The notes below the pieces were generated by a model. The model saw nothing but the letters and a program-made list of their open reading frames with translations, searched no databases and had not been told where the DNA came from. Positions 1-64,000 of a DNA stretch of 64,000 bases are shown one piece after another. The stretch covers positions 1-64,000 of the forward strand of contig JAEEYO010000061.1 in the NCBI GenBank assembly GCA_016288205.1, written 5' to 3'. Origin of the DNA: Treponema sp. Lineage in GTDB: Bacteria; Spirochaetota; Spirochaetia; Treponematales; Treponemataceae. The position numbers were made by a program, and so were the translations under genes. The stretch's first letter is position 1, and the number at the start of each line of letters is the position of its first letter.

Positions 1-1910
1 AAATCAAGCTCAACTCCATCGGGCAGAACCGCGTCAGCATAAATAAAATCCATCGACTCGCCCTTAAGACGGTAGCACAGATTTTTAACAGGAATGCCCT
101 TGGCATACCGCCCCTCAGGTGAGAGCAAGGTACAGTCATCAAAATACAGAAGGACCTCAGCAGGAGAAAGTTTTCCGTCATTGTCTTTTGTCTGATTCAC
201 TTTGATTGAATGTTTGCCGCATGTAATGGTCCATCCGCTTTCAAGCACGGTGTTGCGTATGCCGTCATTTTCCCTTATGACAAATTCCTTCACAAGACCG
301 TCAAAACCCACGTAGAGTTTTTCCACATAGCTTTTCGAATTGAAGAATCCCGGAATGTCAATGAAGTTTGTCCATGCGAGTGAGCCGGAGACAATGAGAC
401 CGTCCTTTGTGAACTCCGATGAATTCTCAAAAATATTTCCCAAGTCAAAGAAATGTGTTTGTCCGAGCCAGGAAAAATAAAGTGTTCCGTCCTGCATGAT
501 TTGGCTTGATCTTCCCCATGTGCTTTCCTCAAGGCAGCTGTTCTTTGGAAAATGCATTTCTGTTTCTTCCACAAAAATTTTTCCGTCCTCAATTTTATAC
601 GGATATCCCGCTGTGTATTCTGTCTGACCAAATTTGATTTTCATTCTGTTAGGATGCTCGCTGTCCTTTCCGCTCCAAACATTTCCCTCCGCATCCGTAT
701 TCACTTTGAATCTACCGGCATAATCTTTTTGATTAGGGAATTTTGTCTTAAATGAAAGCCTCAGTCCCAATTCACTGTCAAAGGTGTAAGCGTATACGAC
801 ATCATCATCGTCCAGAATTTTTATGCGGTCGTTGCAGTCAAAAAGATTGATTGTCGGAATCTCAAACAGTTCTTTTGAACTCATGTAGTCTCTGCCGAGG
901 GAGATTTTTACGTCGCCCAGTTTTTTTGAATTGTTTCCAAAGTAGATTACGGCATTTTTGAGCGTGAGTTTGTCTGTTTCCATGAAAAGAGAATCCGCGG
1001 TAAATGGAAAGTCGCAGATTGTAAATTTTGTATTTTTGCTTTTTAGGGTCGCTTTAATTTTGTCCGCAAAGACATTAAACTTATACTCGTCACTTTTGAA
1101 GTTCAAGTCCAGCGCGGGATAATAAATGTTCTTGCATTCACCGGTAAAATCTTTTCCGTCCCACGTCACTGAACCAAACGTAATTTCACAATGCAGGGAA
1201 CTTGAACTGATTGTCTGATCATCACTGACAGGCTCGCATGAAATGACTTTTCCCTTCATGGAAAAAATTGTCTTTCCAATATTGAGATCGCTGTCTCCAC
1301 TGATTAAATCCATGTTGTGACTCGCGCGTTCAGAGACTATGAGATATTCATTTCCTTCTTTTTTAAGATATGCGTCTTCAAGCCAGATGTAATTTGAATA
1401 GTTCAGGAAAAAAGTGTTCTCTCCGTCCTTGTCACAAATTCCGCTTTCCAAAGTTCCGTCATTGTGAATGTAAAAATCAGCGAAACTCAATACAAAATAT
1501 GGATTCTTTAGCGTCCTTGCTTCCAGTCCTTTTTCATCAATGTTCGCAAGAACTTGGGCATAAGCATGTATGCCTTTTTCGTCCACGCTCGGATCATACA
1601 TATAAATAGTATAATTGTTTGCTTTGATTGCAAGCGAGTAAACAAATATTGTTTCGGTTCCCTTTGTTTTGCAGACGAACCTTGGTTGTGCGGTAAATTT
1701 TTCAGGAACAGATTTGAAAAAAGATTTGAACATTTCATTTTTTGATTTATAATCGGCGAGAAAATCTCCGTCCTTGGAAATTGTTTTCATCTCCTTCTGC
1801 AGACTGCTCTGTTTGATTGCCTTGTCGATGGGCAAATCCTTGAATGTCGCGGAATGACAAAATCCCATGGCTAAAAAAATGCAAATCAAAGTGGCCGTCT
1901 GTTTTTTCAT
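1..1910 (-). CDS. Large exported protein of unknown function, 3' part outside window
   Basis: The minus-strand frame is open from an ATG at 1910 to the left edge, about 636 codons, so the C-terminus lies outside the window. The start is supported by AGGAG about 10 bases upstream. The N-terminus is a typical Sec signal peptide: two lysines, a hydrophobic core (TATLICIFLAMGF), then a small-residue region near HSA, so the protein is probably periplasmic or surface exposed. The remainder is rich in Asp, Lys, Asn, Phe and Tyr and reads as repeated beta-strand-like blocks, such as GDLNIG-type turns and 'tFGSVTWDGKDFTGE'. I recognise no domain or catalytic motif. It is read away from the MarR operon and has its own 190-base upstream region. 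Function unknown; confidence is in the gene and its export, not in a role. Confidence 0.8.
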   Translation of the reverse strand, partial: MKKQTATLICIFLAMGFCHSATFKDLPIDKAIKQSSLQKEMKTISKDGDFLADYKSKNEMFKSFFKSVPEKFTAQPRFVCKTKGTETIFVYSLAIKANNYTIYMYDPSVDEKGIHAYAQVLANIDEKGLEARTLKNPYFVLSFADFYIHNDGTLESGICDKDGENTFFLNYSNYIWLEDAYLKKEGNEYLIVSERASHNMDLISGDSDLNIGKTIFSMKGKVISCEPVSDDQTISSSSLHCEITFGSVTWDGKDFTGECKNIYYPALDLNFKSDEYKFNVFADKIKATLKSKNTKFTICDFPFTADSLFMETDKLTLKNAVIYFGNNSKKLGDVKISLGRDYMSSKELFEIPTINLFDCNDRIKILDDDDVVYAYTFDSELGLRLSFKTKFPNQKDYAGRFKVNTDAEGNVWSGKDSEHPNRMKIKFGQTEYTAGYPYKIEDGKIFVEETEMHFPKNSCLEESTWGRSSQIMQDGTLYFSWLGQTHFFDLGNIFENSSEFTKDGLIVSGSLAWTNFIDIPGFFNSKSYVEKLYVGFDGLVKEFVIRENDGIRNTVLESGWTITCGKHSIKVNQTKDNDGKLSPAEVLLYFDDCTLLSPEGRYAKGIPVKNLCYRLKGESMDFIYADAVLPDGVELD

Positions 1911-2038
1911 GTTTAAAATCTCCTGAAAATGGACTTGCTGAGAATAAGGTCTGAGTCCGTCAATTATTTAATTATACCCGAAAAAGATTTCTTTTGCAAT
2001 AACGCTTGAAATGAATGGAAAAAGTTCTTGGAAAATCA

Positions 2039-2067
2039 TTGACAAAGATTAAGTAATATGTTACATT
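2039..2067 (+). promoter_or_regulatory. Promoter of the MarR/membrane-protein operon
   Basis: TTGACA at 2039-2044, a 17-base spacer and TACATT at 2062-2067. The first of two palindromes covers the end of the spacer and the start of the -10, as expected for a repressor-controlled promoter. Confidence 0.7.
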
Positions 2068-2090
2068 TTGAAATATAGGTAATATATTAC
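2053..2090. promoter_or_regulatory. Two palindromic operators, probably for the MarR regulator
   Basis: GTAATATATTAC at 2079-2090 is a perfect 12-base palindrome. GTAATATGTTAC at 2053-2064 is the same sequence with one mismatch. They lie 26 bases apart, one over the -10 and one downstream of it, directly before the marR-type gene. Autorepression by that protein is the natural reading; this is inference. Confidence 0.65.
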
Positions 2091-2106
2091 TTATAATGAG
2101 GTGTCG

Positions 2107-2601
2107 ATGAAGATTGAGGATGTCATAAAAAGCGGTAAAGTTGATTTTTCCAATGTTCCGCCCGGATATTATCTGATTGGACTTTTAAGTGCGTTTGAAA
2201 ATCGGTTTCAGACCATAGCGGACGGCATGATGAAGGAAATCAGCTGGAAACAGTTTTTCGCAATCATCTGCATAACGATGTGTACCGAGGCTCCCACGCT
2301 TAAAGAGCTTTCGGAAGTTTTGGGAAGCTCGCATCAAAACGTCAAACAGATTTTGCTTAAGCTTGAGAAAAAAGGCTTTATTAAATTTCAGGAAGACAAA
2401 GAGGACAAGAGAAAGCAAAGGATTGTCCTGACAAGTGCATGTAAAAGATTCTGTGAAAAAAACGATGAGATGAGCCGAAACATTATGTCCTCCATGTTCA
2501 ACGGCATTTCTGAAAAGGACATAAGGACAACGATAAAAACAATTATCGCAATAGAAAAGAATTTAAGGGAAGGAGAGACGCAGGATGAAAAATCAAAATA
2601 A
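2107..2601 (+). CDS. MarR-family transcriptional regulator
   Basis: A 164-residue winged-helix regulator of the MarR family. Helices near residues 60-95 (LKELSEVLGSSHQNVKQILLKL) form the helix-turn-helix, followed by KGFIKF and the charged wing DKEDKRKQRIVLT, matching the family's DxRDxRxxxLxLT wing. MarR proteins bind DNA as dimers and usually repress a neighbouring gene until a small ligand is bound. I chose the ATG at 2107 over the in-frame GTG at 2101 because GAGG lies just before it. The gene overlaps the following membrane-protein gene by 17 bases, so the three form an operon. Two palindromes in its promoter suggest autoregulation. Its ligand cannot be read from the sequence. Confidence 0.88.
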   Translation: MKIEDVIKSGKVDFSNVPPGYYLIGLLSAFENRFQTIADGMMKEISWKQFFAIICITMCTEAPTLKELSEVLGSSHQNVKQILLKLEKKGFIKFQEDKEDKRKQRIVLTSACKRFCEKNDEMSRNIMSSMFNGISEKDIRTTIKTIIAIEKNLREGETQDEKSK

Positions 2602-3463
2602 GATGGAAAGAATTGTAAATGTAATCGCATTGCTTGTAATTTTGTTTTCGGCAATATGCTGCGTTTTGCCTTTTTTGACCCACGCCGAACTTGAGGAAAA
2701 AACAATGCTCTCTGCTTTCGGTGAGACGGTGGAGCTTTACGGAAAGGGTCTTTATGCACGTAATTCAATTTCGTGTGCTGTACAGGCAGTCGCTCAGGAT
2801 TTGGTGACGCTTGTTTTAGTAATTCCTGGAATGATTTTTTCCCTCGTGATGATTCAAAAAAAGAAAGTTCTTGGTCAGTATATTTTAACAGGTCTTTTCG
2901 GCTACATGCTTTACACCTACATGAGCTATTCGTTCCTTATGTTCTACAACGATTTGTTTTTGCTCTATGTCGCAAATATGATTCTTTCTTTTTACGGTCT
3001 TGTAATCAGCATCAGTATTTTGTCAAAGAGTCCCTCGGTCGATGCGGTAAAAGAAAATCTTCCGACGCGCGGGCTCAGAATCTTTTTGATTTTTTCAGGC
3101 ATTGCAATTTTCTTAATGTGGATTGGTAGAATTGTTCCGACACTCGGAAAGGACATCGCTCCCGCAGGGCTTGATAATTGCACGACGCTTGTAATTCAGG
3201 CTCTGGACCTTGGGGTGATTGTTCCTGCATGTTTTGTAATCGCATATCTTTTGAAAATAAAGCACAAGCTCGGCTACATTCTCGGTCTTGTCATCGTCGT
3301 AAAAGCAGTGACACTAGTTACCGCTGTTTTGGCCATGGCAGTCTTCATGAAGATTTCTGGCGTTGAGGTTGAGAACGCGATGTTCATAATTTTCGGAATA
3401 ATCTGTGCGCTTTCGTTCTATTATTTTGTCAGCATAGTCAGAAAAATGTGGAGGATAATATGA
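2585..3463 (+). CDS. Polytopic membrane protein, first of a related pair
   Basis: 292 residues with about eight hydrophobic segments (near 11-31, 70-90, 98-120, 124-146, 163-185, 200-226, 230-256, 266-286), so an inner-membrane protein. An extracytoplasmic-looking segment after the first helix carries YGKGLYARNS and then QDLV, a pattern repeated as FGNGIYKADS and TDFA in the next gene. The two also share PTL near residue 188 and LDLGxIxPxCF near 208. They are therefore paralogues from a tandem duplication. The gene starts inside the marR-type gene and ends in an ATGA overlap with its paralogue, implying translational coupling. No transporter signature is recognised. A role in whatever the MarR protein senses (drug or membrane stress) is only inference. 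Confidence 0.75.
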   Translation: MKNQNKMERIVNVIALLVILFSAICCVLPFLTHAELEEKTMLSAFGETVELYGKGLYARNSISCAVQAVAQDLVTLVLVIPGMIFSLVMIQKKKVLGQYILTGLFGYMLYTYMSYSFLMFYNDLFLLYVANMILSFYGLVISISILSKSPSVDAVKENLPTRGLRIFLIFSGIAIFLMWIGRIVPTLGKDIAPAGLDNCTTLVIQALDLGVIVPACFVIAYLLKIKHKLGYILGLVIVVKAVTLVTAVLAMAVFMKISGVEVENAMFIIFGIICALSFYYFVSIVRKMWRII

Positions 3464-4308
3464 AAATGAAAAAATACGTCCCGGAGTTTTTGATTATTGC
3501 ATTGCTCGCAGTTGTTTCTATATGCGGAATACTTTCACTGGATTTTTCAAAATCGAGTTCGTACATAAATCAGTATGGCGACATGGTGCTGATTTTCGGA
3601 AACGGAATTTACAAGGCGGACTCATATTTCAAGGCACCGATTTTTATCGGAACTGATTTTGCGATTTTGTTTTTTCTGGTTCCTCTTTTTGTTTTTTTCC
3701 TGATGCGTGAAATCAAATCACAGAATCATAAGAGCTCATTGCATTTAATTTCCGTTGAGTCGGTGAGCTTGTATTATGCAGCCTGCCTGTGTTTCGGCGT
3801 AAAATACAACCGTATCTTCGTTTTGTACGTCGCATTGTTCGCGCTTCTTTTATTTTCTCTGATTGCTCGTCTCCGCACTTACGGCAAGTTTAAAATTGCA
3901 TACGAAATGAAAAAAAGTGACTGTGCGTTCCTGATTTTTTCCGGCATCTCTTTGTGCATCGCATGGTGGCCTGACATCATCCCGACGCTCATTTCCGGTG
4001 GCTCACTGAAGCTGATAGAAAATTATACCACGGAGTCAACCTACGTCCTTGACCTCGGAATCATTTCGCCCCTGTGCTTTGTCTCGCTTTATCTGATGGG
4101 AAAAAAGGATTCTCTCGGCACTGTGATTTATTCAATCCTCCTGCAGTCAATTATTGTGGTCGCAGTGATGATGATAACTCAATCGACCCTGCAATTTTTG
4201 TCGGGATTAAATCTTCCTCTTGCCGCCCTCATTTCCAAATCCGCGATTTTCGTTGTCCTCGGGCTGATTGCAATCTTTTTGAACAAGAGACTCTATAAAG
4301 ATTTGTAA
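3460..4308 (+). CDS. Polytopic membrane protein, second of a related pair
   Basis: 282 residues from the ATG at 3460, preceded by GGAGG at 3450-3454. An upstream in-frame GTG at 3448 is less likely because it lies inside that ribosome site. The start overlaps the preceding stop as ATGA. About eight hydrophobic segments are present, beginning with EFLIIALLAVVSICGI. It shares with the preceding protein the FGNGIY/YGKGLY motif, an invariant PTL and the LDLGIISPLCF block, so the two may form a heteromeric complex. It ends 10 bases before the convergent tetR-type gene. No catalytic or transport motif was seen; function unknown. Confidence 0.75.
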   Translation: MKMKKYVPEFLIIALLAVVSICGILSLDFSKSSSYINQYGDMVLIFGNGIYKADSYFKAPIFIGTDFAILFFLVPLFVFFLMREIKSQNHKSSLHLISVESVSLYYAACLCFGVKYNRIFVLYVALFALLLFSLIARLRTYGKFKIAYEMKKSDCAFLIFSGISLCIAWWPDIIPTLISGGSLKLIENYTTESTYVLDLGIISPLCFVSLYLMGKKDSLGTVIYSILLQSIIVVAVMMITQSTLQFLSGLNLPLAALISKSAIFVVLGLIAIFLNKRLYKDL

Positions 4309-4318
4309 AATGGCAGTT

Positions 4319-4945
4319 TCAGTCGCAGGGAATCTGCATCAGGTGCAATGTTCCGTAGTGGAAAAAATTCCTGATGTTGGTTATAAATTTCACGGCGTTC
4401 TTTTTCGGAATCTTGTGCACTATGATTTCTGCAAATGCATTTATGAGACCTGAGGCGATTACATGTATGGTCATATCATCCGGTTTGGTTTTTGCATACC
4501 CCTGCTTATGCAGATAGCGGAATGTCCGGATGCAATTTTCCGTGTATTGCTCGCATATTTCGTCAAGGAAATTTTCGTGAGTGCTTCCTGATGATTTAGT
4601 GATCAAAAGTGTGAAAGCGTCGAAATCGGAGTAAATGTAATCCAGAAGTTCCGATATTACTCGTATCTCTTCATTATGATGCTCAGCTCCTACTGGGTCT
4701 GCTACGCCTTTATGGGCTATAACATCTGCGGTCATCACGGCTTTGCGGCTTACGTCTATGGCATTGTCCACCAGAGCACAGAAGAGAGCGTCCTTGTCCT
4801 TGAAGTGCCGGTACATTGCTCCCGTCGTGACCCCTGCGTTTGATGCGATTGTACGCAGTGAGGCGTTCACAAATCCTTTTTCGAGAAACTCTTTTTTCGC
4901 GCTTTCTAAAATATTCGCCTTGGTTTCAGCAGCTGAATCACTCAT
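4319..4945 (-). CDS. TetR/AcrR-family transcriptional regulator
   Basis: 208 residues. The N-terminal domain has the family pattern: ILESAKKEFLEKGF, then LRTIASNAGVTTGAMYRHFKDKDALF (helix-turn-helix at about residues 30-55). The C-terminal ligand domain is variable, as usual. TetR proteins are dimeric repressors released by ligand. The gene is divergent from the RND exporter operon, and the 161-base gap holds three tandem 15-base palindromes over the exporter promoter, so it very probably represses that operon. Its own promoter, TTGACA at 4980-4975 and TAAAAT at 4957-4952 on the minus strand, puts the -10 exactly six bases before the ATG. Transcription may therefore begin at or next to the start codon. 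Confidence 0.9.
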   Translation of the reverse strand: MSDSAAETKANILESAKKEFLEKGFVNASLRTIASNAGVTTGAMYRHFKDKDALFCALVDNAIDVSRKAVMTADVIAHKGVADPVGAEHHNEEIRVISELLDYIYSDFDAFTLLITKSSGSTHENFLDEICEQYTENCIRTFRYLHKQGYAKTKPDDMTIHVIASGLINAFAEIIVHKIPKKNAVKFITNIRNFFHYGTLHLMQIPCD

Positions 4946-4951
4946 ACCCTC

Positions 4952-4980
4952 ATTTTAGTCCGAAATATCTCCCATGTCAA
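4952..4980 (-). promoter_or_regulatory. Promoter of the tetR-type gene
   Basis: On the minus strand TTGACA (4980-4975), a 17-base spacer and TAAAAT (4957-4952). Six bases (GAGGGT) separate the -10 from the ATG. GAGG could act as a ribosome site only if transcription started earlier than expected. Confidence 0.65.
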
Positions 4981-5018
4981 TTAGAAATAATTTTTTTTAA
5001 ATTTTTTTTGAAATTCTC

Positions 5019-5048
5019 TTGACAAGATAACAGTGTTAGCATTATGAT
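5019..5048 (+). promoter_or_regulatory. Promoter of the RND exporter operon
   Basis: TTGACA at 5019-5024, an 18-base spacer and TATGAT at 5043-5048. The first operator fills the spacer and the second covers the end of the -10. Confidence 0.75.
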
Positions 5049-5091
5049 AACATTGTTATCGGATAACGCTGTTATCAAATGATACGTTATC
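5026..5091. promoter_or_regulatory. Tandem TetR-type operators
   Basis: Three 15-base inverted repeats: GATAACAGTGTTAGC (5026-5040), GATAACATTGTTATC (5046-5060, perfect) and GATAACGCTGTTATC (5062-5076). A shorter version, GATACGTTATC, follows at 5081-5091. All share GATAAC/GTTATC arms and lie between the -35 and the ribosome site of the exporter gene. They are the probable binding sites of the divergent TetR protein. Confidence 0.82.
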
Positions 5092-5106
5092 TTATAGGAG
5101 AAAGAA

Positions 5107-7464
5107 ATGCAGGTCAAAAAGATTAATGACTGGTTTGAGAAATTTGGTCGTTTTGAAGTGAAGCATCGCTGGTTTTTTATAATCGGGCTGCTCATCATTA
5201 CCGTTGTCGGCTGCCTTGGACTCCCACGCCTGAAATTGGACAATGGAGAGGAGGACTGGTTTGATAACTGGGATGCCGTGAAGCGCAATCAAGACCATTT
5301 CGAGGACATATTTGGATCAACTGACACTCTCATGGCACACATCACTGCCGATGATGTTTTTGACCCGGAATGTCTTGACATGATTGACCGCCTCGGTGAC
5401 AGGCTTCTGAACGAGGTGCCCTATGCCTCAAGCATTACGTCTCTCATGGAACTGTCTGTACCTCTTGGTACGGACGAGGGTTTTGAGGTGACAAGCCCAT
5501 TTGATGATGGAATTCCATCTGACCCCGCTGAGCTTGCTGAAAAAAAGGATTTCATTTTAAGCCGTGAGTCCCTGAGAAATGTTCTTGTCAGCGATGATTG
5601 CACTGAGACATGGCTCATCGTGAATCTTGAGCAGTATTCGGAACCTCTTACGGAAGCGATGGAGAAAATTGCTCCTCCAGCAATGTCAATCTTCAACGCG
5701 GATGAGTTCAAGTCCAACAAATGGATTATACGCCCGGCAGGAATGTCCTACACCGAATATGAGGAAGAGGCGGCGACCATGGAGCAGTGCATTTCAAGAA
5801 TCGGAATCGGTTTTGTCGTGATGATTATCTTCCTTATTATTTTCATCAGATCTTTGCGTGGAGTAATTGTCCCTGCCATTGCGACAAGCGGTGCCATCTG
5901 TACGACGCTCGGTTTCTCCGCATGGATGAACATAAAGGGAAACAACACGATGATTCTTGTTACCGTGCTTCTTTCCATGGCTCTTGCGGTTGGTTACGCG
6001 GTCCATTACATCAACAGTTTCAAGATGTATTTCCGAAAGACTGGACAGAGAAAAGAATCCATCGTAATGGGTGTGCGCGATTCAGGCTGGGCATTGTTCT
6101 TTACCGTAATCACCACGATGGGTGGAATGCTTTCTTTCCTTGCAGGTGGAATTAAGCCGATGCGCTGGGTCGGTGCAATTACGGCGGCGGCGGTTTTCGC
6201 TGTCTTTGCTTACACAATGATTCTTCTTCCGACACTTCTGAGCTTCGGTAAGGACAAAGAGCCCGATCCGAATTTCGTTGACAGCTCCGGTTCCACAAAA
6301 TCTGACCTGCGTGTTGAGTCAATGGGAAAATCGATCCTCAATAAAAAATGGATTACGGTTGCCGTCAGTGCCGCTGTGATGGTCGCATGTATTCCCGGTC
6401 TTTTCAAAATCAAGGTGAACATGAACTATTCAGAGATGATGGGAGAAAGGACACCTTACATCAAGCGACTCATGGACATTACAAGAAGCCAGCTTGGAAG
6501 TCAGTACAGCTATGAGGTGCTGGTGGAGTATGATGACGAGGATGCGATCAAAAATCCTGACGTGCTGAAAAATATGGACGAACTTTCACGCCGCATAGGA
6601 ACACTGAGCATGACAAAGATTTCCAACGGCAAGGAGCGTGTTTCTTCTGTTACGAAAGTCATCAAGGAAATGAACCGGACGTTGAACGGAGACGATCCTG
6701 ATTTTTACGTCATTCCCGACGACCAGGATTTGGTGAGCCAGATAATGTTCCTTTATGAAATCTCCGGCGGAAATGATTTGTACGATTATGTCAGCGAGGA
6801 TTTCACGGCGGCGTATCTTCATGTGGAGCTTGCGGGCTACGACGGTGAGGAATGTGTGCAGAACATGAACAAGGTCGAAGAATGGGTGAAGGAGCTTTTC
6901 CCGGATGCCTCAAACGCAGGTGTCGTTGGAGAGGTCATGCAGTATGCCGTGATGAACGGAAAGCTGGTACGAGGATCCATCAAGTCAATCGGAACATCGC
7001 TTCTCGTGATTGTCATTCTTCTGATTCTCGCATTCACATCCCTCCGCACCGGACTCATCGCAATGATTCCGAACGTCGCGCCCGTAATCCTGATTGGTGG
7101 AGTAATGGGCTACTTTGGAATCAACCTTGACATGGTGACTGCCATGATAATGCCGATGATTCTCGGAATTGCCGTTGACGACACAATCCACTTTACCAAC
7201 CACATAAAATATCATTTCGAGCTTACCGGAAACTACCGCAAGTCGATTGAGAATTCCTACCGAGAGATTGGAAAGACGATGATTATGACCACAATTATTT
7301 TGTGCGCAATGTTCTTCATCTTCCTGTTCAGCACAATGACCGTGCTCGTCCGCCTCGGCTATCTCTCAATCATCGGACTTGGAAGTGCATTGATTGCCGA
7401 CTACACGGTAACTCCGGTTCTGCTTTTAATCACCAAGCCATTCGGCAAGGAAAAGAAAAACTGA
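5107..7464 (+). CDS. RND-superfamily exporter (MMPL type)
   Basis: 785 residues with the two-fold RND layout: a first membrane helix near 25-45, a large periplasmic loop, five helices at about 230-385, a second half starting with a helix near 408, another loop, and a final cluster at about 625-775. The second half contains GIAVDDTIHFTNH, the conserved Asp-rich helix of proton-driven RND proteins, and GGVMGYFGINLDMVTAM before it. Lengths and absence of a MexB-like docking domain point to the MMPL/'predicted exporter' branch, which moves lipids or hydrophobic molecules. The next two genes encode a periplasmic LolA-like carrier and an outer-membrane barrel, so a three-part export route is likely (inference). 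GGAG lies 6 bases before the ATG. Control is probably by the TetR protein through three operators. Confidence 0.9.
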   Translation: MQVKKINDWFEKFGRFEVKHRWFFIIGLLIITVVGCLGLPRLKLDNGEEDWFDNWDAVKRNQDHFEDIFGSTDTLMAHITADDVFDPECLDMIDRLGDRLLNEVPYASSITSLMELSVPLGTDEGFEVTSPFDDGIPSDPAELAEKKDFILSRESLRNVLVSDDCTETWLIVNLEQYSEPLTEAMEKIAPPAMSIFNADEFKSNKWIIRPAGMSYTEYEEEAATMEQCISRIGIGFVVMIIFLIIFIRSLRGVIVPAIATSGAICTTLGFSAWMNIKGNNTMILVTVLLSMALAVGYAVHYINSFKMYFRKTGQRKESIVMGVRDSGWALFFTVITTMGGMLSFLAGGIKPMRWVGAITAAAVFAVFAYTMILLPTLLSFGKDKEPDPNFVDSSGSTKSDLRVESMGKSILNKKWITVAVSAAVMVACIPGLFKIKVNMNYSEMMGERTPYIKRLMDITRSQLGSQYSYEVLVEYDDEDAIKNPDVLKNMDELSRRIGTLSMTKISNGKERVSSVTKVIKEMNRTLNGDDPDFYVIPDDQDLVSQIMFLYEISGGNDLYDYVSEDFTAAYLHVELAGYDGEECVQNMNKVEEWVKELFPDASNAGVVGEVMQYAVMNGKLVRGSIKSIGTSLLVIVILLILAFTSLRTGLIAMIPNVAPVILIGGVMGYFGINLDMVTAMIMPMILGIAVDDTIHFTNHIKYHFELTGNYRKSIENSYREIGKTMIMTTIILCAMFFIFLFSTMTVLVRLGYLSIIGLGSALIADYTVTPVLLLITKPFGKEKKN

Positions 7465-7471
7465 TTGTGAT

Positions 7472-7511
7472 GCGTGTTATTTGCAACTAATATTATTTGT
7501 AACTAACACGC
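7472..7511. repeat. Inverted repeat between exporter and LolA-like gene
   Basis: GCGTGTTA (7472-7479) and TAACACGC (7504-7511) are exact inverse complements around a 24-base AT-rich loop. The loop holds two near-copies of TTGCAACTAA / TTGTAACTAA. It lies 8 bases after the exporter stop. No T-run follows, so an mRNA processing or attenuation hairpin, or a protein site, is more likely than a terminator. Confidence 0.45.
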
Positions 7512-7589
7512 GCTCAATATGTTTCAATAATGGGTCCGGAATGCAAGGCATTTCTAAGACTAACCAAAACTATATAAGAGGTATTTAAT

Positions 7590-8387
7590 ATGAAGAAACT
7601 GATTCTTACACTTTCCACGGCACTTTTGGCACTTAGCCTTAACGCACAGACACTGAGCGGCTACGACATTATGAAAAAAGCGGATGAGGTTCCCTCCCCG
7701 AAGACATCATCGTCCACAGCAACCCTTACGATTCATTCCAAAAAAGGCAACGACAGAATCCGTGAGGTCATAATGAAGAGCAAGGACTACGGTGATGTTG
7801 AAAAAGAGGTCATTGTTTTCACAACACCAAAGGATGTCGCAGGTACCGGCTATCTCATGTTCAATTACAAGGAGGATTCCAAGGGTAACAAAAAGGACTC
7901 CGATAACTGGCTCTATATGCCCGCAATGAAAAAGACTCGCCGCATCGCATCAAGCGGATCGGAAAGCGAGGGCAGCTTCATGGGAACCGATTTCACATAT
8001 CAGGACATGGGAGACCGTAGCCTCAGCAAATACAATTACAATCTTCTTGGCGAGGAATCTGTTGACGGAGTTTCATGCTACAAAGTCGAGTGCATCAGCA
8101 AGGCACACACAGAAAAAGATCCGCGCTACATCACTTACATTTCCAAGAGCGATTTTATCATGCGGAAGTGTGAGTTCTACGACAGACAGAATCAGCTTCA
8201 CCGTGTTCTTACATGCAGCAATTTCACCACAATCAAGGGATTTACCACCGCACAGAAAATGAAGATGGAAAATGTCCAGACAGGAACATGGTCACTGATT
8301 GAGACGAAGAACATTACCTACGACGCGAACGACATTGATGATTCTATTTTCACTGTTGCAGCTCTTGAAAAGGGAAGAATACGGTAG
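7590..8387 (+). CDS. Periplasmic LolA-like outer-membrane lipoprotein-sorting protein
   Basis: 265 residues. A signal peptide (MKKLILTLSTALLALSLNAQ) leads into TLSGYDIMKKADEVPSP, then alternating strands typical of the LolA-like fold: long curved sheet segments such as ATLTIHSKKGNDR, VIVFTTPKDVAGTGYL, and DNWLYMPAMKKTRRI. These motifs match the COG2834-type family, often found beside MMPL-type RND exporters. The fold binds a lipid or acyl chain in a beta cup and carries it through the periplasm. Here it sits between the RND gene and a beta-barrel gene, so it would be the middle component. AGAGG lies before the ATG. Cargo unknown. Confidence 0.82.
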   Translation: MKKLILTLSTALLALSLNAQTLSGYDIMKKADEVPSPKTSSSTATLTIHSKKGNDRIREVIMKSKDYGDVEKEVIVFTTPKDVAGTGYLMFNYKEDSKGNKKDSDNWLYMPAMKKTRRIASSGSESEGSFMGTDFTYQDMGDRSLSKYNYNLLGEESVDGVSCYKVECISKAHTEKDPRYITYISKSDFIMRKCEFYDRQNQLHRVLTCSNFTTIKGFTTAQKMKMENVQTGTWSLIETKNITYDANDIDDSIFTVAALEKGRIR

Positions 8388-8452
8388 TCTCATCAAAATG
8401 GGGCGGGGGGATATAGTTCCCTTCGCTCTGTTTAAAATTCAAAGAGGTCATT

Positions 8453-9799
8453 ATGAAAAAACAGATTTTGATTTCAACGCTTGCCCTCGCATCGCTGCTT
8501 CCACTTGCGGCGGACGGGGGTATTGAGTTCTCATCTACCCTGGAAACCCAGTGGGGCATAGGCGCGCCTTGGACTGATTCAGAGGATTGCGCAGGAAGAT
8601 TCTCGCTCGGTTCAACATCACTGACAGGAAAACTCGACGCATATTACGGAAACAGTTCCGCATTTGCTGAGCTGACTTTCTCCCATGATGCGCTTGACGG
8701 TGATTTTTTTTCGGACGGACTCTCCATCTCATTAGGGGAACTCTGGATTGACTACACTGACTCATTCTGGGGAGTGCGTGTCGGTCGACAGAAAGCGGCG
8801 TGGGGCAAGGCAGACGGAATTGACATAACGAACGTATTGTGTCCGTCCGATATGAGCAGCTTTTCATCCATGATAAGTGATGATGGAAAACTTGCGGTTG
8901 ACGCAATCCGCCTCTCGCTCAATGGCAACTCCTTTACTGCGGATGCCTGGTGGATTCCATTTTTCACTCCGGCATCGCTTCCTTTGAATGAGGGAAACTC
9001 TTTGCGAAAATTCGTTGTTCCTCAGAATGTTGAATATCCAGTCCCTTCCCTTGGCACTACGCTAAATCTTCCGGTTACAATCGGAAATTTGGAGAAACCT
9101 GAGCTTGCGCTTTGGAACGGCGAGTACGGGCTAAAACTCTCCGGGTATTTCTCTGCGTTTGATGTCTCGCTCTACGGATTCTATGGCTGGGATGACATAC
9201 CGCTTTTGGATTATGCCATGGTCGGTACATTTCCTTCAATAAGCGGAATCAATGTGAGCGGTGAGTACAAGCGGATGGGAATGGTCGGTGCTGATGCTGC
9301 GCTTCCTCTCGGCGAGATTGTCCTTAGGCTTGAGACGGCGTTTTTCCCGATGCGGCATTTTCAAAAATCCGCTGAAAGCATAATGGAAGAAAAAATTATT
9401 TCCGGTGATCCCTCAACATCTGAAAAACACAATCAGCTTTCGGCTCTTGCAGGAGTGGACTGGATGCCCTCGGGATGGACTCTCACGGCACAGTACTATT
9501 GCGACGTTGTTTTTGGAGATATTGACTCACTTGAAAGAAGCGACTCTTATGAGCACGGTGCCACACTCAGCGTCTCAAAATCTCTCGTGAACGAAACACT
9601 TGAGCTCAGCCTCGCCGGTATTATCGGACTGAACGATTTTGACAGCATGATTTCTCCCTCGGTTAAATACAGTCTTTCAGATCAAATCACTCTTAGCGGT
9701 GGTGCTTACATCTTCCTTCCTGGTCCGAGTCGTGACGGAAAATACGGAGCGTACAAGGATCTTTCCACAATCTATTTGGATGCGAAATTCAGCTTCTAG
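8453..9799 (+). CDS. Outer-membrane beta-barrel protein (DUF1302/porin-like)
   Basis: 448 residues. A signal peptide (MKKQILISTLALASLLPLAADG) is followed by a body of alternating strands with aromatic girdles. The segment WGVRVGRQKAAWGKADG followed by NVLCPSD resembles the GRQ...WG...P-D signature of DUF1302-type barrel proteins. The last residue is Phe after alternating hydrophobics (LDAKFSF), the usual barrel-assembly signal. It starts 65 bases after the LolA-like gene and has AGAGG before the ATG. A G4-C-G6 run at 8400-8410 lies in the leader. As last member of the RND/LolA-like/barrel set it probably provides the outer-membrane end of the route. Family assignment is moderate; barrel topology is well supported. 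Confidence 0.75.
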   Translation: MKKQILISTLALASLLPLAADGGIEFSSTLETQWGIGAPWTDSEDCAGRFSLGSTSLTGKLDAYYGNSSAFAELTFSHDALDGDFFSDGLSISLGELWIDYTDSFWGVRVGRQKAAWGKADGIDITNVLCPSDMSSFSSMISDDGKLAVDAIRLSLNGNSFTADAWWIPFFTPASLPLNEGNSLRKFVVPQNVEYPVPSLGTTLNLPVTIGNLEKPELALWNGEYGLKLSGYFSAFDVSLYGFYGWDDIPLLDYAMVGTFPSISGINVSGEYKRMGMVGADAALPLGEIVLRLETAFFPMRHFQKSAESIMEEKIISGDPSTSEKHNQLSALAGVDWMPSGWTLTAQYYCDVVFGDIDSLERSDSYEHGATLSVSKSLVNETLELSLAGIIGLNDFDSMISPSVKYSLSDQITLSGGAYIFLPGPSRDGKYGAYKDLSTIYLDAKFSF

Positions 9800-9800
9800 A

Positions 9801-9860
9801 AAAAAAAGCAGGGACATGGATTATATTTTGGCTGTGTAAGGAGAATACCTTCCATGTCCC
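9801..9860 (-). terminator. Rho-independent terminator read on the minus strand
   Basis: GGGACATGGA (9811-9820) and TCCATGTCCC (9851-9860) form a perfect 10-bp stem. On the minus strand the stem is followed by TGC and eight T residues (9808-9801). The T-run exists only on that side, so the terminator serves leftward transcripts, either the MATE operon or the short transcript starting near 9920. Confidence 0.75.
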
Positions 9861-9920
9861 CGCTAAAATCACTGCAGATGTGAACAGGATTGTGTTAGTT
9901 AGGGCTAACATTTGCTCACG
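9811..9920 (-). ncRNA. Candidate iron-regulated small RNA
   Basis: A minus-strand promoter at 9955-9927 and a terminator at 9860-9801 bracket roughly 110 bases with no convincing reading frame. The only start with a possible frame gives 19 codons and no good ribosome site. Two operators of the same type as those before feoA lie on the promoter and just after the predicted start. The simplest reading is a short regulatory RNA repressed by a metal-bound DtxR-type protein, analogous in logic to iron-responsive sRNAs elsewhere. This is inference from sequence layout only. Confidence 0.42.
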
Positions 9921-9955
9921 TAAGTTAGTATAGACTAACTATTATAATCTGTCAA
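9893..9955 (-). promoter_or_regulatory. Leftward promoter with two DtxR-type operators
   Basis: TTGACA (9955-9950), a 17-base spacer and TATACT (9932-9927) on the minus strand. An 18-base perfect inverted repeat, AGTTAGTCTATACTAACT (9940-9923), covers the -10. A second, TGTTAGTTAGGGCTAACA (9893-9910, plus-strand reading), follows it. Both contain the TTAGTnnnnnCTAA core found upstream of feoA. The -35 overlaps the stop codon of the MATE gene. Confidence 0.68.
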
Positions 9956-11328
9956 GAGTTTTTTGAAAAAATATTAGATTTTTTCATGCTGCATATTACA
10001 ATTAAAAGTCCGAACAAAAATGATGCAATGTCTGCGAGTGGCTGGACACAGAAGAGTCCTGTCCTGGAGTTCCATCCTGCCGCATTGAATAATGATGGGA
10101 TAATTAGCAGCAGCGGAATGTAAAATATGCCTTGCCTTGAGATGGAAATCAAGAGCGCAGAAAAATAATATCCGATGTTCTGCATGAACATGCTGCATAA
10201 AGCGTATATTCCCATGACCGGAAGACTTATGCACTGAAGCCGGAGAATTGTTGCCGCAAGATCGCATACATCGCTGTTTTTGGAAAAAAGTCCGCTTATC
10301 TGTCTGGAACTTAGTACAAGCAAAATGGATGCGAAAATCAGAAATAAGGTTCCGAGGGTTGCGGAAATGCACAAGGCTTTTTTTACTCTTCCGTATTCTT
10401 TCGCCCCCCAGTTCATCGCACAAATCGGTTGAAAGCCCTGCCCCCATCCAATCATAATCATGTATGCCAGTGCAGCTATCCTTGTTGCAATGGTAATCGC
10501 AGCGATTGTCTCCTCTCCATAGCGTGCTGCGACAATGTTCAGTAAAACTGCTGCGACGCTCGTAATGCCCTGCCGTGAAAAATTTGGGGCCCCGCCTGCG
10601 AGAATATGATAAATCCTGGCGCCGGAAAAATTTGCTTTTCTGAGCCTGACAGGAATGTTTCCATTTTTTTCTGCAAGGAGCGTGAGAACCAGTGAGCCTG
10701 CAACTTGACCTGCGAATGTTGCCCATCCAGCGCCGATGAATCCCATTTTGAAGACGAAGATAAAAACAGGATCCAAAATCATGTTGAGGAGCATACCGGA
10801 CAAAAGTCCCTTCATGCCGTCCTTTACGTTTCCGCAAAGTCTCATCTGATTGTAAAGGGTTGTTCCGTAGAGACTCGATGGAACGGAAAGAATTATGATT
10901 CTGAGATAGCTTGTGGAGTAATCCAGAAGCTCAGGACTTGCCTTTCCTCCCAAAAATGATGCGAGCGGCCTTGTGAAAAACAGAAGCGGAATTGTTACGG
11001 CGAGACTTGCAATCAGTGCGAGGCAAATTCCTGTTGAGGAGAATGTTTCCGCTTCTTTGTCATTTTTTTCTCCGAGTTTTCTGGACATTGTGTTTCCGCT
11101 TCCGTATCCGAACCAGAATCCCAGTGCCTGAATCATGCTTACGAAGCTGAATGAAATTCCGATTGCCGCGGTCATGCTTTTGTTTCCGAGCCGTCCGATG
11201 AAAAATGTGTCGGTAAGATTGTAAATTGTCATCACGAGCATTCCGATTATTGTCGGAATTGATGTCTTTACGAGAAGCGGTAAAATCGGCTCCGTGAGTA
11301 TTTTCTGTCTGCGTTCTTCCTTTGTCAT
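9952..11328 (-). CDS. MATE-family multidrug efflux transporter
   Basis: 458 residues, about twelve membrane helices. The N-terminal sequence ILPLLVKTSIPTIIGMLVMTIYNLTDTFFIGRLG is diagnostic of the MATE family (NorM/DinF-like), followed by SMTAAIGISFSF. A second copy of the half-unit starts near residue 245 (GGAPNFSRQGITSVAAVLLNIVAARYG). MATE proteins expel cationic drugs or metabolites using a Na+ or H+ gradient. It is the last gene of a minus-strand operon with the phosphotransferase-like and TetR genes (20-base gap upstream), so its substrate is probably related to whatever that enzyme modifies. The start ATG is preceded by AGGAAATCAAA. Confidence 0.9.
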   Translation of the reverse strand: MTKEERRQKILTEPILPLLVKTSIPTIIGMLVMTIYNLTDTFFIGRLGNKSMTAAIGISFSFVSMIQALGFWFGYGSGNTMSRKLGEKNDKEAETFSSTGICLALIASLAVTIPLLFFTRPLASFLGGKASPELLDYSTSYLRIIILSVPSSLYGTTLYNQMRLCGNVKDGMKGLLSGMLLNMILDPVFIFVFKMGFIGAGWATFAGQVAGSLVLTLLAEKNGNIPVRLRKANFSGARIYHILAGGAPNFSRQGITSVAAVLLNIVAARYGEETIAAITIATRIAALAYMIMIGWGQGFQPICAMNWGAKEYGRVKKALCISATLGTLFLIFASILLVLSSRQISGLFSKNSDVCDLAATILRLQCISLPVMGIYALCSMFMQNIGYYFSALLISISRQGIFYIPLLLIIPSLFNAAGWNSRTGLFCVQPLADIASFLFGLLIVICSMKKSNIFSKNS

Positions 11329-11347
11329 TTTGATTTCCTATGGATTC

Positions 11348-13822
11348 CTATAGAGAGTATGCCTCGCCTTTGTTGCCGTCCACGCGGATTGTCTGACCGT
11401 CACTGAAACGCTGAGTTGCAAATCCTGTGCCGAGAACCGCAGGAAGTCCGAACTCTCTTGCGACAATTGCTGCATGGCTCAGTGCTGATCCCGTATCTGC
11501 CACGATTGCGCTTGCAAGTTTGAAAAGAGGCGTCCATTCTGGATCGGTCAGCTCACACACCAGGACATCACCTTTCTGCATTTTATAGAATTCCGCCGGG
11601 CTTTTTATAATCCGTGCAGGTCCGACCGCGACACCGGTACTTCCGCTCACACCTTTGAGTTTTTCTCCCTTTGAATCAAACACAAGAAGCTTTGATGCCG
11701 ACCAGACTTTTTCCGCCAACGGATGCTTTGAGTTGCGCCGTGAGATTTTCTCCCTGTCGCTTTCATTCAGTGTCCCACGCTCACAGGCAGCTGCCAGTTC
11801 GTTGAAAAAAAGATTTGCGATTCCGTGCTCATAGTCACTGTTTCCTAAAAGCAATTCATTTGTTTTCTCAAGGCACTTTCGGACAAAGCAGAAAAGCGTT
11901 TCCCACAGATACTGGGTCTCCTCTCGGACTACATGGAAATATCTGTACTGATTTATTTTCTTTTCAAGTGCCGGAAAATCATCTCCGTAAATTGCTTTGA
12001 TTTGTTCCATCAGTTTGCCGAAGTCCTTTGTGTCTTCCTCAGCTCCGGTTTCTCCGTTTGCAATGAGTGGACGGAGGATGTTCAGAAGTCGGTCAGGTTC
12101 CTCATTCAAGGTTCTGGCAATTATGCAGTAGCAGTTGAAATCAGATTTGTATCCGTTTTTCTCAAGGAACTCGCTGAGCATGGGAACAGCATCAGGAAAA
12201 AGCGCGCAGATTTCCTCATATTTTTTTCCGTCGCAAATCGCTTCTTTTATGCCTTTGATTTTTCCAAGATTTTTCGCAAGAGACGCAACATCATTCGCCA
12301 CAACGGAAGTCTTGTTGTCCAAACCCCAGTAAAAATCATAGGTCGTATATTTTGGGTTCACTTTTTTGATTACCTTTGAAAGACCTCCGCCCACGACTCC
12401 CGGAAAGACTGCGTACAAGAATCTGTCGTAGCTTATGTCTGCCGTGAGCCTGTATGCATATTTTATGAAATCCCCGCACTGTCCGATTGTCTTTTTTGCA
12501 AAATTCGTTTTCTTTATTCCCTCGATTTCCTTCTCATGTCTCGGCATTACCTCGTTGCAGATTTTCTCGCACCAGTCAAAATTCTTTATGTAGCGTATTG
12601 TTTTGAAAATCCTGAAAATATTCCGGTTGATTTTTACGGAGGATTTTGGAAGCCGCATGATTCCGTCATCGTCATATTGAGGGTCGCTTGAAAGCTCCAG
12701 TCCGTTTTCGGAAAAAATCCGTACCTTCTGATGATTGATCTGCATTATGAAATCATAGTCCAACGGCCGGTATGCATAGGGCATTTTCTCAAGCTGGAAA
12801 GCCATGCTGGATTTTTGCGGTCCCTTGATTTTTGTTCCCGCAATATATTTTTGAATCAGAGCTTTTTCATCCGAATCGTCCGTCTTGTTTTCCAATGTCG
12901 TAATCGCGCGTGCCTGCAGGATATAGGTCTTGCCGTCCTTTATTGCCCACTCAATGTCCATCGGAAATCCGTAGTGTCTTTCAATCTTTACCGCCTCAGA
13001 ACACAGTGCTCTGATTTCATCGTCGGAAAGGCAAAGCTGCTTCTGTCTCTCTTCATCAACCGGGATTTCTTTTGTACCGTCGTCCGCATAAACAATCTGA
13101 GTTTTTTTGGAGCCGCATACTCTGGATTTTATTTCTCCGCCCTTTGTGCATACGAAGGAATCTGCTGTAACCCTGCCGCTGACGACGCTCTCACCAAGTC
13201 CGAGACTCGCGTTGATCTGCATTTCATCCCTGCTGCCATTTACTGGATTTGCGGTAAAAAGTACGCCTGCTTTTTCTGATTCGACCATCTGCTGTACTAC
13301 TACGGCAAGTGCGACGGAAAGCTGGTCATAACCTTGGTTCTGTCTGTAGCACACGGCACGGTTTCCCCAGAGTGATGCATAGCATTTTTTCACATGAACC
13401 AGAAGCTCGTCAATTCCCATCACATTCAGATAAGTTTCCTGCTGACCTGCAAAACTTGCGTCGGGTAAATCCTCGGCTGTTGCGGAAGATCGTACGGCAA
13501 CACGCTCGGCTCCAAGCTCCGTGAAACAGTCCCGGATTTCTTTTTCAACATCGTGGGGGAGGGAAGCATTTTTTATGGAGTCGCGTAAATGCTCGGCGGC
13601 TTCAAGAAGTTTGGTCTCATCATTTCCGGCGCTTTCAAGTGCGGACTCAAAATCTGATTTCAGATTGTTTTCTTCTATAAAATTCCTGTAAGCGTCTGCG
13701 GTAATCACAAAACCTTTCGGAACGGGAATTCCTGCCGATGTCATCTCACCGAGGTTCGCTCCTTTTCCTCCTGCGACAGGGACGTCATTTTTTTTAATCT
13801 GACTGAAATTTAAAACAAACAT
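11348..13822 (-). CDS. PEP-synthase-like phosphotransferase of rifampin phosphotransferase architecture
   Basis: 824 residues from the ATG at 13822, with GGAGG 7 bases upstream inside the tetR end. Earlier in-frame starts lie within the tetR gene and are not used. Domains: an ATP-grasp PEP/pyruvate-binding domain (1-315; GGKGANLGEM, VRSSATAEDLPDASFAGQQETYLNV), a helical middle domain of about 430 residues, and a swivelling phosphohistidine domain (about 735-824; GSALSHAAIVAREFGLPAV, His783). The TIM-barrel pyruvate domain of true PEP synthase is absent. This order and the catalytic His 41 residues from the end fit rifampin phosphotransferase, which transfers the beta-phosphate of ATP to the antibiotic. 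Substrate here is unproven. Neighbouring TetR and MATE genes support a drug-response role. Confidence 0.78.
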   Translation of the reverse strand: MFVLNFSQIKKNDVPVAGGKGANLGEMTSAGIPVPKGFVITADAYRNFIEENNLKSDFESALESAGNDETKLLEAAEHLRDSIKNASLPHDVEKEIRDCFTELGAERVAVRSSATAEDLPDASFAGQQETYLNVMGIDELLVHVKKCYASLWGNRAVCYRQNQGYDQLSVALAVVVQQMVESEKAGVLFTANPVNGSRDEMQINASLGLGESVVSGRVTADSFVCTKGGEIKSRVCGSKKTQIVYADDGTKEIPVDEERQKQLCLSDDEIRALCSEAVKIERHYGFPMDIEWAIKDGKTYILQARAITTLENKTDDSDEKALIQKYIAGTKIKGPQKSSMAFQLEKMPYAYRPLDYDFIMQINHQKVRIFSENGLELSSDPQYDDDGIMRLPKSSVKINRNIFRIFKTIRYIKNFDWCEKICNEVMPRHEKEIEGIKKTNFAKKTIGQCGDFIKYAYRLTADISYDRFLYAVFPGVVGGGLSKVIKKVNPKYTTYDFYWGLDNKTSVVANDVASLAKNLGKIKGIKEAICDGKKYEEICALFPDAVPMLSEFLEKNGYKSDFNCYCIIARTLNEEPDRLLNILRPLIANGETGAEEDTKDFGKLMEQIKAIYGDDFPALEKKINQYRYFHVVREETQYLWETLFCFVRKCLEKTNELLLGNSDYEHGIANLFFNELAAACERGTLNESDREKISRRNSKHPLAEKVWSASKLLVFDSKGEKLKGVSGSTGVAVGPARIIKSPAEFYKMQKGDVLVCELTDPEWTPLFKLASAIVADTGSALSHAAIVAREFGLPAVLGTGFATQRFSDGQTIRVDGNKGEAYSL

Positions 13823-13823
13823 C

Positions 13824-14420
13824 TTATGCCTCCACATATTTTCTGATTCCGCTTTCAATGAAAGTTCGGAAAATCTCTTCAAAATAATTCTCATCAAATT
13901 GTGTCGAATTTGCCATGAGTACGGAAACTCCGGCGAACACGTTTATTACTCCCTGCACGTCAACTCTCTTTGCGACAGAGTGATTTATCCACCAGCTGGA
14001 AATCTCCTCAAGGGAATCTTTGTAAACCGCGGCAACTTTGTTTGTGTCCGAGGGGGAGTCTCGGTGGAGAATTCTCATGCTCTCGCGGTATAAGCTTTGC
14101 ATTTCCGTCTTATGCTTCAAATCGATGCACCATTCATAGATTTTGTCCGAAAGAAATCCCGCCGGATCTTTTATGTGTCTTTTGAATTGTGGCAGAACGG
14201 AATTGATTTTTTGCTCAGCCCTGTATTTTACAACGTCGATTACAAGCGCGTCCTTGTCCGTCCAAAAACTGTAGAATCCTCCCTGTGCAATTCCAGCTCT
14301 TTTTGTCAGCTCACGTATGCTCAGGGTCTTTGTTCCCTTGTCGTGGAAGAGCTCGATCGCGGCATCCATGAGTCGTGTCCGTATCTCTGATTTCTCTTCG
14401 TCGGTAAAAGCTTTTCCCAT
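13824..14420 (-). CDS. TetR/AcrR-family regulator of the phosphotransferase/MATE operon
   Basis: 198 residues from the ATG at 14420, chosen because GGAG lies 6 bases before it; an in-frame ATG at 14432 has no ribosome site. The DNA-binding domain is clear: RLMDAAIELFHDKGTKTLSIRELTKRAGIAQGGFYSFWTDKDALV, with the helix-turn-helix near residues 33-55. The gene's end contains the ribosome site of the next gene, so the two are translated from one mRNA. Two 28-base repeats flank its promoter and are the probable binding sites, so the operon should be autorepressed and ligand induced. Confidence 0.88.
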   Translation of the reverse strand: MGKAFTDEEKSEIRTRLMDAAIELFHDKGTKTLSIRELTKRAGIAQGGFYSFWTDKDALVIDVVKYRAEQKINSVLPQFKRHIKDPAGFLSDKIYEWCIDLKHKTEMQSLYRESMRILHRDSPSDTNKVAAVYKDSLEEISSWWINHSVAKRVDVQGVINVFAGVSVLMANSTQFDENYFEEIFRTFIESGIRKYVEA

Positions 14421-14441
14421 TCCGGTCTCCATTTTGTCGTG

Positions 14442-14469
14442 CTATGAATATTCTTTTGTATGTTCATAG
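14442..14469. promoter_or_regulatory. 28-base operator, promoter-proximal copy
   Basis: Imperfect palindrome with exact outer arms CTATGAA (14442-14448) and TTCATAG (14463-14469). It lies just downstream of the tetR-type -10 and is matched over 28 bases by a second copy at 14499-14526. Confidence 0.7.
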
Positions 14470-14471
14470 AT

Positions 14472-14501
14472 ATGTTAGCACAGCTCCGTCAGTTTTGTCA
14501 A
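14472..14501 (-). promoter_or_regulatory. Promoter of the TetR/phosphotransferase/MATE operon
   Basis: On the minus strand TTGACA (14501-14496), an 18-base spacer and TAACAT (14477-14472). It is flanked on both sides by copies of the same operator. Confidence 0.65.
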
Positions 14502-14526
14502 TGAATATTTTGAAAAATGTTCATAG
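14499..14526. promoter_or_regulatory. 28-base operator, distal copy
   Basis: Read on the minus strand it begins CTATGAACAT and ends ATATTCATTG, the same frame of conserved bases as the copy at 14442-14469, 57 bases away. It overlaps the -35 of the tetR-type promoter. Confidence 0.68.
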
Positions 14527-14554
14527 GAAATCAATATTTTTTTTGTAATATGAC

Positions 14555-14583
14555 TTGACAAAATGAATAGTATACAATATAAT
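14555..14583 (+). promoter_or_regulatory. Consensus promoter of the glutathione peroxidase gene
   Basis: TTGACA (14555-14560), 17 bases, TATAAT (14578-14583): a perfect sigma-70 consensus, 37 bases before the gene. Strong constitutive or repressor-controlled expression is expected. Confidence 0.85.
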
Positions 14584-14620
14584 AAAGTAAAATACAATTA
14601 CGGAAGCAAAGGAGGCTCTT

Positions 14621-15166
14621 ATGGGATTTTATGATTACAGCGTAAAGACACCGGCGGGTGAGGATTTCAACATGGAATCTCTCAGGGGAAAGGTCGTTCT
14701 TGTGGTAAACACTGCCACGGGCTGCGGATTCACACCTCACTACAAGGATATTGAGGCGATGTATGAGAAATACCATGACCAGGGATTTGAGGTCGTTGAC
14801 GTTCCATGCAATCAGTTCGCGGGACAGACTCCGGGAAGCGATGAGGAAATCCATGAATTCTGTACTCTTCGTTACAACACAAAATTTCCGCAGATGAAAA
14901 AGGCCGACGTGAACGGAGAGAATCAGCTTCCTTTGTTTAAGTTTTTAAAGGAGCAGAAAGGATTCGAGGGATTCGGAAAAGGTGCGAAGGCGTTTGCGAT
15001 GAACCTGCTGCTCTCTAAAATTGACAAGGACTACAAAAACAATCCCGACATAAAATGGAACTTTACGAAATTTGTCGTGGACAGAAATGGAAATGTGGTT
15101 GCGAGATTTGAGCCCACCGCAAAAATGGAGGATGTTGAATCTTGCATTGCGGAACTTGTCGCCTGA
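14621..15166 (+). CDS. Glutathione peroxidase-family thiol peroxidase
   Basis: 181 residues, normal for bacterial glutathione peroxidases. The thioredoxin-fold core has the family order: LRGKVVLVVNTATGCGFTPHY with peroxidatic Cys35, then VPCNQFAGQTPGS carrying the conserved Asn-Gln, then KWNFTKFVVDRNGNVV with the catalytic Trp-Asn. The active residue is Cys (TGC), not a UGA selenocysteine. Such Cys enzymes usually take electrons from thioredoxin rather than glutathione. It reduces hydroperoxides in the cytoplasm and fits the oxygen-defence needs of an anaerobe. AAAGGAGG lies before the ATG. It is followed after 59 bases by a ZIP transporter gene with its own promoter. Confidence 0.92.
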   Translation: MGFYDYSVKTPAGEDFNMESLRGKVVLVVNTATGCGFTPHYKDIEAMYEKYHDQGFEVVDVPCNQFAGQTPGSDEEIHEFCTLRYNTKFPQMKKADVNGENQLPLFKFLKEQKGFEGFGKGAKAFAMNLLLSKIDKDYKNNPDIKWNFTKFVVDRNGNVVARFEPTAKMEDVESCIAELVA

Positions 15167-15190
15167 TGAGACTCAATCAGACTGCCCTTG

Positions 15191-15219
15191 TTGAAAAAGA
15201 TTCCGACCTGTAATATAAT
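15191..15219 (+). promoter_or_regulatory. Promoter of the ZIP transporter gene
   Basis: TTGAAA (15191-15196), 17 bases, TATAAT (15214-15219). Exactly six bases separate the -10 from the ATG and no ribosome site is present, so the mRNA is predicted to be leaderless. Confidence 0.75.
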
Positions 15220-15225
15220 GTTAGT

Positions 15226-16005
15226 ATGAACTACATAATTGCAAAAGGACTTTTGATTCCTTTTTTGGGCACCGCGCTTGGATCGACTCTTGTGTTCTTT
15301 ATGAAAAAGGAGCTGGACATCCGCGTTCAGAAAATGCTTTCCGGTTTCGCCGCCGGAGTGATGGTTGCCGCGTCCGTGTGGAGCCTGCTGATTCCTTCGA
15401 TGGAAATGTCATCTGCTCGCGGTAAATTCGCTTTTGTTCCTGCCGCCGTCGGTTTTTGCATCGGAATGGTTTTTCTCCTGATTTTGGACAAGACCGTTCC
15501 TCACATGCACTTGGATGAGACGCAGGAGGGGCCGAAAAGCAAGCTCAAGAAAACGACGATGATGGTTCTGGCCGTCACGCTCCACAATATTCCTGAGGGA
15601 ATGGCGGTTGGAATCCTTTACGCTGGATGGGCATCCGGATCCGCACAGATTACCGAGGCTGGTGCGCTGAGTCTTGCCCTTGGAATTGCAATACAGAATT
15701 TTCCCGAGGGTGCGATTATCTCCATGCCGCTTCATTCCAGGGGGCTGTCAAAGGCAAAATCCTGCTGGTACGGAATTCTTTCCGGGGTTGTGGAGCCTGT
15801 GGCCGGTCTTCTTACGATTCTTCTCTCAACTCTTGTCATGCCGGTTCTTCCGTACTTCCTTAGCTTTGCCGCCGGAGCCATGATTTACGTCGTCATTGAG
15901 GAGCTTGTCCCTGAGATGGCTGAGGGCGAACACTCCGACTGGGGAACAATCACCTTCATGCTCGGATTCGCTCTTATGATGGTTTTGGACGTGGCCTTGG
16001 GCTGA
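15226..16005 (+). CDS. ZIP-family divalent metal transporter
   Basis: 259 residues with about eight membrane helices. Two metal-pathway helices are diagnostic: HNIPEGMAVGI (helix 4) and NFPEGAIISMPL (helix 5), which carry the His/Glu ligands of ZIP transporters such as ZupT and GufA. A His-containing cytoplasmic loop (TVPHMHLDETQEG) lies between helices 3 and 4. The protein imports Zn(II) and possibly Fe(II) or Mn(II) into the cytoplasm. It lies between a peroxidase and the Feo operon, a metal/oxidative-stress setting. The start is unusual: no Shine-Dalgarno sequence and a TATAAT box six bases upstream. Confidence 0.88.
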   Translation: MNYIIAKGLLIPFLGTALGSTLVFFMKKELDIRVQKMLSGFAAGVMVAASVWSLLIPSMEMSSARGKFAFVPAAVGFCIGMVFLLILDKTVPHMHLDETQEGPKSKLKKTTMMVLAVTLHNIPEGMAVGILYAGWASGSAQITEAGALSLALGIAIQNFPEGAIISMPLHSRGLSKAKSCWYGILSGVVEPVAGLLTILLSTLVMPVLPYFLSFAAGAMIYVVIEELVPEMAEGEHSDWGTITFMLGFALMMVLDVALG

Positions 16006-16064
16006 GCCGTCTGATTGTGGCTGGATTGCCGCATATATAGTTATATAAAAAAATCACTTATTAC

Positions 16065-16107
16065 TTGACATATTCATTAGTTGGTGCTAATATTAGTACT
16101 GACTAAT
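16065..16107 (+). promoter_or_regulatory. feo promoter with two DtxR-type operators
   Basis: TTGACA (16065-16070), 17 bases, TAATAT (16088-16093). Two adjacent inverted repeats, ATTAGTTGGTGCTAAT (16076-16091) and ATTAGTACTGACTAAT (16092-16107), cover the spacer, the -10 and the start region. Both hold the TTAGTnnnnnCTAA core. Metal-dependent repression by the DtxR-type protein encoded at the end of the cluster is inferred. Confidence 0.78.
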
Positions 16108-16152
16108 GGAGTGTCAGGACATTTTGACATTCTCTTGGCCAAGGAGAATCTT

Positions 16153-16362
16153 ATGCCTTTAAGCATGGCCGGACTTGGCGAGCAGTTTTTAATCAAAAAA
16201 ATCAATGGAAAGGAAGAGGTGCGCCGCTTTCTTGAGAACCTCGGATTTGTCTCTGGTGCGCAGGTCTCATTGGTCTCAGAGATTTCGGGAAACGTAATAG
16301 TCCAGATTAAGGAGAGCCGTGTCGCAATCAGCAGGGAAATGGCTCAGAAAATCATTGTCTGA
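16153..16362 (+). CDS. feoA: Ferrous iron transport protein FeoA (first copy)
   Basis: 70 residues from the ATG at 16153, which has AAGGAG 6 bases before it. An upstream in-frame start would lie in the operator region and is rejected. The small SH3-like FeoA fold is recognisable: MPLSMAGLGEQF, a helix EEVRRFLENLGFVSGAQV, then strands SLVSEISGNVIVQIKESRVAIS. FeoA is a cytoplasmic accessory protein thought to bind FeoB and support Fe(II) uptake. It is separated from the second feoA by 62 bases holding another operator. Confidence 0.85.
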   Translation: MPLSMAGLGEQFLIKKINGKEEVRRFLENLGFVSGAQVSLVSEISGNVIVQIKESRVAISREMAQKIIV

Positions 16363-16383
16363 TTTCTTTTTTTTGTCTCTGTG

Positions 16384-16397
16384 TTAGTCTAAACTAA
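16384..16397. promoter_or_regulatory. DtxR-type operator between the feoA genes
   Basis: TTAGTCTAAACTAA, an inverted repeat with TTAGT/ACTAA arms matching the boxes before the first feoA. It suggests a second metal-controlled promoter or internal repression site inside the operon. Confidence 0.65.
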
Positions 16398-16424
16398 TGT
16401 ATTGTAAGTAATAGGAGAATATAT

Positions 16425-16649
16425 ATGACATTGCGAGATGTAAAGACGGGCCAGACTGTAAAGGTCGAAAAGCTGAACGGCGAGGGTGCGGTTAAACGAC
16501 GCATCATGGACATGGGCATCACGAAGGGCGTGGAAATCTATGTGCGCAAAGTGGCTCCCCTTGGGGATCCTGTTGAAATCACGGTGCGTGGATATGAGCT
16601 TTCTGTGCGTAAGGCTGATGCAGAGATGGTTCAGGTGAAGGAGGCGTAG
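16425..16649 (+). CDS. feoA: Ferrous iron transport protein FeoA (second copy)
   Basis: 74 residues. It starts TLRDVKTGQTVKVEKLNG, followed by AVKRRIMDMGITKGVEIYVRKVAPLGDPVEITVRGYELSVRKADA, the complete FeoA pattern, and is closer to the family consensus than the first copy. It ends one base before feoB starts, so the two are co-translated. Two FeoA proteins beside one FeoB are common in anaerobes. They may act together as FeoB regulatory subunits. The ATG is preceded by AGGAG. Confidence 0.9.
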   Translation: MTLRDVKTGQTVKVEKLNGEGAVKRRIMDMGITKGVEIYVRKVAPLGDPVEITVRGYELSVRKADAEMVQVKEA

Positions 16650-16650
16650 G

Positions 16651-19002
16651 ATGATTAAGATAGCACTTGCAGGAAATCCCAACGCGGGAAAAACGACGTT
16701 GTTCAATGCTCTCACGGGCTCGAATCAGTTTGTCGGAAACTGGCCGGGAGTTACCGTTGAAAAAAAGGAAGGAAAACTTAAGGGACATAAAGATGACGTG
16801 GTGATTACGGATTTGCCCGGCATCTATTCTCTTTCGCCATATACGCTTGAGGAAGTAGTCTCCCGCGATTATCTTGTGAAGGAAAGACCTGACGCGATTC
16901 TGAACATTGTGGACGGAACTAACCTTGAGAGGAACCTTTATCTCACGACACAGCTTGCCGAGCTTGGCATCCCGATGGTTGTCGCCGTGAACATGATGGA
17001 TGTCGTGAAAAAGAACGGTGACAAAATCCACGTCGAGGAAATGCAGAAGGAGCTCGGATGCCCCGTGGTGGAAATCTCGGCCCTTAAGGGAACTGGATGT
17101 GTTGAGGCTGCGGAGATTGCGGTTGAGAAGGCCGGCGAGAAAAAGCCCATGATGTATAAACACCGGTTCGAAGGTTGCGTGGAACATGCTCTTGCACACA
17201 TTGAGGAGGCTGTCGTACATGATCTGCCAGAGGAGCAGCACCGTTGGTATTCCGTGAAGCTTTTTGAGCGAGATGAGAAAGTAATCAAGGCGCTGGGAAT
17301 CTCGGACGAAAAACTGAGCCACATTGAGAAGGACATAAAATCATGTGAGGCGGAGCTTGACGATGATTCCGAATCAATCATCACCGCCGAGAGATATAAG
17401 TACATTGAGTCAATCATCAAAAGATGCGTGACGAAAAAGAACAGACAGAAGCTGAACGTCTCTGACAAGATTGACCGTGTGGTGACGAACCGCTGGCTTG
17501 CCCTCCCGATTTTTGCCGTAATCATGTTCCTTGTTTATTATGTCGCGATGGTGACTGTGGGTGCCGCTGCTACGGACTGGGCGAACGACGGACTCTTCGG
17601 CGACGGTTATCATCTTTTCGGAATTGGCACAGGGGCTTATGAGGAGGCCGCGGAGGAATACGGTGATACGGCTGCGATTCTTGAGGCCTTTGAAAACGGA
17701 GAGACAAGCTATGTGACCGTTGATGACGAGACGATGGAAGTCTCCGATCCGATTCAGATTACGGATGATGTATTAGCTGAGGCTAATGCGATGGTGGGAA
17801 AATACGGTGAGGAAGGACCTGACCCTGCTGATTACGGAGTCTGGGTTCCGGGTATTCCTGCTCTGATTGAAAGCGGTCTTGATGCGATAGGTTGCGCGGA
17901 CTGGCTCAAGGGGCTGATTCTTGACGGAATTGTTGCCGGTGTCGGTGCGGTTCTTGGATTCGTTCCTCAGATGCTCGTTCTCTTCCTTTTCCTTGCGTTC
18001 CTTGAGGCTTGCGGTTACATGGCCAGAATCGCGTTCATACTTGACCGTGTGTTCCGCCGCTTCGGTCTTTCAGGAAAATCTTTCATTCCAATGCTCGTTG
18101 GTGTTGGTTGTGGAGTTCCTGGAATTATGGCCTGCCGTACAATCGAAAATGAACGCGACCGGCGCATGTCAATTATGACAACAACCTTTATTCCTTGTGG
18201 CGCTAAGGTTCCGTTCATCGGTCTTGTGGTCGGAGCAATTTTCGGTGGAAATCCATGGCTCGCCGCATCAGCGTACTTCATTGGACTGGGCGCAATCATT
18301 TTCTCTGGAATCATCCTGAAAAAGACCAAGCCTTTTACCGGGGATGTCGCGCCTTTCGTTATGGAGCTTCCTGCCTATCACTTGCCGACGATAAAAAATC
18401 TTCTGCGCTCCATGTGGGAAAGAGGATGGTCATTCATCAAGAAGGCGGGTACAATCATCCTGCTTTCTACCATAGTAATATGGTTCCTTTCGTTCTTCGG
18501 ATGGGCAGACGGTTCGTTCGGTATGCTTGAGGAAGATCAGATGGACTGCAGCATTCTCGCGAAGATTGGAAGTGCCGTGGCATGGCTTTTCGCTCCTCTT
18601 GGATGGGGCAACTGGCAGGCAACTGTCGCGTCGGTCACTGGTCTTGTGGCAAAGGAGAACATCGTCGGTACCATGGGAATCCTTTACGGTGGCGAGTCAA
18701 CCTGGGCGAACATGGCGAGCGCATTCTCTCAGCCGGCGGGTCTCTCGTTCCTTATTTTCAACCTGCTCTGTGCTCCTTGTTTTGCCGCCATCGGTGCAAT
18801 CAAGAGGGAAATGAACAGCCGTAAGTGGACTTGGGCAGCGATCGGATGGCAGTGCGGATTTGCATACGCGGTCTCATTCGTAGTCTATCAGCTTGGATGT
18901 ATGTTCGGCGGAAGCGGAAACATCATCGGATTCGTCATTGCTCTTGCCGTAATCGTCTGCTTCGGATGGGCTCTGTTCAGAAGACCCAGCAAGGCAAAAT
19001 AA
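16651..19002 (+). CDS. feoB: Ferrous iron permease FeoB
   Basis: 783 residues, the usual size. The N-terminal GTPase domain has all motifs: GNPNAGKTTLFN (P-loop), the WPGVTVEKKEG switch I region, DLPGIYSLSPY (G3) and NMMD (G4). A helical linker follows to about residue 275. The membrane part begins near 285, carries an acidic extracytoplasmic insertion (about 330-405), and contains the gate motifs GCGVPGIMACRT and, near the end, GLVAKENIVGTMGILYG and LLCAPCFAAIGAI. FeoB imports Fe(II) across the inner membrane under anoxic conditions. The gene follows feoA by one base and is controlled by the operators upstream. Confidence 0.96.
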   Translation: MIKIALAGNPNAGKTTLFNALTGSNQFVGNWPGVTVEKKEGKLKGHKDDVVITDLPGIYSLSPYTLEEVVSRDYLVKERPDAILNIVDGTNLERNLYLTTQLAELGIPMVVAVNMMDVVKKNGDKIHVEEMQKELGCPVVEISALKGTGCVEAAEIAVEKAGEKKPMMYKHRFEGCVEHALAHIEEAVVHDLPEEQHRWYSVKLFERDEKVIKALGISDEKLSHIEKDIKSCEAELDDDSESIITAERYKYIESIIKRCVTKKNRQKLNVSDKIDRVVTNRWLALPIFAVIMFLVYYVAMVTVGAAATDWANDGLFGDGYHLFGIGTGAYEEAAEEYGDTAAILEAFENGETSYVTVDDETMEVSDPIQITDDVLAEANAMVGKYGEEGPDPADYGVWVPGIPALIESGLDAIGCADWLKGLILDGIVAGVGAVLGFVPQMLVLFLFLAFLEACGYMARIAFILDRVFRRFGLSGKSFIPMLVGVGCGVPGIMACRTIENERDRRMSIMTTTFIPCGAKVPFIGLVVGAIFGGNPWLAASAYFIGLGAIIFSGIILKKTKPFTGDVAPFVMELPAYHLPTIKNLLRSMWERGWSFIKKAGTIILLSTIVIWFLSFFGWADGSFGMLEEDQMDCSILAKIGSAVAWLFAPLGWGNWQATVASVTGLVAKENIVGTMGILYGGESTWANMASAFSQPAGLSFLIFNLLCAPCFAAIGAIKREMNSRKWTWAAIGWQCGFAYAVSFVVYQLGCMFGGSGNIIGFVIALAVIVCFGWALFRRPSKAK

Positions 19003-19047
19003 TTAGGCGTAAGTTCGGATCAAAAACTGGAAAAAGGAGGCGGTAAT

Positions 19048-19257
19048 ATGTCTGGAACAATTATAGTCACTCTGATTCTCGTACTGATTGTTTCGGCTGT
19101 TATTGCCTCCATGAATAAAGACAGAAGAAATAACAAACATCCGTCCTGTGGCGGAAGTTGCTCTTCATGCGGTCATTCCTGTGAGCGTATTTTTGCCGAG
19201 ATGGATGCCGTTATGGAAAAACAAAAATCTTTGGAAAATAAGTCTTGCCGTAAATGA
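19048..19257 (+). CDS. FeoB-associated Cys-rich membrane protein
   Basis: 69 residues: a single N-terminal helix (TIIVTLILVLIVSAVIA), a short basic stretch, then a cysteine cluster SCGGSCSSCGHSC. This is the layout of the FeoB-associated Cys-rich family, the likely counterpart of FeoC in Gram-positive bacteria and spirochaetes. It may bind Fe(II) or an Fe-S cluster near the FeoB channel. AAAGGAGG precedes the ATG and it lies 45 bases after feoB in the same orientation. Confidence 0.85.
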   Translation: MSGTIIVTLILVLIVSAVIASMNKDRRNNKHPSCGGSCSSCGHSCERIFAEMDAVMEKQKSLENKSCRK

Positions 19258-19293
19258 ATCCGTTTAGTATAATTAGGACACCATTACTAAACG
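19245..19293 (+). promoter_or_regulatory. Promoter and inverted repeat before the DtxR-type gene
   Basis: TTGCCG (19245-19250), 17 bases, TATAAT (19268-19273). CGTTTAGT (19261-19268) and ACTAAACG (19286-19293) are exact inverse complements around a 17-base loop and flank the -10. The TTAGT/ACTAA arms resemble the feo boxes but at wider spacing, suggesting autoregulation by the same protein. Confidence 0.6.
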
Positions 19294-19302
19294 AGGTAAA
19301 CC

Positions 19303-19689
19303 ATGGTAATTAAAGAATCGGCTGAGATGTATCTTGAGACAATTCTCGTTCTGTCAAAAAAAGGTTCAGTGCGTGCCGCGGATATTGTAAGGGAAATGAA
19401 TTTTTCGCGTCCCTCCGTCAGTGTCGCGCTCCACAATCTTGAGGATGAGGATTATATTTCCATTGCGGATGATCAGACCGTAAGTCTTCTTCCAAAGGGG
19501 GAGGAGATTGCAAAGAAGATTTATGAGCGTCACACGGTGCTCACGGAATTCTTCGAGCAGCTTGGTGTGAAATCTTCCATAGCATCAGCGGACGCATGCA
19601 AGATTGAGCATGACATCAGTCCCGAATCATTCAAGGCAATCAAAAAACTTGTGAAAAGCAACCGGGACTTACGACAGACAGAATCTTAA
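19303..19689 (+). CDS. DtxR/MntR-family metal-dependent regulator
   Basis: 128 residues, a two-domain form without the C-terminal SH3 domain. The N-terminal winged helix includes SAEMYLETILVLSKKGSVRAADIVREMNFSRPSVSVALHNLEDEDYI. The dimerisation domain has DACKIEHDISPESF, containing the Cys, Glu and His that bind metal in DtxR-like proteins. With Fe(II) or Mn(II) bound such proteins repress uptake genes. The position after feoB and the repeated TTAGTnnnnnCTAA boxes make it the likely Feo regulator. Its stop codon overlaps the stop of the convergent large exported-protein gene. Confidence 0.88.
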   Translation: MVIKESAEMYLETILVLSKKGSVRAADIVREMNFSRPSVSVALHNLEDEDYISIADDQTVSLLPKGEEIAKKIYERHTVLTEFFEQLGVKSSIASADACKIEHDISPESFKAIKKLVKSNRDLRQTES

Positions 19690-22600
19690 TCCTTCCACTC
19701 CATTGAAGAGGAATCAGACGCGCGGGATTTTGACTCGCCTTTTGTCGGTTCGCTTTCCGTGCCTGAAATCCTCCGTGCCCTTTCGGTTACTTTTACGGCC
19801 TCATCCTCCATGCCCATCTCATTATATACAGCGGCAAGATTTGAGTATGCGGGCCTGTACTGGGGGGCCTTTTCAGTTATGGTCGCGAGGACTTTCGCAG
19901 CCTTTTCCTTTTCACCGATTGAGTACCAGAGTTTTGCGACTGCATTGAGTTCGGTCGGTGTTCCGGTCGAGATTTTTTTCAACGCAATGCTCATCTGATT
20001 TTTTATTTCCTCGGCGGATTTTTTATTCATTGAGACGAGCTTGTCTGTCGCTATGTGGATTTCCCCTTTGCCGTCCGGATTTGCTGCCGATGCGTAAAGG
20101 TTCCATGCTTCCTGAACGAGCGTATACTCATACGGATTTTTTGCCAGCTCCTTTGACGCAGATTTCCATGCCGCCTCAAATCCGTTGTAAAGAATCGTAG
20201 TCTCAACCGGAATCCAGATGTGTCCGTTTATCGTGAGCGTTCCGTAATCATTTTCAAGTTTGCTCCACACCGCGCTTTCTTTCAGACCCGTGTCGAATGC
20301 CGCGAAGATGTGTCCCGGAGTCGTAATCAGTGCCGAGGGAATTCCTGCGCTTTCCATGACCGAGCAGAACAGTGTGGTCATGTCGTCGCAATCACCGCCC
20401 TTGAGTGAAAGTGTCTCAGCGGGGAATCGCACCGTGTCTACCGAGAACTCATTGTCGATTACCTGCGTTACGGGTGTGTTGGGGTCGGCCACATAGGTGA
20501 GCGGAATGGCACCGATGGAATTTGCGAGTGCGATGGCTTTTGTCACGTTTGTGGAAATCAGCTCGCTTTTGTTTTGCGAGAGGGATGCGAATACGAAGCT
20601 TGAGACCGTTGGGTCGTTTGGCTGGATGAAGCATGAGAGCATCGCCGTGTCCGCCCATGTCATAGCGCTTTTTTTGTAGAGAGTCACAGGCCTTGTTATG
20701 GAGAGGCTCTTTGATTTTCCTTCCTCTTCCCATGAGATTGTGAACTGCATCTGGAGAACCGTATTCTCGGAGACCTGCAGGACTTTTTTGTTCAGCACCG
20801 TGTTGATTGCGATGTCATCCTGCTCTCCGGGGCTGAGCGTTTTGATTTCCCCTCCCTTGCTCGGAAAGTCCATGTATTTTCTAACGTATGCCGTCACCGA
20901 GATGTTTTTCAGAGTGGAACTTCCGTTGTTTTTTACAGTGATGAATCCTGCGGGATCTGTTGCGTAGACATTCATCAACACCGGGAAAAGAGCCGCCAAA
21001 TCAAGGGACTCAACCGAGACTGACGGAATCTCTGCTGATGTGAATCCGTCTTCGGGGTGGAATGCGTTTTTCAAATCCGCATAGGCTTCCTGCACTTCCT
21101 CATCCCACGGCACCTGCTTCCTGAGTTTTTCAAGCAGCTTCATCGCCTCCTGATATGTGGACCGTGCTGTCTCCTCGCCATACTCATCGAAAAGATTCAG
21201 TGCCTCCTCAGTTTTTTCCGCCGCGGATTTTTTGTTCAATGCGACCTCGGACCTCAATCTCTTTTCAGCTGCGTCCGTGTCCTTGGGGCAGATCTCAAGA
21301 TACTTCGTGTAGTTTTCAAGCGCGGGCTCATAGCTTCCGGCATTATAAAGTGTGTCAGCGTTTTTCTTGTAAATCGCTGCGGTCTCAATCAGTGTGGCTC
21401 CCTGCGGATTTCCACCGTTTTTCAATGCAGCAAGTACTGGCGGGAGTTTTGCGTCGCTTTCGGCTGCCCTCCACAAAATGTTGCTTATTGCGTCATAGAA
21501 AAAATACATTCCGTTTCTTCCGCCGCAGTATGTTGAATACTTCATCGACTCGTCAAGCTGCATGGTCCACATTTTCAGTCCGTCGGAGGAAAACCTTGAG
21601 AGCGTTTTTTTCTCCTGATTGAGCGAAAGCATGGAAGAGTCATTCAGTATCTGGCACAAGGTCTCGTTCCGTTCCGCGCTCAGGAAGATGACTTTTTGCA
21701 GGGTCGTGTTTTTCGTGTTGCAGACAAAAATCATGTTGCCTTTCTGAAAGCAGATTGTGTCACCGGGTCCCGCCATGATTGAGTCGGCCATGGAGATCGG
21801 GATGTCCATTTGTGAGAGCCGTCCGTCCTTTTGCGGAAGGAAAATCTTTTTGTTCAGCAAGTCCACGAGATAGGGCGTTCCCGAGTGGAAAAACCGCAGC
21901 GTTGAATTTGACGAGGGATATTTGTATTGCACTTTTCCTGATACAGCGTCTTTTTCATCCACGCTGATTACTGACGGTGTTCCCTGATTTGCGAAAAGCA
22001 CTGTTTTTCCGTCGCTTGAGTAAGTCTCCCAATATGTAGAGAACTTGGAGCTTCCGTTGATTTTCTTCGTGAGATTTTCCTTCACGTCCCATGTGGGACT
22101 GTAGTCGATTATGGAATCTTTCGCGCGCATTACGAAACTGTAGTCATCTCTTGCGGCGACTGAAACTGAATATCCGGACCGTGTTCCTCCGAGCTCCGTC
22201 ATCGTGCGTCTGTCAATTATCTCCGGAGAACTCAGTGCGGAAGATTTTGCGTCGCTTTCGCTTGAGACAATCATCGGGAAACATGCCTCTATGCATTTCG
22301 CGCACAAGTCAATCTTGTCCTTTCTGTCCTTGATGAAAACGGATATCAGTTCCGCGGAAAATGAGAGGCTGATTTCTGAGTCCGTGCAGAGAGTCAATTC
22401 TATTTTAATTGTCTTGTCTTCATTGTACCAATTTTCATCAGTTTCTATTTTAAGCTCCACGCGCGGATAACATGTCGAGGGCTCAATCAGATTTTTTTCT
22501 TTTTCCTTCGCTTCCTTTATGCGTTTTTCCAGATCGGCGATTTTTTTATCTGGGGATTCTCCGTCAATTTCCATGATTGAAAATCCTGCCATTCCTTTGA

Positions 22601-22892
22601 ACCGGCTTTGAGTTTCCTCTATCCTTTTCTTTTCCTTTTCGAGCTTTTCGGATTCAAGCGGGAGTCTCTGGTATTCTCCCCAGTATGAGGCGTATGGGAC
22701 CAGATTCAGTGTGTTGTAATCTACCGGAGTGAGATCCACGGATTTTGCTTTTCCTGCAATCTGTGCAATCACATCGTTCGTAAGAATTTCCTCTTCCTCG
22801 GGGGACTTGTTTTGTATGTAAAGATTTTTTGCGGCAAGCGGAATTGTAAGCGCAAAAGACAGGACGGCAATCAGTGGAACAAGTTTCTTCAT
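19686..22892 (-). CDS. Large exported protein with TPR and transglutaminase-like domains
   Basis: 1068 residues. The signal peptide MKKLVPLIAVLSFALTIPLAAK indicates export. An N-terminal region (about 40-230) includes a charged coiled segment. A central part (about 270-480) has repeated strands suggestive of a propeller. TPR-like helices appear near 505-560 (LYNAGSYEPALENYTKYLEI) and again near 1000-1045. A transglutaminase-like core lies near 830-890: GGDCDDMTTLFCSVMESAG with Cys835, GHIFAAFD with His861, and GHIWIPVE. In this superfamily the Cys-His pair performs protease or acyl-transfer chemistry. A periplasmic peptidase or scaffold role is plausible. GAGGTGA precedes the ATG. The 3' end overlaps the DtxR-type gene's stop. 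Confidence 0.8.
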   Translation of the reverse strand: MKKLVPLIAVLSFALTIPLAAKNLYIQNKSPEEEEILTNDVIAQIAGKAKSVDLTPVDYNTLNLVPYASYWGEYQRLPLESEKLEKEKKRIEETQSRFKGMAGFSIMEIDGESPDKKIADLEKRIKEAKEKEKNLIEPSTCYPRVELKIETDENWYNEDKTIKIELTLCTDSEISLSFSAELISVFIKDRKDKIDLCAKCIEACFPMIVSSESDAKSSALSSPEIIDRRTMTELGGTRSGYSVSVAARDDYSFVMRAKDSIIDYSPTWDVKENLTKKINGSSKFSTYWETYSSDGKTVLFANQGTPSVISVDEKDAVSGKVQYKYPSSNSTLRFFHSGTPYLVDLLNKKIFLPQKDGRLSQMDIPISMADSIMAGPGDTICFQKGNMIFVCNTKNTTLQKVIFLSAERNETLCQILNDSSMLSLNQEKKTLSRFSSDGLKMWTMQLDESMKYSTYCGGRNGMYFFYDAISNILWRAAESDAKLPPVLAALKNGGNPQGATLIETAAIYKKNADTLYNAGSYEPALENYTKYLEICPKDTDAAEKRLRSEVALNKKSAAEKTEEALNLFDEYGEETARSTYQEAMKLLEKLRKQVPWDEEVQEAYADLKNAFHPEDGFTSAEIPSVSVESLDLAALFPVLMNVYATDPAGFITVKNNGSSTLKNISVTAYVRKYMDFPSKGGEIKTLSPGEQDDIAINTVLNKKVLQVSENTVLQMQFTISWEEEGKSKSLSITRPVTLYKKSAMTWADTAMLSCFIQPNDPTVSSFVFASLSQNKSELISTNVTKAIALANSIGAIPLTYVADPNTPVTQVIDNEFSVDTVRFPAETLSLKGGDCDDMTTLFCSVMESAGIPSALITTPGHIFAAFDTGLKESAVWSKLENDYGTLTINGHIWIPVETTILYNGFEAAWKSASKELAKNPYEYTLVQEAWNLYASAANPDGKGEIHIATDKLVSMNKKSAEEIKNQMSIALKKISTGTPTELNAVAKLWYSIGEKEKAAKVLATITEKAPQYRPAYSNLAAVYNEMGMEDEAVKVTERARRISGTESEPTKGESKSRASDSSSMEWKD

Positions 22893-22913
22893 ATAAAAAT
22901 CACCTCTTCCACT

Positions 22914-22942
22914 AAAATACCATATCTGGAAAATATGGTCAA
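22914..22942 (-). promoter_or_regulatory. Promoter with palindrome in spacer, before the transglutaminase-like gene
   Basis: On the minus strand TTGACC (22942-22937), 17 bases, TATTTT (22919-22914). The spacer holds CCATAT...ATATGG (22920-22938), an inverted repeat that could be an operator for an unidentified regulator. Confidence 0.5.
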
Positions 22943-22955
22943 TAAATTTGATTTT

Positions 22956-23825
22956 TTATGCGTCGAAGTTATAGTAGACTCCGGGCTGTGTCATGCCTGC
23001 GAAACCGTTTTCCTTCGCGTCGTAATTTACGAAATTGTCGGCGTAGTGGCAGAGAAAGATTTTGCTCTTGATTGCTGGATCCAGACTCTTGAGCTCGTCA
23101 ATGCTTGTGTGTACTCCGCCCGTGTAGCTCTGGCAGTCATGGAAAATGTATTCCGGGTGATATGCGTCCTCAATCCATGAGAGAAGATCGGGATCAAATC
23201 TTGTGTCGGCAGGAAAAAGGATTCTGTTGTCAACGAGGATTCCCGTGCTCCATGCGCTTTCTTTCCACGAAGGAACTCCGTCGGGCATGTGCATGGTCCT
23301 GAAGAATTTCACGTTGATTGAGCCGCATCTGAATTCCCACATTGGACGCGGGACAAGACAGAGTGGGCGAGGTTTTATCTGCTCGAAATAATCATCAAAG
23401 CTCAGGTAATGTCCGGGAACATCCTTGTTGTATGGGGTCTCACGGCTCTCACCATAGCTGAGTCCTCCCTTCAATGTTTCGTTCCAGAGTAGTTCCTTAT
23501 ATGAGTCGTTGATGTATATTTTGGGCCGCGTTTTTGTGACGTAACGGTGCATGAGCGCAAGTTCCTCAACTCCGCCCGCATGATCGGAATGTGAGTGTGA
23601 GATAAAAACGTTCTGAACTTTCATAATCGCCGACTTGTATTTATGAAACGCTATTGGACACTGAGATCCGCAGTCAACGAGAAGATGATCATCTCCCTTG
23701 ATGATGAGAAGGTTATTTTGAAAATTTTGTTTTACGAACGCGCTTCCTGTTCCAAGAAAGAAGAATTCCAGTGAGCCGTCGTTGTTTGTCAGTCGCAGTG
23801 ATTCATCAAAAGGCAATATTTTCAT
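22956..23825 (-). CDS. Metallo-beta-lactamase-fold hydrolase
   Basis: 289 residues. The metal site is clear: HSHSDHAGGVEEL (HxHxDH motif, near residue 77), a downstream His in FRTMHMPDG, PADTRFDPD with the bridging Asp, and CHYAD near the end. The protein begins with the substrate-side strands EFFFLGTGSAFVKQNFQNNLLI and DHLLVDCGSQCP, like RNase Z and cyclic-nucleotide phosphodiesterase members of the fold. It probably cleaves a phosphoester or related substrate in the cytoplasm. The exact substrate cannot be assigned. It is divergent from the flavodiiron gene. Confidence 0.82.
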   Translation of the reverse strand: MKILPFDESLRLTNNDGSLEFFFLGTGSAFVKQNFQNNLLIIKGDDHLLVDCGSQCPIAFHKYKSAIMKVQNVFISHSHSDHAGGVEELALMHRYVTKTRPKIYINDSYKELLWNETLKGGLSYGESRETPYNKDVPGHYLSFDDYFEQIKPRPLCLVPRPMWEFRCGSINVKFFRTMHMPDGVPSWKESAWSTGILVDNRILFPADTRFDPDLLSWIEDAYHPEYIFHDCQSYTGGVHTSIDELKSLDPAIKSKIFLCHYADNFVNYDAKENGFAGMTQPGVYYNFDA

Positions 23826-23987
23826 CTCGATTCCCTCTTCTATTTTTCGGAATCCGCGGATGAATGTATTAGAGTTTTTTTATGCGGTTTTTAAGCAATT
23901 TTCACGCAGCTTTCCGGGGACTTGTTTTTTGCCATGTTTCATTATAAAATTAAGGCAATATAAGCAAATTGATTTGAGGAGCGTCTT

Positions 23988-25169
23988 ATGCACATAAGTG
24001 ACACAATCAGATATATCGGAGTCAATGATCACGACATAGATCTTTTTGAGGGACAGTTTGAGGTGCCGAACGGAATGGCATACAACTCATACGTCATTGT
24101 CTCGGATAAAATCGCGGTGATGGATTCCGTTGAGGCGAGATTCGGCGATGAGTGGATTAAAAACATTGAGTCGGTTCTGAAAGATTGCGGTGGCAGAACG
24201 CCGGATTATCTTGTGGTGCAGCACATGGAGATGGATCACAGCGCGAACATAAAGACATTTGCGGAAAAATATCCCGGGGCAAAAATCGTCGCCTCAAAGG
24301 TCGCATTTTCAATTATGAAAAATCTTTTCGGAACAGATTTCGCCGACCGTCAGCTTGTCGTGGGTGAGGGCTCGAAACTTGAGCTTGGTGCGTCCGAGGG
24401 GGAGTGTCCCTTGTGTTTTGTGACCGCTCCCAACGTGCATTGGCCTGAGGTCATAATGAGCTATCTGGAAAAAGAGAAGACTGTTTTCAGTGCCGACGCC
24501 TTCGGAAAATTCGGCGCGCTTGATTACGATGATCCCGAGGGATGGGCATGTGAGGCACGTCGCTATTATTTTGGAATCGTCGGTAAATTCGGTGCGAATG
24601 TTCGGGCCTTGCTCAAAAAGATTTCCGGCCTTGACATAAAGAGAATCTGTTCGCTGCATGGTCCTGTGCTTGATGAAAATCTTTCCTATTATATGGACAC
24701 TTACAACACATGGTCCAGCTACGGGGTGGAGAGCGAGGGTGTCGCAGTCTTCTACACTTCGGTTTACGGAAACACAAAATCTGCGGCGGAAAAAATCGCG
24801 CAGACTCTGATTGACAAGGGATGTCCTAAGGTCGTCCTGAATGACCTTGCCCGCGAGGATATTTACGAGTGTGTTGAGGATGCGTTCCGATACGGCAAAA
24901 TGATTCTTGCGACAACGACTTACAACGGAAGCGTGTTCCCGAAAATGAAGGAATTCATCAATCTGCTCACGGAAAGGAACTTCCAAAAACGTACGGTTGG
25001 TCTGATTGAAAACGGAAGCTGGACTCCCACCGCTGCAAAAGGCATGGCGGCACTTTTCGAGGGATGCAAGGAAATCACATTCCTGGAAAACAAGGTCACG
25101 ATAAAAACCGCAGTCACCCAGGACACAATCACCGCGATTGAAAAAATGGCGGATGAGATTCTTCGTTAG
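23988..25169 (+). CDS. Flavodiiron protein (FprA type, O2/NO reductase)
   Basis: 393 residues, the normal length for a two-domain flavodiiron protein. The N-terminal metallo-beta-lactamase-like domain binds two irons: HMEMDHSAN (HxExDH), NVHWPEVIMSYL, FSADAFG and SLHGPVL provide the ligands. The C-terminal flavodoxin domain starts near 255 with YTSVYGNTKSAAEKIAQTL, the FMN phosphate loop, and includes TTTYNGSVFPKM and ENGSWTP. These enzymes reduce O2 to water or NO to N2O and protect anaerobes. No rubredoxin domain is attached, so a separate electron donor is needed. GAGGAG lies before the ATG. A membrane-protein gene follows after 17 bases. Confidence 0.93.
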   Translation: MHISDTIRYIGVNDHDIDLFEGQFEVPNGMAYNSYVIVSDKIAVMDSVEARFGDEWIKNIESVLKDCGGRTPDYLVVQHMEMDHSANIKTFAEKYPGAKIVASKVAFSIMKNLFGTDFADRQLVVGEGSKLELGASEGECPLCFVTAPNVHWPEVIMSYLEKEKTVFSADAFGKFGALDYDDPEGWACEARRYYFGIVGKFGANVRALLKKISGLDIKRICSLHGPVLDENLSYYMDTYNTWSSYGVESEGVAVFYTSVYGNTKSAAEKIAQTLIDKGCPKVVLNDLAREDIYECVEDAFRYGKMILATTTYNGSVFPKMKEFINLLTERNFQKRTVGLIENGSWTPTAAKGMAALFEGCKEITFLENKVTIKTAVTQDTITAIEKMADEILR

Positions 25170-25186
25170 TTTTTTTGGTGATGTGA

Positions 25187-25834
25187 ATGAATAAAGTATA
25201 CAAGGCACTAAATGTTTTCCTGATTGCATATAATCTCGTCATGCTCTTTGAAATTTTGGCTGCGGTAATTGCGTCACGGCCTGATTTTATAATGCGATTT
25301 CGGCTTGGGCTCAACGGGGACAGAGTTTTCATTCAGTGGATGATTTTGTTCCTTTTGTTTTTGTTTGAGTATCTTTTTTTTCTGAGAAAAAATGTGAGCA
25401 GGAAAACACTTGTGCTTTCTGCAATCATGACGGCCTTGAATTTTTATCTCAGCTATCTTTTTCTCTTCATTCACACGCCCGACATTTTTACGGCGAGGGA
25501 CCTGGCTTTTGCGACGAAAAGGTTTTTCACCCATCTGCCGCTTTTTTATTTCGGCGAGATCCTGCTGGGACTTTCTTTTTTAGTCATTGCGAAATTGAAA
25601 AGCAAAAAGGGATTTCATGGCGCAAAGGTAAATGCGTTGATTAGCGCGGGCAGGGTGATTTTTCTGTGGCTGAGTTCTGTGCCGCTTTTGATTATGGAAG
25701 GAAGCGGGTCCTCTGTGGATGATGTAGGCAAGGCAGCCTTTGCAATCATTTTAATAAGTGCGGTATGCTTTTTGGTCAGCTTTGTGCTGGAGTTGGCAAC
25801 AGATTTTATCCTGCGCTCATACCATTTGACATAA
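25187..25834 (+). CDS. Small polytopic membrane protein, unknown function
   Basis: 215 residues with about six hydrophobic helices (near 7-27, 41-62, 68-90, 110-130, 147-167, 180-205) and short charged loops. Loops carry KKNVSRK and KLKSKKG, implying cytoplasmic sides there. No family is recognised. It follows the flavodiiron gene by 17 bases and ends before the thiamine operon promoter, so it may be co-transcribed with the former. Function unknown. Confidence 0.7.
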   Translation: MNKVYKALNVFLIAYNLVMLFEILAAVIASRPDFIMRFRLGLNGDRVFIQWMILFLLFLFEYLFFLRKNVSRKTLVLSAIMTALNFYLSYLFLFIHTPDIFTARDLAFATKRFFTHLPLFYFGEILLGLSFLVIAKLKSKKGFHGAKVNALISAGRVIFLWLSSVPLLIMEGSGSSVDDVGKAAFAIILISAVCFLVSFVLELATDFILRSYHLT

Positions 25835-25853
25835 TCTTATTTTTGTGTATAAT
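25826..25853 (+). promoter_or_regulatory. Promoter of the thiamine transport operon
   Basis: TTGACA (25826-25831), 16 bases, TATAAT (25848-25853). It lies just ahead of the TPP riboswitch; the -35 overlaps the end of the preceding gene. Confidence 0.82.
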
Positions 25854-25861
25854 GAATGACC

Positions 25862-25952
25862 ATACCGGGGTGGTGTCTTATGATGCCTGAGATTATACCC
25901 GCACGAAGTCCGCATGGATTTCGCAACCTGATCCGGACAATACCGGCGGAGG
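25862..25952 (+). promoter_or_regulatory. TPP riboswitch (THI element)
   Basis: All conserved blocks of the thiamine pyrophosphate riboswitch are present in order: ACCGGGGTG, the pyrimidine-sensing CTGAGA loop with TTATACCCGC, then ACCTGATCCGGACAATACC and GGCGGAGGAAG. The last block contains the ribosome site (GGAGG) of the thiB gene, whose ATG follows at once. TPP binding should close the P1 stem and hide the ribosome site, so control is probably at translation. Confidence 0.95.
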
Positions 25953-25956
25953 AAGT

Positions 25957-27000
25957 ATGAAACGCAATACTTTCATTTCATCAATCATTTTCATTTCATT
26001 AATTTCAGTGTTTGCAACAGTCTTTACCGGCTGCAGCAAAAAATCAGCGGACCCTCGTCTTTCAGAGGTTGTGGTCTACACTTACGACAGCTTTGCGGGT
26101 GAGTGGGGGCCTGGACCTGAGCTTTCAAAAATCTTCAAGGAAAAGACCGGCTACACAGTCAATTTTGTCTCATGCGATGATGCCGTCGCAGCTTTCACAC
26201 GCGCGGTTCTTGAAAAGGATAACGTGAAGGCCGATGTGATTATCGGAATCGATCAGAATCTTGCGCAGAGAGCAAAGGACTCCGGAATCCTTGAGGCATA
26301 CAAACCGAAAAATGCTGAGAGCATAATTTCATCCGAGGTTCAGTCTGAGCTTGGAAACGACGGACTTCTCACCGCCTATGATTTCGGACACTTCGCGCTG
26401 ATTTACGATACTGAGTCAAATGTGCCCGCACCGACATCCCTTGAGGATTTGGTGAGCGATGTATATAGAAAGAAAATCATCCTGATGGATCCCCGCACAT
26501 CAACTCCGGGACTCGGATTCGTGGCATGGACCCAGGTTGTATTCGCCGACCGCTGCGAGGATTTCTGGAAGGAGCTCAAGCCGAACATTCTTTCCATGAC
26601 ATCTGGATGGAGCGAGGGATGGGGCATGTTCCAGAACGGAGAGGCACCTCTTTGCATAAGCTATACGACAAGTCCTGCATACAATGTTGAGTACGAGAAT
26701 GACCACCGCTTTGTCACTCTGCTTTTTGATGAGGGACACGTGGAGCAGGTCGAAGGCTACGGACTTTTGAAGAACGCTCCGAATCCGAAGGGAGCAAAGG
26801 CTTTCATGGATTTCCTGATCAGCGAGGATGCACAGAACACTCTTCCGCTCACTCAGTGGATGTACCCGGTGAACTCTTCCGTCACTCTGCCCGAAAGCTA
26901 TTCAGTTGCGGCACCCCTTCCGAAAAAGACTCTTGTTACGGACAGCAAGGCGACGAACGAGGTTGCTGAAAAAATCATGGAGCAGCTGAGTTCCTGGTAA
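25957..27000 (+). CDS. thiB: Thiamine ABC transporter, substrate-binding lipoprotein
   Basis: 347 residues. The N-terminus is a lipoprotein signal peptide ending in the lipobox FTGC near residue 26, so the protein is anchored to a membrane on the periplasmic side. The mature part is a type II periplasmic binding protein: VVVYTYDSFAGEWGPG, DAVAAFTRAVLEKDNVKADVIIGID, TSTPGLGFVAWTQ, SYTTSPAYNVEYEN, the pattern of ThiB/TbpA, which captures thiamine and its phosphates. It lies directly after a TPP riboswitch and before the permease and ATPase genes. Confidence 0.94.
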   Translation: MKRNTFISSIIFISLISVFATVFTGCSKKSADPRLSEVVVYTYDSFAGEWGPGPELSKIFKEKTGYTVNFVSCDDAVAAFTRAVLEKDNVKADVIIGIDQNLAQRAKDSGILEAYKPKNAESIISSEVQSELGNDGLLTAYDFGHFALIYDTESNVPAPTSLEDLVSDVYRKKIILMDPRTSTPGLGFVAWTQVVFADRCEDFWKELKPNILSMTSGWSEGWGMFQNGEAPLCISYTTSPAYNVEYENDHRFVTLLFDEGHVEQVEGYGLLKNAPNPKGAKAFMDFLISEDAQNTLPLTQWMYPVNSSVTLPESYSVAAPLPKKTLVTDSKATNEVAEKIMEQLSSW

Positions 27001-27004
27001 AAAC

Positions 27005-28645
27005 GTGGAAGCCACAGGAAATCGCAAGCTGATATTCACATTGCTCGCGGCATTCGGACTCCTTTGTTTTTTACTTTCCGCCGCAGCATTTCTCATCCCA
27101 TATTTAAAGGCGGTCTCTCCTGCTTTTGAAGGAAACGGGGGAGGACCAATCCCGCAGATCCTACGCATAACGGCATACACATTTGAAGAAGCGATTCTCT
27201 CAACCGCACTCGCAGCCCTCATCGGAATTCCCGCAGCGTATTTTGTCTCCAAAAAAAGATTTTTCGGACGCAGCCTCTTGCGCTCCCTTGGTGCGGTTCC
27301 TCTCTGCATTCCCCCGCTGATTGTCGCACTTGCCTACATCTCAACTTTCGGCATGAACGGAATCTTCAACAGAATCCTCATGAAAATCTTTTCGCTGAAG
27401 GAAGCTCCCTTTCCATATTTGTATTCCTTCGCGGGAGTCGTCCTCACCCAGGGATTTTACAATTTCCCGCTCGTGATGATAAGCGTTACCGACAGATGGA
27501 GCACAGTGGATAAATCCCAGGAAAATGCCGCGCGTCTTTTGGGAGCCTCTTCACCAAGGATTTTTTTTACCATAACTCTCCGTCAGATTGCACCCGCCAT
27601 AATCTCCGGCTGCATCCCTGTTTTCATTTTCTGTTTTTTTTCATTTATGATTGTCCTCCTTTTCGGCTCGGTCGGCGGAACAACACTGGAGCTTGCAATC
27701 TACCACGCGGGAAGAATCGAGCTGGATTTTCAGAAGGCCGCGTTTCTCTCCCTGCTTGAGACATTATCCGTTTTGATTTTGCTTTCGCTCTGGGAGTACG
27801 CCGGAAAAAAAAGCGAGCACAACGATTCCGTGAGCCTTGAAAAAAATTATGCCGTAAAAAATTTCTCACGCAAGGAATTCGTTTTTTTCATCATGCTGAT
27901 TTTTTTAATCGCCGTGTTTTTCCTTCTTCCGCTTCTTTCGGTTTTTGTCTCATCCTTTGTCTCAAAAAAAGGTGCGCTTACCCTTGTCACATGGAAAAGT
28001 CTTTTTTCCGCACGTGGATTTTTTACTGCTCTCAGAAACACTTTGGTCTGTGCTTTTTTTACAGCCACGCTTTGTACCGCAACAGGATTTTTCTATTCAT
28101 CGTTTTTAAGATTTTCTCCCCTCAGAAAAAATGTCCTCGCACGGCTTATTCCCATTCTTCCTGCCGCAGTCTCATCCGTCACAATCGGAATCGGAATGCG
28201 GGCTGCTTTTCCCCATGGCACTTTCCTCATGCTGATTGCATCCCAGACGGCTCTCTCATGGCCCTTTGCTTACAGGCAGATTCATCCCCATGTTTGCGCG
28301 GTTCCCGGAAATGTAATTGACAGCGCGAGACTTTTTTCAAGCAATCCCCTGGACGCAATTTTCAGGATTGTGCTTCCTTACTCAAGACGGGGAATCCTGA
28401 GCGCGTTCGGACTTTCCTTTGCCATAAGCTGCGGAGATGCGACTCTTCCCCTTGTGCTCGGAGTGCATGGGTTCGACACGCTCTCTCTTTTTACATACAG
28501 GCTTGCCGGTGCATACAGGTTCTCTCAGGCTTCGGCTTCGGGACTTCTTCTGGGAGTCTTGTGCTCGCTGGTTTTCGCATTGTCAAAAATCAATTTTAAA
28601 AATAGAAGAAAATCCTCGGATACCACCAGGGGGCATTTGGAATGA
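27005..28645 (+). CDS. thiP: Thiamine ABC transporter, permease
   Basis: 546 residues, a fused double permease of about twelve helices, as in ThiP. Each half has a binding-protein-dependent transport loop: ARLLGASSPRIFFTITLRQIAPA in the first and ARLFSSNPLDAIFRIVLPYSRRG in the second, which contact the ATPase. The start is a GTG four bases after the thiB stop; no strong ribosome site, so coupling to thiB is likely. It carries thiamine across the inner membrane. It overlaps thiQ by four bases (ATGA). Confidence 0.92.
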   Translation: MEATGNRKLIFTLLAAFGLLCFLLSAAAFLIPYLKAVSPAFEGNGGGPIPQILRITAYTFEEAILSTALAALIGIPAAYFVSKKRFFGRSLLRSLGAVPLCIPPLIVALAYISTFGMNGIFNRILMKIFSLKEAPFPYLYSFAGVVLTQGFYNFPLVMISVTDRWSTVDKSQENAARLLGASSPRIFFTITLRQIAPAIISGCIPVFIFCFFSFMIVLLFGSVGGTTLELAIYHAGRIELDFQKAAFLSLLETLSVLILLSLWEYAGKKSEHNDSVSLEKNYAVKNFSRKEFVFFIMLIFLIAVFFLLPLLSVFVSSFVSKKGALTLVTWKSLFSARGFFTALRNTLVCAFFTATLCTATGFFYSSFLRFSPLRKNVLARLIPILPAAVSSVTIGIGMRAAFPHGTFLMLIASQTALSWPFAYRQIHPHVCAVPGNVIDSARLFSSNPLDAIFRIVLPYSRRGILSAFGLSFAISCGDATLPLVLGVHGFDTLSLFTYRLAGAYRFSQASASGLLLGVLCSLVFALSKINFKNRRKSSDTTRGHLE

Positions 28646-29328
28646 GTTTTTTTGAATGCAGGGAGATAAAAAGACGCTTCGGAAATTTTCTGCTCGACAT
28701 TTCTTTTTCCGTTGACCGTGGAGATTTTTATTGCATCACCGGAAAATCTGGAAGCGGAAAATCAACTTTGCTCAGTGTGATTGCGGGACTCATCCCTCCG
28801 GCAAAATCAGATTCGGGCAGAATATTCCTTGGTGAAAGAGAGATAACGGATCTGCCGCCGGGAAAAAGGGAAATCGGGATGGTTTTCCAGCAGCCGTCGC
28901 TTTTTCTTAACATGAGCGTGCTTGACAATGTTGCATACGGGCTTGTGTGCCGCGGAATTAAAAAAAAGGATGCCCGGATTCAGGCGGAGGAATTCCTTGA
29001 GCCGTTCGGACTTTCCCATCTTCTGCATGAGTCTGCGGAGACCGTGAGCGGGGGAGAGGCACAGAGAATTGCACTTGCACGCACTCTGATTGTACGCCCC
29101 AAGCTGATTCTTCTTGATGAGCCGATGAGCGCGCTGGATGCCCCCCTCAGAAAAAAGATGGGCGAGGAAATCCTTTCGCTCAAAGAAAAATTTGACTTTA
29201 CCGCCCTTATGGTGACTCACGACATTGATGAGGCTAAGCGGCTTTCCACCAAGGTCATGGTCATGGGGGAGGGAAGAAAAAAATGGGAAGGTCTCCCGCA
29301 GGATTTTGACGAGTCAAGACTTTTATAA
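28642..29328 (+). CDS. thiQ: Thiamine ABC transporter, ATP-binding protein
   Basis: 228 residues with the complete ABC ATPase set: Walker A GKSGSGKST, Q-loop MVFQQPSLF, signature VSGGEAQRIALARTL, Walker B LILLDEPMSALD and the switch His in MVTHD. The two-subunit use (one fused permease plus a dimer of this protein) matches ThiBPQ. The ATG lies in an ATGA overlap with thiP. It closes the operon; a possible terminator follows. Confidence 0.93.
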   Translation: MSFFECREIKRRFGNFLLDISFSVDRGDFYCITGKSGSGKSTLLSVIAGLIPPAKSDSGRIFLGEREITDLPPGKREIGMVFQQPSLFLNMSVLDNVAYGLVCRGIKKKDARIQAEEFLEPFGLSHLLHESAETVSGGEAQRIALARTLIVRPKLILLDEPMSALDAPLRKKMGEEILSLKEKFDFTALMVTHDIDEAKRLSTKVMVMGEGRKKWEGLPQDFDESRLL

Positions 29329-29360
29329 AAAAAATCTTGCCGAAAAGACGGATTTTTATT
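29329..29360 (+). terminator. Possible terminator after thiQ
   Basis: AAAAATC and GATTTTT can pair around CTTGCCGAAAAGACG, followed by TATTATC. The stem is AT-rich with an internal loop, so termination would be weak. The same bases may also serve the hslV promoter. Confidence 0.4.
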
Positions 29361-29414
29361 ATCTTATAGAAAAGGCGTTTTTAAAGCCGTTTTGAGATTG
29401 ACAGGAGTTTATTG

Positions 29415-29957
29415 ATGTCTGAGAATGTTAAAATCAGGAGCACCACCGTGGTGGCCGTGAAGAGAAACGGTCATGTGGCGATGGCCGGAGACGGTCAGGT
29501 AACGGCTGGAAATACGGTGGTCAAGGGTAATGCCCGGAAAGTGCGCAGGATATATGATGGAAAGGTTCTTACGGGATTCGCAGGTTCCGTTGCCGATGCC
29601 TTTACTCTTTTTGATAAATTTGAGGAAAAGCTCAAGGAATACAACGGTGATTTGACCCGTTCCGCTGTGGAGCTTGCAAAACTCTGGCGCACGGAAAGAT
29701 CCATGAGCAAACTCGATGCCATGCTGCTCGTTGCCGACAAAAACAAAATCCTCCTTGTTTCAGGGGACGGAAATGTGATTGAGCCTGAGAATGACATAAT
29801 CGCAATCGGTTCGGGCGGAAACTATGCTTATGCGGCGGCCCTTGCATATATGGAATCCAGCGAATACAGCGCAAAGGAAATCGCGGAAAAGTCGCTTGCC
29901 ATTGCAGGTCAGATTTGCATTTACACCAACGACCACGTTACTGTAGAGGAGATATAA
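29415..29957 (+). CDS. hslV: ATP-dependent protease HslUV, peptidase subunit
   Basis: 180 residues from the ATG at 29415, with AGGAG 7 bases upstream; a TTG one codon earlier is not needed. HslV is a proteasome-like N-terminal threonine hydrolase. The mature start is the [21 protein letters not shown] block, so about nine residues are removed to expose the catalytic Thr10. Other family landmarks are [33 protein letters not shown] and [13 protein letters not shown]. It forms a double hexamer capped by HslU. The two genes lie seven bases apart. Confidence 0.96.
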
Positions 29958-29963
29958 TTTATT

Positions 29964-31526
29964 ATGGAAGAAATTGCCACCCAGAATCCGGCCGGGGAAA
30001 AATCCGTGCAGAAGGGACCTGAAGGTCTCACCCCCCGCGAGATTGTTGCAAGGCTCGACAATTACATAATCGGACAGAACAAGGCCAAGCGTTTTGTCGC
30101 GGTCGCTTTGAGGAACAGGCAGAGAAGAATCAAGCTGCCAGAGGAAATCCGTGATGAGGTCGCACCCAAAAACATTCTGATGATAGGACCCACCGGTGTC
30201 GGAAAAACGGAGATTGCGCGTCGTCTTGCAAAACTCTGCGGCGCACCATTTTTGAAGGTTGAGGCCACAAAATACACCGAGGTCGGTTACGTGGGACGTG
30301 ACGTTGAGAGCATGGTCCGTGATCTGATGGCAGTGGGCTACAACATGGTAAAGGCGGAGACTCAGGAGACCCTGCGTGCAAAAGCCGAGCCCATGGTTGA
30401 GGATGCGCTCCTTGATTTGCTGCTCCCGGGAAGTACGGGCAAAAAGAGCAAAAAGACCACGACTCCCGCAAAGCCCAACGTGCAGATTCTCGGAAACATT
30501 TTCGGTGAAAGCGCGCCGGTTCAGGGAAGCGTAATCAGGATAGATGTTCCAAAGGAAGGAATCCCTGTGGGAGACGCTGCGGATGAGCTTGAGAATGCTG
30601 CTGAGGACGATAAGGCGAAAAACGAGGAGCCGGTCATTGAGATGAGCGGAACCAGGGAAAAATTCCGCCAGATGCTCCGTGACGGAAAACTTGAGGACCG
30701 CATGGTGGACGTTGTGGTTCATCATCAGCCCAGGTTCGGAATGGAGATGCTGAGCGGAGGAAATCCAGCTGACTTTGAGGAAGGAATCGCCGGATTGCAG
30801 GAAATGTTCACCGGTGGACGCGTGCATAAAAAGAACGTGACGGTAAGGGAAGCAAGGCTCATTCTGATGGAGGAGACCCTTGACCGAATCACCGACAGCG
30901 ACAAGGTTGCGGATGAGGCGAAGCGCCGTGTTGAGCAGAGCGGAATCATCTTCATCGACGAGATTGACAAGATTGCGACAAAGGGCGGTGAGGGCGACAG
31001 ACAGGCAGTAAGCCGCGAGGGAGTTCAGAGGGACATCCTTCCGATCGTGGAGGGAAGCAACGTGAACACAAAATGGGGAGTCGTGAACACAACCCACATC
31101 CTTTTCATCGGTGCCGGTGCTTTCAGTGTCTCTGCTCCAAGTGATTTGATTCCTGAGCTGCAGGGTCGTTTCCCGCTTCGTGTCGAGCTTGAGGCTTTGA
31201 GCAAGGATGATTTCCGTCGCATTTTGACCGAGCCGAAAAACGCGCTCATCAAACAGTACGAGGCCCTTCTTAATACCGAGGGAGTCACATTGAAATTCAG
31301 CGATGACGCGGTGGACCGCATGGCCTTCATTGCCGAGGACGTAAACTCTCACGCGGAGAACATCGGTGCAAGACGACTTCACACGATTATGGAGACCGTG
31401 CTTGAGGACCTGAGTTTTTCCGCCGACGAGCATAGTGGAGAAACAATCGTGATCGACAGCGCTTATGTGGACGAAAGACTCAAGGGCGTAATGCAGAATC
31501 AGAATCTGGAAAGATACATTCTCTAG
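29964..31526 (+). CDS. hslU: ATP-dependent protease HslUV, ATPase subunit
   Basis: 520 residues, longer than the about 440 of E. coli because the inserted I domain (roughly 115-330) is expanded, with a Lys/Thr-rich stretch near 155-165 and an acidic one near 200-215. It has the start [21 protein letters not shown], Walker [15 protein letters not shown], the pore-loop region [12 protein letters not shown], Walker [11 protein letters not shown], and sensor-2 [18 protein letters not shown]. The C-terminus ends LERYIL, used to dock into HslV. It unfolds substrates and feeds them to HslV. Confidence 0.96.
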
Positions 31527-31532
31527 GCTGAT

Positions 31533-31913
31533 ATGGATAAGGAAACTCTGCGTCTAAGGGCTCACCACGGACTTTGCATCAGGTATTTTACGGGGCATGG
31601 CTACTCGGAGGATTTTGTGCAGAATATGTACTCGGTCATTGGTATGCTCAATGCCGGGTGCGATGTCCGTATTGTTTCGGGACCTGATGATTTGTGCGCC
31701 CACTGTCCCAATCTCGCGGATGGTCGGTGCACCAGCCAGGACAAGGTTCTGGATTATGACTCAAAGGTCCTCGCAGCCTGTTCCCTTTCGGAAGGAATGA
31801 CAGTCAGCTGGAAAAAGTGGCAGTCCCTGGTGGATGAAAAAATCATGGCAGCGGGTCTCTTCGACAAAATCTGCGGCGACTGCCAGTGGAAGGATTTGTG
31901 CCATAAGGACTGA
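31533..31913 (+). CDS. DUF1284 family protein, probable Fe-S protein
   Basis: 126 residues. It begins LRLRAHHGLCIRYFTGHGYS and contains CAHCPNLADGRC and, near the end, CGDCQWKDLC. This is the DUF1284 pattern, with Cys pairs placed as in Fe-S proteins. The role is not established; metal binding follows from the cysteines. It starts six bases after hslU, so it belongs to the hslVU operon. A short CCTC/GAGG hairpin with CTTTT follows at about 31920-31939. Confidence 0.75.
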   Translation: MDKETLRLRAHHGLCIRYFTGHGYSEDFVQNMYSVIGMLNAGCDVRIVSGPDDLCAHCPNLADGRCTSQDKVLDYDSKVLAACSLSEGMTVSWKKWQSLVDEKIMAAGLFDKICGDCQWKDLCHKD

Positions 31914-31990
31914 TATGACCTCGGTTCGCTGAGGCTTTTAGGAAAAAGGCAGTAGAAACTTTTGTTAAAACAGGATATAATATATTCGTT

Positions 31991-32137
31991 ATGTTGGCAC
32001 ACCCTTTTATAAAATGGGTTGGCGGGAAAAGCCAGCTCTTGGATGAAATAAGAACAAGGTATCCCAATCGCATTGAAAAATACTGCGAGCCGTTTGTTGG
32101 CGGTGGCGCAGTGTTGTTTGATGTTTTGCAATGGTAA
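31991..32137 (+). pseudogene. N-terminal fragment of a Dam-family adenine methyltransferase
   Basis: 48 codons: [17 protein letters not shown] and [15 protein letters not shown] are the first two conserved blocks of DpnM/Dam-type (alpha-class) DNA adenine methyltransferases, including the FxGGG S-adenosylmethionine loop. Reading then stops at TAA (32135-32137) where about 230 residues, including the DPPY catalytic motif, should follow. The break coincides with the start of the next gene (ATG at 32131), so a deletion has fused the two. The fragment cannot methylate DNA. TATAAT lies nine bases before the ATG. Confidence 0.85.
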
Positions 32138-32889
32138 AAGAGATGAATCAAAAAGAAGCCGTTATACAAACATTAGAGAAATTGGGCGGAATAGCAACAC
32201 TTGGTCAATTAAATCAAGAGGTGTTCAAAATAAAGGATTGTGAGTGGAAAACAAAAACTCCATTTGCTTCCATTCGTCGAATTGTTCAGGAACACGAGGA
32301 AATATATAAAATAAAGCCTGGACTGTGGGCTTTGAAATCTCATAAAAAAGAATTGGAGCAACGAGGAATTATAGTTGAGACAGAGAAGAATAAGAACTCC
32401 AAGGAAGTAAAAGAGTTTAATCATTCTTATTATCAGGGATTACTTTTGACAATTGGAAATCTCCTCCATTATGGTACATTTGTACCAAATCAAGATAAAA
32501 ATAAATTTTTTGCAAATGAAAAACTTGGGGATATGAGGACAATACAGAATATTCCAAATTATTCATTTGATAATTTTGTTTCAAGAAGTTCAACGATAGA
32601 TGTGATTTGGTTTAATGAAAGAAATATGCCTGATTCTTTTTTTGAGGTTGAACATTCAACAGACATCCAAAATTCTCTGATGAAATTTTATGATTTACAA
32701 GATTTTTATACGCGCATGTTTATTGTTGCAGATGAACGACGGCATGAAGAATATAATAAGAAGTTAGATTATTCTTCTTTTGCAAAAATGAAAAATGATA
32801 AACGCGTAGAATTTCTTAGTTATGATGAATTAGAGCGGCAATATCGACAAACGATTGAATTGCAAAATATTCACACGCTTATAATCTGA
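32131..32889 (+). CDS. Winged-helix protein with nuclease-like C-terminal domain
   Basis: 252 residues. An N-terminal winged helix (about 5-70: [20 protein letters not shown], then [17 protein letters not shown] and KPGLWAL) is followed by a domain with [28 protein letters not shown] and FIVADERR. The D-x(n)-ExE pattern resembles a variant PD-(D/E)XK nuclease active site. Proteins with this pairing are found in restriction loci. It overlaps the broken methyltransferase fragment and lies before a DpnD-like gene. The sequence is markedly more AT-rich than the flanks, pointing to transfer. The start is uncertain (32131 or 32143), with only AAGAG near the second. Cleavage activity and specificity are unproven. 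Confidence 0.65.
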
Positions 32890-32928
32890 CTTCTTGATTT
32901 TTTTTCCAAATTGATCAATAGTTTTCTT

Positions 32929-33132
32929 ATGAAGAGATATGAAGTAATAATAGAAGAAACCGTTGATGAAACTTTTTCATTTGAAGTTCCTGACAATGTT
33001 GACATTTATGAATATGTCAAAGCCAAATATTACAATGAAGAAATTGTACTTGAGCCAGGAGAGTGTCAATTTAGGCAAATGAAAATCTATGATTTATCTG
33101 ACAACTCATGTACTGATTGGCAAGAATTTTAA
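32929..33132 (+). CDS. DpnD/PcfM-like small protein
   Basis: 67 residues from ATG 32929: KRYEVIIEETVDETFSFEV, then EYVKAKYYNEEIVLEPGEC. The strand pattern and the YYNEEIVL core resemble the DpnD/PcfM family, small proteins found in the DpnI restriction cassette and on plasmids. The function of the family is unknown. Here it lies between the nuclease-like gene and a truncated methyltransferase, which supports reading the whole stretch as a restriction-modification island. It ends in TAA immediately followed, in the same frame, by the methyltransferase remnant. Confidence 0.55.
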   Translation: MKRYEVIIEETVDETFSFEVPDNVDIYEYVKAKYYNEEIVLEPGECQFRQMKIYDLSDNSCTDWQEF

Positions 33133-33660
33133 TTGGGGTGCTGCGGTATCTCCTCGCAGAAGAAGCAACGGAAAACCAAAGGTTTGAAGCTAGGGGAAGT
33201 TTCTCCCTTTTCTTTGGACGATAAAAAATTTGCGCACTATTATAATTATGAGCTTATGAAAGAAATCAACGGCGGAACTCAGATGCGTGATTTGTGGAGT
33301 CTACCTGCGATTGCGAAATGGGAAAAATCATGTGGAAAGCATCCCACACAAAAGCCATTGCCTTTGCTCGCTCGAATCATTTTGGCATCAACAAAAGAAA
33401 ACGCATGGATATTGGATCCATTCACAGGAAGTTCCACGACGGGAATTGCCGCGAATTTACTGAACCGGAGATTTTTGGGATTGGAAAAAGAAAAAGAGTT
33501 CTTGGAAATCTCTAGAAAACGACGGGAAGAAATTGACGACATAAAAAAGAGATTTGAGTATCGGGAGAAAATATTCAAATATTCGGACAAACCTTTGAAA
33601 GAAATTCTGGAAGTACAAACAGAAGAACCTTATTTCGGAATCGATTTACCGATTGAGTAG
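33133..33660 (+). pseudogene. C-terminal part of a beta-class N4/N6 DNA methyltransferase
   Basis: About 175 codons open in frame after the preceding stop, starting at TTG with no clear ribosome site. Recognisable are QMRDLWSLPAIAKWE, GKHPTQKPLPLLARIILAST and ILDPFTGSSTTGIAANLLNRRFLGLE, which are the C-terminal substrate and S-adenosylmethionine blocks of beta-class enzymes. The N-terminal part with the catalytic (D/S)PP(Y/F) motif is missing, so it is presumably inactive. The usual G of GSGTT is replaced by S (GSSTT). It is AT-rich like the rest of the island. Confidence 0.82.
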
Positions 33661-33743
33661 GGCATAACAATAAGTTCGAAGTCAACAAAACCGTTGAGAC
33701 GGCTTACAGTTATGCCTATTGATTCCTTGGCAACTCCTACTTT

Positions 33744-34922
33744 CTAAATCCTGATAATCCTTGAGTTCGTGAGGATGCAGTTTCCGGTGTCGGTAATCAG
33801 GACGTCGTTCTCAAGACGGCATCCACCGGTCTCTGCGTCGTAAAGTCCGGGCTCAAGTGTGATTATGTTGCCGGGGAGAAACACCTTGTCCTCCGAAGTC
33901 CTTGTGCTTATGAAAGGTGCCTCGTGGATTTCAAGACCGGTTCCGTGTCCGAGTCCGTGGGGCATGGATTTTCCCGCTTCGGCAAAAACGGCATCCGCTT
34001 TGTTCACCGCATCCCGGATTTTTTTACCCGGAGCATAGAGCGGTCGGCACTCATCAGCGGCTCTCTGAACGAGGGACAGAATCTCCTCCTGAGCTTTCGT
34101 CAAGGGGCCACGAGCAAGCGTAATGGTGCAGTCGCTCGCATATCCCTCATAGCAGACCCCGTAGTCTAAAATGGAAAGTCCCTTGCTTCCCCAGTCTCCA
34201 CCGGTCCATCCCGGAAAAGCGTGGATCGCATAGCTTCTTGAAGGGCCAGCAGCAAGTGTGTCAAAACTGGTTCTCTCGCATCCCTGAATCCTGAGCTCCC
34301 TTTCAATGAAGAGAGCGACATCAGCTTCCGTAGTGAACTCACCGCTTCTCACTTTTTCTTCTATTATATCCGTCATTCTGGAAGTGATTGCGCAGGCTTT
34401 TCTCGTGCATGCAATTTCGTACTCATCTTTTTGCGCCCTGAAATCCACCACGGCGGAATGGACGGAATCCTCACGGCAAGAGACCTCAAGATTTTTGTTC
34501 TCTATGGCGTCGTTGTATTTTTTGAACTGAATGTGCGTGGTTGACGGAGGCAAATCTACGGTCGGAAAATCAAGATGGAAGCGCTTTAGAATTTCCTTTA
34601 CCGCAGTAATCGCATCACGGTTGAACGATGTGTATGGAATCATCTCGGAAGCGTGTGCCTTTTTCGCCGCAAGATTTTCGTCCCAGGGTGAAAGCACCGA
34701 TTTACCGTCCGCGGTAAGCACAAGAACAGCGTCGCTGGGATGGCCGGTGAGGTATCGGATCGAGCAGTCCCTTGAGTCCTCGCTGTCATGGAAAATGGCC
34801 GCGCCGATGGAATGTTCACGCATATAGGCAAAGACTTTCTCACGCCTCGCCTCATAAATGGATTTCAAATCCGCGTTATGAATCACATTGTCGAAATCTG
34901 CTCCGGTGTTCTCGTCAATCAT
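33744..34922 (-). CDS. M24-family metallopeptidase (Xaa-Pro aminopeptidase-like)
   Basis: 392 residues. A creatinase-like N-terminal domain (1-155) precedes the pita-bread catalytic domain. The five metal ligands are visible: ILDYGVCYEGYASDCTITLARG (two Asp), HGLGHGTGLEIHEAP (His), IITLEPGLY (Glu) and CRLENDVLI (Glu). Such enzymes remove N-terminal residues before proline in the cytoplasm. The stop of murJ overlaps its start by four bases, so murJ and this gene form a minus-strand operon. Confidence 0.9.
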   Translation of the reverse strand: MIDENTGADFDNVIHNADLKSIYEARREKVFAYMREHSIGAAIFHDSEDSRDCSIRYLTGHPSDAVLVLTADGKSVLSPWDENLAAKKAHASEMIPYTSFNRDAITAVKEILKRFHLDFPTVDLPPSTTHIQFKKYNDAIENKNLEVSCREDSVHSAVVDFRAQKDEYEIACTRKACAITSRMTDIIEEKVRSGEFTTEADVALFIERELRIQGCERTSFDTLAAGPSRSYAIHAFPGWTGGDWGSKGLSILDYGVCYEGYASDCTITLARGPLTKAQEEILSLVQRAADECRPLYAPGKKIRDAVNKADAVFAEAGKSMPHGLGHGTGLEIHEAPFISTRTSEDKVFLPGNIITLEPGLYDAETGGCRLENDVLITDTGNCILTNSRIIRI

Positions 34923-36565
34923 CTTGTCTTCCTCCCGATTTTTCTTATGATTTTCTCGCTTATATTTTTTACCAGCGGATCCCGGGTCACAATCATCAGG
35001 GAAACTCCGACCGTGCCGAAAAGTATGGCCGTAATTGCGATGGGGAATCCCTGTGAGATGAGCCTGCCGTGTCCGCCGAAGATTCTGAGTATGTTGTTTT
35101 TAAGGAGCAGGACCGGAACCGATGCTATGACGGAAAACACAATCATGCGGAAAGTGTAGAGTGTTGTGTTACCGATTATGCTTCTTACGGCGACGTTCTG
35201 ATTTTTCCTCAGGAAGATGAAAAGCATGAGCATGTTTGCCCCGGATGCGATTGTGAGCGCGAGTGCGATTCCCGGACCTCCCATGAACTTTGAGAGTATG
35301 ATTGCAAGCAGCATGTTCACGGCGAAATTAATCAGTCCTGCGATCGTGGGGCTGAGTGTGTCCTGCTGCGCGTAGAATGCCGGAGCGACTATGCGGTTCA
35401 ATGCGATGAAGTAGAGACCCACGATGTGACAGCGGAAAACCTGCACGGTCATCTCTATGGAATTTTCATCGAAGCGTCCTGTCTGGAAAAGAAGCGCGAT
35501 TAGGCTCCTGTCCATGCAGAGTGAGTAGAACGTGACCGGAATTGCGATGAAAGCCATGATGCGGATGGACTGGATGAGCATCTGGTTGAATTTGTCCCAC
35601 GCTTGTTTTTTCGCGAATCCCGTGAGGTCAGGGAGAATCACCGTTCCGATTGTCACCGCACAGATTCCCAGAATCAGTTCCTGGAGACGCAGTGAGTAGG
35701 AGAGACTTGAGTAGATTCCTTCCCCGGTGCGTGTCGCGAGTGCCGAGGAAACGATGTCGTTGAGCTGATACGCCGCCATGCCAAGGATTGTGGGGCCGAT
35801 CAGAGAAAGGACTTTCCTTGTGCCGGGGTTCGAGAAGGATTTTCTGAGCGACGTGAGCCTGAGCGACCATTTGTTCTTAAGGACGAAGGGAACCTGGAAC
35901 AGAGCCTGCACGCTTCCGCCGATGATTACGCCGGTTGCCATTGCCCTTGCCGGATTTTTCATGTGCGGGGCGAAAATGTAGGTCGCCGCAATCACTATGG
36001 CATTGAAAAGGATGGGCGTGAATCCCGAGGGTGAGAAAATCTTCATGCCGTTGAGTATGCCCTGCAGGAATGCCGCGATCGAGATGACTACCAGATAGGG
36101 GAACATGATTCTTGTCAGGACCGTGGCCTCAAGCATGGAGTCAACGTCGGCTTTTTTATAGTAGATTTTCAGAATCAGCGGAGTGAGGATGATTCCGACC
36201 GTTACGAACAGGACCGTCGCGAATGTGACTAGGGTAAAGGTCGCGCTTACGAAATCCTGAGCTTTTTTTTTGCCGTCCTGAGTCTTTATGTCCTCAAGAT
36301 ATCCCTTGAAGGTGGGGATGAATGCCACCGAGATTGAATTTTCCGCAAAAAGACGACGGAAAAGGTTGGGAATCTGGAATGCGACACCGAATGCGTCCGA
36401 GAGAGCCGTGGTTCCCAGAAATTTGGCTTGCGTCATCTGCCTGAGGAGTCCCAGAATCCGCGAAAAAAGCGTGAGGACGGAGAGCGAGAGTCCTTTTTTT
36501 ACGAGGGATGACTTTTTCTTGGGCTTGTCGATCGGTTTTTCAATCTGATTGCTGTTTTCTTCCAT
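34919..36565 (-). CDS. murJ: Lipid II flippase MurJ
   Basis: 548 residues with about fourteen membrane helices. The MurJ/MviN pattern is clear: LVKKGLSLSVLTLFSRILGLLRQM, then FLGTTALSDAFGVAFQIPNLFRRLFAENSISVAFIPTF near residue 75, including the conserved Arg residues and ENSIS. A basic N-terminal tail (KPIDKPKKKSS) lies in the cytoplasm. MurJ moves lipid II to the outer face of the inner membrane for peptidoglycan synthesis. The gene ends in a four-base overlap with the peptidase gene. Confidence 0.95.
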   Translation of the reverse strand: MEENSNQIEKPIDKPKKKSSLVKKGLSLSVLTLFSRILGLLRQMTQAKFLGTTALSDAFGVAFQIPNLFRRLFAENSISVAFIPTFKGYLEDIKTQDGKKKAQDFVSATFTLVTFATVLFVTVGIILTPLILKIYYKKADVDSMLEATVLTRIMFPYLVVISIAAFLQGILNGMKIFSPSGFTPILFNAIVIAATYIFAPHMKNPARAMATGVIIGGSVQALFQVPFVLKNKWSLRLTSLRKSFSNPGTRKVLSLIGPTILGMAAYQLNDIVSSALATRTGEGIYSSLSYSLRLQELILGICAVTIGTVILPDLTGFAKKQAWDKFNQMLIQSIRIMAFIAIPVTFYSLCMDRSLIALLFQTGRFDENSIEMTVQVFRCHIVGLYFIALNRIVAPAFYAQQDTLSPTIAGLINFAVNMLLAIILSKFMGGPGIALALTIASGANMLMLFIFLRKNQNVAVRSIIGNTTLYTFRMIVFSVIASVPVLLLKNNILRIFGGHGRLISQGFPIAITAILFGTVGVSLMIVTRDPLVKNISEKIIRKIGRKTR

Positions 36566-36608
36566 AATATAATTCTTTCCTTAATTCAGTTAATATAGAA
36601 TAAAATAG

Positions 36609-36637
36609 TTGCGAAATTAAATCAATCGGTATATAAT
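36609..36637 (+). promoter_or_regulatory. Promoter of the cyclase/coiled-coil operon
   Basis: TTGCGA (36609-36614), 17 bases, TATAAT (36632-36637), 40 bases before the cyclase start and divergent from murJ. Confidence 0.7.
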
Positions 36638-36676
36638 ATTTTTATCCGTATAAATTTGCAGAATGGGGTGATTTGG

Positions 36677-38497
36677 ATGTCCGCGTCCGTAGAGAAAAAT
36701 TTTTTGGGATTTCAAAAGTCTGGAAAAACGACGATTGTTCCTATTTCAATCAAGATTCTTACTGTTTTTGTCCTTCTCATATTGATTTCCTGTCTTACAA
36801 CGAATTTCATCACACTGGTATTTACCCAGCGGCAGACAATCTCCCTTACGAACGAGCTTCTGGTCTATCAGCTTTCAGACCTTTACTCCAACGCGTCGAA
36901 CCAGTTCCAAATCAGCATGTACTCACAGAACGAGGAGGATTCCCTGAACAGCGTGAAGAACGCCGCCAAGAGGGATTTTTCCAAGCCACACTCCATTGCA
37001 ATCGGGCTTAAAAGCGACGGGGACATGCTTTTTATAGTGCAGCAGGACAAGGTGGATCCCTGGGATGCGTTTACCGACACCGAGGCTCTTGGAAAACTGA
37101 ACGAGTCTTACAAAAATGCCGTTGCGGAGGGAAATCCTGAGCGTGTGGAGGGCTCTATAATCTTCAAATCCCCGGCCGGTGAGGAATACATGGGGGTGTA
37201 CAAGTACCATGAGGACTGGAACTGCTTCCTTATCCGCGCGGAGATGAGGTCCGACACGAGGGGCGAGCTGTACCGGATTTATCTGAAAATCATCGGAATC
37301 ATTTTGATTCTGACGATTGGATTTGTTTTCGTGGGTATTTCCGTGCTCAAGCTTCTTTTCAGCAGCATCAGGACCTTTACCAATGATGTTTACGAGCTTC
37401 ACAAAAATCAGCAGCTTGAGAAACTGGGCGACTCAACTCAGGTCACTGCCCCGATCGACATAAGCGGTGCCTCAAACGACGACATCACCTATCTTGCGGC
37501 GAACTTCAACAGCCTTTACATGAATACGGCGAACCTCCGCAATATCTTCCAGAAATTCGTGTCCAAGAATGTTGTGGACCAGGCTTACAACGACAGGCGA
37601 GTGGAGCTCAAGGGAGAGCAGAGACAACTCACGATTCTTTTTACCGACATAAAGAATTTCACCAACCGCACTGAGGTTTTGGGAAATGAGATCATCCGTT
37701 TGCTCAACATCCACTACAATTCCATAATCGGAATCATTCAGCCGGACGAGGACAGGGGCGAGAACAGATCCAAGGCATTTATCGGCTCTCTGATCGGAGA
37801 CGCGGTTCTGGGTGTTTTCGGAATCAACGGAAGCAAGGACGATGTGGATCCCCAGAAGTCGGTTGACGCTGTTTCATGCGCATGGAAGATGACCCGAAAG
37901 ACAAAGCTTTTCCGCCAGAAGATGGACGAGCGAAAAAAGGAGCTTGAGAACATAGGTCGCTTTAACGCGCAGGCAAGGCAGGTTTATGAGGCGGTCAAGA
38001 TAGACATTGGCGTGGGAATTGACGGCGGAGAGGTGTTCTACGGAAACATCGGATCCAACCGCTACATGGCGAACACGGTAATCGGAGACAACGTTAACTC
38101 GGCATCCCGCATTGAGGGACTCACGAGGTTCTACAAGGTTCCGATTCTGGTCAGCTCCTATGTGCGCGACGAAGTGATGAAGGTTCCGGCAGCGGCGGAG
38201 AGATACAAATTTTATGAGGTAGACACCGTGCAGGTTAAGGGAAAGCAGGTTGGAAAGAAGATTTATTTCCCGCTTGACACCATGCAGGAAGACGAGGATT
38301 ATGCGAGGGAGTTCACCGAGGAAAAATTCGAGATTTTCGAGGAAGGTCTCAAGGCATATTACGACGGTGACTGGAAGACTGCCCGCAGCAAATGGAAAAA
38401 ATGCGACATGACGGTAGCCCAGGTTTTCCTTGACCGCATTGGACTGAAGAACGCACCGGCCGGATGGAGTGGAATATGGATAATGTCAACGAAATAG
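36677..38497 (+). CDS. Membrane-bound class III adenylate/guanylate cyclase
   Basis: 606 residues from the ATG at 36677, with GGGGTGA about 6 bases upstream. Two membrane helices (about 24-48 and 202-225) enclose a periplasmic sensor region. A HAMP-like segment and linker follow. The catalytic domain (about 305-520) has LTILFTDIKNFTNRTE with the first metal Asp, FIGSLIGDAVLGVFG with the second, and VIGDNVNSASRIEGL with the transition-state Asn and Arg. Specificity for ATP or GTP is not certain. A tail of about 75 residues (EKFEIFEEGLKAYYDGDWKTARSKWKKC) looks like a TPR. It overlaps the following coiled-coil gene by 22 bases, implying coupled production. Confidence 0.92.
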   Translation: MSASVEKNFLGFQKSGKTTIVPISIKILTVFVLLILISCLTTNFITLVFTQRQTISLTNELLVYQLSDLYSNASNQFQISMYSQNEEDSLNSVKNAAKRDFSKPHSIAIGLKSDGDMLFIVQQDKVDPWDAFTDTEALGKLNESYKNAVAEGNPERVEGSIIFKSPAGEEYMGVYKYHEDWNCFLIRAEMRSDTRGELYRIYLKIIGIILILTIGFVFVGISVLKLLFSSIRTFTNDVYELHKNQQLEKLGDSTQVTAPIDISGASNDDITYLAANFNSLYMNTANLRNIFQKFVSKNVVDQAYNDRRVELKGEQRQLTILFTDIKNFTNRTEVLGNEIIRLLNIHYNSIIGIIQPDEDRGENRSKAFIGSLIGDAVLGVFGINGSKDDVDPQKSVDAVSCAWKMTRKTKLFRQKMDERKKELENIGRFNAQARQVYEAVKIDIGVGIDGGEVFYGNIGSNRYMANTVIGDNVNSASRIEGLTRFYKVPILVSSYVRDEVMKVPAAAERYKFYEVDTVQVKGKQVGKKIYFPLDTMQEDEDYAREFTEEKFEIFEEGLKAYYDGDWKTARSKWKKCDMTVAQVFLDRIGLKNAPAGWSGIWIMSTK

Positions 38498-40557
38498 ATT
38501 TGTTTCAAAAAAATGAGCCGTCCCTGGGTTTTGAGCCGAGAAGAAGGGATGTGTCCAGCAGCATTCAGGATTTTCTTGAGCTTGAGTCACGGAATCTTCC
38601 GACCGAGGTTTCCGGGGCTGATTATGATTTGGAGCGCGCCTATGATGCGACCGTGCGGAACCGATGGAAAAATTTCCTCCCCGTGTTTCTTTGGATGCTC
38701 GCGTCCTTTGTGTTCGTCCTTCTGATTTCAGTGACCATAGTTACAATCGTCAACAAGCAGAACTCAAACATCCCCGTGGAAGTCCAGCATTTTGACTCAC
38801 TGAATCTGCGCAATCTTTTGGATTTGGTCGGTAAGACTCAGGCACAGATTGACGAGGAGTCGGCGAAGAAAAACAATCTGGAGCTGGAGAGACAGAACAT
38901 TGTGGATCTTGCGGAGGCGGAGAAAAAATCTGCGCTGGAGACCCTGGATTCCATGAACATCAGCAAGTCGGAGAAAACAAGCCGAAGAGCGGAGATTGAT
39001 GAGAAATATAATGAGCGCATGTCCGAGGTGAAGGAAATAGACGGTGAGATTGCGAAGTCCGAAAAGCAGATTCAGTTCCTGCAGAGACAGCTCGCCGAGT
39101 ATGACACCGTAAAAGTTGAGCAGGCAAGAAAACAGCAGGCTCTTTTGGACAGCGAAAAACAGCTCCGTCAGATTGAGAAAAAGCAGCTCACCGATGACTA
39201 CGAGGGAAAGCTTTCATCCCTGCGCACCGAGATGGAGGAGATGCAGGAAGCTGATTTGAAGAGGCAGGAGGAAGCTGTCAATTATGTGATCAATCAGTAC
39301 GACCCGACCTTCGCGACCGATTTCCGCCTTAAGGATTTGCTTTCAAAATATGCGAACCGTGCGGTAATCTACACGGGCTCTACCTCCGCTCTTTCTTTGG
39401 ACGCGTCCGAGAGATTCCAGGATGCATTGAAAAATCAGAAGTCTTACTACAGCGACATGGATTCGCTTCTGCAGCGTTTCAGCAGGATTCCACAGAAAAA
39501 TGCGATTCCCAAACTTGCCTCATCCATGCAGAGAATGGCGAATTCTGCGGGAAACGAATTTGCGGAGGCTGCGGTTGCCGAGGTAAACGGACTTCTGAGC
39601 CAAAAAGCCGAGCTTGAAAACAGCGTTACGACTCTGACCGAAGAAAAGGATGCCGCCGTGAGTGAAAGGGACAGTCTTGCGGGTGAGCGTGATTCCCTTA
39701 TTTCCGAGCGGGATGAAATCATCAAAAACCGTGATGAGCTGAAGGCCGCGAATGACGAGCTTTCCCTGTTCAAGGCGAATGTCGCGGAGGAGACCGGCAA
39801 AATCAGTGCGGAGCTTGCGTCGGTTTCTGCGGAAAAAGAGGCTCTTTTGGCGGAGAAAAATTCCCTCGTGGCAGAGCGTGACTCCCTCATTTCTGAACGC
39901 AACTCATGGGGCGGCAATGAAGAGATTGTTGCGGCAAGGGACAAGGCCGTTGCAGATTTGAGCACGGTGACCCAGGAGAAGGACAGGCTTGCGAGCGAGA
40001 ATGAAAAACTTGCGAAAGAAAAAAACGAGCTGAATGAAAAATATAAGAAACTTCTTAGCGAAAGGGAGTCCTCTTCACAGTCATCCCAGAGCTCACAGAC
40101 TTCCTCATCCCAATCTGCGTCCTCAAGTTCTGCGAGCGACAAGGAAGTGGCGGCTTTGGAAAAGGAAAACAGGAGCCTGAAATCCACGAACGAAAGTCTT
40201 TCGGCAAAAAACGGACAGTATTCTGCTTTGCTCCAGTCACTCTGCACGAAGAACGGAACCCTGACGCACGGATTTGTCGTTACGGTGAAAAACAACAAGC
40301 GAGTTCAAATCTACGTGGAAAATTCTGCTTTCAAAAAATATGCCCCCATCGCAACCTCGGGAGAACTTGTGCCGATTGCCATATTGCATGACGGAAAAAT
40401 CATCGCGTATGGAAAGCTTGCCGTTGACGGGGAAACCACCTACATGATAAAAGGCGGTGAGTCGGATCAGGCGGCGGTTGCGGCTGTGGTAAAATTCGAT
40501 GGAACTAATGCCTACAACCAGATTTCCGCCGGTGATGAGATCCGGATAATGAAATAG
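38476..40557 (+). CDS. Coiled-coil inner-membrane protein coupled to the cyclase
   Basis: 693 residues from the ATG at 38476, which has GGAG six bases upstream; an ATG four codons earlier lacks one. A cytoplasmic segment (1-70), one membrane helix (about 72-96, FLPVFLWMLASFVFVLLISV), and then long coiled coils (about 115-270 and 385-535) in the periplasm. Heptad-rich Glu/Lys repeats include SLISERDEIIKNRDELKAAND. A Ser/Gln linker lies near 540-560. A globular end (about 605-693) contains VTVKNNKRVQIYVE and GELVPIAILHDGKIIAYG. No known family. The overlap with the cyclase suggests a structural or sensory partner of it. Confidence 0.8.
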   Translation: MDNVNEIDLFQKNEPSLGFEPRRRDVSSSIQDFLELESRNLPTEVSGADYDLERAYDATVRNRWKNFLPVFLWMLASFVFVLLISVTIVTIVNKQNSNIPVEVQHFDSLNLRNLLDLVGKTQAQIDEESAKKNNLELERQNIVDLAEAEKKSALETLDSMNISKSEKTSRRAEIDEKYNERMSEVKEIDGEIAKSEKQIQFLQRQLAEYDTVKVEQARKQQALLDSEKQLRQIEKKQLTDDYEGKLSSLRTEMEEMQEADLKRQEEAVNYVINQYDPTFATDFRLKDLLSKYANRAVIYTGSTSALSLDASERFQDALKNQKSYYSDMDSLLQRFSRIPQKNAIPKLASSMQRMANSAGNEFAEAAVAEVNGLLSQKAELENSVTTLTEEKDAAVSERDSLAGERDSLISERDEIIKNRDELKAANDELSLFKANVAEETGKISAELASVSAEKEALLAEKNSLVAERDSLISERNSWGGNEEIVAARDKAVADLSTVTQEKDRLASENEKLAKEKNELNEKYKKLLSERESSSQSSQSSQTSSSQSASSSSASDKEVAALEKENRSLKSTNESLSAKNGQYSALLQSLCTKNGTLTHGFVVTVKNNKRVQIYVENSAFKKYAPIATSGELVPIAILHDGKIIAYGKLAVDGETTYMIKGGESDQAAVAAVVKFDGTNAYNQISAGDEIRIMK

Positions 40558-40572
40558 TGGGGAAGGTTCTGA

Positions 40573-42000
40573 TTAATCTCCCTGCTCCACGAAAATGAAT
40601 CCGCGGTAGGGACTCTTGACTGAGTACCAGCGTCCGTATGCTTCGTCAATCGTGCTGTAGATGTCGGTGTATCCGTCTACAGAGATGGAGTACTCTTCGT
40701 CATCGTCCGGCATGGTCGCGTCGTTGTATTTTGTGCCGAGGACTGAATACGCTGGATCCGGCGCTTCGTAGATGCGTACCTCGGGATCATTCTGTGCCGG
40801 GTATCGGATTGCCCTCTGCTCGTTTTCCGGGAAATTGCTGTAGGAGCCTCTGATTCCGGGAAGCGGATCCATGTAGGTTCCGAAAATCTCCGCCTCAAGA
40901 GGATATGTGATGCGGTACATCTTTGCAGTTCTTCCTTCCTGCTGCACGCTCGTCTTTGAGACAGATTCCGCATAAACAATCCTTCCGCCCCTGAGACCGT
41001 TTTCTGAACGCGGGAAATCGGAGGAGAGTCTGAACCAGTTTTCATCCTCAAGCTGCTCGTAAACAATCTCGCTCGATGCGTTGAGCCTGTTGAAGGTTCC
41101 TGTCTGCAGAAGAAGATTGTAGCCCGGAAGCCAGAATGTCTCGCCGTTTCTCTTTGCCTCAAACCAGAACGATGATTTTCCGTCGTAGTCAACCTTGTCG
41201 GGGGTTCTGCTGATAATCTGAACCTGCGCTCTCTGGGGAAGCCTTTCCTCGGTTGTCTTGTATGATCCGGGCTCCACGAATTCCTCAGTGTTGTATCTGA
41301 TGAGGGCTATGTTCGCGGCTTTCTGCTCCTGTGCCGTCGGGAAAATGAACATCTGTGTTCCCGCCATTCCGATTTTCTTTCCCTCGCTGAATTCAAACGC
41401 ACCAAGCTCGGTGTTGACCCTGAGAGTCGGAAGATTTTTCGGAATGATTACGAACTGACTTATCTCGTTGGACTCAGCATCCGCAATCACGAAAAGATCG
41501 GGGCTTTCTTCGTTGCCGGGAATCCTGCGTCCCTTTACGGAGCCGAGAGTCAGAATTGTGTCGTATGTTTTGTTGTGCTTGTTCTTGTCCGCGGAAATGA
41601 AGAGTGCCTTCTCGTCTTTCTTCAAAAGATCAACCCACGGAATGTCGCCCGCATCCTCGGAAAGAGAGAGTCCTTCGCCAATGCTCTCCATGTCAAATCT
41701 CTGGATGTGGCGGTAAGTCTCAATGTTGATTTCCTGTGGTTTCTCGTAGACTCCGTTCTCCGCCTCCGAATTGTCAATCGGTCCCTCGTCCGCCCAAGGA
41801 TTCAAAAGCTCCTCCCAAGAAAGCTCCTCGTCCTCAAGACTGTCATCAACCACATTCGCGGTCTCCTGATTTGTGTCTCCGACCATCATTATGGAGGATT
41901 CAATCGGGGTTCCTACAAATTCCACCTTCTGCTTTTTGCATGACCCAAGAGATGTCGCAATCATTGCAAGTGCGGCAACAAAAATAACGCTTTTCTTCAT
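40573..42000 (-). CDS. Exported lipoprotein, unknown function
   Basis: 475 residues from the ATG at 42000. The signal peptide MKKSVIFVAALAMIATSLGSC ends in the lipobox LGSC with Cys21, so the protein is lipid anchored. An in-frame ATG 15 codons upstream would bury the signal peptide and lies in the promoter. The mature part has an acidic linker (DDSLEDEELSWEELL) and several beta-rich blocks. Near residues 380-475 SYSVLGT-like and 'AYGRWYSVKSPYRGFIFVEQ' segments resemble SH3-type repeats that bind cell-wall material. A -10 box lies six bases before the ATG, with no ribosome site. Confidence 0.8.
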   Translation of the reverse strand: MKKSVIFVAALAMIATSLGSCKKQKVEFVGTPIESSIMMVGDTNQETANVVDDSLEDEELSWEELLNPWADEGPIDNSEAENGVYEKPQEINIETYRHIQRFDMESIGEGLSLSEDAGDIPWVDLLKKDEKALFISADKNKHNKTYDTILTLGSVKGRRIPGNEESPDLFVIADAESNEISQFVIIPKNLPTLRVNTELGAFEFSEGKKIGMAGTQMFIFPTAQEQKAANIALIRYNTEEFVEPGSYKTTEERLPQRAQVQIISRTPDKVDYDGKSSFWFEAKRNGETFWLPGYNLLLQTGTFNRLNASSEIVYEQLEDENWFRLSSDFPRSENGLRGGRIVYAESVSKTSVQQEGRTAKMYRITYPLEAEIFGTYMDPLPGIRGSYSNFPENEQRAIRYPAQNDPEVRIYEAPDPAYSVLGTKYNDATMPDDDEEYSISVDGYTDIYSTIDEAYGRWYSVKSPYRGFIFVEQGD

Positions 42001-42006
42001 GCCGCT

Positions 42007-42035
42007 ATTATACGAGTTTTTTTTGATTGATTCAA
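42007..42035 (-). promoter_or_regulatory. Promoter of the lipoprotein gene
   Basis: On the minus strand TTGAAT (42035-42030), 17 bases, TATAAT (42012-42007). AGCGGC separates it from the ATG: six bases, so the transcript should begin at or next to the start codon. Confidence 0.75.
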
Positions 42036-42139
42036 TACCCGCCATTTCGATGGAATTGTTTTCGCTTTTCTATAGATTTTTTTCAAAAAAAGTATTATAT
42101 TATAGAAGAAAATTTTATAGTTCAAGATGAGGTTTTAAA

Positions 42140-43402
42140 ATGGCGAATAAAACAACTCCCATTACATTGTTGTGCGGTTATCTTGGAGCCGGAAAAACGA
42201 CTCTGCTGAATCAGGTGCTTACCAACCAGAAAGGTTACAAGGTCGCGGTCATTGTGAACGACATCGGCGAGGTGAACGTGGATGCCAAGCTGATTGCCGA
42301 CGGTGCGAAAATTACCGACACATCCAGCATTGTGCCTCTGACCAACGGATGCATCTGCTGCACGCTCAAGACGGAGATGGCGCAGAACATTGAGAATCTG
42401 ATTAAGTCAAAGAAATTCGATTATATTATGATTGAGGCCTCTGGTGTCTGTGAGCCCATGCCGATTGCCCAGGAGCTGGAGCTTGTTAAGAACGGACATC
42501 TGGACAATGTGGTGGGTGTGGTTGATGCCGCTCGCCTTGTGGATGAATTTGCCGGTGGAGACGCATTGCTCAAGGAGGACCGCGGGGAGGAGGATATTGA
42601 GTCCCTTTTGGTCCAGCAGATTGAGTTCTGCTCCACGCTCGTAATCAACAAAAAGGATTTGGTCACGGAGGAGCAGTTCAAGAAGGTGCGCAAGGTGATT
42701 GAGGTCCTGCACCCCGGAGTGAAGCTGATTGAGACGGATCACGGCAAGGTTGATGTTGGAGAGATTCTCGCGACCGGCAGCTTTGACTTTGAGTCAGTCT
42801 ATGCGAGCGCGGGATGGTGCAAGAAACTCGCTGAGGATGAGACCGAGGAAGATGACGACGATGATGATGAGCATGGACACCATGATCACGAACATCACCA
42901 TGAACACGAACACGAGCATGAGCACCACCATGACGACGACGATGATGAACATGAGCACCACCACGGACACGAGCATGAGCATCATGAGCATGAGCATCAC
43001 CACCATGAGCACAGGCACGAGGGTGAGTCCGAGGATGAGTACGGAATAGGAACCTTCATTTATTACAGGAGAAAGCCGTTCGACCGTGAGAAGCTGGATA
43101 ACTTCGCCGACAAGTGGCCCAGGAACATCATCCGCTGCAAGGGACTCATGTGGTTTGCCGATGAGCCTGACATGGCATGGGTGTTCGAAACTTCTGGACG
43201 GCAGATTCAGGCGGGATACAGCGGTCAGTGGATTGCAGCCGCTCCCAAGGCAGAGAGGGAAAGAATCCTCCGCGAGAATCCGAAGATGAAGGACGAATGG
43301 GATGATAAAGTCGGCGACCGCATGATTAAACTCTGCGTAATCGGACAGAAGCTTGACAAAAAGGCTATCTCTGCGGCTCTTGACGCATGTCTTGCGGACT
43401 GA
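42140..43402 (+). CDS. CobW/G3E-family GTPase with His-rich metal-binding region
   Basis: 420 residues. The GTPase domain has Walker A GYLGAGKTTLLNQVL, the metal-site motif GCICCTLK (CxCC), MIEASGVCEP (G3 region) and NKKDLV (G4). Between it and the CobW C-terminal domain (about 310-415) is a run of about fifty residues made almost only of His, Glu and Asp (near 238-297). G3E GTPases load or guard zinc, cobalt or nickel for enzymes. The His-rich arm should store or capture Zn(II) or a similar ion. GATGAGG lies before the ATG. An M20 peptidase, a metal enzyme, follows 12 bases downstream and could be a client. Confidence 0.9.
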   Translation: MANKTTPITLLCGYLGAGKTTLLNQVLTNQKGYKVAVIVNDIGEVNVDAKLIADGAKITDTSSIVPLTNGCICCTLKTEMAQNIENLIKSKKFDYIMIEASGVCEPMPIAQELELVKNGHLDNVVGVVDAARLVDEFAGGDALLKEDRGEEDIESLLVQQIEFCSTLVINKKDLVTEEQFKKVRKVIEVLHPGVKLIETDHGKVDVGEILATGSFDFESVYASAGWCKKLAEDETEEDDDDDDEHGHHDHEHHHEHEHEHEHHHDDDDDEHEHHHGHEHEHHEHEHHHHEHRHEGESEDEYGIGTFIYYRRKPFDREKLDNFADKWPRNIIRCKGLMWFADEPDMAWVFETSGRQIQAGYSGQWIAAAPKAERERILRENPKMKDEWDDKVGDRMIKLCVIGQKLDKKAISAALDACLAD

Positions 43403-43414
43403 ACGGTGGAAGCG

Positions 43415-44656
43415 ATGGAAAATCAGATTTCTCCAGAATTCGAACAGATAAAAGAATATATTGAGTCGCATGTTTCCGATATGGTTGAGCTTGAGGGACT
43501 CTTGACTTCCATTCCCGCTCTTGCACCTGAAAACGGCGGAGACGGGGAGAGCAAAAAGGCCGCCATGCTTGAGGGCTGGCTTAAGAACCACGGCATAAAG
43601 GACATCGTGCATTATGACGCTCCCGATTCTCGTGTCTCTTCCGGGGTAAGGCCGAATCTTGTGGCGACAATTCCCGGCGCGAGGGATGACTACAACATCT
43701 GGGTTTGTGCCCATCTGGATGTGGTTCCCGTGGGTGAGCCGTCGCTTTGGAAAACGGATCCCTGGAAGGTGGTTGAGAAGGACGGAAAGATTTTCGGTCG
43801 CGGCGTGGAGGACAATCAGCAGGGACTTGTGAGCGGTGTCCTTGCGACTCTTGCTTTTGTCCGTCAGCACATAATCCCGGAGCATACGATCAAGCTGCTT
43901 TTCATGGCGGATGAGGAAGTCGGCTCCAAGTACGGAATGAACTTTTTGATTCAGAATCACCTTGACATTTTCGGAAAGGACGACCGCATCCTGATTCCCG
44001 ACGGAGGAGATCCCAAGGGAGAGACCATAGAGATTGCGGAAAAGAACATAGCATGGTTCCGCTTCCACACCATCGGAAAACAGTCCCACGGCTCAAGACC
44101 TGATTTGGGAAGAAACGCCAAGCTTGCCGCCGCTGATCTTGCCCTCAGGGTAAATGACATGGAGAATTTCTTCAACGGACGCAACGAGCTTTTTGACCCT
44201 CCCACGTCCACTTTCCAGCCCACGATGCAGATGCAGAATGTCGGCGGAATCAACATAATTCCGGGAGATGATGTTTTCTGCGCTGACTGCCGCGTGAATC
44301 CAGAGTATTCCCTTGATGTTGTTCGCGAAGAGCTTAAGAAACGTGTCAGGGCGGTGGAGGAAAAATACGGCGTTAAGATTGAGGTGAGCGAGGCACAGGC
44401 GGAGGAGTCCAAGGCAACGGCAAAGGATGCCCCCGTGGTAAAGGAACTCGCTGCTGCAATCAAGGCGGTGCATGGTCTTGAGGCAAGGACGGTTGGAATT
44501 GGTGGAGGAACTGTGGCCGCGGGTCTCAGAAATCTGGGATATCCCTGCGTGGTCTGGTCAACGATGGACGAGGTGTGCCATCAGCCGAACGAATATGCCG
44601 TGGTTCAGAACATCGCGAAGGATGCCTTGACCATCGCCTATATGTGTGCGAATTAA
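43415..44656 (+). CDS. M20-family metallopeptidase
   Basis: 413 residues from the ATG at 43415 (an in-frame GTG at 43406 is the alternative). Metal-binding blocks are clear: VCAHLDVVPVG (His, Asp), GRGVEDNQQG (bridging Asp), FMADEEVGSKYG (Glu-Glu), LIPDGGDPKG (Asp) and the late His in DEVCHQPNEY. The lid domain lies near 190-320. Members cleave dipeptides or acylated amino acids with one or two zinc ions. It lies 12 bases after the CobW-type gene and is probably co-transcribed with it. Confidence 0.9.
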   Translation: MENQISPEFEQIKEYIESHVSDMVELEGLLTSIPALAPENGGDGESKKAAMLEGWLKNHGIKDIVHYDAPDSRVSSGVRPNLVATIPGARDDYNIWVCAHLDVVPVGEPSLWKTDPWKVVEKDGKIFGRGVEDNQQGLVSGVLATLAFVRQHIIPEHTIKLLFMADEEVGSKYGMNFLIQNHLDIFGKDDRILIPDGGDPKGETIEIAEKNIAWFRFHTIGKQSHGSRPDLGRNAKLAAADLALRVNDMENFFNGRNELFDPPTSTFQPTMQMQNVGGINIIPGDDVFCADCRVNPEYSLDVVREELKKRVRAVEEKYGVKIEVSEAQAEESKATAKDAPVVKELAAAIKAVHGLEARTVGIGGGTVAAGLRNLGYPCVVWSTMDEVCHQPNEYAVVQNIAKDALTIAYMCAN

Positions 44657-44692
44657 ATTGTAATAAATTAACAAAATTTTAAGGAAATAGAG

Positions 44693-45829
44693 ATGAAATT
44701 AACCTGTGGTATTGTCGGACTTCCGAACGTGGGAAAGTCCACTATTTTCAGCGCGTTGACAAAGGCTCCTGCGTCTGCGGAAAATTATCCATTCTGTACG
44801 ATTGACCCGAACGTGGGTGTGGTCGATCTGCCCGATGAGCGCCTTGATTTTATGGCCTCCGTGTTTCAGCCCAAAAAGAAGATTCCCGCCAGCGTGGATT
44901 TTGTGGACATTGCGGGGCTCATTAAGGGTGCGAGCAAAGGCGAGGGATTGGGAAACCAGTTTCTTGCGAACATCCGTGAGACTACGGTAATCGCTCATGT
45001 GGTCCGCTGCTTTGACGACCCGGACATCCAGCATGTGCGTGATGACGCGAAGACCGACGCTCCGATTGACCCCGAGAGCGACATCCTGACGATTGACTTT
45101 GAGCTTGCGCAGGCTGACTTGGACACAATCAATAAGAGACAGGAAAAAATCACCAAGCAGATCCGTGCGTTGGGAAAGGAAGAGGAGAAAAAATTCGCCC
45201 ATTATACGACTGCGGTTGCAAAAATCAAGCCGCTTCTGACTGACGGAAAGTGCGCTCGCATGGCAGATCTCACCGACGAGGAGAGGGAAGCCGTTTATGA
45301 CCTGCACCTTCTGACAATCAAGCCCCAGGTTTACGTGTGCAACATTGACGAGGACACGATTGCATCCGGCACAAACAAATATGTCGAGGTCGTGAAGAAG
45401 ATTGCGGCGGAACAGAAATCCGAGGTAATCTGCATCTGTGGAAAATTTGAGGCCGAGCTTTCGGATCTGGAGAGCGCGGAGGACAAGAAGGAGTTCATGG
45501 ACAGCGTGGGACTCAAGGAAAGCGGTCTGACGGTTCTTTCACGCACGGTCTATCACCTGATGGGACTCAGGACTTTCTTTACCGGAGGACCCGATGAGTG
45601 CCGTGCATGGACAATCCACGCGGGGGATAAGGCTCCACAGGCTGCGGGCGTAATCCACACGGACTTTGAGAAGGGATTCATCAAGGCGGAGGCTTACACG
45701 GTGGATGACCTGAGGCAGTACGGCACCGAGGCAAAAATCAAGGAGGCCGGAAAGTACAGGCAGGAAGGAAAGGACTACGTTGTTCAGGACGGAGACGTGC
45801 TTTTCTTCAAATTCAACGTGACGAAATAA
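44693..45829 (+). CDS. ychF: Ribosome-binding ATPase YchF
   Basis: 378 residues. It starts CGIVGLPNVGKSTIFSALTKA (P-loop), with DIAGLIKGASKGEGLGNQFL (G3) and the altered G4 NIDED typical of YchF, which prefers ATP. A coiled-coil segment (about 135-190) and a TGS domain at the end (FFTGGPDECRAWTIHAG and YVVQDGDVLFFKFNV) complete the architecture. YchF (Ola1) binds ribosomes and affects stress responses. AAGGAAATAGAG precedes the ATG. A strong terminator follows. Confidence 0.96.
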   Translation: MKLTCGIVGLPNVGKSTIFSALTKAPASAENYPFCTIDPNVGVVDLPDERLDFMASVFQPKKKIPASVDFVDIAGLIKGASKGEGLGNQFLANIRETTVIAHVVRCFDDPDIQHVRDDAKTDAPIDPESDILTIDFELAQADLDTINKRQEKITKQIRALGKEEEKKFAHYTTAVAKIKPLLTDGKCARMADLTDEEREAVYDLHLLTIKPQVYVCNIDEDTIASGTNKYVEVVKKIAAEQKSEVICICGKFEAELSDLESAEDKKEFMDSVGLKESGLTVLSRTVYHLMGLRTFFTGGPDECRAWTIHAGDKAPQAAGVIHTDFEKGFIKAEAYTVDDLRQYGTEAKIKEAGKYRQEGKDYVVQDGDVLFFKFNVTK

Positions 45830-45861
45830 GAGCGTGGGATTAGAATCTGCTTGAATTGGAT

Positions 45862-45888
45862 GGGGAGTATTGAATGCTCCCCTTTTTT
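45862..45888 (+). terminator. Rho-independent terminator after ychF
   Basis: GGGGAG (45862-45867) and CTCCCC (45877-45882) form the stem, with further pairing of ATT/AAT inside, followed directly by TTTTTT (45883-45888). Confidence 0.88.
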
Positions 45889-45902
45889 ATTTTCAGGATT
45901 GA

Positions 45903-47153
45903 TCAGAACCAGGGGGCGTTCAAGTCCAGCATTTTCATAATCACTCCCATGTAGTTTATGAACTCCGGGTAGCCGAAAAGGTGCAGCAGATAATACAGCA
46001 GGAACATCGCGACCAGTGAGACTATGATTTTGAAACCGACGCTGAACCATTCAAGTCCGAGTGAGAGCTGCATCAAAATGTAGATTCCGAGGCTCAGGAC
46101 CACATAAATGAAGAAATGGTTCGGGACCAGAAGCAGAAGAGGAACTGAGAGGGCGAGCAGGCCAAGGGGAAGCGCTTTTTTTGTCCCCTTCGAGCAAGTG
46201 CAGATGACGAAAATTTTTAAGCCTAAATAAATAATCAACAGCAGGGCGAAAATATAGTTCCGGCGGTACATGATGGAGTCAACCTGGTTTCCCTGCCAGT
46301 CCATCGCTATGACTTTTTCCCTTGTTACGGAATCGAACTTGAGGAGCAGACTGCCGATGTTCGCAAAGAAATTGCTGAATGCGTTGGCCGCTTTTCCCGC
46401 GCTCTTGAACAGAAGCATGGGTTTCAGTCCTATGATGATTGCCGCCCACAGGAAAAGTCCAGAGATGATGTCGAGCGCATAACGCACGGCGTTCCTGTAG
46501 ATTTCTTCGGGCGTGGTTCTTTTCTTTGTCCTGGACGAAAAGTATGCGTTTATGTCCTGGATTTCGCCGTTGGATGAAAAATACTCCCTTTCCTCATTCT
46601 CTTCTTCGCTTTCTTTCTCATTCTTCGGCTTTTTGTAGCCCTTTGGGATGCTCGCGAAAAAGTCAAGGAATGCTTCCGCCGTAAAAGTGAGTGAGTCAAG
46701 CGGAGTCTGCGAGAGATATTCGTAAGGGAAGTTGCCCCTCGCCGCGTAATCAATGAAAATGCGTCTCAAAATCCTTGACTCATTGTAGTCCAGCGAATTT
46801 ATAGATATGCGGATTTTTCCAATGGATGTCGTGAGCTGAAGGTACTCGGGTTTTCTGGCGCTTTCGTCAATGTAAAGGGATGCCGACTGCTCTTCCTTTT
46901 TGTACAGAATCTCGCTCTGGATGTCGGTAACATTGCGCTGGAGGATCTTTGCGGGCAGGGTGACTTCGCTTTTCTTTCCGTCTTTTTCAAGCTCCGTCGC
47001 CATGTTCCAGTACAGTCCGTGGTCGGTGAAAACGAATCCGGTGCGTTTCAGTCCCGTCCAAATTCCGCAGATCAGGAATTCGTCGTCGCCTATGTTGAAC
47101 GCCTTTCTTATGAGAAAATCACTTCGGTCTGTAAAAGATGATTGAATGCGCAT
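45903..47153 (-). CDS. Membrane protein with soluble N-terminal domain, unknown function
   Basis: 416 residues. A soluble domain (1-165) with alternating strands (DEFLICGIWTGLKRTGFVFTDHGLYW) may be PH-like. An acidic Glu/Lys linker lies at about 168-200. Helices follow at about 222-245, 292-312, 318-338, 342-362 and 370-395. No family was recognised. GAGGTGG lies before the ATG. It is downstream of the tandem outer-membrane protein genes but separated from them by a terminator, so it is probably expressed alone. Function unknown. Confidence 0.72.
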   Translation of the reverse strand: MRIQSSFTDRSDFLIRKAFNIGDDEFLICGIWTGLKRTGFVFTDHGLYWNMATELEKDGKKSEVTLPAKILQRNVTDIQSEILYKKEEQSASLYIDESARKPEYLQLTTSIGKIRISINSLDYNESRILRRIFIDYAARGNFPYEYLSQTPLDSLTFTAEAFLDFFASIPKGYKKPKNEKESEEENEEREYFSSNGEIQDINAYFSSRTKKRTTPEEIYRNAVRYALDIISGLFLWAAIIIGLKPMLLFKSAGKAANAFSNFFANIGSLLLKFDSVTREKVIAMDWQGNQVDSIMYRRNYIFALLLIIYLGLKIFVICTCSKGTKKALPLGLLALSVPLLLLVPNHFFIYVVLSLGIYILMQLSLGLEWFSVGFKIIVSLVAMFLLYYLLHLFGYPEFINYMGVIMKMLDLNAPWF

Positions 47154-47202
47154 TTTTCCCCACCTCTAGAATTTATCGGAAAAAAATGATGCAAGGGCAA
47201 GA

Positions 47203-47241
47203 GAAAAAAACGACCCGCAAATCATCTGATCCGCAGGCCGT
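47203..47241 (-). terminator. Rho-independent terminator after the tandem barrel genes
   Basis: On the minus strand a 13-bp stem with some G-T pairs (47241-47229 with 47222-47210) around a six-base loop, followed by a run of seven T residues. It ends the transcript of the two paralogous genes. Confidence 0.8.
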
Positions 47242-47250
47242 CTTGTTCCA

Positions 47251-48756
47251 TTAGAAAAGTTTTCGTAGTCCGATGGAGAATTTGTTGTAGAAATCATCAT
47301 CGCTGCCTATGTACCATGTGTATGCCGTGGAAATGCTCAGGTTCCGTGAGGGCGTGAGATATTCAAGCGAAACTCCGCTTCCAATGACCGGATCATTGAA
47401 AATCAGACCTGCCTCGCCGTAAGCTGCCATGCGGAAATTCTTGCCGATGTTCCAGTTGAATCCAAGCACTCCGGTAAGGACGAAGGGTGAGTCCTCGTAA
47501 AAATCCGTGCTGTATGCGGAATCCCACTCAACGCGGAAATAATTCTTGGAGATTTCGCCCTCTTCCTCTCCGCTTTCAGAACCTTCCGATGTGTGTCCGT
47601 CGGCTCTGTTGTTGAAAAGCTGATGGTCCTCCCTGAAGAATACCGCCTCCAGATTCAGACCGCCGTAAAAGTGATTCGTGAATCCGTAAGTGAGTGAATA
47701 GCCCAGGGTTGAGAATGACTCGTCCTTTCCATTATAAAAACTGATTGTTCCGGGCAGACAGTAGAGCAGGGCCGAGTATGTGTCCATTTTGTCGTTCGTG
47801 CTCAGCTCAACTTTTTTTGTCTTGCACTCCGCTTCCTTCTCGGACTTCGGTGAGTCATGGAATCCGACCGGCACTCTTTCACCGGAGAGTCTTTCCCTGT
47901 CATTTCTCACGGATTTTCTGTCCTGCTGCGGCAATACCAAATCCACGGTAAGAGGTACCTCGGAGAAATAATTTCCGGTTTCGTTGCAGCTGAGTGCCTT
48001 GACCGTTCTTCCTGTCAATATGTTCGTAAACTCCACGCGGGAGATTCTGACGGTGTAGCTGCTTGAGTCGGGGCTTGGTTCCGCCGTGTAGCTGAGGGTT
48101 CCTTCAATGAAGTTTTTGCCCTTGCTGAAAAGTCCCTCGAAAACATCCACCGTGTCCAGATACAGATTGTATGACTTGAGGCGGCTGTCGTAGTCGGGTG
48201 TGAATGGGGTCGGTGCCCTCGGAACCGGTTTTGCCGTAATCTCCGTGTAGAGCAGGTAACCGGTGCTTTGGTACAGAGTCTGTGAGCCGATTTGGAATGA
48301 AAGCGTGTACGGCCATCCCTCGCGGCCTTCCGTGCCGTTGAATTTTCCCATGCGGAGGCTGAGAATCGGATCCCTGAGCGAGCTGAGCGTGTAGGTCTTG
48401 CCCCTCATGCCCAAAAGCTTTTCTCCCAGATTCTGCTTCAATATGGACTCGGCTTCCGTGGTGAGTGTGTTTCCGCACTCGTTCGCCGTCTGTACCGGAG
48501 ATGGACTGAGCAGCGCGTAGAGATAGGCCTTGAGGCTTTCGGTGTCCTCGATCGGACTGTAGTTTTCCTTTAGCGCCGATGTCTTTGATGTGATGTCGGA
48601 GCTGATGTTCTCTATTGTTTTCTCAACACGCAGAGGCACTTCCGTTGTGTGTTCGGATGAAAAAATCATGTCCCGGGAAATGCCCTGTGCAAAAACTCCT
48701 GCCGGAATCAAAGAAAATGTGAAGAGAACCGGCAGCAATAATTTTACTTTTTTCAT
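47251..48756 (-). CDS. Outer-membrane-type exported protein, tandem paralogue 2
   Basis: 501 residues from the ATG at 48756 (ATG 48762 is also possible). A signal peptide, MKKVKLLLPVLFTFSLIPAGVFAQ, starts it. It shares with the next-door upstream protein GxEGWPY, TGYLLYTEI, YLDTVDVFE, LSYT and ILTGRTVKAL in the N-terminal half, and YNKFSIG at the C-terminus, ending in Phe. The last 170 residues read as barrel strands (GYSLTYGFTNHFYGGLNLEA, VLGFNWNIGKNFRMAAYGEAGLI). An N-terminal periplasmic domain with a C-terminal membrane barrel is likely. The family appears specific to treponemes. Function unknown. Confidence 0.78.
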   Translation of the reverse strand: MKKVKLLLPVLFTFSLIPAGVFAQGISRDMIFSSEHTTEVPLRVEKTIENISSDITSKTSALKENYSPIEDTESLKAYLYALLSPSPVQTANECGNTLTTEAESILKQNLGEKLLGMRGKTYTLSSLRDPILSLRMGKFNGTEGREGWPYTLSFQIGSQTLYQSTGYLLYTEITAKPVPRAPTPFTPDYDSRLKSYNLYLDTVDVFEGLFSKGKNFIEGTLSYTAEPSPDSSSYTVRISRVEFTNILTGRTVKALSCNETGNYFSEVPLTVDLVLPQQDRKSVRNDRERLSGERVPVGFHDSPKSEKEAECKTKKVELSTNDKMDTYSALLYCLPGTISFYNGKDESFSTLGYSLTYGFTNHFYGGLNLEAVFFREDHQLFNNRADGHTSEGSESGEEEGEISKNYFRVEWDSAYSTDFYEDSPFVLTGVLGFNWNIGKNFRMAAYGEAGLIFNDPVIGSGVSLEYLTPSRNLSISTAYTWYIGSDDDFYNKFSIGLRKLF

Positions 48757-48779
48757 ATACACTCTCCTCGTTTATCTAC

Positions 48780-50651
48780 TTAGAAAGTCTGCTCGAAACC
48801 GATTGAGAATTTATTGTAGAATTTTTCAGATTCGGTTGTCAGCGCAGTATATCCGATAAAGAGTCCTGATTCTGTGCTCGGGTTCAGGATTTCCAGAGAG
48901 ATACCCGCTCCGACGCAAATCTCGCCGAACATGAGTCCTCCCTCTCCGAAGATGTCAAGTCTTGCGTTTTTTGACAGATTGAAGTTTGTTCCGATCGTTC
49001 CCGTGAACACCAGCGGATTTCCCTCGTCAAAGAATGCGATGGAGTCGCTGTCTCCGTTATATGGCTTTGATTTTGTGGTGTCAAGTCCGAGGATGGCTGT
49101 CTCAATCTTGAATCCTGCATAGAAATGATTCAAAATGGAGAAGTCAAGCGCGTATCCTGCGGTCATGGTCACTTTGCCGTCTCTGGTGTAGAAGTTGTAT
49201 GTTCCGGGCAGGAAGTAGAGTACCGCCGCGTATGTGGATTTTCCGCCGTCAAGTACAGACGGAACGTTCGTTACCTTCTTCTTGGGCTTGCTCTTTTCCT
49301 CGGGCTTTGCAGCGTCAGGATTTTTTGTCCTGATTGACGGTCCGAGTGATTGCGACGAAGATGAACTTTCATCCTGATTTTTTGCCCCCGCCTGGATCGT
49401 GATGCGGATTGCGGGCTTCTTTTCCGGCTCAGTCTCTGTAATCTTCTTTTCATCTTCCCTTGCTACAGGCTGTTTCTCAACTGTTTTTTCTTCCTGAGCG
49501 AAGGGATTGAAGACATCCGAGTCGTCCATGTTACTGTCTCTTGCGGGAGCGGGATCAGGCCTCAGCTCCGGTGTGACAATCTGCGGGACTTCGGGAACAG
49601 GTGCGGGTGCGGGGATTTCCTTGTCGGAAACTGTGCCGGCGAATTCCACAGCGATCTCTGGCTGAGGTCTGTATGTGAAGGTGTCTGTCTTGTTGAGAGT
49701 CTTGAATGTCTTTCCCGTGAGCACATTGTTGAATTTCAGCGATGAAGCGTGGAATTTGTATTCAAGCGCATTTGATGACGGCGTTACGGTATAGCTCAGG
49801 ACCGCCTCAACAAAAGAGTTGCTCTTGAGAAGCGCGTCGAAGATGTCAACCGCGTCAAGATAGGTGCTGTATTCGTTGTTTTTTGCCTCGTAGTTGCTGT
49901 CACCGATTTTTGCTGGCGAGGGAACTGATTTTCCGGAAATCTCGCTGTAGAGGAGGAGTCCGGTATACTCAAGAACCTTGTTGCCGTTTGCCGTGAAGGT
50001 CGCCCTGTATGGCCATCCCTCGGAGCCTGTTTTGCCCGAGAAAGATCCGAATGTGAGTGTGAGTCCCTCGTTGGACATGCTGCTTGCCTCAAACTTGCTT
50101 ATGCTGAGGACTTCGAGCAGCTCCTTGATTTTGCCCTTGATTGACTCAGTTTTGGGACCGCTTCTTTTTTCGACGGCTGTTTTTTCCTCGTTGAAAAGAT
50201 CCTCGTACTTCTTGCGGATTGCCTCAACGTCGTTCTCAATGCTCTTGCGTCCGTTCGCGTTCAGTGTAAGTCCGTCTCCGTCCAGCTCGGCTATTCGTGC
50301 CTGGCGTGACATGCGGGTGGAGATTTCCGCCTCCATATCGCCCTCGTACTTGTTTGTCGAAAGCTCATCGCTCTGTGCCTGAATCTCCTGCAAAGCTCCC
50401 TTCAAGTACTCAATGTCTTCTATATAAGTGGGGGCTGAGCGGATTTCAGACCTGGCCTGCTGTATCTCCGCCTTTTTCTGCGTTATGGTCTCGTCGAATT
50501 TGCTTATGGATCTCTGGATTTTTGTGGACGGCTCCGAGGCCGTGACTCTTTCGTCGCGGAAAAGATCCTCGGATGTGAGTTCCGAATAATCTTCTGCGCT
50601 CAGTGTCATTGTCAATGAAAATGCCAGTAAAATCAGGGCTAACTTTCTCAT
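48780..50651 (-). CDS. Outer-membrane-type exported protein, tandem paralogue 1
   Basis: 623 residues. Signal peptide MRKLALILLAFSLTMTLSA. An early coiled-coil region (about 40-165) is followed by the shared domain (GSEGWPY, TGLLLYSEI, YLDAVDIFD, VLTGKTFKTL). A Pro/Glu/Lys-rich linker (about 345-460: IPAPAPVPEVPQ, TEPEKKPAIR) precedes the C-terminal barrel (GYALDFSILNHFYAGFKIE, GTNFNLSKNARLDIFGEGGLMFG) ending in Phe. It is 24 bases from its paralogue and probably co-transcribed. The Pro-rich linker could span the peptidoglycan. A GTCC/GGAC hairpin lies in its leader near 50663-50675. Function unknown. Confidence 0.78.
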   Translation of the reverse strand: MRKLALILLAFSLTMTLSAEDYSELTSEDLFRDERVTASEPSTKIQRSISKFDETITQKKAEIQQARSEIRSAPTYIEDIEYLKGALQEIQAQSDELSTNKYEGDMEAEISTRMSRQARIAELDGDGLTLNANGRKSIENDVEAIRKKYEDLFNEEKTAVEKRSGPKTESIKGKIKELLEVLSISKFEASSMSNEGLTLTFGSFSGKTGSEGWPYRATFTANGNKVLEYTGLLLYSEISGKSVPSPAKIGDSNYEAKNNEYSTYLDAVDIFDALLKSNSFVEAVLSYTVTPSSNALEYKFHASSLKFNNVLTGKTFKTLNKTDTFTYRPQPEIAVEFAGTVSDKEIPAPAPVPEVPQIVTPELRPDPAPARDSNMDDSDVFNPFAQEEKTVEKQPVAREDEKKITETEPEKKPAIRITIQAGAKNQDESSSSSQSLGPSIRTKNPDAAKPEEKSKPKKKVTNVPSVLDGGKSTYAAVLYFLPGTYNFYTRDGKVTMTAGYALDFSILNHFYAGFKIETAILGLDTTKSKPYNGDSDSIAFFDEGNPLVFTGTIGTNFNLSKNARLDIFGEGGLMFGEICVGAGISLEILNPSTESGLFIGYTALTTESEKFYNKFSIGFEQTF

Positions 50652-50834
50652 AATACACCTCTGTCCTTTTTGGACCTTTGAATGTGATGGTATAAAACAT
50701 CAGCGGTGCGTGATCGCCGTGTTCCATAAAAACCACTGTAGATAAAAACACCTTCTAGGCCTGCTTGGTTACATGTCTCAGAAATTCACCTTGCGGGCAG
50801 AATTCCCAGTTTAAGCTGAAAACCCTATTTAAAT

Positions 50835-50840
50835 TATAAT
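50835..50840 (+). promoter_or_regulatory. -10 element before the 75-residue protein gene
   Basis: TATAAT at 50835-50840, six bases before a GTG start and without a ribosome site. The -35 is poor (TTAAGC at 50811-50816). The spacing equals that of three other genes in the window. Confidence 0.45.
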
Positions 50841-50846
50841 ACACTT

Positions 50847-51074
50847 GTGGCCAAAAATCAAGTTAAAAGGAAAAAATATACCTGCCCAAGAAACTCTGAC
50901 ACCGTTGTGGTTGAGGATTCTGCCATCAACTCCTACGACGGATACAAAGTTGAGGTTAAGATTCTTGAAAAGAAACCAATGACCTATCGCGAAGCCTGCG
51001 AGGAAATTAGAAAACTGCGCGGAACTGGCATTTGGGAAGGCAATCTGGACGAGATGCGGGAGTGCAGGGGATGA
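50847..51074 (+). CDS. Small protein of unknown function
   Basis: 75 residues from a GTG start. It is basic at the N-terminus (AKNQVKRKKYTCPRN) and ends in EEIRKLRGTGIWEGNLDEMRE. The last part recalls the C-terminal tails of small antitoxins, in which a bulky residue plus LDEMR binds the toxin, but no toxin gene follows. It stands alone between the divergent barrel gene and the convergent lipoprotein gene. No ribosome site is present; the TATAAT six bases upstream suggests a leaderless message. Moderate confidence that it is a gene. Confidence 0.5.
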   Translation: MAKNQVKRKKYTCPRNSDTVVVEDSAINSYDGYKVEVKILEKKPMTYREACEEIRKLRGTGIWEGNLDEMRECRG

Positions 51075-51096
51075 ATTGCTCCGATGTGGAGCAAAA

Positions 51097-51150
51097 TTTC
51101 ACCACCCCCGGCACCCACGGACTGCGGGGCAAGGGATGGTGTGGGTGAAA
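51097..51150. repeat. Inverted repeat with GC-rich interior
   Basis: TTTCACC (51097-51103) and GGTGAAA (51144-51150) enclose a GC-rich stretch with further short pairings. A separate small hairpin, GCTCC/GGAGC (51078-51092), precedes it. They lie between convergent genes and could end transcription from both sides. Confidence 0.45.
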
Positions 51151-51164
51151 AGGCTTTCTGTTAA

Positions 51165-53163
51165 TTAATGATCGAAATTTTCACGGATGGTTTCGCTATG
51201 TTCAAGGATATCATATTTTCCCGCGTACATTTGTACTTCAACACCAAAACCGCTGCTTGGAATAAAATTCTTAAGTTCCTGAGTACATTGCGTTGTACCT
51301 TTCGAAATAGTTACAGTGTTGCTTTCCCAACCAGTTTTTCCGTTTTTCTTATTAGCATACCATTGGAAATAAACATAGCAATAGTCATAGTCTCCGATAG
51401 GCTCATCCCACTCAACAGTGATTTTCGGAGTAGAGCCTGACGTGAAGCTCTTTTCTCTGAGGTTCCTTGGAGGCTTTATGCAATCCAATGTAGAACACGA
51501 TTTATAAACCTCGGCTGTGTTACCGTTATAATCCTCGAAATATAGCATGAAGTCATATGTTGTACCAGACAGTAGGTCTGTAACAGTTTTTTCTGTTTCT
51601 GACGGTCCAGCGATGACAGAATTTGAATAGGATGAGTCTGTATTCTTCTTGTATTTTATCGTAGTTCGCTTTAAATCGTTGGACACATACGCACTTTTAC
51701 CTGTGTCATATTTCCAACTGAAATCCACTTTAATATCGGTAATGCCTGTGCTCTTAGGGTCGTCAACATGGGGAGCCTGTGTATCAATGTTAAAATAAAA
51801 TTTATTTCCGTTGGAGGGATATACAGTTGAATTGCCGCTCTTGTCCTTGAATTCGAACGTGAGGGCGTACACACCGTCCTCAAGGTTCATGTCGGAGAAA
51901 TCAAGGGTCTTGTTGCACTCCGCGTTCTCTCCCATTACACTCTGGTAGCTCAAGGATTTGGATGGGTATTCCTTCGACGTTGTTGTTGTCCATCCTGGGT
52001 ACACTCGGGTGTTACTATTGTCTACTACGCACTGGTCATAAGTGCCGACCTTCTGGAAATTTACAAGGAAACTGTCGGCGGGACCGCTTCCTGTATCCTT
52101 CACTTTGCAATTTATGCTCAGCTTCTTGATGTTGGCGTATGGAATGGAGGATGAGGCCCATGGTGATGTGGGGACAGCTGAGAGCGCGGTAAGGGTTGTT
52201 GTCCCGGTGGAAGTCACCAGCTTGACCTCGTTGCTCACCACTCCCGGGCTGGTTTTGTCCTCTGAGTTCGTGACCTGATAAATCCATTTTTTTCCGGCCG
52301 TCATGCATACAGGCTTGTCATCAACCTTATAGAAGAATCCTCTTTCAAGACTGACGAGAACCTGTGTCCATGGGGGAAGCAGTGCGTTGCCGTCGCTCTT
52401 TTTCACGGAGATCGAAAGCCTATGAGGATTTTCAAACATTGGTGCGGAAAAATAGTCGTTCAGGTTCTCCCCGGTTTCGTTGTTTGTTATTGAGATGTTC
52501 TTGAAAAAAGTTAATGTTTCCCCGTCTTTTACCTTTTGGTAGCCGTAGTATCTTTGCTGTCCGTTGGCATTTACAGGCGGCAAAAGGCTCACCCCGTAGG
52601 TATTCTCCAGCTTCCCGACCTCACCATCCGTGAAGTAGATTGAGTCCTCATTCAGGTCGTAGTCGAAAATCACCTGTATGGCAGAGTCCTTGTTCACTCC
52701 GTTCGTCTCAAAAAGCGGCGTGTAGGAAAGAATCTGGGGACGCTCGACAATCACCGGCTCAAGGCTGAGTCTCATGTCTCCGTCGGGTGCTTTTTTAAAT
52801 GTACATTCTGTCTCTGAATCTGTAAGGGTTGAAAGCTCAAGATATCCGTCGTCGGTGAGCTCGTTTCCTGTTGCGGAGTCCACGACCCTCCATCTGATGA
52901 ACTCACGGTCGCTCGCGGGCTCGAATCTTACGGTAAAAACGTCGGTCACTTTTTTGGAGACCTCTCCCCCGGCGGGTGATTTTATGATTCCGCTGTTCTC
53001 GGGGCAGTCCACGCGGATTGTGTAGGCGGGTGCATTGGCATAGGCAATCTGAGACTCAATCTCCTCTTTGATCTCAGCTCCGTCTAGGAAATTCTCACAG
53101 GAAGTAAATATACCCCCCCGTCAAAAGTATAGTAGCAAGCAGTGGCAAAGCAAACTTTTTCAC
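51165..53163 (-). pseudogene. Frameshifted (possibly phase-variable) lipoprotein with fibronectin-III-like domains
   Basis: The signal peptide begins at GTG 53163, after GGAGG with six-base spacing, and reads MKKFALPLLATILLTGG, then runs into a stop. A run of seven G (53119-53113) follows LLT. With six G the frame becomes ...GGIFTSCENFLDGAEI, giving a lipobox FTSC, and continues without a stop to 51165, 665 residues in all. As assembled, only a signal-less part from GTG 53012 (615 residues) is open. The mature part has an N-terminal FTVRFEPASDREFIRW module, Ig-like strands and fibronectin-III-like repeats (about 430-640; YDFMLYFEDYNGNTAEVYKS). It is probably a surface lipoprotein. A switch by G-tract slippage, or a sequencing error in the tract, explains the state. 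Confidence 0.85.
53113..53119 (-). repeat. Poly-G tract in the lipoprotein signal-peptide region
   Basis: Seven C on the plus strand, hence seven G in the coding strand, placed between the hydrophobic core and the lipobox. Six G restores the frame; seven breaks it. It is the longest G/C homopolymer I noticed in the window. Confidence 0.9.
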
Positions 53164-53257
53164 ATCAAGCCTCCAGTAGATAGGTTCATCTACAATAAAT
53201 TATAATGCAATACATGGGGTTTGTCATTATGTTTTGGAAAAAATTTGGAATTTGGAA

Positions 53258-54835
53258 TTAAGAGTGGGCAATCTTCCAGCCCAGCATTCCCTTCCCGTCG
53301 CTGGAAAACACCACGCCGATTTTGTGCATCGTCTTTCCGCCCACCACGAATCTCTCCGCATATCCGTTCGCGTCTATCTGCTCCAGGGCATTTTTTGCAA
53401 GCGTGTCAAAATCCTGTCCCTTGTCCATCTTCAGCTCGAAGATAAACACGGAATCCTTTGTGGTCACAATCACGTCGCTCCTGCCAGCCACATTCTGCAA
53501 TTCCGACACAACGTTGTAGCCTGTCATCCGGAACATGAGGTGCGTCACAGACTCGTAATAATTCTCGCACATGTCCTTTTTCACGATTGTCGGCAAATCT
53601 GCTATGGCGGATTTTATTATGGAAAGAGCGCGGTCAATGTTATGGGCCTCAAGGGCATCGCAGAGATTGTCAATGGCAAGCCCCAAATCATCGTCGGGCA
53701 CCGTCACGAATTTTTTGAGCAGGACATTTAAAAAGCCGTCTTTTATCTCTCTGTTCGGAAAATCAAGCAGGTACTTCCGCCTCTCCTTCTCAAACCCCTT
53801 TATGGTCAGATATCCGCTTTGATAAATCACCGGGAGCATGTTCTTGCTGTCGGGGTCGTAATTTTTGAACTGGTCCTCCGTCGCCTTGCGTCCGTTTATC
53901 AGACTTGACAAAACCATGGGCTGATTTTGCAGGGTCTTCACAAGGAATGAGGGTGTGCCGCTCTCAAACCAGTACGAGCCGAAATTATTTTCCATAAAGC
54001 ATTTCAAGAGGCAGAACGGATTGTACACTCCCTCCGAATCGTAAGCGAAATGGTAGCCGTCGTACATTTCGGCAAGTTTTTCCTTTGTCTCGGAAACGGA
54101 CATTTCCTGTTCTTTTGCAAGCTCTTCAATTTCGGGGGCAAAGTATTTTTCAAGTTCAGTTTCTGAAATCCCGCAGAGTGATGAAAACTGTTTGTTCAAA
54201 CTGATGTCATTAAGCTGATTGAGCCCTGAGAAAATGTTCACGTGGCTAACCTTGGTGATTCCCGTGATGAACAAAAACCGGATGTACTTGTCGCAGTCTT
54301 TGAGCGGACTGTAGAACGCACGGAGTTCCTGACGGTTTTGCTCCTCGTATTCGGTGTAGAGCGCATCCAGAATCGGCTTGTCGTACTCGTCAATCAAAAT
54401 CACGACCTGCTTGCCGGTCTTTTCGTAGGCAGCCCTTATGAGATTTTTAAGCCTTGGTGCCGAGCGGAAATCTGAAACCTCAATGCCATATTCCTTTTCA
54501 TACTCTGAAAGGATTAAATTTTCCTGTGATTTCAGGCAGTCCAAATCTGGGTAACTATCCGCACCGAAGCTGATTTTCAAAACTGGATATTCAGTCCAGT
54601 CCTTTTCCAAATCAGATATGGCAAGTCCACCGAACAAATCCTTTCTGCCGAGAAAATAGTATTCCATAGTGGAAAGCAAGAGGCTCTTTCCGAAACGTCG
54701 CGGCCGGCTTAAAAAATACGGCGTGCTCAGGCGGGCAAGTTTGTACACGAACTCCGTCTTGTCAACATAGACATATCCGCCTTTCCTGAGTTTCTCAAAA
54801 TCCTGAATGCCAATCGGCAAAAATCTTTCTTCCAT
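53258..54835 (-). CDS. AAA-ATPase-like protein with PD-(D/E)XK nuclease domain
   Basis: 525 residues. The N-terminus has LPIGIQDFEKLRKGGYVYVDKTEFVYKL and a P-loop-like FLSRPRRFGKSLLLSTMEYYF, with VVILIDEYDKPI as Walker B; these mark the AAA-like/DUF1703 family. The C-terminal domain (about 430-510) carries SDVIVTTKDSVFIFELKMD, a D...ExK nuclease motif, and QIDANGYAERF. Such proteins occur in many copies in gut anaerobes and spirochaetes. Their function is not settled; mobile-element or DNA-processing roles have been suggested. GAAAGA-like bases precede the ATG weakly. Confidence 0.88.
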   Translation of the reverse strand: MEERFLPIGIQDFEKLRKGGYVYVDKTEFVYKLARLSTPYFLSRPRRFGKSLLLSTMEYYFLGRKDLFGGLAISDLEKDWTEYPVLKISFGADSYPDLDCLKSQENLILSEYEKEYGIEVSDFRSAPRLKNLIRAAYEKTGKQVVILIDEYDKPILDALYTEYEEQNRQELRAFYSPLKDCDKYIRFLFITGITKVSHVNIFSGLNQLNDISLNKQFSSLCGISETELEKYFAPEIEELAKEQEMSVSETKEKLAEMYDGYHFAYDSEGVYNPFCLLKCFMENNFGSYWFESGTPSFLVKTLQNQPMVLSSLINGRKATEDQFKNYDPDSKNMLPVIYQSGYLTIKGFEKERRKYLLDFPNREIKDGFLNVLLKKFVTVPDDDLGLAIDNLCDALEAHNIDRALSIIKSAIADLPTIVKKDMCENYYESVTHLMFRMTGYNVVSELQNVAGRSDVIVTTKDSVFIFELKMDKGQDFDTLAKNALEQIDANGYAERFVVGGKTMHKIGVVFSSDGKGMLGWKIAHS

Positions 54836-55038
54836 ATAACTGATTATACATCATCCGGAGGATTTCAACAAGGACTAGCGATTAACCCCTGCCATAAACT
54901 ATGACCAAAATGCTTTCACAGCATATTTTTTTCAATCCTCCAAAAACTCCAACTCATCATAAAAAATTCAAATTTTTCGTCCTTTTGTTTACCGTGGCGA
55001 AGATTTGCGGCTATTACTTATAGTGAGGAGAATTTCAA

Positions 55039-55947
55039 ATGAGACCAAAATCAACAAACCGAGAGTACAAGGACCGTCTTTTCAAGGCGATTTTCGGACG
55101 CGACACCGAGGAGAGCAAGCGGTGGAGGCTGGATTTATATAACGCTCTGAATGATTCACACTACACCGACCCAAACGAGTTGCAGCTGAACACGATCGAA
55201 AACGTGATTTACATCACCATGCACAACGACGTGTCGTTCTTGATTGACGACCAGATCTGCCTTTACGAGCAACAGTCGAGCATGAATCAGAACATGCCGT
55301 TACGTGGGTTACTCTATTTCTCGCAACTTTACCAGAAATACCTTGCCGAGAACAAGAAGGATCCGAACCGAGGCGGGATGATAATGATTCCGACCCCGAA
55401 ATTCATCGTGTTCTACAACGGACTCGGAGAGACCCCGGATGAGTTTGAGATGCATCTGTCGGACGCTTTCAAATCACCGGACAAAAGCGGGGATTACGAA
55501 TGGACAGTATATGTTAAAAACATTAATGAAAATCATTGCCAAACACTTCAAAAAAATTGCAAAGCATTATATGATTACAGTAGGTTTGTCGCAATGGTTC
55601 GGGAAAACGCACAAATTGGATTCTCGGATTCCGATGCGATAGAAAGAGCTGTGGATGAGGCGATCAAGGGAAACTTGCTCGACGGATTTTTCAGGCGGCA
55701 GAAAGCGGAGGTGATTGGGATGATCTTGGAAGAATTTGACGAGGAGCTTTACAAGCAGAATGTCCGCGAGGATGGGTATCTGGAAGGAGTTGAGGAGGGT
55801 ATCAGCAGGGGTCAGAGGCAGAAAGCCCTTGAGGATGCAGAGAATTTTCTTAGGGAAGGTATACCCCTTGAAACGATTTCAAAATGCATCGGGCTTCCTC
55901 TGGAACAGGTGAGAGAGATTGCACAGTCCATTTCAGTAAAGGCTTAG
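55039..55947 (+). CDS. Rpn-family/PD-(D/E)XK nuclease-like protein
   Basis: 302 residues. N-terminal RPKSTNREYKDRLFKAIFG, then DVSFLIDDQICLYEQQSS (D...ExQ variant of the nuclease site) and MPLRGLLYFSQLYQKYL, followed by KFIVFYNG, the order seen in recombination-promoting (Rpn)-type nucleases related to transposases. The C-terminal part (about 235-300) has a Gly/Arg-rich segment and a helical module, IPLETISKCIGLPLEQVREI, as in related treponemal copies. GAGGAG precedes the ATG. Its neighbour is another nuclease-family gene in the opposite orientation. Activity unproven. Confidence 0.8.
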   Translation: MRPKSTNREYKDRLFKAIFGRDTEESKRWRLDLYNALNDSHYTDPNELQLNTIENVIYITMHNDVSFLIDDQICLYEQQSSMNQNMPLRGLLYFSQLYQKYLAENKKDPNRGGMIMIPTPKFIVFYNGLGETPDEFEMHLSDAFKSPDKSGDYEWTVYVKNINENHCQTLQKNCKALYDYSRFVAMVRENAQIGFSDSDAIERAVDEAIKGNLLDGFFRRQKAEVIGMILEEFDEELYKQNVREDGYLEGVEEGISRGQRQKALEDAENFLREGIPLETISKCIGLPLEQVREIAQSISVKA

Positions 55948-55962
55948 GCAATCTCTAAAAGT

Positions 55963-57387
55963 TCATTGCGGGTCAAATCCCTCGTAGGACTTGATTCTCT
56001 CCAGATGCACGTAGGCGTTGGGATTGTTGGTTATGAACTGGCGGATTGTAAGCTCCTTTCCGTTCTGGAACACAACACAGTCGAATTTGCCGTCGTCGCG
56101 GAAGTAGGGGAAGAATGCCGCGTTTCCGTCGAATACGCTCTCACCGGTCGTAATTGATGAGGTGTGGCGTATCGCACCTATGTAGAACCAATCAGGCTCT
56201 GTCGCAGCAAGCACATAGAGCAGGGGAAGAAGTCTCTTTGACTCGTAGCCCACGTTCTTTGTATATCCCAGGCTCGGAACAATGCGTCCGTCCTCCTGAA
56301 TCTCCGAGATGAAGAAATTGTCGTTCACGTCTGTTCCGCCGGTCTCGTAGCTGTATCTTCCCTTTACGGAACGAAGCGACGTCACTTTTTCGGCAAGATG
56401 GCGGTTCCAGTCAAGGTTCAGCGTCATGTTCCACTTGCTTGAGAGGACTCCCTGCTTTGAGAGAGGATCCGGAGTTGTCGTCGGCATCACAAGATCCGAT
56501 ATGCGGCTGAGTTTTCCTGTCATCGGGTAGATTATGCCGTCCACAATCCATTTTACGAATCCGGGGGCTCCGAGAACCAGAGTTCCTTGATCAGAAATCT
56601 CCTTGGGCTGCTCCTTCAGATAGTAGTCGAGCATCTTGTCGCTCTCATCTTTCTTGTAGTCATTGCCTTTCTCTATAGAATAAAGCTTTCCGTCCTCATT
56701 GTAAGCGGCATCCTCGGCATAGGAGACTGAGGGCAGCTTGTCGCGGATTACGGAAATCATCGCCTGCACGGTTCCGTACTGGTTCTCTGCCGGGAGCACC
56801 ATATCCCACGGAATTGTCTTCGCGCACTGTCTCTGTATGGCGGGGAAGGATATTGTGTACAGATTCTCAAACGGGATTCCCACGGCCTTTCCCTTCGCAA
56901 GATATGAGTCGTAAGCGATGAGGTCCGCTGTGGTTCCTTTTCCGAGTGGCTTGAGCTGCAAATAAATGTCTGGGTTTTCAGTAAAGCGGATTATAATCTT
57001 TTCGTCCGCTCCGGTGTTTCGGTTCTTGAATAAAATCCATGAGCCACAGGAATTCAGTGAATAGGATGGCTCGTCCACCACCTCCACGTCATCCCCGCGG
57101 ATATAGCTCACTTTAAGATAGGTCTGTGGCATGACCGCTACGGCTATGCTCTGTCCGATTCTCTCCGATCGCACCTGGAAGAGACCTCCGGCAGGATCGT
57201 TGTAAATTTCGGAGGGTCGTCCGTTCAGGCTCTTTACGGTTGCTTTTAGCCATGAGTCCCTGACCTTCGTGCGTACTGCAGCAGAGTCCGGGATTTCAAT
57301 CCGGCTGTATTGTGCATGGGCAGCAAAAATTGAGTGTGAGAGCAGGGCTACCGCAAAAATCTTCCTTATAACAGACCTAATCTTCAT
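55963..57387 (-). CDS. Exported protein of unknown function, coupled to the activase gene
   Basis: 474 residues. A signal peptide (IRKIFAVALLSHSIFAAHA, cleaved near AQY) leads to a beta-rich body with many aromatic and Gly residues (GGTDVNDNFFISEIQEDGRIV). No known family. Its ATG follows directly on the activase stop codon (TAA-ATG) and is preceded by GGAGG, so translation is probably coupled. A periplasmic protein in one operon with a cytoplasmic Fe-S activase is unusual. Function unknown. Confidence 0.75.
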   Translation of the reverse strand: MKIRSVIRKIFAVALLSHSIFAAHAQYSRIEIPDSAAVRTKVRDSWLKATVKSLNGRPSEIYNDPAGGLFQVRSERIGQSIAVAVMPQTYLKVSYIRGDDVEVVDEPSYSLNSCGSWILFKNRNTGADEKIIIRFTENPDIYLQLKPLGKGTTADLIAYDSYLAKGKAVGIPFENLYTISFPAIQRQCAKTIPWDMVLPAENQYGTVQAMISVIRDKLPSVSYAEDAAYNEDGKLYSIEKGNDYKKDESDKMLDYYLKEQPKEISDQGTLVLGAPGFVKWIVDGIIYPMTGKLSRISDLVMPTTTPDPLSKQGVLSSKWNMTLNLDWNRHLAEKVTSLRSVKGRYSYETGGTDVNDNFFISEIQEDGRIVPSLGYTKNVGYESKRLLPLLYVLAATEPDWFYIGAIRHTSSITTGESVFDGNAAFFPYFRDDGKFDCVVFQNGKELTIRQFITNNPNAYVHLERIKSYEGFDPQ

Positions 57388-60300
57388 TTAGTTTTGTCCT
57401 CCGTTTCCCGCCGCTGGTCTAAGGTGCTCGGCTACCGGCTCGCTGTCCTCCAATGACATGGCTCCGTCGGCAAGTCTGATTTCAGGCTTCACCACCGTAC
57501 CGTCGGGATTGTGAATCATTCCGTCATCGCCCTCGTCAGGATGCTTTCCAACCGGCGCGTTGCTCAAAAGCAGCTTCAGTCGGTTAAGCTGGTTTACCTC
57601 GCTGGAGCCCGGGTCATAGTCAACCGCTGCAATGTTCGCGTTGGGGTAACGTCTCCTCAGCTCCTTGATCATTCCCTTTCCGGTAACGTGGTTGGGAAGA
57701 CATGCGAACGGCTGAACACAAGCGATGCTCGGACATCCTGAGTGAATGAGCTCCACCATCTCCGCGGTAAGGAACCAGCCTTCACCGGTGATGTTTCCGA
57801 GCTGCACGATGTCGTCAACCCCCTTCATCAGATCGTAGATGATTGACGGCGGCTCAAATCGACGGCTCCTTTTCAGGGCTTTCTCTATATATTTTCGGTA
57901 CAGTTCAAGAAACCATACAAATATTTTTGCATTTCTTTCCGTCTTTTTTGGGAAAGCGAGCTCCTGATGGCGGAAAATACCGGTGCTGAACGTGTAGAAA
58001 AGGAAGTCCACCAGATCCGGCATGACACATTCGGCTCCCTCGCGCTCAATCACGTCCACGATGTTGTTGTTCGCGGTGGGATGGAACTTCACGAGGATTT
58101 CTCCTACGACACCGACCCTCGGCTTTTTGATCGGAAGTAGCGGCAGATTGTCGAAGTCACGGATGATTCCACGGATCAGCTTGTGATATGAGTGTGTTGA
58201 AAGCGATTTAAGGGCAATTTCAGCCTTTTTGTTCCATTTCTCATACAGAGCGTCGGCACTTCCCGGAACTTTCTCATAAGGACGCACCCTGTAAAGAATG
58301 CGCATGAAGAGGTCTCCGATCATTGCGGCTCTGAGGGCACGGTGGAGAAGCGGGAATGTAATCTTGAATCCCGGATTTGCCTCGAATCCCTGTGCGGAAA
58401 GTGAGATGACTGGAATGTGGGAGAGACCCGCGTCGTTCAATGCACGGCGGATAAAACCGATGTAGTTTGTGGCACGGCATCCACCTCCTGTCTGCGTCAC
58501 CATGAGGCTCACGTTGTTCAGGTCGTATTTTCCGCTCTGGAGTGCCGCAATCAGCTGGCCTGAGACCATGATTGAAGGATAGCACGCGTCATTGTTTACA
58601 TATTTTAAGCCTGTTTCAACTGCCATCGGGTCAACGGAATCCAAAACCACAAGCTTGAACCCTGAGTAACGGAAAGCGGACTCAAGCAGCCTGAAATGAA
58701 TCGGACTCATCTGAGGGGCGAGAATGGTGTGCTTTGCCTTCATCTCCTTGGTAAAGACCTGCCTGTGATAAGCCGCGCTCTTGATTTCTCCCTTCTTGCG
58801 GTTCCTCTGCCTTGCCTTTACAGCTGCAATCAGTGAGCGGATTCGGATTCGGACGGCTCCAAGGTTGCTTCCCTCGTCAATCTTGATCAGCGTGTACATG
58901 CGGCTCTTTGCCTTGAGTATCTCATCAACCTGGTCGGCGGTAACAGCGTCGAGTCCGCAACCGAAGGATGTGAGCTGAACCAACTCCAGATTCGGCATCT
59001 CGGAGACAAATGCGGCTGAGCGGTAGAGCCTGTTGTGGTAGGTCCACTGGTCGATTATGCGGAGAGGTCTTTCTATGGCACCAAGCTGGGCGACTGAATC
59101 CTCGGTGAAAACAGCGAGTCCCAGTCCGTTGATCATCTCTGGAATTCCGTGGTTGATCTCCGGGTCAAGGTGATAGGGACGACCGGCAAGAACAATACCG
59201 TTCGCACCCCGCGTGATGATTTCCTCAAGGGCCTCCTCTCCGGCTTCCTGCACGTCCTTCTTGAATTTCTCCTGCTCATCCCAAGCCGCGTTCACAGCCT
59301 CGGTGATTTTTTCCTTTGAAAGTTTCTTAAAATGTGGAAGCAGCTCCTCCGCCAGTCTTTCCGCAAGTCTCTCCCTGTCGTAAATCGGGAGGAAGGGATT
59401 CATGAACAGAAGATTTCCGTCCTGCCTGATTTTGTCCACATTGTTGCGCAGCACCTCAGGATATGAAGTGACGATGGGGCAGTTGTAATGGTTTCCTGCT
59501 CCCGGGTCCTCCTGCTTTTCATAGGGCGCGCAGGGATAGAAAATAAAGCGGCATCCTGAATTTAAGAGACTTTCAATGTGTCCGTGGCTGATTTTTCCCG
59601 GATAGCACACTGACTCTGACGGTATGGTCTCAAGTCCCTTCTCGTAGATTCCACGGCTGGACCTCGGCGAGAGACGTACCCTGAATCCGAGCTTCGTAAA
59701 GAAGGTGAACCAGAGCGGATAATTCTCGTACATGTTGAGGACGCGTGGGATTCCGACATCGCCCATTGGAGCGTCTTCCGCTTTCAGTGGTGTATAATAG
59801 GTAAAAAGTCGCTTGTATTTCCAGTCAAAGAGATTGGGGAGATTTTTTTGTGCCTCTCCGTCATCAATCTGTGAGGCTTCCTTGTTGCTCGCGTCAACCA
59901 CAAGATCCTCTTTTCCAAGCTCAGCTCCTCTCTCGCATCTGTTTCCGGTCACGAATTTTCTTACGGTCTTGGATCCGTCCCTTTCCGTGCTGAACGTGTT
60001 GATTGTGAGAAGACAGTTGTTCGAGCATTTGCCGCAGCGTCTCAAATCAAGGTCAACCTTGAAAGACTCAAGCTCCTCAAGGCTCGCGATTCCTGATTTT
60101 ACGAACTTCGGCGTCTGGTCGGGATCATCGGGCTTGGGACGGCGCAAATCCTCCCACTGGTCCTGGGCAATCAGGGCAGATCCGTAAGCACCCATGAGAC
60201 CCGCAACATCAGGACGGAACACATTCACGCCCGCAATCTTCTCAAACGCACGGAGAACAGCGTCATTGTTGAAGGTTCCTCCCTGCACGACGACCTTGCT

Positions 60301-62004
60301 TCCGATTTCCGACGCTTTTCTGAGCTTGATTACCTTGAAGAGCGCGTTTTTGATTACGGAATACGAGAGTCCTGCCGAGATGTCCGCTACCGTGGCTCCC
60401 TCTTTTTGTGCCTGTTTTACGCGGCTGTTCATAAATACCGTGCAGCGGGTTCCCAAATCAACCGGCTTCGGTGCCATCAGTGCGATTTTGGAGAATTCCT
60501 GCACGCTCATTCCCATGGTACGGGCAAAATTGTCAAGGAAGCTTCCGCATCCGGATGAACACGCCTCATTGAGCTGGATTGATGTGATCGCTCCGTCCTT
60601 CATCCTGAGACACTTCATGTCCTGGCCGCCGATGTCCAGAAGGAACTCAACTCCCGGAACAAAGAAATCAGCCGCCCTGTAGTGTGTGATTGTCTCAACC
60701 TCTCCCGCGTCAACTCCGAGGGCCGCTTGGAAAAGTGCCTCGCCGTATCCCGTGGAGACCGCGCGTGCGATGTAGCAGTCCTTCGGCAAAATGGAATAAA
60801 GCTGCTTCAAGACACGGACCGCCAAATCAACAGGGTTTCCTGCGTTCACGTCATAGAACCGCCAGAGGATGGCTCCGTTTGTGTCGGTCAGAACCGCCTT
60901 TGTCGTGGTGGATCCCGCGTCAAGTCCGAGGAAAACCGGTCCCTTTGTGCTTGCCAAATCTCCGGCAAGAGCCTTTTCGCTCGAATGTCTTCTATTAAAT
61001 TCATCAAGCTCGTCCTGTGACCTGAAAAGAGGCTCCAGACGCTGGACTTCCTGCATTTCCGCTCCCACAAGATTCTTGAGGTTGTTTCTGAATTCCTCTA
61101 TGGTCGGGAATGTCGCAGGCTCGCTCTCGTTCGTAATGCAACGGATTTCCCTTTCCGCAGAGTATGCCGCACCGGTCGCTACAAAAAGCTGGCTGTTGTC
61201 CGGCACAATCGTCTCTTCCTCGGTCAGCTTGAGAGTCACCACAAAGCGATGCCTGAGCTGATCCAAAAAGTGCAGTGGTCCTCCGAGGAACGCCACATGA
61301 CCGCGGATCGGCTTACCACACGCAAGTCCTGAGATTGTCTGGCTCACGACGGCCTGGAAGATGGATGCCGCAATGTCCTCACGCCTTGCACCCTCGTTGA
61401 TCAGGGGCTGTACGTCGGTCTTGGCAAATACACCGCAGCGGGCAGCAATCGGGTAGATTGTGGACGCACCCTTGGCAAGCTCGTTGAGTCCTGCAGCGTC
61501 GGTTTCAAGAAGGGCCGCCATCTGGTCAATGAAAGCACCCGTACCTCCGGCGCAGGTTCCGTTCATCCTCTGCTCAACGCCGCCTTTGAAATATGTGATT
61601 TTTGCATCCTCACCGCCAAGCTCGATCACAACGTCGGTCTTGGGGATAAGCTTTCTTACAGCTGTGGTTGCCGCCACGACTTCCTGAATGAATGGGATGT
61701 TGAGCCACTGAGAAACTGAGAATCCTCCCGAGCCTGTTACCTTTACGCTGATTGTCTGATTTTTTCCCGCTCCAAATTTTTCCTCAAGAGTGTCAAAGCA
61801 CTTGGTCACCACCGTGATTATCGTATTGCGAATGTCCGCCCTGTGCCTTTCGTAAGCGCCATAAAGCAGCTCGTTGTTTTCTCCCAGCGCGACCACCTTA
61901 ACCGTGGTTGATCCTACGTCAATTCCCATGCGGATGGGCCTGATGCCTTGCTCCACCGGCTTCATAGACTTAATGGAAGAAACATCTATTTTCTCTGTCG
62001 CCAT
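57388..62004 (-). CDS. Giant acyl-CoA dehydratase activase-like protein
   Basis: 1538 residues. Two ASKHA ATPase domains of the BadF/BadG/BcrA/HgdC type lie in tandem: GIDVGSTTVKVVAL with NGTCAGGTGAF (about 25-320), and GLDAGSTTTKAVLTD with NEACSSGCGSF (about 355-640); their Cys residues hold a [4Fe-4S] cluster between subunits. A Cys-rich linker (RRCGKCSNNC) is next. A DUF2229 region and a HgdB-like dehydratase-type region follow (SVCYPGKISHGH, YPCAPYEKQ, CYPSIMVSGQ, TQTGGGCRATNYIGF). Such proteins couple ATP hydrolysis to electron transfer at very low potential. The natural substrate of this long form is not known. GGAAGG precedes the ATG; an exported protein is coupled downstream. Confidence 0.9.
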   Translation of the reverse strand: MATEKIDVSSIKSMKPVEQGIRPIRMGIDVGSTTVKVVALGENNELLYGAYERHRADIRNTIITVVTKCFDTLEEKFGAGKNQTISVKVTGSGGFSVSQWLNIPFIQEVVAATTAVRKLIPKTDVVIELGGEDAKITYFKGGVEQRMNGTCAGGTGAFIDQMAALLETDAAGLNELAKGASTIYPIAARCGVFAKTDVQPLINEGARREDIAASIFQAVVSQTISGLACGKPIRGHVAFLGGPLHFLDQLRHRFVVTLKLTEEETIVPDNSQLFVATGAAYSAEREIRCITNESEPATFPTIEEFRNNLKNLVGAEMQEVQRLEPLFRSQDELDEFNRRHSSEKALAGDLASTKGPVFLGLDAGSTTTKAVLTDTNGAILWRFYDVNAGNPVDLAVRVLKQLYSILPKDCYIARAVSTGYGEALFQAALGVDAGEVETITHYRAADFFVPGVEFLLDIGGQDMKCLRMKDGAITSIQLNEACSSGCGSFLDNFARTMGMSVQEFSKIALMAPKPVDLGTRCTVFMNSRVKQAQKEGATVADISAGLSYSVIKNALFKVIKLRKASEIGSKVVVQGGTFNNDAVLRAFEKIAGVNVFRPDVAGLMGAYGSALIAQDQWEDLRRPKPDDPDQTPKFVKSGIASLEELESFKVDLDLRRCGKCSNNCLLTINTFSTERDGSKTVRKFVTGNRCERGAELGKEDLVVDASNKEASQIDDGEAQKNLPNLFDWKYKRLFTYYTPLKAEDAPMGDVGIPRVLNMYENYPLWFTFFTKLGFRVRLSPRSSRGIYEKGLETIPSESVCYPGKISHGHIESLLNSGCRFIFYPCAPYEKQEDPGAGNHYNCPIVTSYPEVLRNNVDKIRQDGNLLFMNPFLPIYDRERLAERLAEELLPHFKKLSKEKITEAVNAAWDEQEKFKKDVQEAGEEALEEIITRGANGIVLAGRPYHLDPEINHGIPEMINGLGLAVFTEDSVAQLGAIERPLRIIDQWTYHNRLYRSAAFVSEMPNLELVQLTSFGCGLDAVTADQVDEILKAKSRMYTLIKIDEGSNLGAVRIRIRSLIAAVKARQRNRKKGEIKSAAYHRQVFTKEMKAKHTILAPQMSPIHFRLLESAFRYSGFKLVVLDSVDPMAVETGLKYVNNDACYPSIMVSGQLIAALQSGKYDLNNVSLMVTQTGGGCRATNYIGFIRRALNDAGLSHIPVISLSAQGFEANPGFKITFPLLHRALRAAMIGDLFMRILYRVRPYEKVPGSADALYEKWNKKAEIALKSLSTHSYHKLIRGIIRDFDNLPLLPIKKPRVGVVGEILVKFHPTANNNIVDVIEREGAECVMPDLVDFLFYTFSTGIFRHQELAFPKKTERNAKIFVWFLELYRKYIEKALKRSRRFEPPSIIYDLMKGVDDIVQLGNITGEGWFLTAEMVELIHSGCPSIACVQPFACLPNHVTGKGMIKELRRRYPNANIAAVDYDPGSSEVNQLNRLKLLLSNAPVGKHPDEGDDGMIHNPDGTVVKPEIRLADGAMSLEDSEPVAEHLRPAAGNGGQN

Positions 62005-62168
62005 TTAAAAACCTTCCTGATTTTTAGACCGTCCAAATCCATCTGAGACGGAATCCTTACAAAGCAAAAAATGCTCAAGTAATTCTATATAGAAAATCAA
62101 TTTTATTCAAGGTTGTTGGAATGGATTTTTTTAATACCCGCGACCGTAGGCAATCTTTCCACAAATTA

Positions 62169-63566
62169 TCAGTTAGCCTCAAATCCTGCGCCGATCTCGT
62201 TCATCACGTCGAAGAAATGCGGGAAACTAACCGAGCAACACTCAGCGTTCTTTACGAAAATCCGCTCTCCGTCCCTCATTCCAAGCCCCATGCACGCAAG
62301 ACTCATAGCGACCCTGTGGTCAAAATAGGACTCCACCTCGGCACCGTGCAGCTTAAAATCAGGATTGGGCTTTCCGTCGGCGAGCACAGGCGAATGTCCG
62401 TGGATTATCATAAAGTCGCTTCCTTCCTCCACTTTGGCTCCCAGCTTCTCCAGCTCCTTTTTCAGAACGGATATGCGGTCGGTCTCCTTCCTGCGGCACA
62501 CACCAATATCTTCTATATATATGTGTCCTTCCGTAAAACAAGCTATGGCAGAAAGCGCGCAGATTGCATCCGGGAAACCTGAGAGATTCACATGCAGCTC
62601 TCCGCCGGGAAGATTTTCTGTCGTGAGTCTTCCGATTCCGTCCTTGGATTTTTTGCCGCCCCGCACGTGAAGTACGTTTTCGTCCCTGTTCCACTCAATG
62701 TCCGCGCCGATGGACTCAAGTATTCCGACAATGGCGTCGTCTCCCTGGGTTCCGCTTCCGTCTATGTTGTCAATGAAAATGTCGCTGTCTGAAATGGCCG
62801 CCGCAATCAGGGGGAACGCAACCGCCTCCCAGTCGCTCGGTATGGTGCAGTCGAACGCCTTGATTTCCGCTGGTGGAGTCACTGAAATCTTCTTGAAGTC
62901 TTCCGAAATGTGAACCTTCGCCCCGATTTTCTCCAGCCATTTTTGAGTCATCGTGAGGTAGGGTGTCTCGGTCGGTTTACTTAACTCAATGTTCAGTGTC
63001 TCCTTCATTCTGAGGGCCGCCATCATGAGTCCAGAGATGTACTGGCTTGAGACGCTTCCTTCCGTGCGGACTGTGTTTTTCGCGCTGACAGGTCCCTTTA
63101 TGACAAGCGGACAGAATCTGCTTCCGGGCTGGGATGTCGATGCTATGGCTCCCATCTGGCAGAGTACGTCGGCCACATGGTCAACCGGTCTCTTCCTGAT
63201 GCTCTCGTCCCCCGTGAAGATTGAGTATCCCTCGAAGGTCGCCGCAACCGGTGAAAGAAAATAGAGCAGGGAGCCTGAGTTTCCCACGTTGATTACGTCT
63301 GTTGGCAGATGGAGATTTTTTCCCGCTCCGTAAACTTCCCAGTCTGTTCCGGGAACGCCCTCGGTCGTAAGGTTCAGGTCCACCCTGGATCCCATGAGTG
63401 GTACGGCCGCCGCAGTGCTAAGACAGTCCGCGCTTGGAAGTGGATTATGTATGGTTGATTTACCTTCCGCAAGGGTAGCAAGAAGCAATGCCCTGATTGT
63501 GTGTGATTTTGACCCGGGGACAACAGTTCGTCCCATAAGCTGATTTCTTTTTCCGCATATTCTCAT
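62169..63566 (-). CDS. aroA: EPSP synthase-like protein (AroA family)
   Basis: 465 residues, a little longer than usual. The two-domain inside-out barrel is clear: VPGSKSHTIRALLLAT (Lys, Ser, Arg of the active site), SVSSQYISGLMMAA, FPDAICALSAIA (Asp), RRKETDRI (Glu, Arg) and YFDHRVAMS (His-Arg). It should join shikimate-3-phosphate and PEP. Two blocks depart from consensus: GNSGSLLYFL where GNAGTxxR is usual, and CCSVSFPHFF at the end where a Lys (AKTFP) is expected. It may be a divergent enzyme or one with another substrate. A promoter-like TTGCCA/TACACT lies just upstream, with a leader of only a few bases. Confidence 0.8.
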   Translation of the reverse strand: MRICGKRNQLMGRTVVPGSKSHTIRALLLATLAEGKSTIHNPLPSADCLSTAAAVPLMGSRVDLNLTTEGVPGTDWEVYGAGKNLHLPTDVINVGNSGSLLYFLSPVAATFEGYSIFTGDESIRKRPVDHVADVLCQMGAIASTSQPGSRFCPLVIKGPVSAKNTVRTEGSVSSQYISGLMMAALRMKETLNIELSKPTETPYLTMTQKWLEKIGAKVHISEDFKKISVTPPAEIKAFDCTIPSDWEAVAFPLIAAAISDSDIFIDNIDGSGTQGDDAIVGILESIGADIEWNRDENVLHVRGGKKSKDGIGRLTTENLPGGELHVNLSGFPDAICALSAIACFTEGHIYIEDIGVCRRKETDRISVLKKELEKLGAKVEEGSDFMIIHGHSPVLADGKPNPDFKLHGAEVESYFDHRVAMSLACMGLGMRDGERIFVKNAECCSVSFPHFFDVMNEIGAGFEAN

Positions 63567-63625
63567 AATGAAAAAAGTGTATCATAAAAATTGGGAATTG
63601 GCAATCGAGGAATGAGAAATGCAGT

Positions 63626-63700
63626 TTTCCACTTTCAACTTTCCACTTTCAACTTGTAAAGCTTTCCACTTTCAACTTGAAAAGCTTTCAACTTGTAAAG
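63626..63700. repeat. Degenerate short tandem repeat
   Basis: Three exact copies of TTTCCACTTTCAAC (63626-63639, 63640-63653, 63663-63676) and one partial copy (63686-63692), separated by TTGTAAAGC or TTGAAAAGC. It runs into the 3' end of the next gene, whose last four codons and stop it supplies. Confidence 0.75.
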
Positions 63701-64000
63701 TTTTCTTCTTTCTCGAATTCGTTTATAAGAAGACTTACGAAGCGTGTGGCGTTTTCGTCAAGGGAGCAGAATTTTTTGCTTACGACCTTTGACTTGCCCT
63801 CAGGATTCTGGACGACGATTCTCAGCGTATAGTTCACGGCATTTGCTTCACCGAAACGTTTTTTGGAGTGGGCTTCAATCACGTCGGGGAGACTTGCGGT
63901 GTAGTGGCGTAATCCCTTGGTGAAGGAAAATGATCCGCTTTCCTCATCGACCGTGATGTGTCTGCTCAAGACGACCGGAATGTAAATTATGGAAATCAGG
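63688..64000 (-). CDS. Partial gene, membrane-anchored small protein, 5' end outside window
   Basis: The frame is open from the right edge to a TGA at 63690-63688, at least 103 codons. The first visible residues, LISIIYIPVVLS, look like the end of a membrane helix, so the true start lies beyond the window. The soluble part is RHITVDEESGSFSFTKGLRHYTASL and, near the end, KKFCSLDENATRFVSLLINEFEKEENF. No family recognised. The C-terminus has run into the tandem repeat. Function unknown. Confidence 0.6.
   Translation of the reverse strand, partial: LISIIYIPVVLSRHITVDEESGSFSFTKGLRHYTASLPDVIEAHSKKRFGEANAVNYTLRIVVQNPEGKSKVVSKKFCSLDENATRFVSLLINEFEKEENFTS

Follow-up and report, generated by a model that had tools for sequence, protein, structure and literature searches.

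A poly-G tract in the signal peptide of a Treponema lipoprotein family as a probable phase-variation switch, with a recurrent ACTATAC motif beside such tracts

The locus and its reading frames

The window, i.e., the whole 64-kb stretch of Treponema sp. DNA analysed here, contains a single G/C run of at least seven nucleotides. It is C7 on the + strand at positions 53113–53119 and is read as G7 on the minus strand, within the signal peptide of a lipoprotein-like gene. The locus comprises the following features.

53222–53227, minus strand: putative -35 hexamer ATGACA (promoter scan; the hexamers and their 17-nt spacing recur in paralogue C21a)
53199–53204, minus strand: putative -10 hexamer TATAAT, spacer of 17 nt (promoter scan)
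53170–53174, minus strand: Shine-Dalgarno sequence GGAGG (sequence)
53161–53163, minus strand: GTG start codon (the GTG and VKKFALPLL start is also found in paralogue C21a and in G005 C104)
53120–53163, minus strand: n- and h-region of the signal peptide, VKKFALPLLATILLT, with GTG read as Met (translation)
53127–53133, minus strand: ACTATAC motif, 7 nt upstream of the tract (motif recurrence)
53113–53119, minus strand: poly-G tract G7, the proposed translational switch (run count and frame reading)
53095–53097, minus strand: TGA closing the GTG-opened frame at the assembled tract length (translation)
53097–53099, minus strand: lipobox Cys codon of the body frame, FTSC (translation)
51168–53099, minus strand: mature lipoprotein body, 644 codons, open (frame reading and family comparison)
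51195–51473, minus strand: fibronectin type III domain (PF00041, E 5e-6)

The tract separates the frame of the GTG start from that of the lipobox Cys and the body. Read from GTG with the tract as assembled, the product is only 22 residues long, its stop being the TGA whose last base falls in the codon for the lipobox Cys. No stop interrupts the body frame across the tract. This frame starts ...GGIFTSCENFLDGAE, and its mature portion, counted from the lipobox Cys (53099) to 51168, has 644 codons and no stop, a length with a chance probability of about 2e-15 in random sequence of matching composition. A previous sequence-only reading had proposed that seven G break the frame between the signal-peptide core and the lipobox, that one G fewer would bring FTSC into a continuous frame, that the gene starts with GTG behind GGAGG and that the state seen is OFF. 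All of this was confirmed on the minus strand: the frame arithmetic and the lipobox are correct, and the assembled G7 puts the GTG and the body in different frames.

The best promoter-like site of the region, ATGACA-17-TATAAT (53227–53199, minus strand), matches 11 of the 12 consensus bases; in the scan overall, promoter-like sites were no commoner than in shuffles, and its role as promoter of the window gene is plausible, not proven. It lies 80–108 nt upstream of the tract and its spacer is of invariant length, so the tract is neither between nor beside the -35 and -10 hexamers, as it would be in promoter-type phase variation. As the tract is outside the putative promoter, the proposed switch would be translational. 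The Rfam scan of the window gave no matches.

The encoded protein

The lipobox Cys and the CxNFL start are conserved across 20 aligned members of the family, which marks the product as a predicted lipoprotein, and its natural reading is a multi-domain surface lipoprotein. The Pfam analysis showed one fn3 domain near the C-terminal end (residues 514–606 of a 615-codon ORF). The conserved N-terminal 430 residues had only weak Ig-like hits in Pfam, no match in NCBIfam and no sequence match in PDB, and the lipoprotein family is unnamed in Pfam and NCBIfam. The AlphaFold model built from eight relatives (mean pLDDT 74.6, pTM 0.48) consists almost entirely of beta sandwiches, and in Foldseek it matches Ig/FN3 chains best, at low TM-scores for the whole chain. 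The model supports the predicted domain type, a chain of Ig/FN3-type domains, but not the overall arrangement; the fibronectin-III-like domains of the sequence-only reading agree with the PF00041 match and the predicted fold. Among viral contigs, no relatives of the family were found.

A family of paralogues in the same genome

The genome is a 3.53-Mb draft assembly of 77 contigs. A search with the body sequence revealed five further full-length paralogues and one fragment. The 12-mer ACTATACTTTTG, located directly 5' of the tract, occurs in seven copies in the genome, each adjoining such a tract, and a search with it added two tract genes with more divergent bodies (C21 at 170 kb and C71), the products of which have N-terminal ends related to that of the window protein. 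The family in this genome consists of eight full-length members, seven with a tract and one, C48, without it. Both this multigene family and the recurrent motif beside the tract were missing from the earlier reading.

The position of the tract is the same in all seven members, within the signal peptide, and its length is G6 in C7, G7 in the window gene (C73) and C5, G8 in C71, G9 in both C21 genes (at 81 kb and 170 kb) and G10 in C6. At the genome's own rate, the probability of a G7+ run in any 60-nt stretch is 3.6e-4. As assembled, each of the seven has its start and its body in different frames (C71 when read from its own ATG), for which the probability is about 0.06 under random phase; the tract-free C48 is in frame. 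The bodies of the family are 496 to >950 codons long and free of stops and further frameshifts, and the fragment, C67, has a stop within its body.

When C73 was compared with C21 (81 kb), identity was 91% in the 100 nt preceding the motif and 83% in the 100 nt that follow the tract; it fell to approximately 50% farther upstream and to 56–64% farther downstream. From this pattern, we infer that the 5' switch region appears to have been copied between family members.

Tract length in related genomes

The same arrangement is present in related species and genomes of the genus, with tracts 5–10 nt long, both in and out of frame. Seven of the 28 lipoprotein-like tract genes are in frame, which is near the one third expected of randomised phase. 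The closest homologue found, L177 in G136, shares 80% amino-acid identity over 390 residues and has a different signal peptide and a G8 tract; a fixed, non-repetitive sequence in relatives, which the sequence-only reading had named as speaking against a switch, was thus not what the comparison returned. Two tract lipoproteins of genome G179, L094 and L122, are in frame and are related to the family of the window gene.

Orthologues were compared at all tract sites with aligned flanks, and in the key pairs both 600-nt flanks were at least 95% identical. The family lipoprotein L122, with G9, is in frame, whereas L178, with G8, is out of frame, at a flank identity of 95–98%; a second run within the same gene, G6, is of constant length. 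Likewise, a histidine-kinase locus has G9 in L098 and G10 in L162 (600-nt flanks 95–98% identical). Tract length was equal in L030 and L145 (flanks 94 and 96.5% identical) and in L100 and L174 (98.5%). Repeat length therefore differs between near-identical alleles both for relatives of the family and for other tract genes of other species, and the window locus itself has the form of a simple-repeat contingency locus, a homopolymer whose length sets the frame.

Tracts in other classes of genes

Tract-bearing genes encode acyl- and glycosyltransferases, DNA methyltransferases and surface proteins, which are typical contingency classes. An unrelated gene of the GH5 (cellulase) family carries the ACTATAC-poly-G module in three species: the tract is G8 and in frame in G202 (L248), but G9 and out of frame in both G009 (L249) and G214 (L250), with the G202 and G009 proteins being 97% identical. 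Phase variation of a glycoside hydrolase would be out of the ordinary for rumen bacteria. Most GH5 paralogues lack the module, and L254 (G120) instead has G9 in a TTGACA/TATAAT spacer. Where the tract copies have ACTATAC and poly-G, tract-free paralogues have an equally long stretch of ordinary codons, and on this ground an inserted mobile ACTATAC-poly-G cassette was rejected for the GH5 gene.

Some further loci are worth recording. A lipoprotein gene outside the family (L078 at 1502 and 1567; G000:C60:117317-117390, + strand) has two tracts, G7 in the 18-nt spacer of TTGACA/TATGAT and an in-frame G8 in the signal peptide, so that transcription and translation could both be switched. ACTATAC tracts are found in or beside restriction-modification genes, for a Type ISP protein, a D12 adenine methyltransferase and a Type I specificity subunit (L105, L117 and L118), which are candidate phase-variable methylation systems. 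Locus L059 at 3029 (G000:C75:81528) has G10 in the frame of a likely sugar or serine acetyltransferase, apparently out of frame as judged by eye.

The ACTATAC motif beside the tracts

In the source genome, ACTATAC is present at most 45 nt 5' of seven of the 19 G8+ runs and of none of the 685 G4–G5 runs; outside the lipoprotein family, it is near three of 15 G8+ runs (Fisher P 8e-6). Across 196 genomes of the genus, with a total of 6,712 G8 windows, ACTATAC-N2-22-G8 was found in 177 windows from 68 genomes, against seven windows in three genomes for the backwards pattern. ACTATAC-N2-22-C8, in which the word faces the tract from the other side, occurred in 141 windows from 50 genomes, against 15 in nine for the backwards control. 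In the sample chosen for the motif, the commonest spacing between motif and tract was 6–8 nt and the commonest tract length was 9.

The module spans unrelated genes, reading frames and promoter spacers. Some ACTATAC sites fall within coding sequence, where they are read in more than one frame; others are antisense to genes, at gene junctions or, in L136, inside a -35/-10 spacer. Conservation of the motif is therefore at the DNA level. Its occurrence is centred on certain species, and other species rich in G tracts have almost none, including in unbiased flanks from motif-poor genomes. Genome G221 has dozens of G8+ windows and none with ACTATAC 5' of the tract. In another family of the order, ACTATAC accompanies longer tracts, up to G22.

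Several accounts of the motif were rejected. The -10 box of a regulated promoter does not serve as a general explanation, as the L136 copy lies inside the spacer of TTGACA-17-TATAAT and others lie in coding sequence. A peptide constraint (Thr-Ile) agrees with 28 of 28 lipoprotein-like cases, but four of 12 other coding cases have another phase, and it is also contradicted by a further frame in L165 and by the antisense and extragenic copies. A hairpin of ACTATAC and GTATAGT is not general, the 3' half being present at seven of the 99 sites with the 5' half (expected 0.25). The motif is also not a genus-wide feature, given its species-restricted distribution and near absence from some tract-rich species.

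By its distribution, ACTATAC resembles a cis element belonging to the contingency locus and is possibly a site of binding or modification with an effect on slippage. Common descent of 5' ends through gene conversion might account for some of the pattern within families. In a fuller proposal, ACTATAC/GTATAGT would be a functional cis element, and the trans-acting factor recognising it would promote, limit or template changes in the length of the neighbouring poly-G; the module would then be programmed for hypermutation and more than a homopolymer alone. This is put forward tentatively, and we think it rather unlikely.

Two other flanks were also observed. In one species (G192), approximately 25 windows have the form G8-TA-N5-GTATAGT (L179, L182–L187), often near the ends of repeated genes and on short contigs. 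In the motif-poor species G143, the G runs of several tracts (L275–L283) are preceded by another shared 5' flank, GTACATCTGTATA; this may reflect no more than a gene family present in repeated copies, or it may be a flanking motif specific to the species.

Interpretation

The tract, the frames, the family, the recurrence of the tract and its length variation between paralogues and between orthologues are observed. Taken as a whole, they point to the window gene being, very probably, a slipped-strand contingency (phase-variation) locus. The phase-variation switch suggested by the sequence-only reading is supported by the G6–G10 tracts of the paralogues, by the share of in-frame tracts among relatives and by the length differences between orthologues. 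The constitutive-looking promoter would transcribe the gene, and the tract length would determine whether the start and the lipoprotein body share a frame, acting as a translational on/off switch. With seven tract-bearing members, many combinations of displayed lipoproteins would in principle be possible. Slippage would take place within the population, the product would be lipid-modified and displayed on the surface, and the benefit might be evasion of host or phage, or changed adhesion. A point against phase variation is that G7 is short for fast slippage.

Of the alternatives, readthrough of the tract by transcriptional slippage or ribosomal frameshifting, which would make expression graded rather than off, is the one that survives best, and we judge it improbable. 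Runs of about nine G could permit RNA polymerase slippage, and most tracts in relatives are exactly 8–10 nt long; against this, the length variation between close orthologues and the random-looking phases are what is expected of slippage on DNA, no conserved frameshift signal was found, and the window tract is just 7 nt long.

A decaying pseudogene family, in which the tract has fixed the gene off and nothing switches, could also be compatible with all seven family tracts being out of frame, and the stop in fragment C67 favours it as well. The intact bodies and the roughly one quarter of relatives' tract members that are in frame argue against it; genes silent for long would have lost such long frames, and decay is therefore very improbable. 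Just as improbable is an error of sequencing or assembly at a tract whose true length is single, fixed and in frame: homopolymers are error-prone, the draft assembly did break at a long G tract (contigs C40 and C41, L051 at 134 and L052, end in identical sequence at a G8–G12 run) and the deposited length at any single locus may be one error from the truth, but this alternative, raised already by the sequence-only reading, fails on the tracts of 6–10 G that seven paralogues and the assemblies of other species have at this position, on the mixed phases in relatives, on the same gene differing in length between species at near-identical flanks and on the tract-free paralogue being in frame, and an error at one locus would leave the family-level conclusion intact.

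Slipped-strand phase variation, the reading preferred here, is a mechanism of a known kind; the new parts are its family-wide deployment and the tethered motif. The full-text search of open-licence papers found no description of the family, the switch or the ACTATAC motif, and the text search for ACTATAC returned primer matches only. The ACTATAC-spacer-poly-G module provides a sequence handle for contingency loci in the order, reaching glycan-modifying enzymes, restriction-modification genes and a GH5 family gene, and it raises the question of whether a flanking element controls homopolymer instability.

Comparison with known systems

In the opa genes of Neisseria and the poly-G/C genes of Campylobacter and Helicobacter, a repeat early in the coding sequence makes the gene a translational contingency locus. 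The window locus resembles them: its repeat, too, is close to the 5' end of a gene for a putative surface protein, and the repeat length sets the frame. We know of no locus of this type with a conserved flanking heptamer common to unrelated genes.

Among cultured treponemes of the same family as the source, G/C tracts of at least seven nucleotides were counted in a comparison of bovine and human treponemes, in which the rumen commensal Treponema ruminis had the fewest (PMC8049484); the part of that study considered here concerns tract counts, with no lipoprotein switch or flanking motif in it.

In T. pallidum, the poly-G length in the promoters of putative surface-protein genes tunes transcription (PMC7864442). 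The tpr subfamily II genes, tp0126 and tprL are similar to the window locus in that a variable poly-G controls putative surface-protein genes in a treponeme (PMC7864442). However, the T. pallidum tracts lie in promoters and act on transcription, whereas the window tract lies in the signal peptide, would switch translation and belongs to a different protein family. Poly-G phase variation in treponemes has been studied in T. pallidum, and the present analysis probably extends it to a family of surface lipoproteins in uncultured and commensal gut treponemes.
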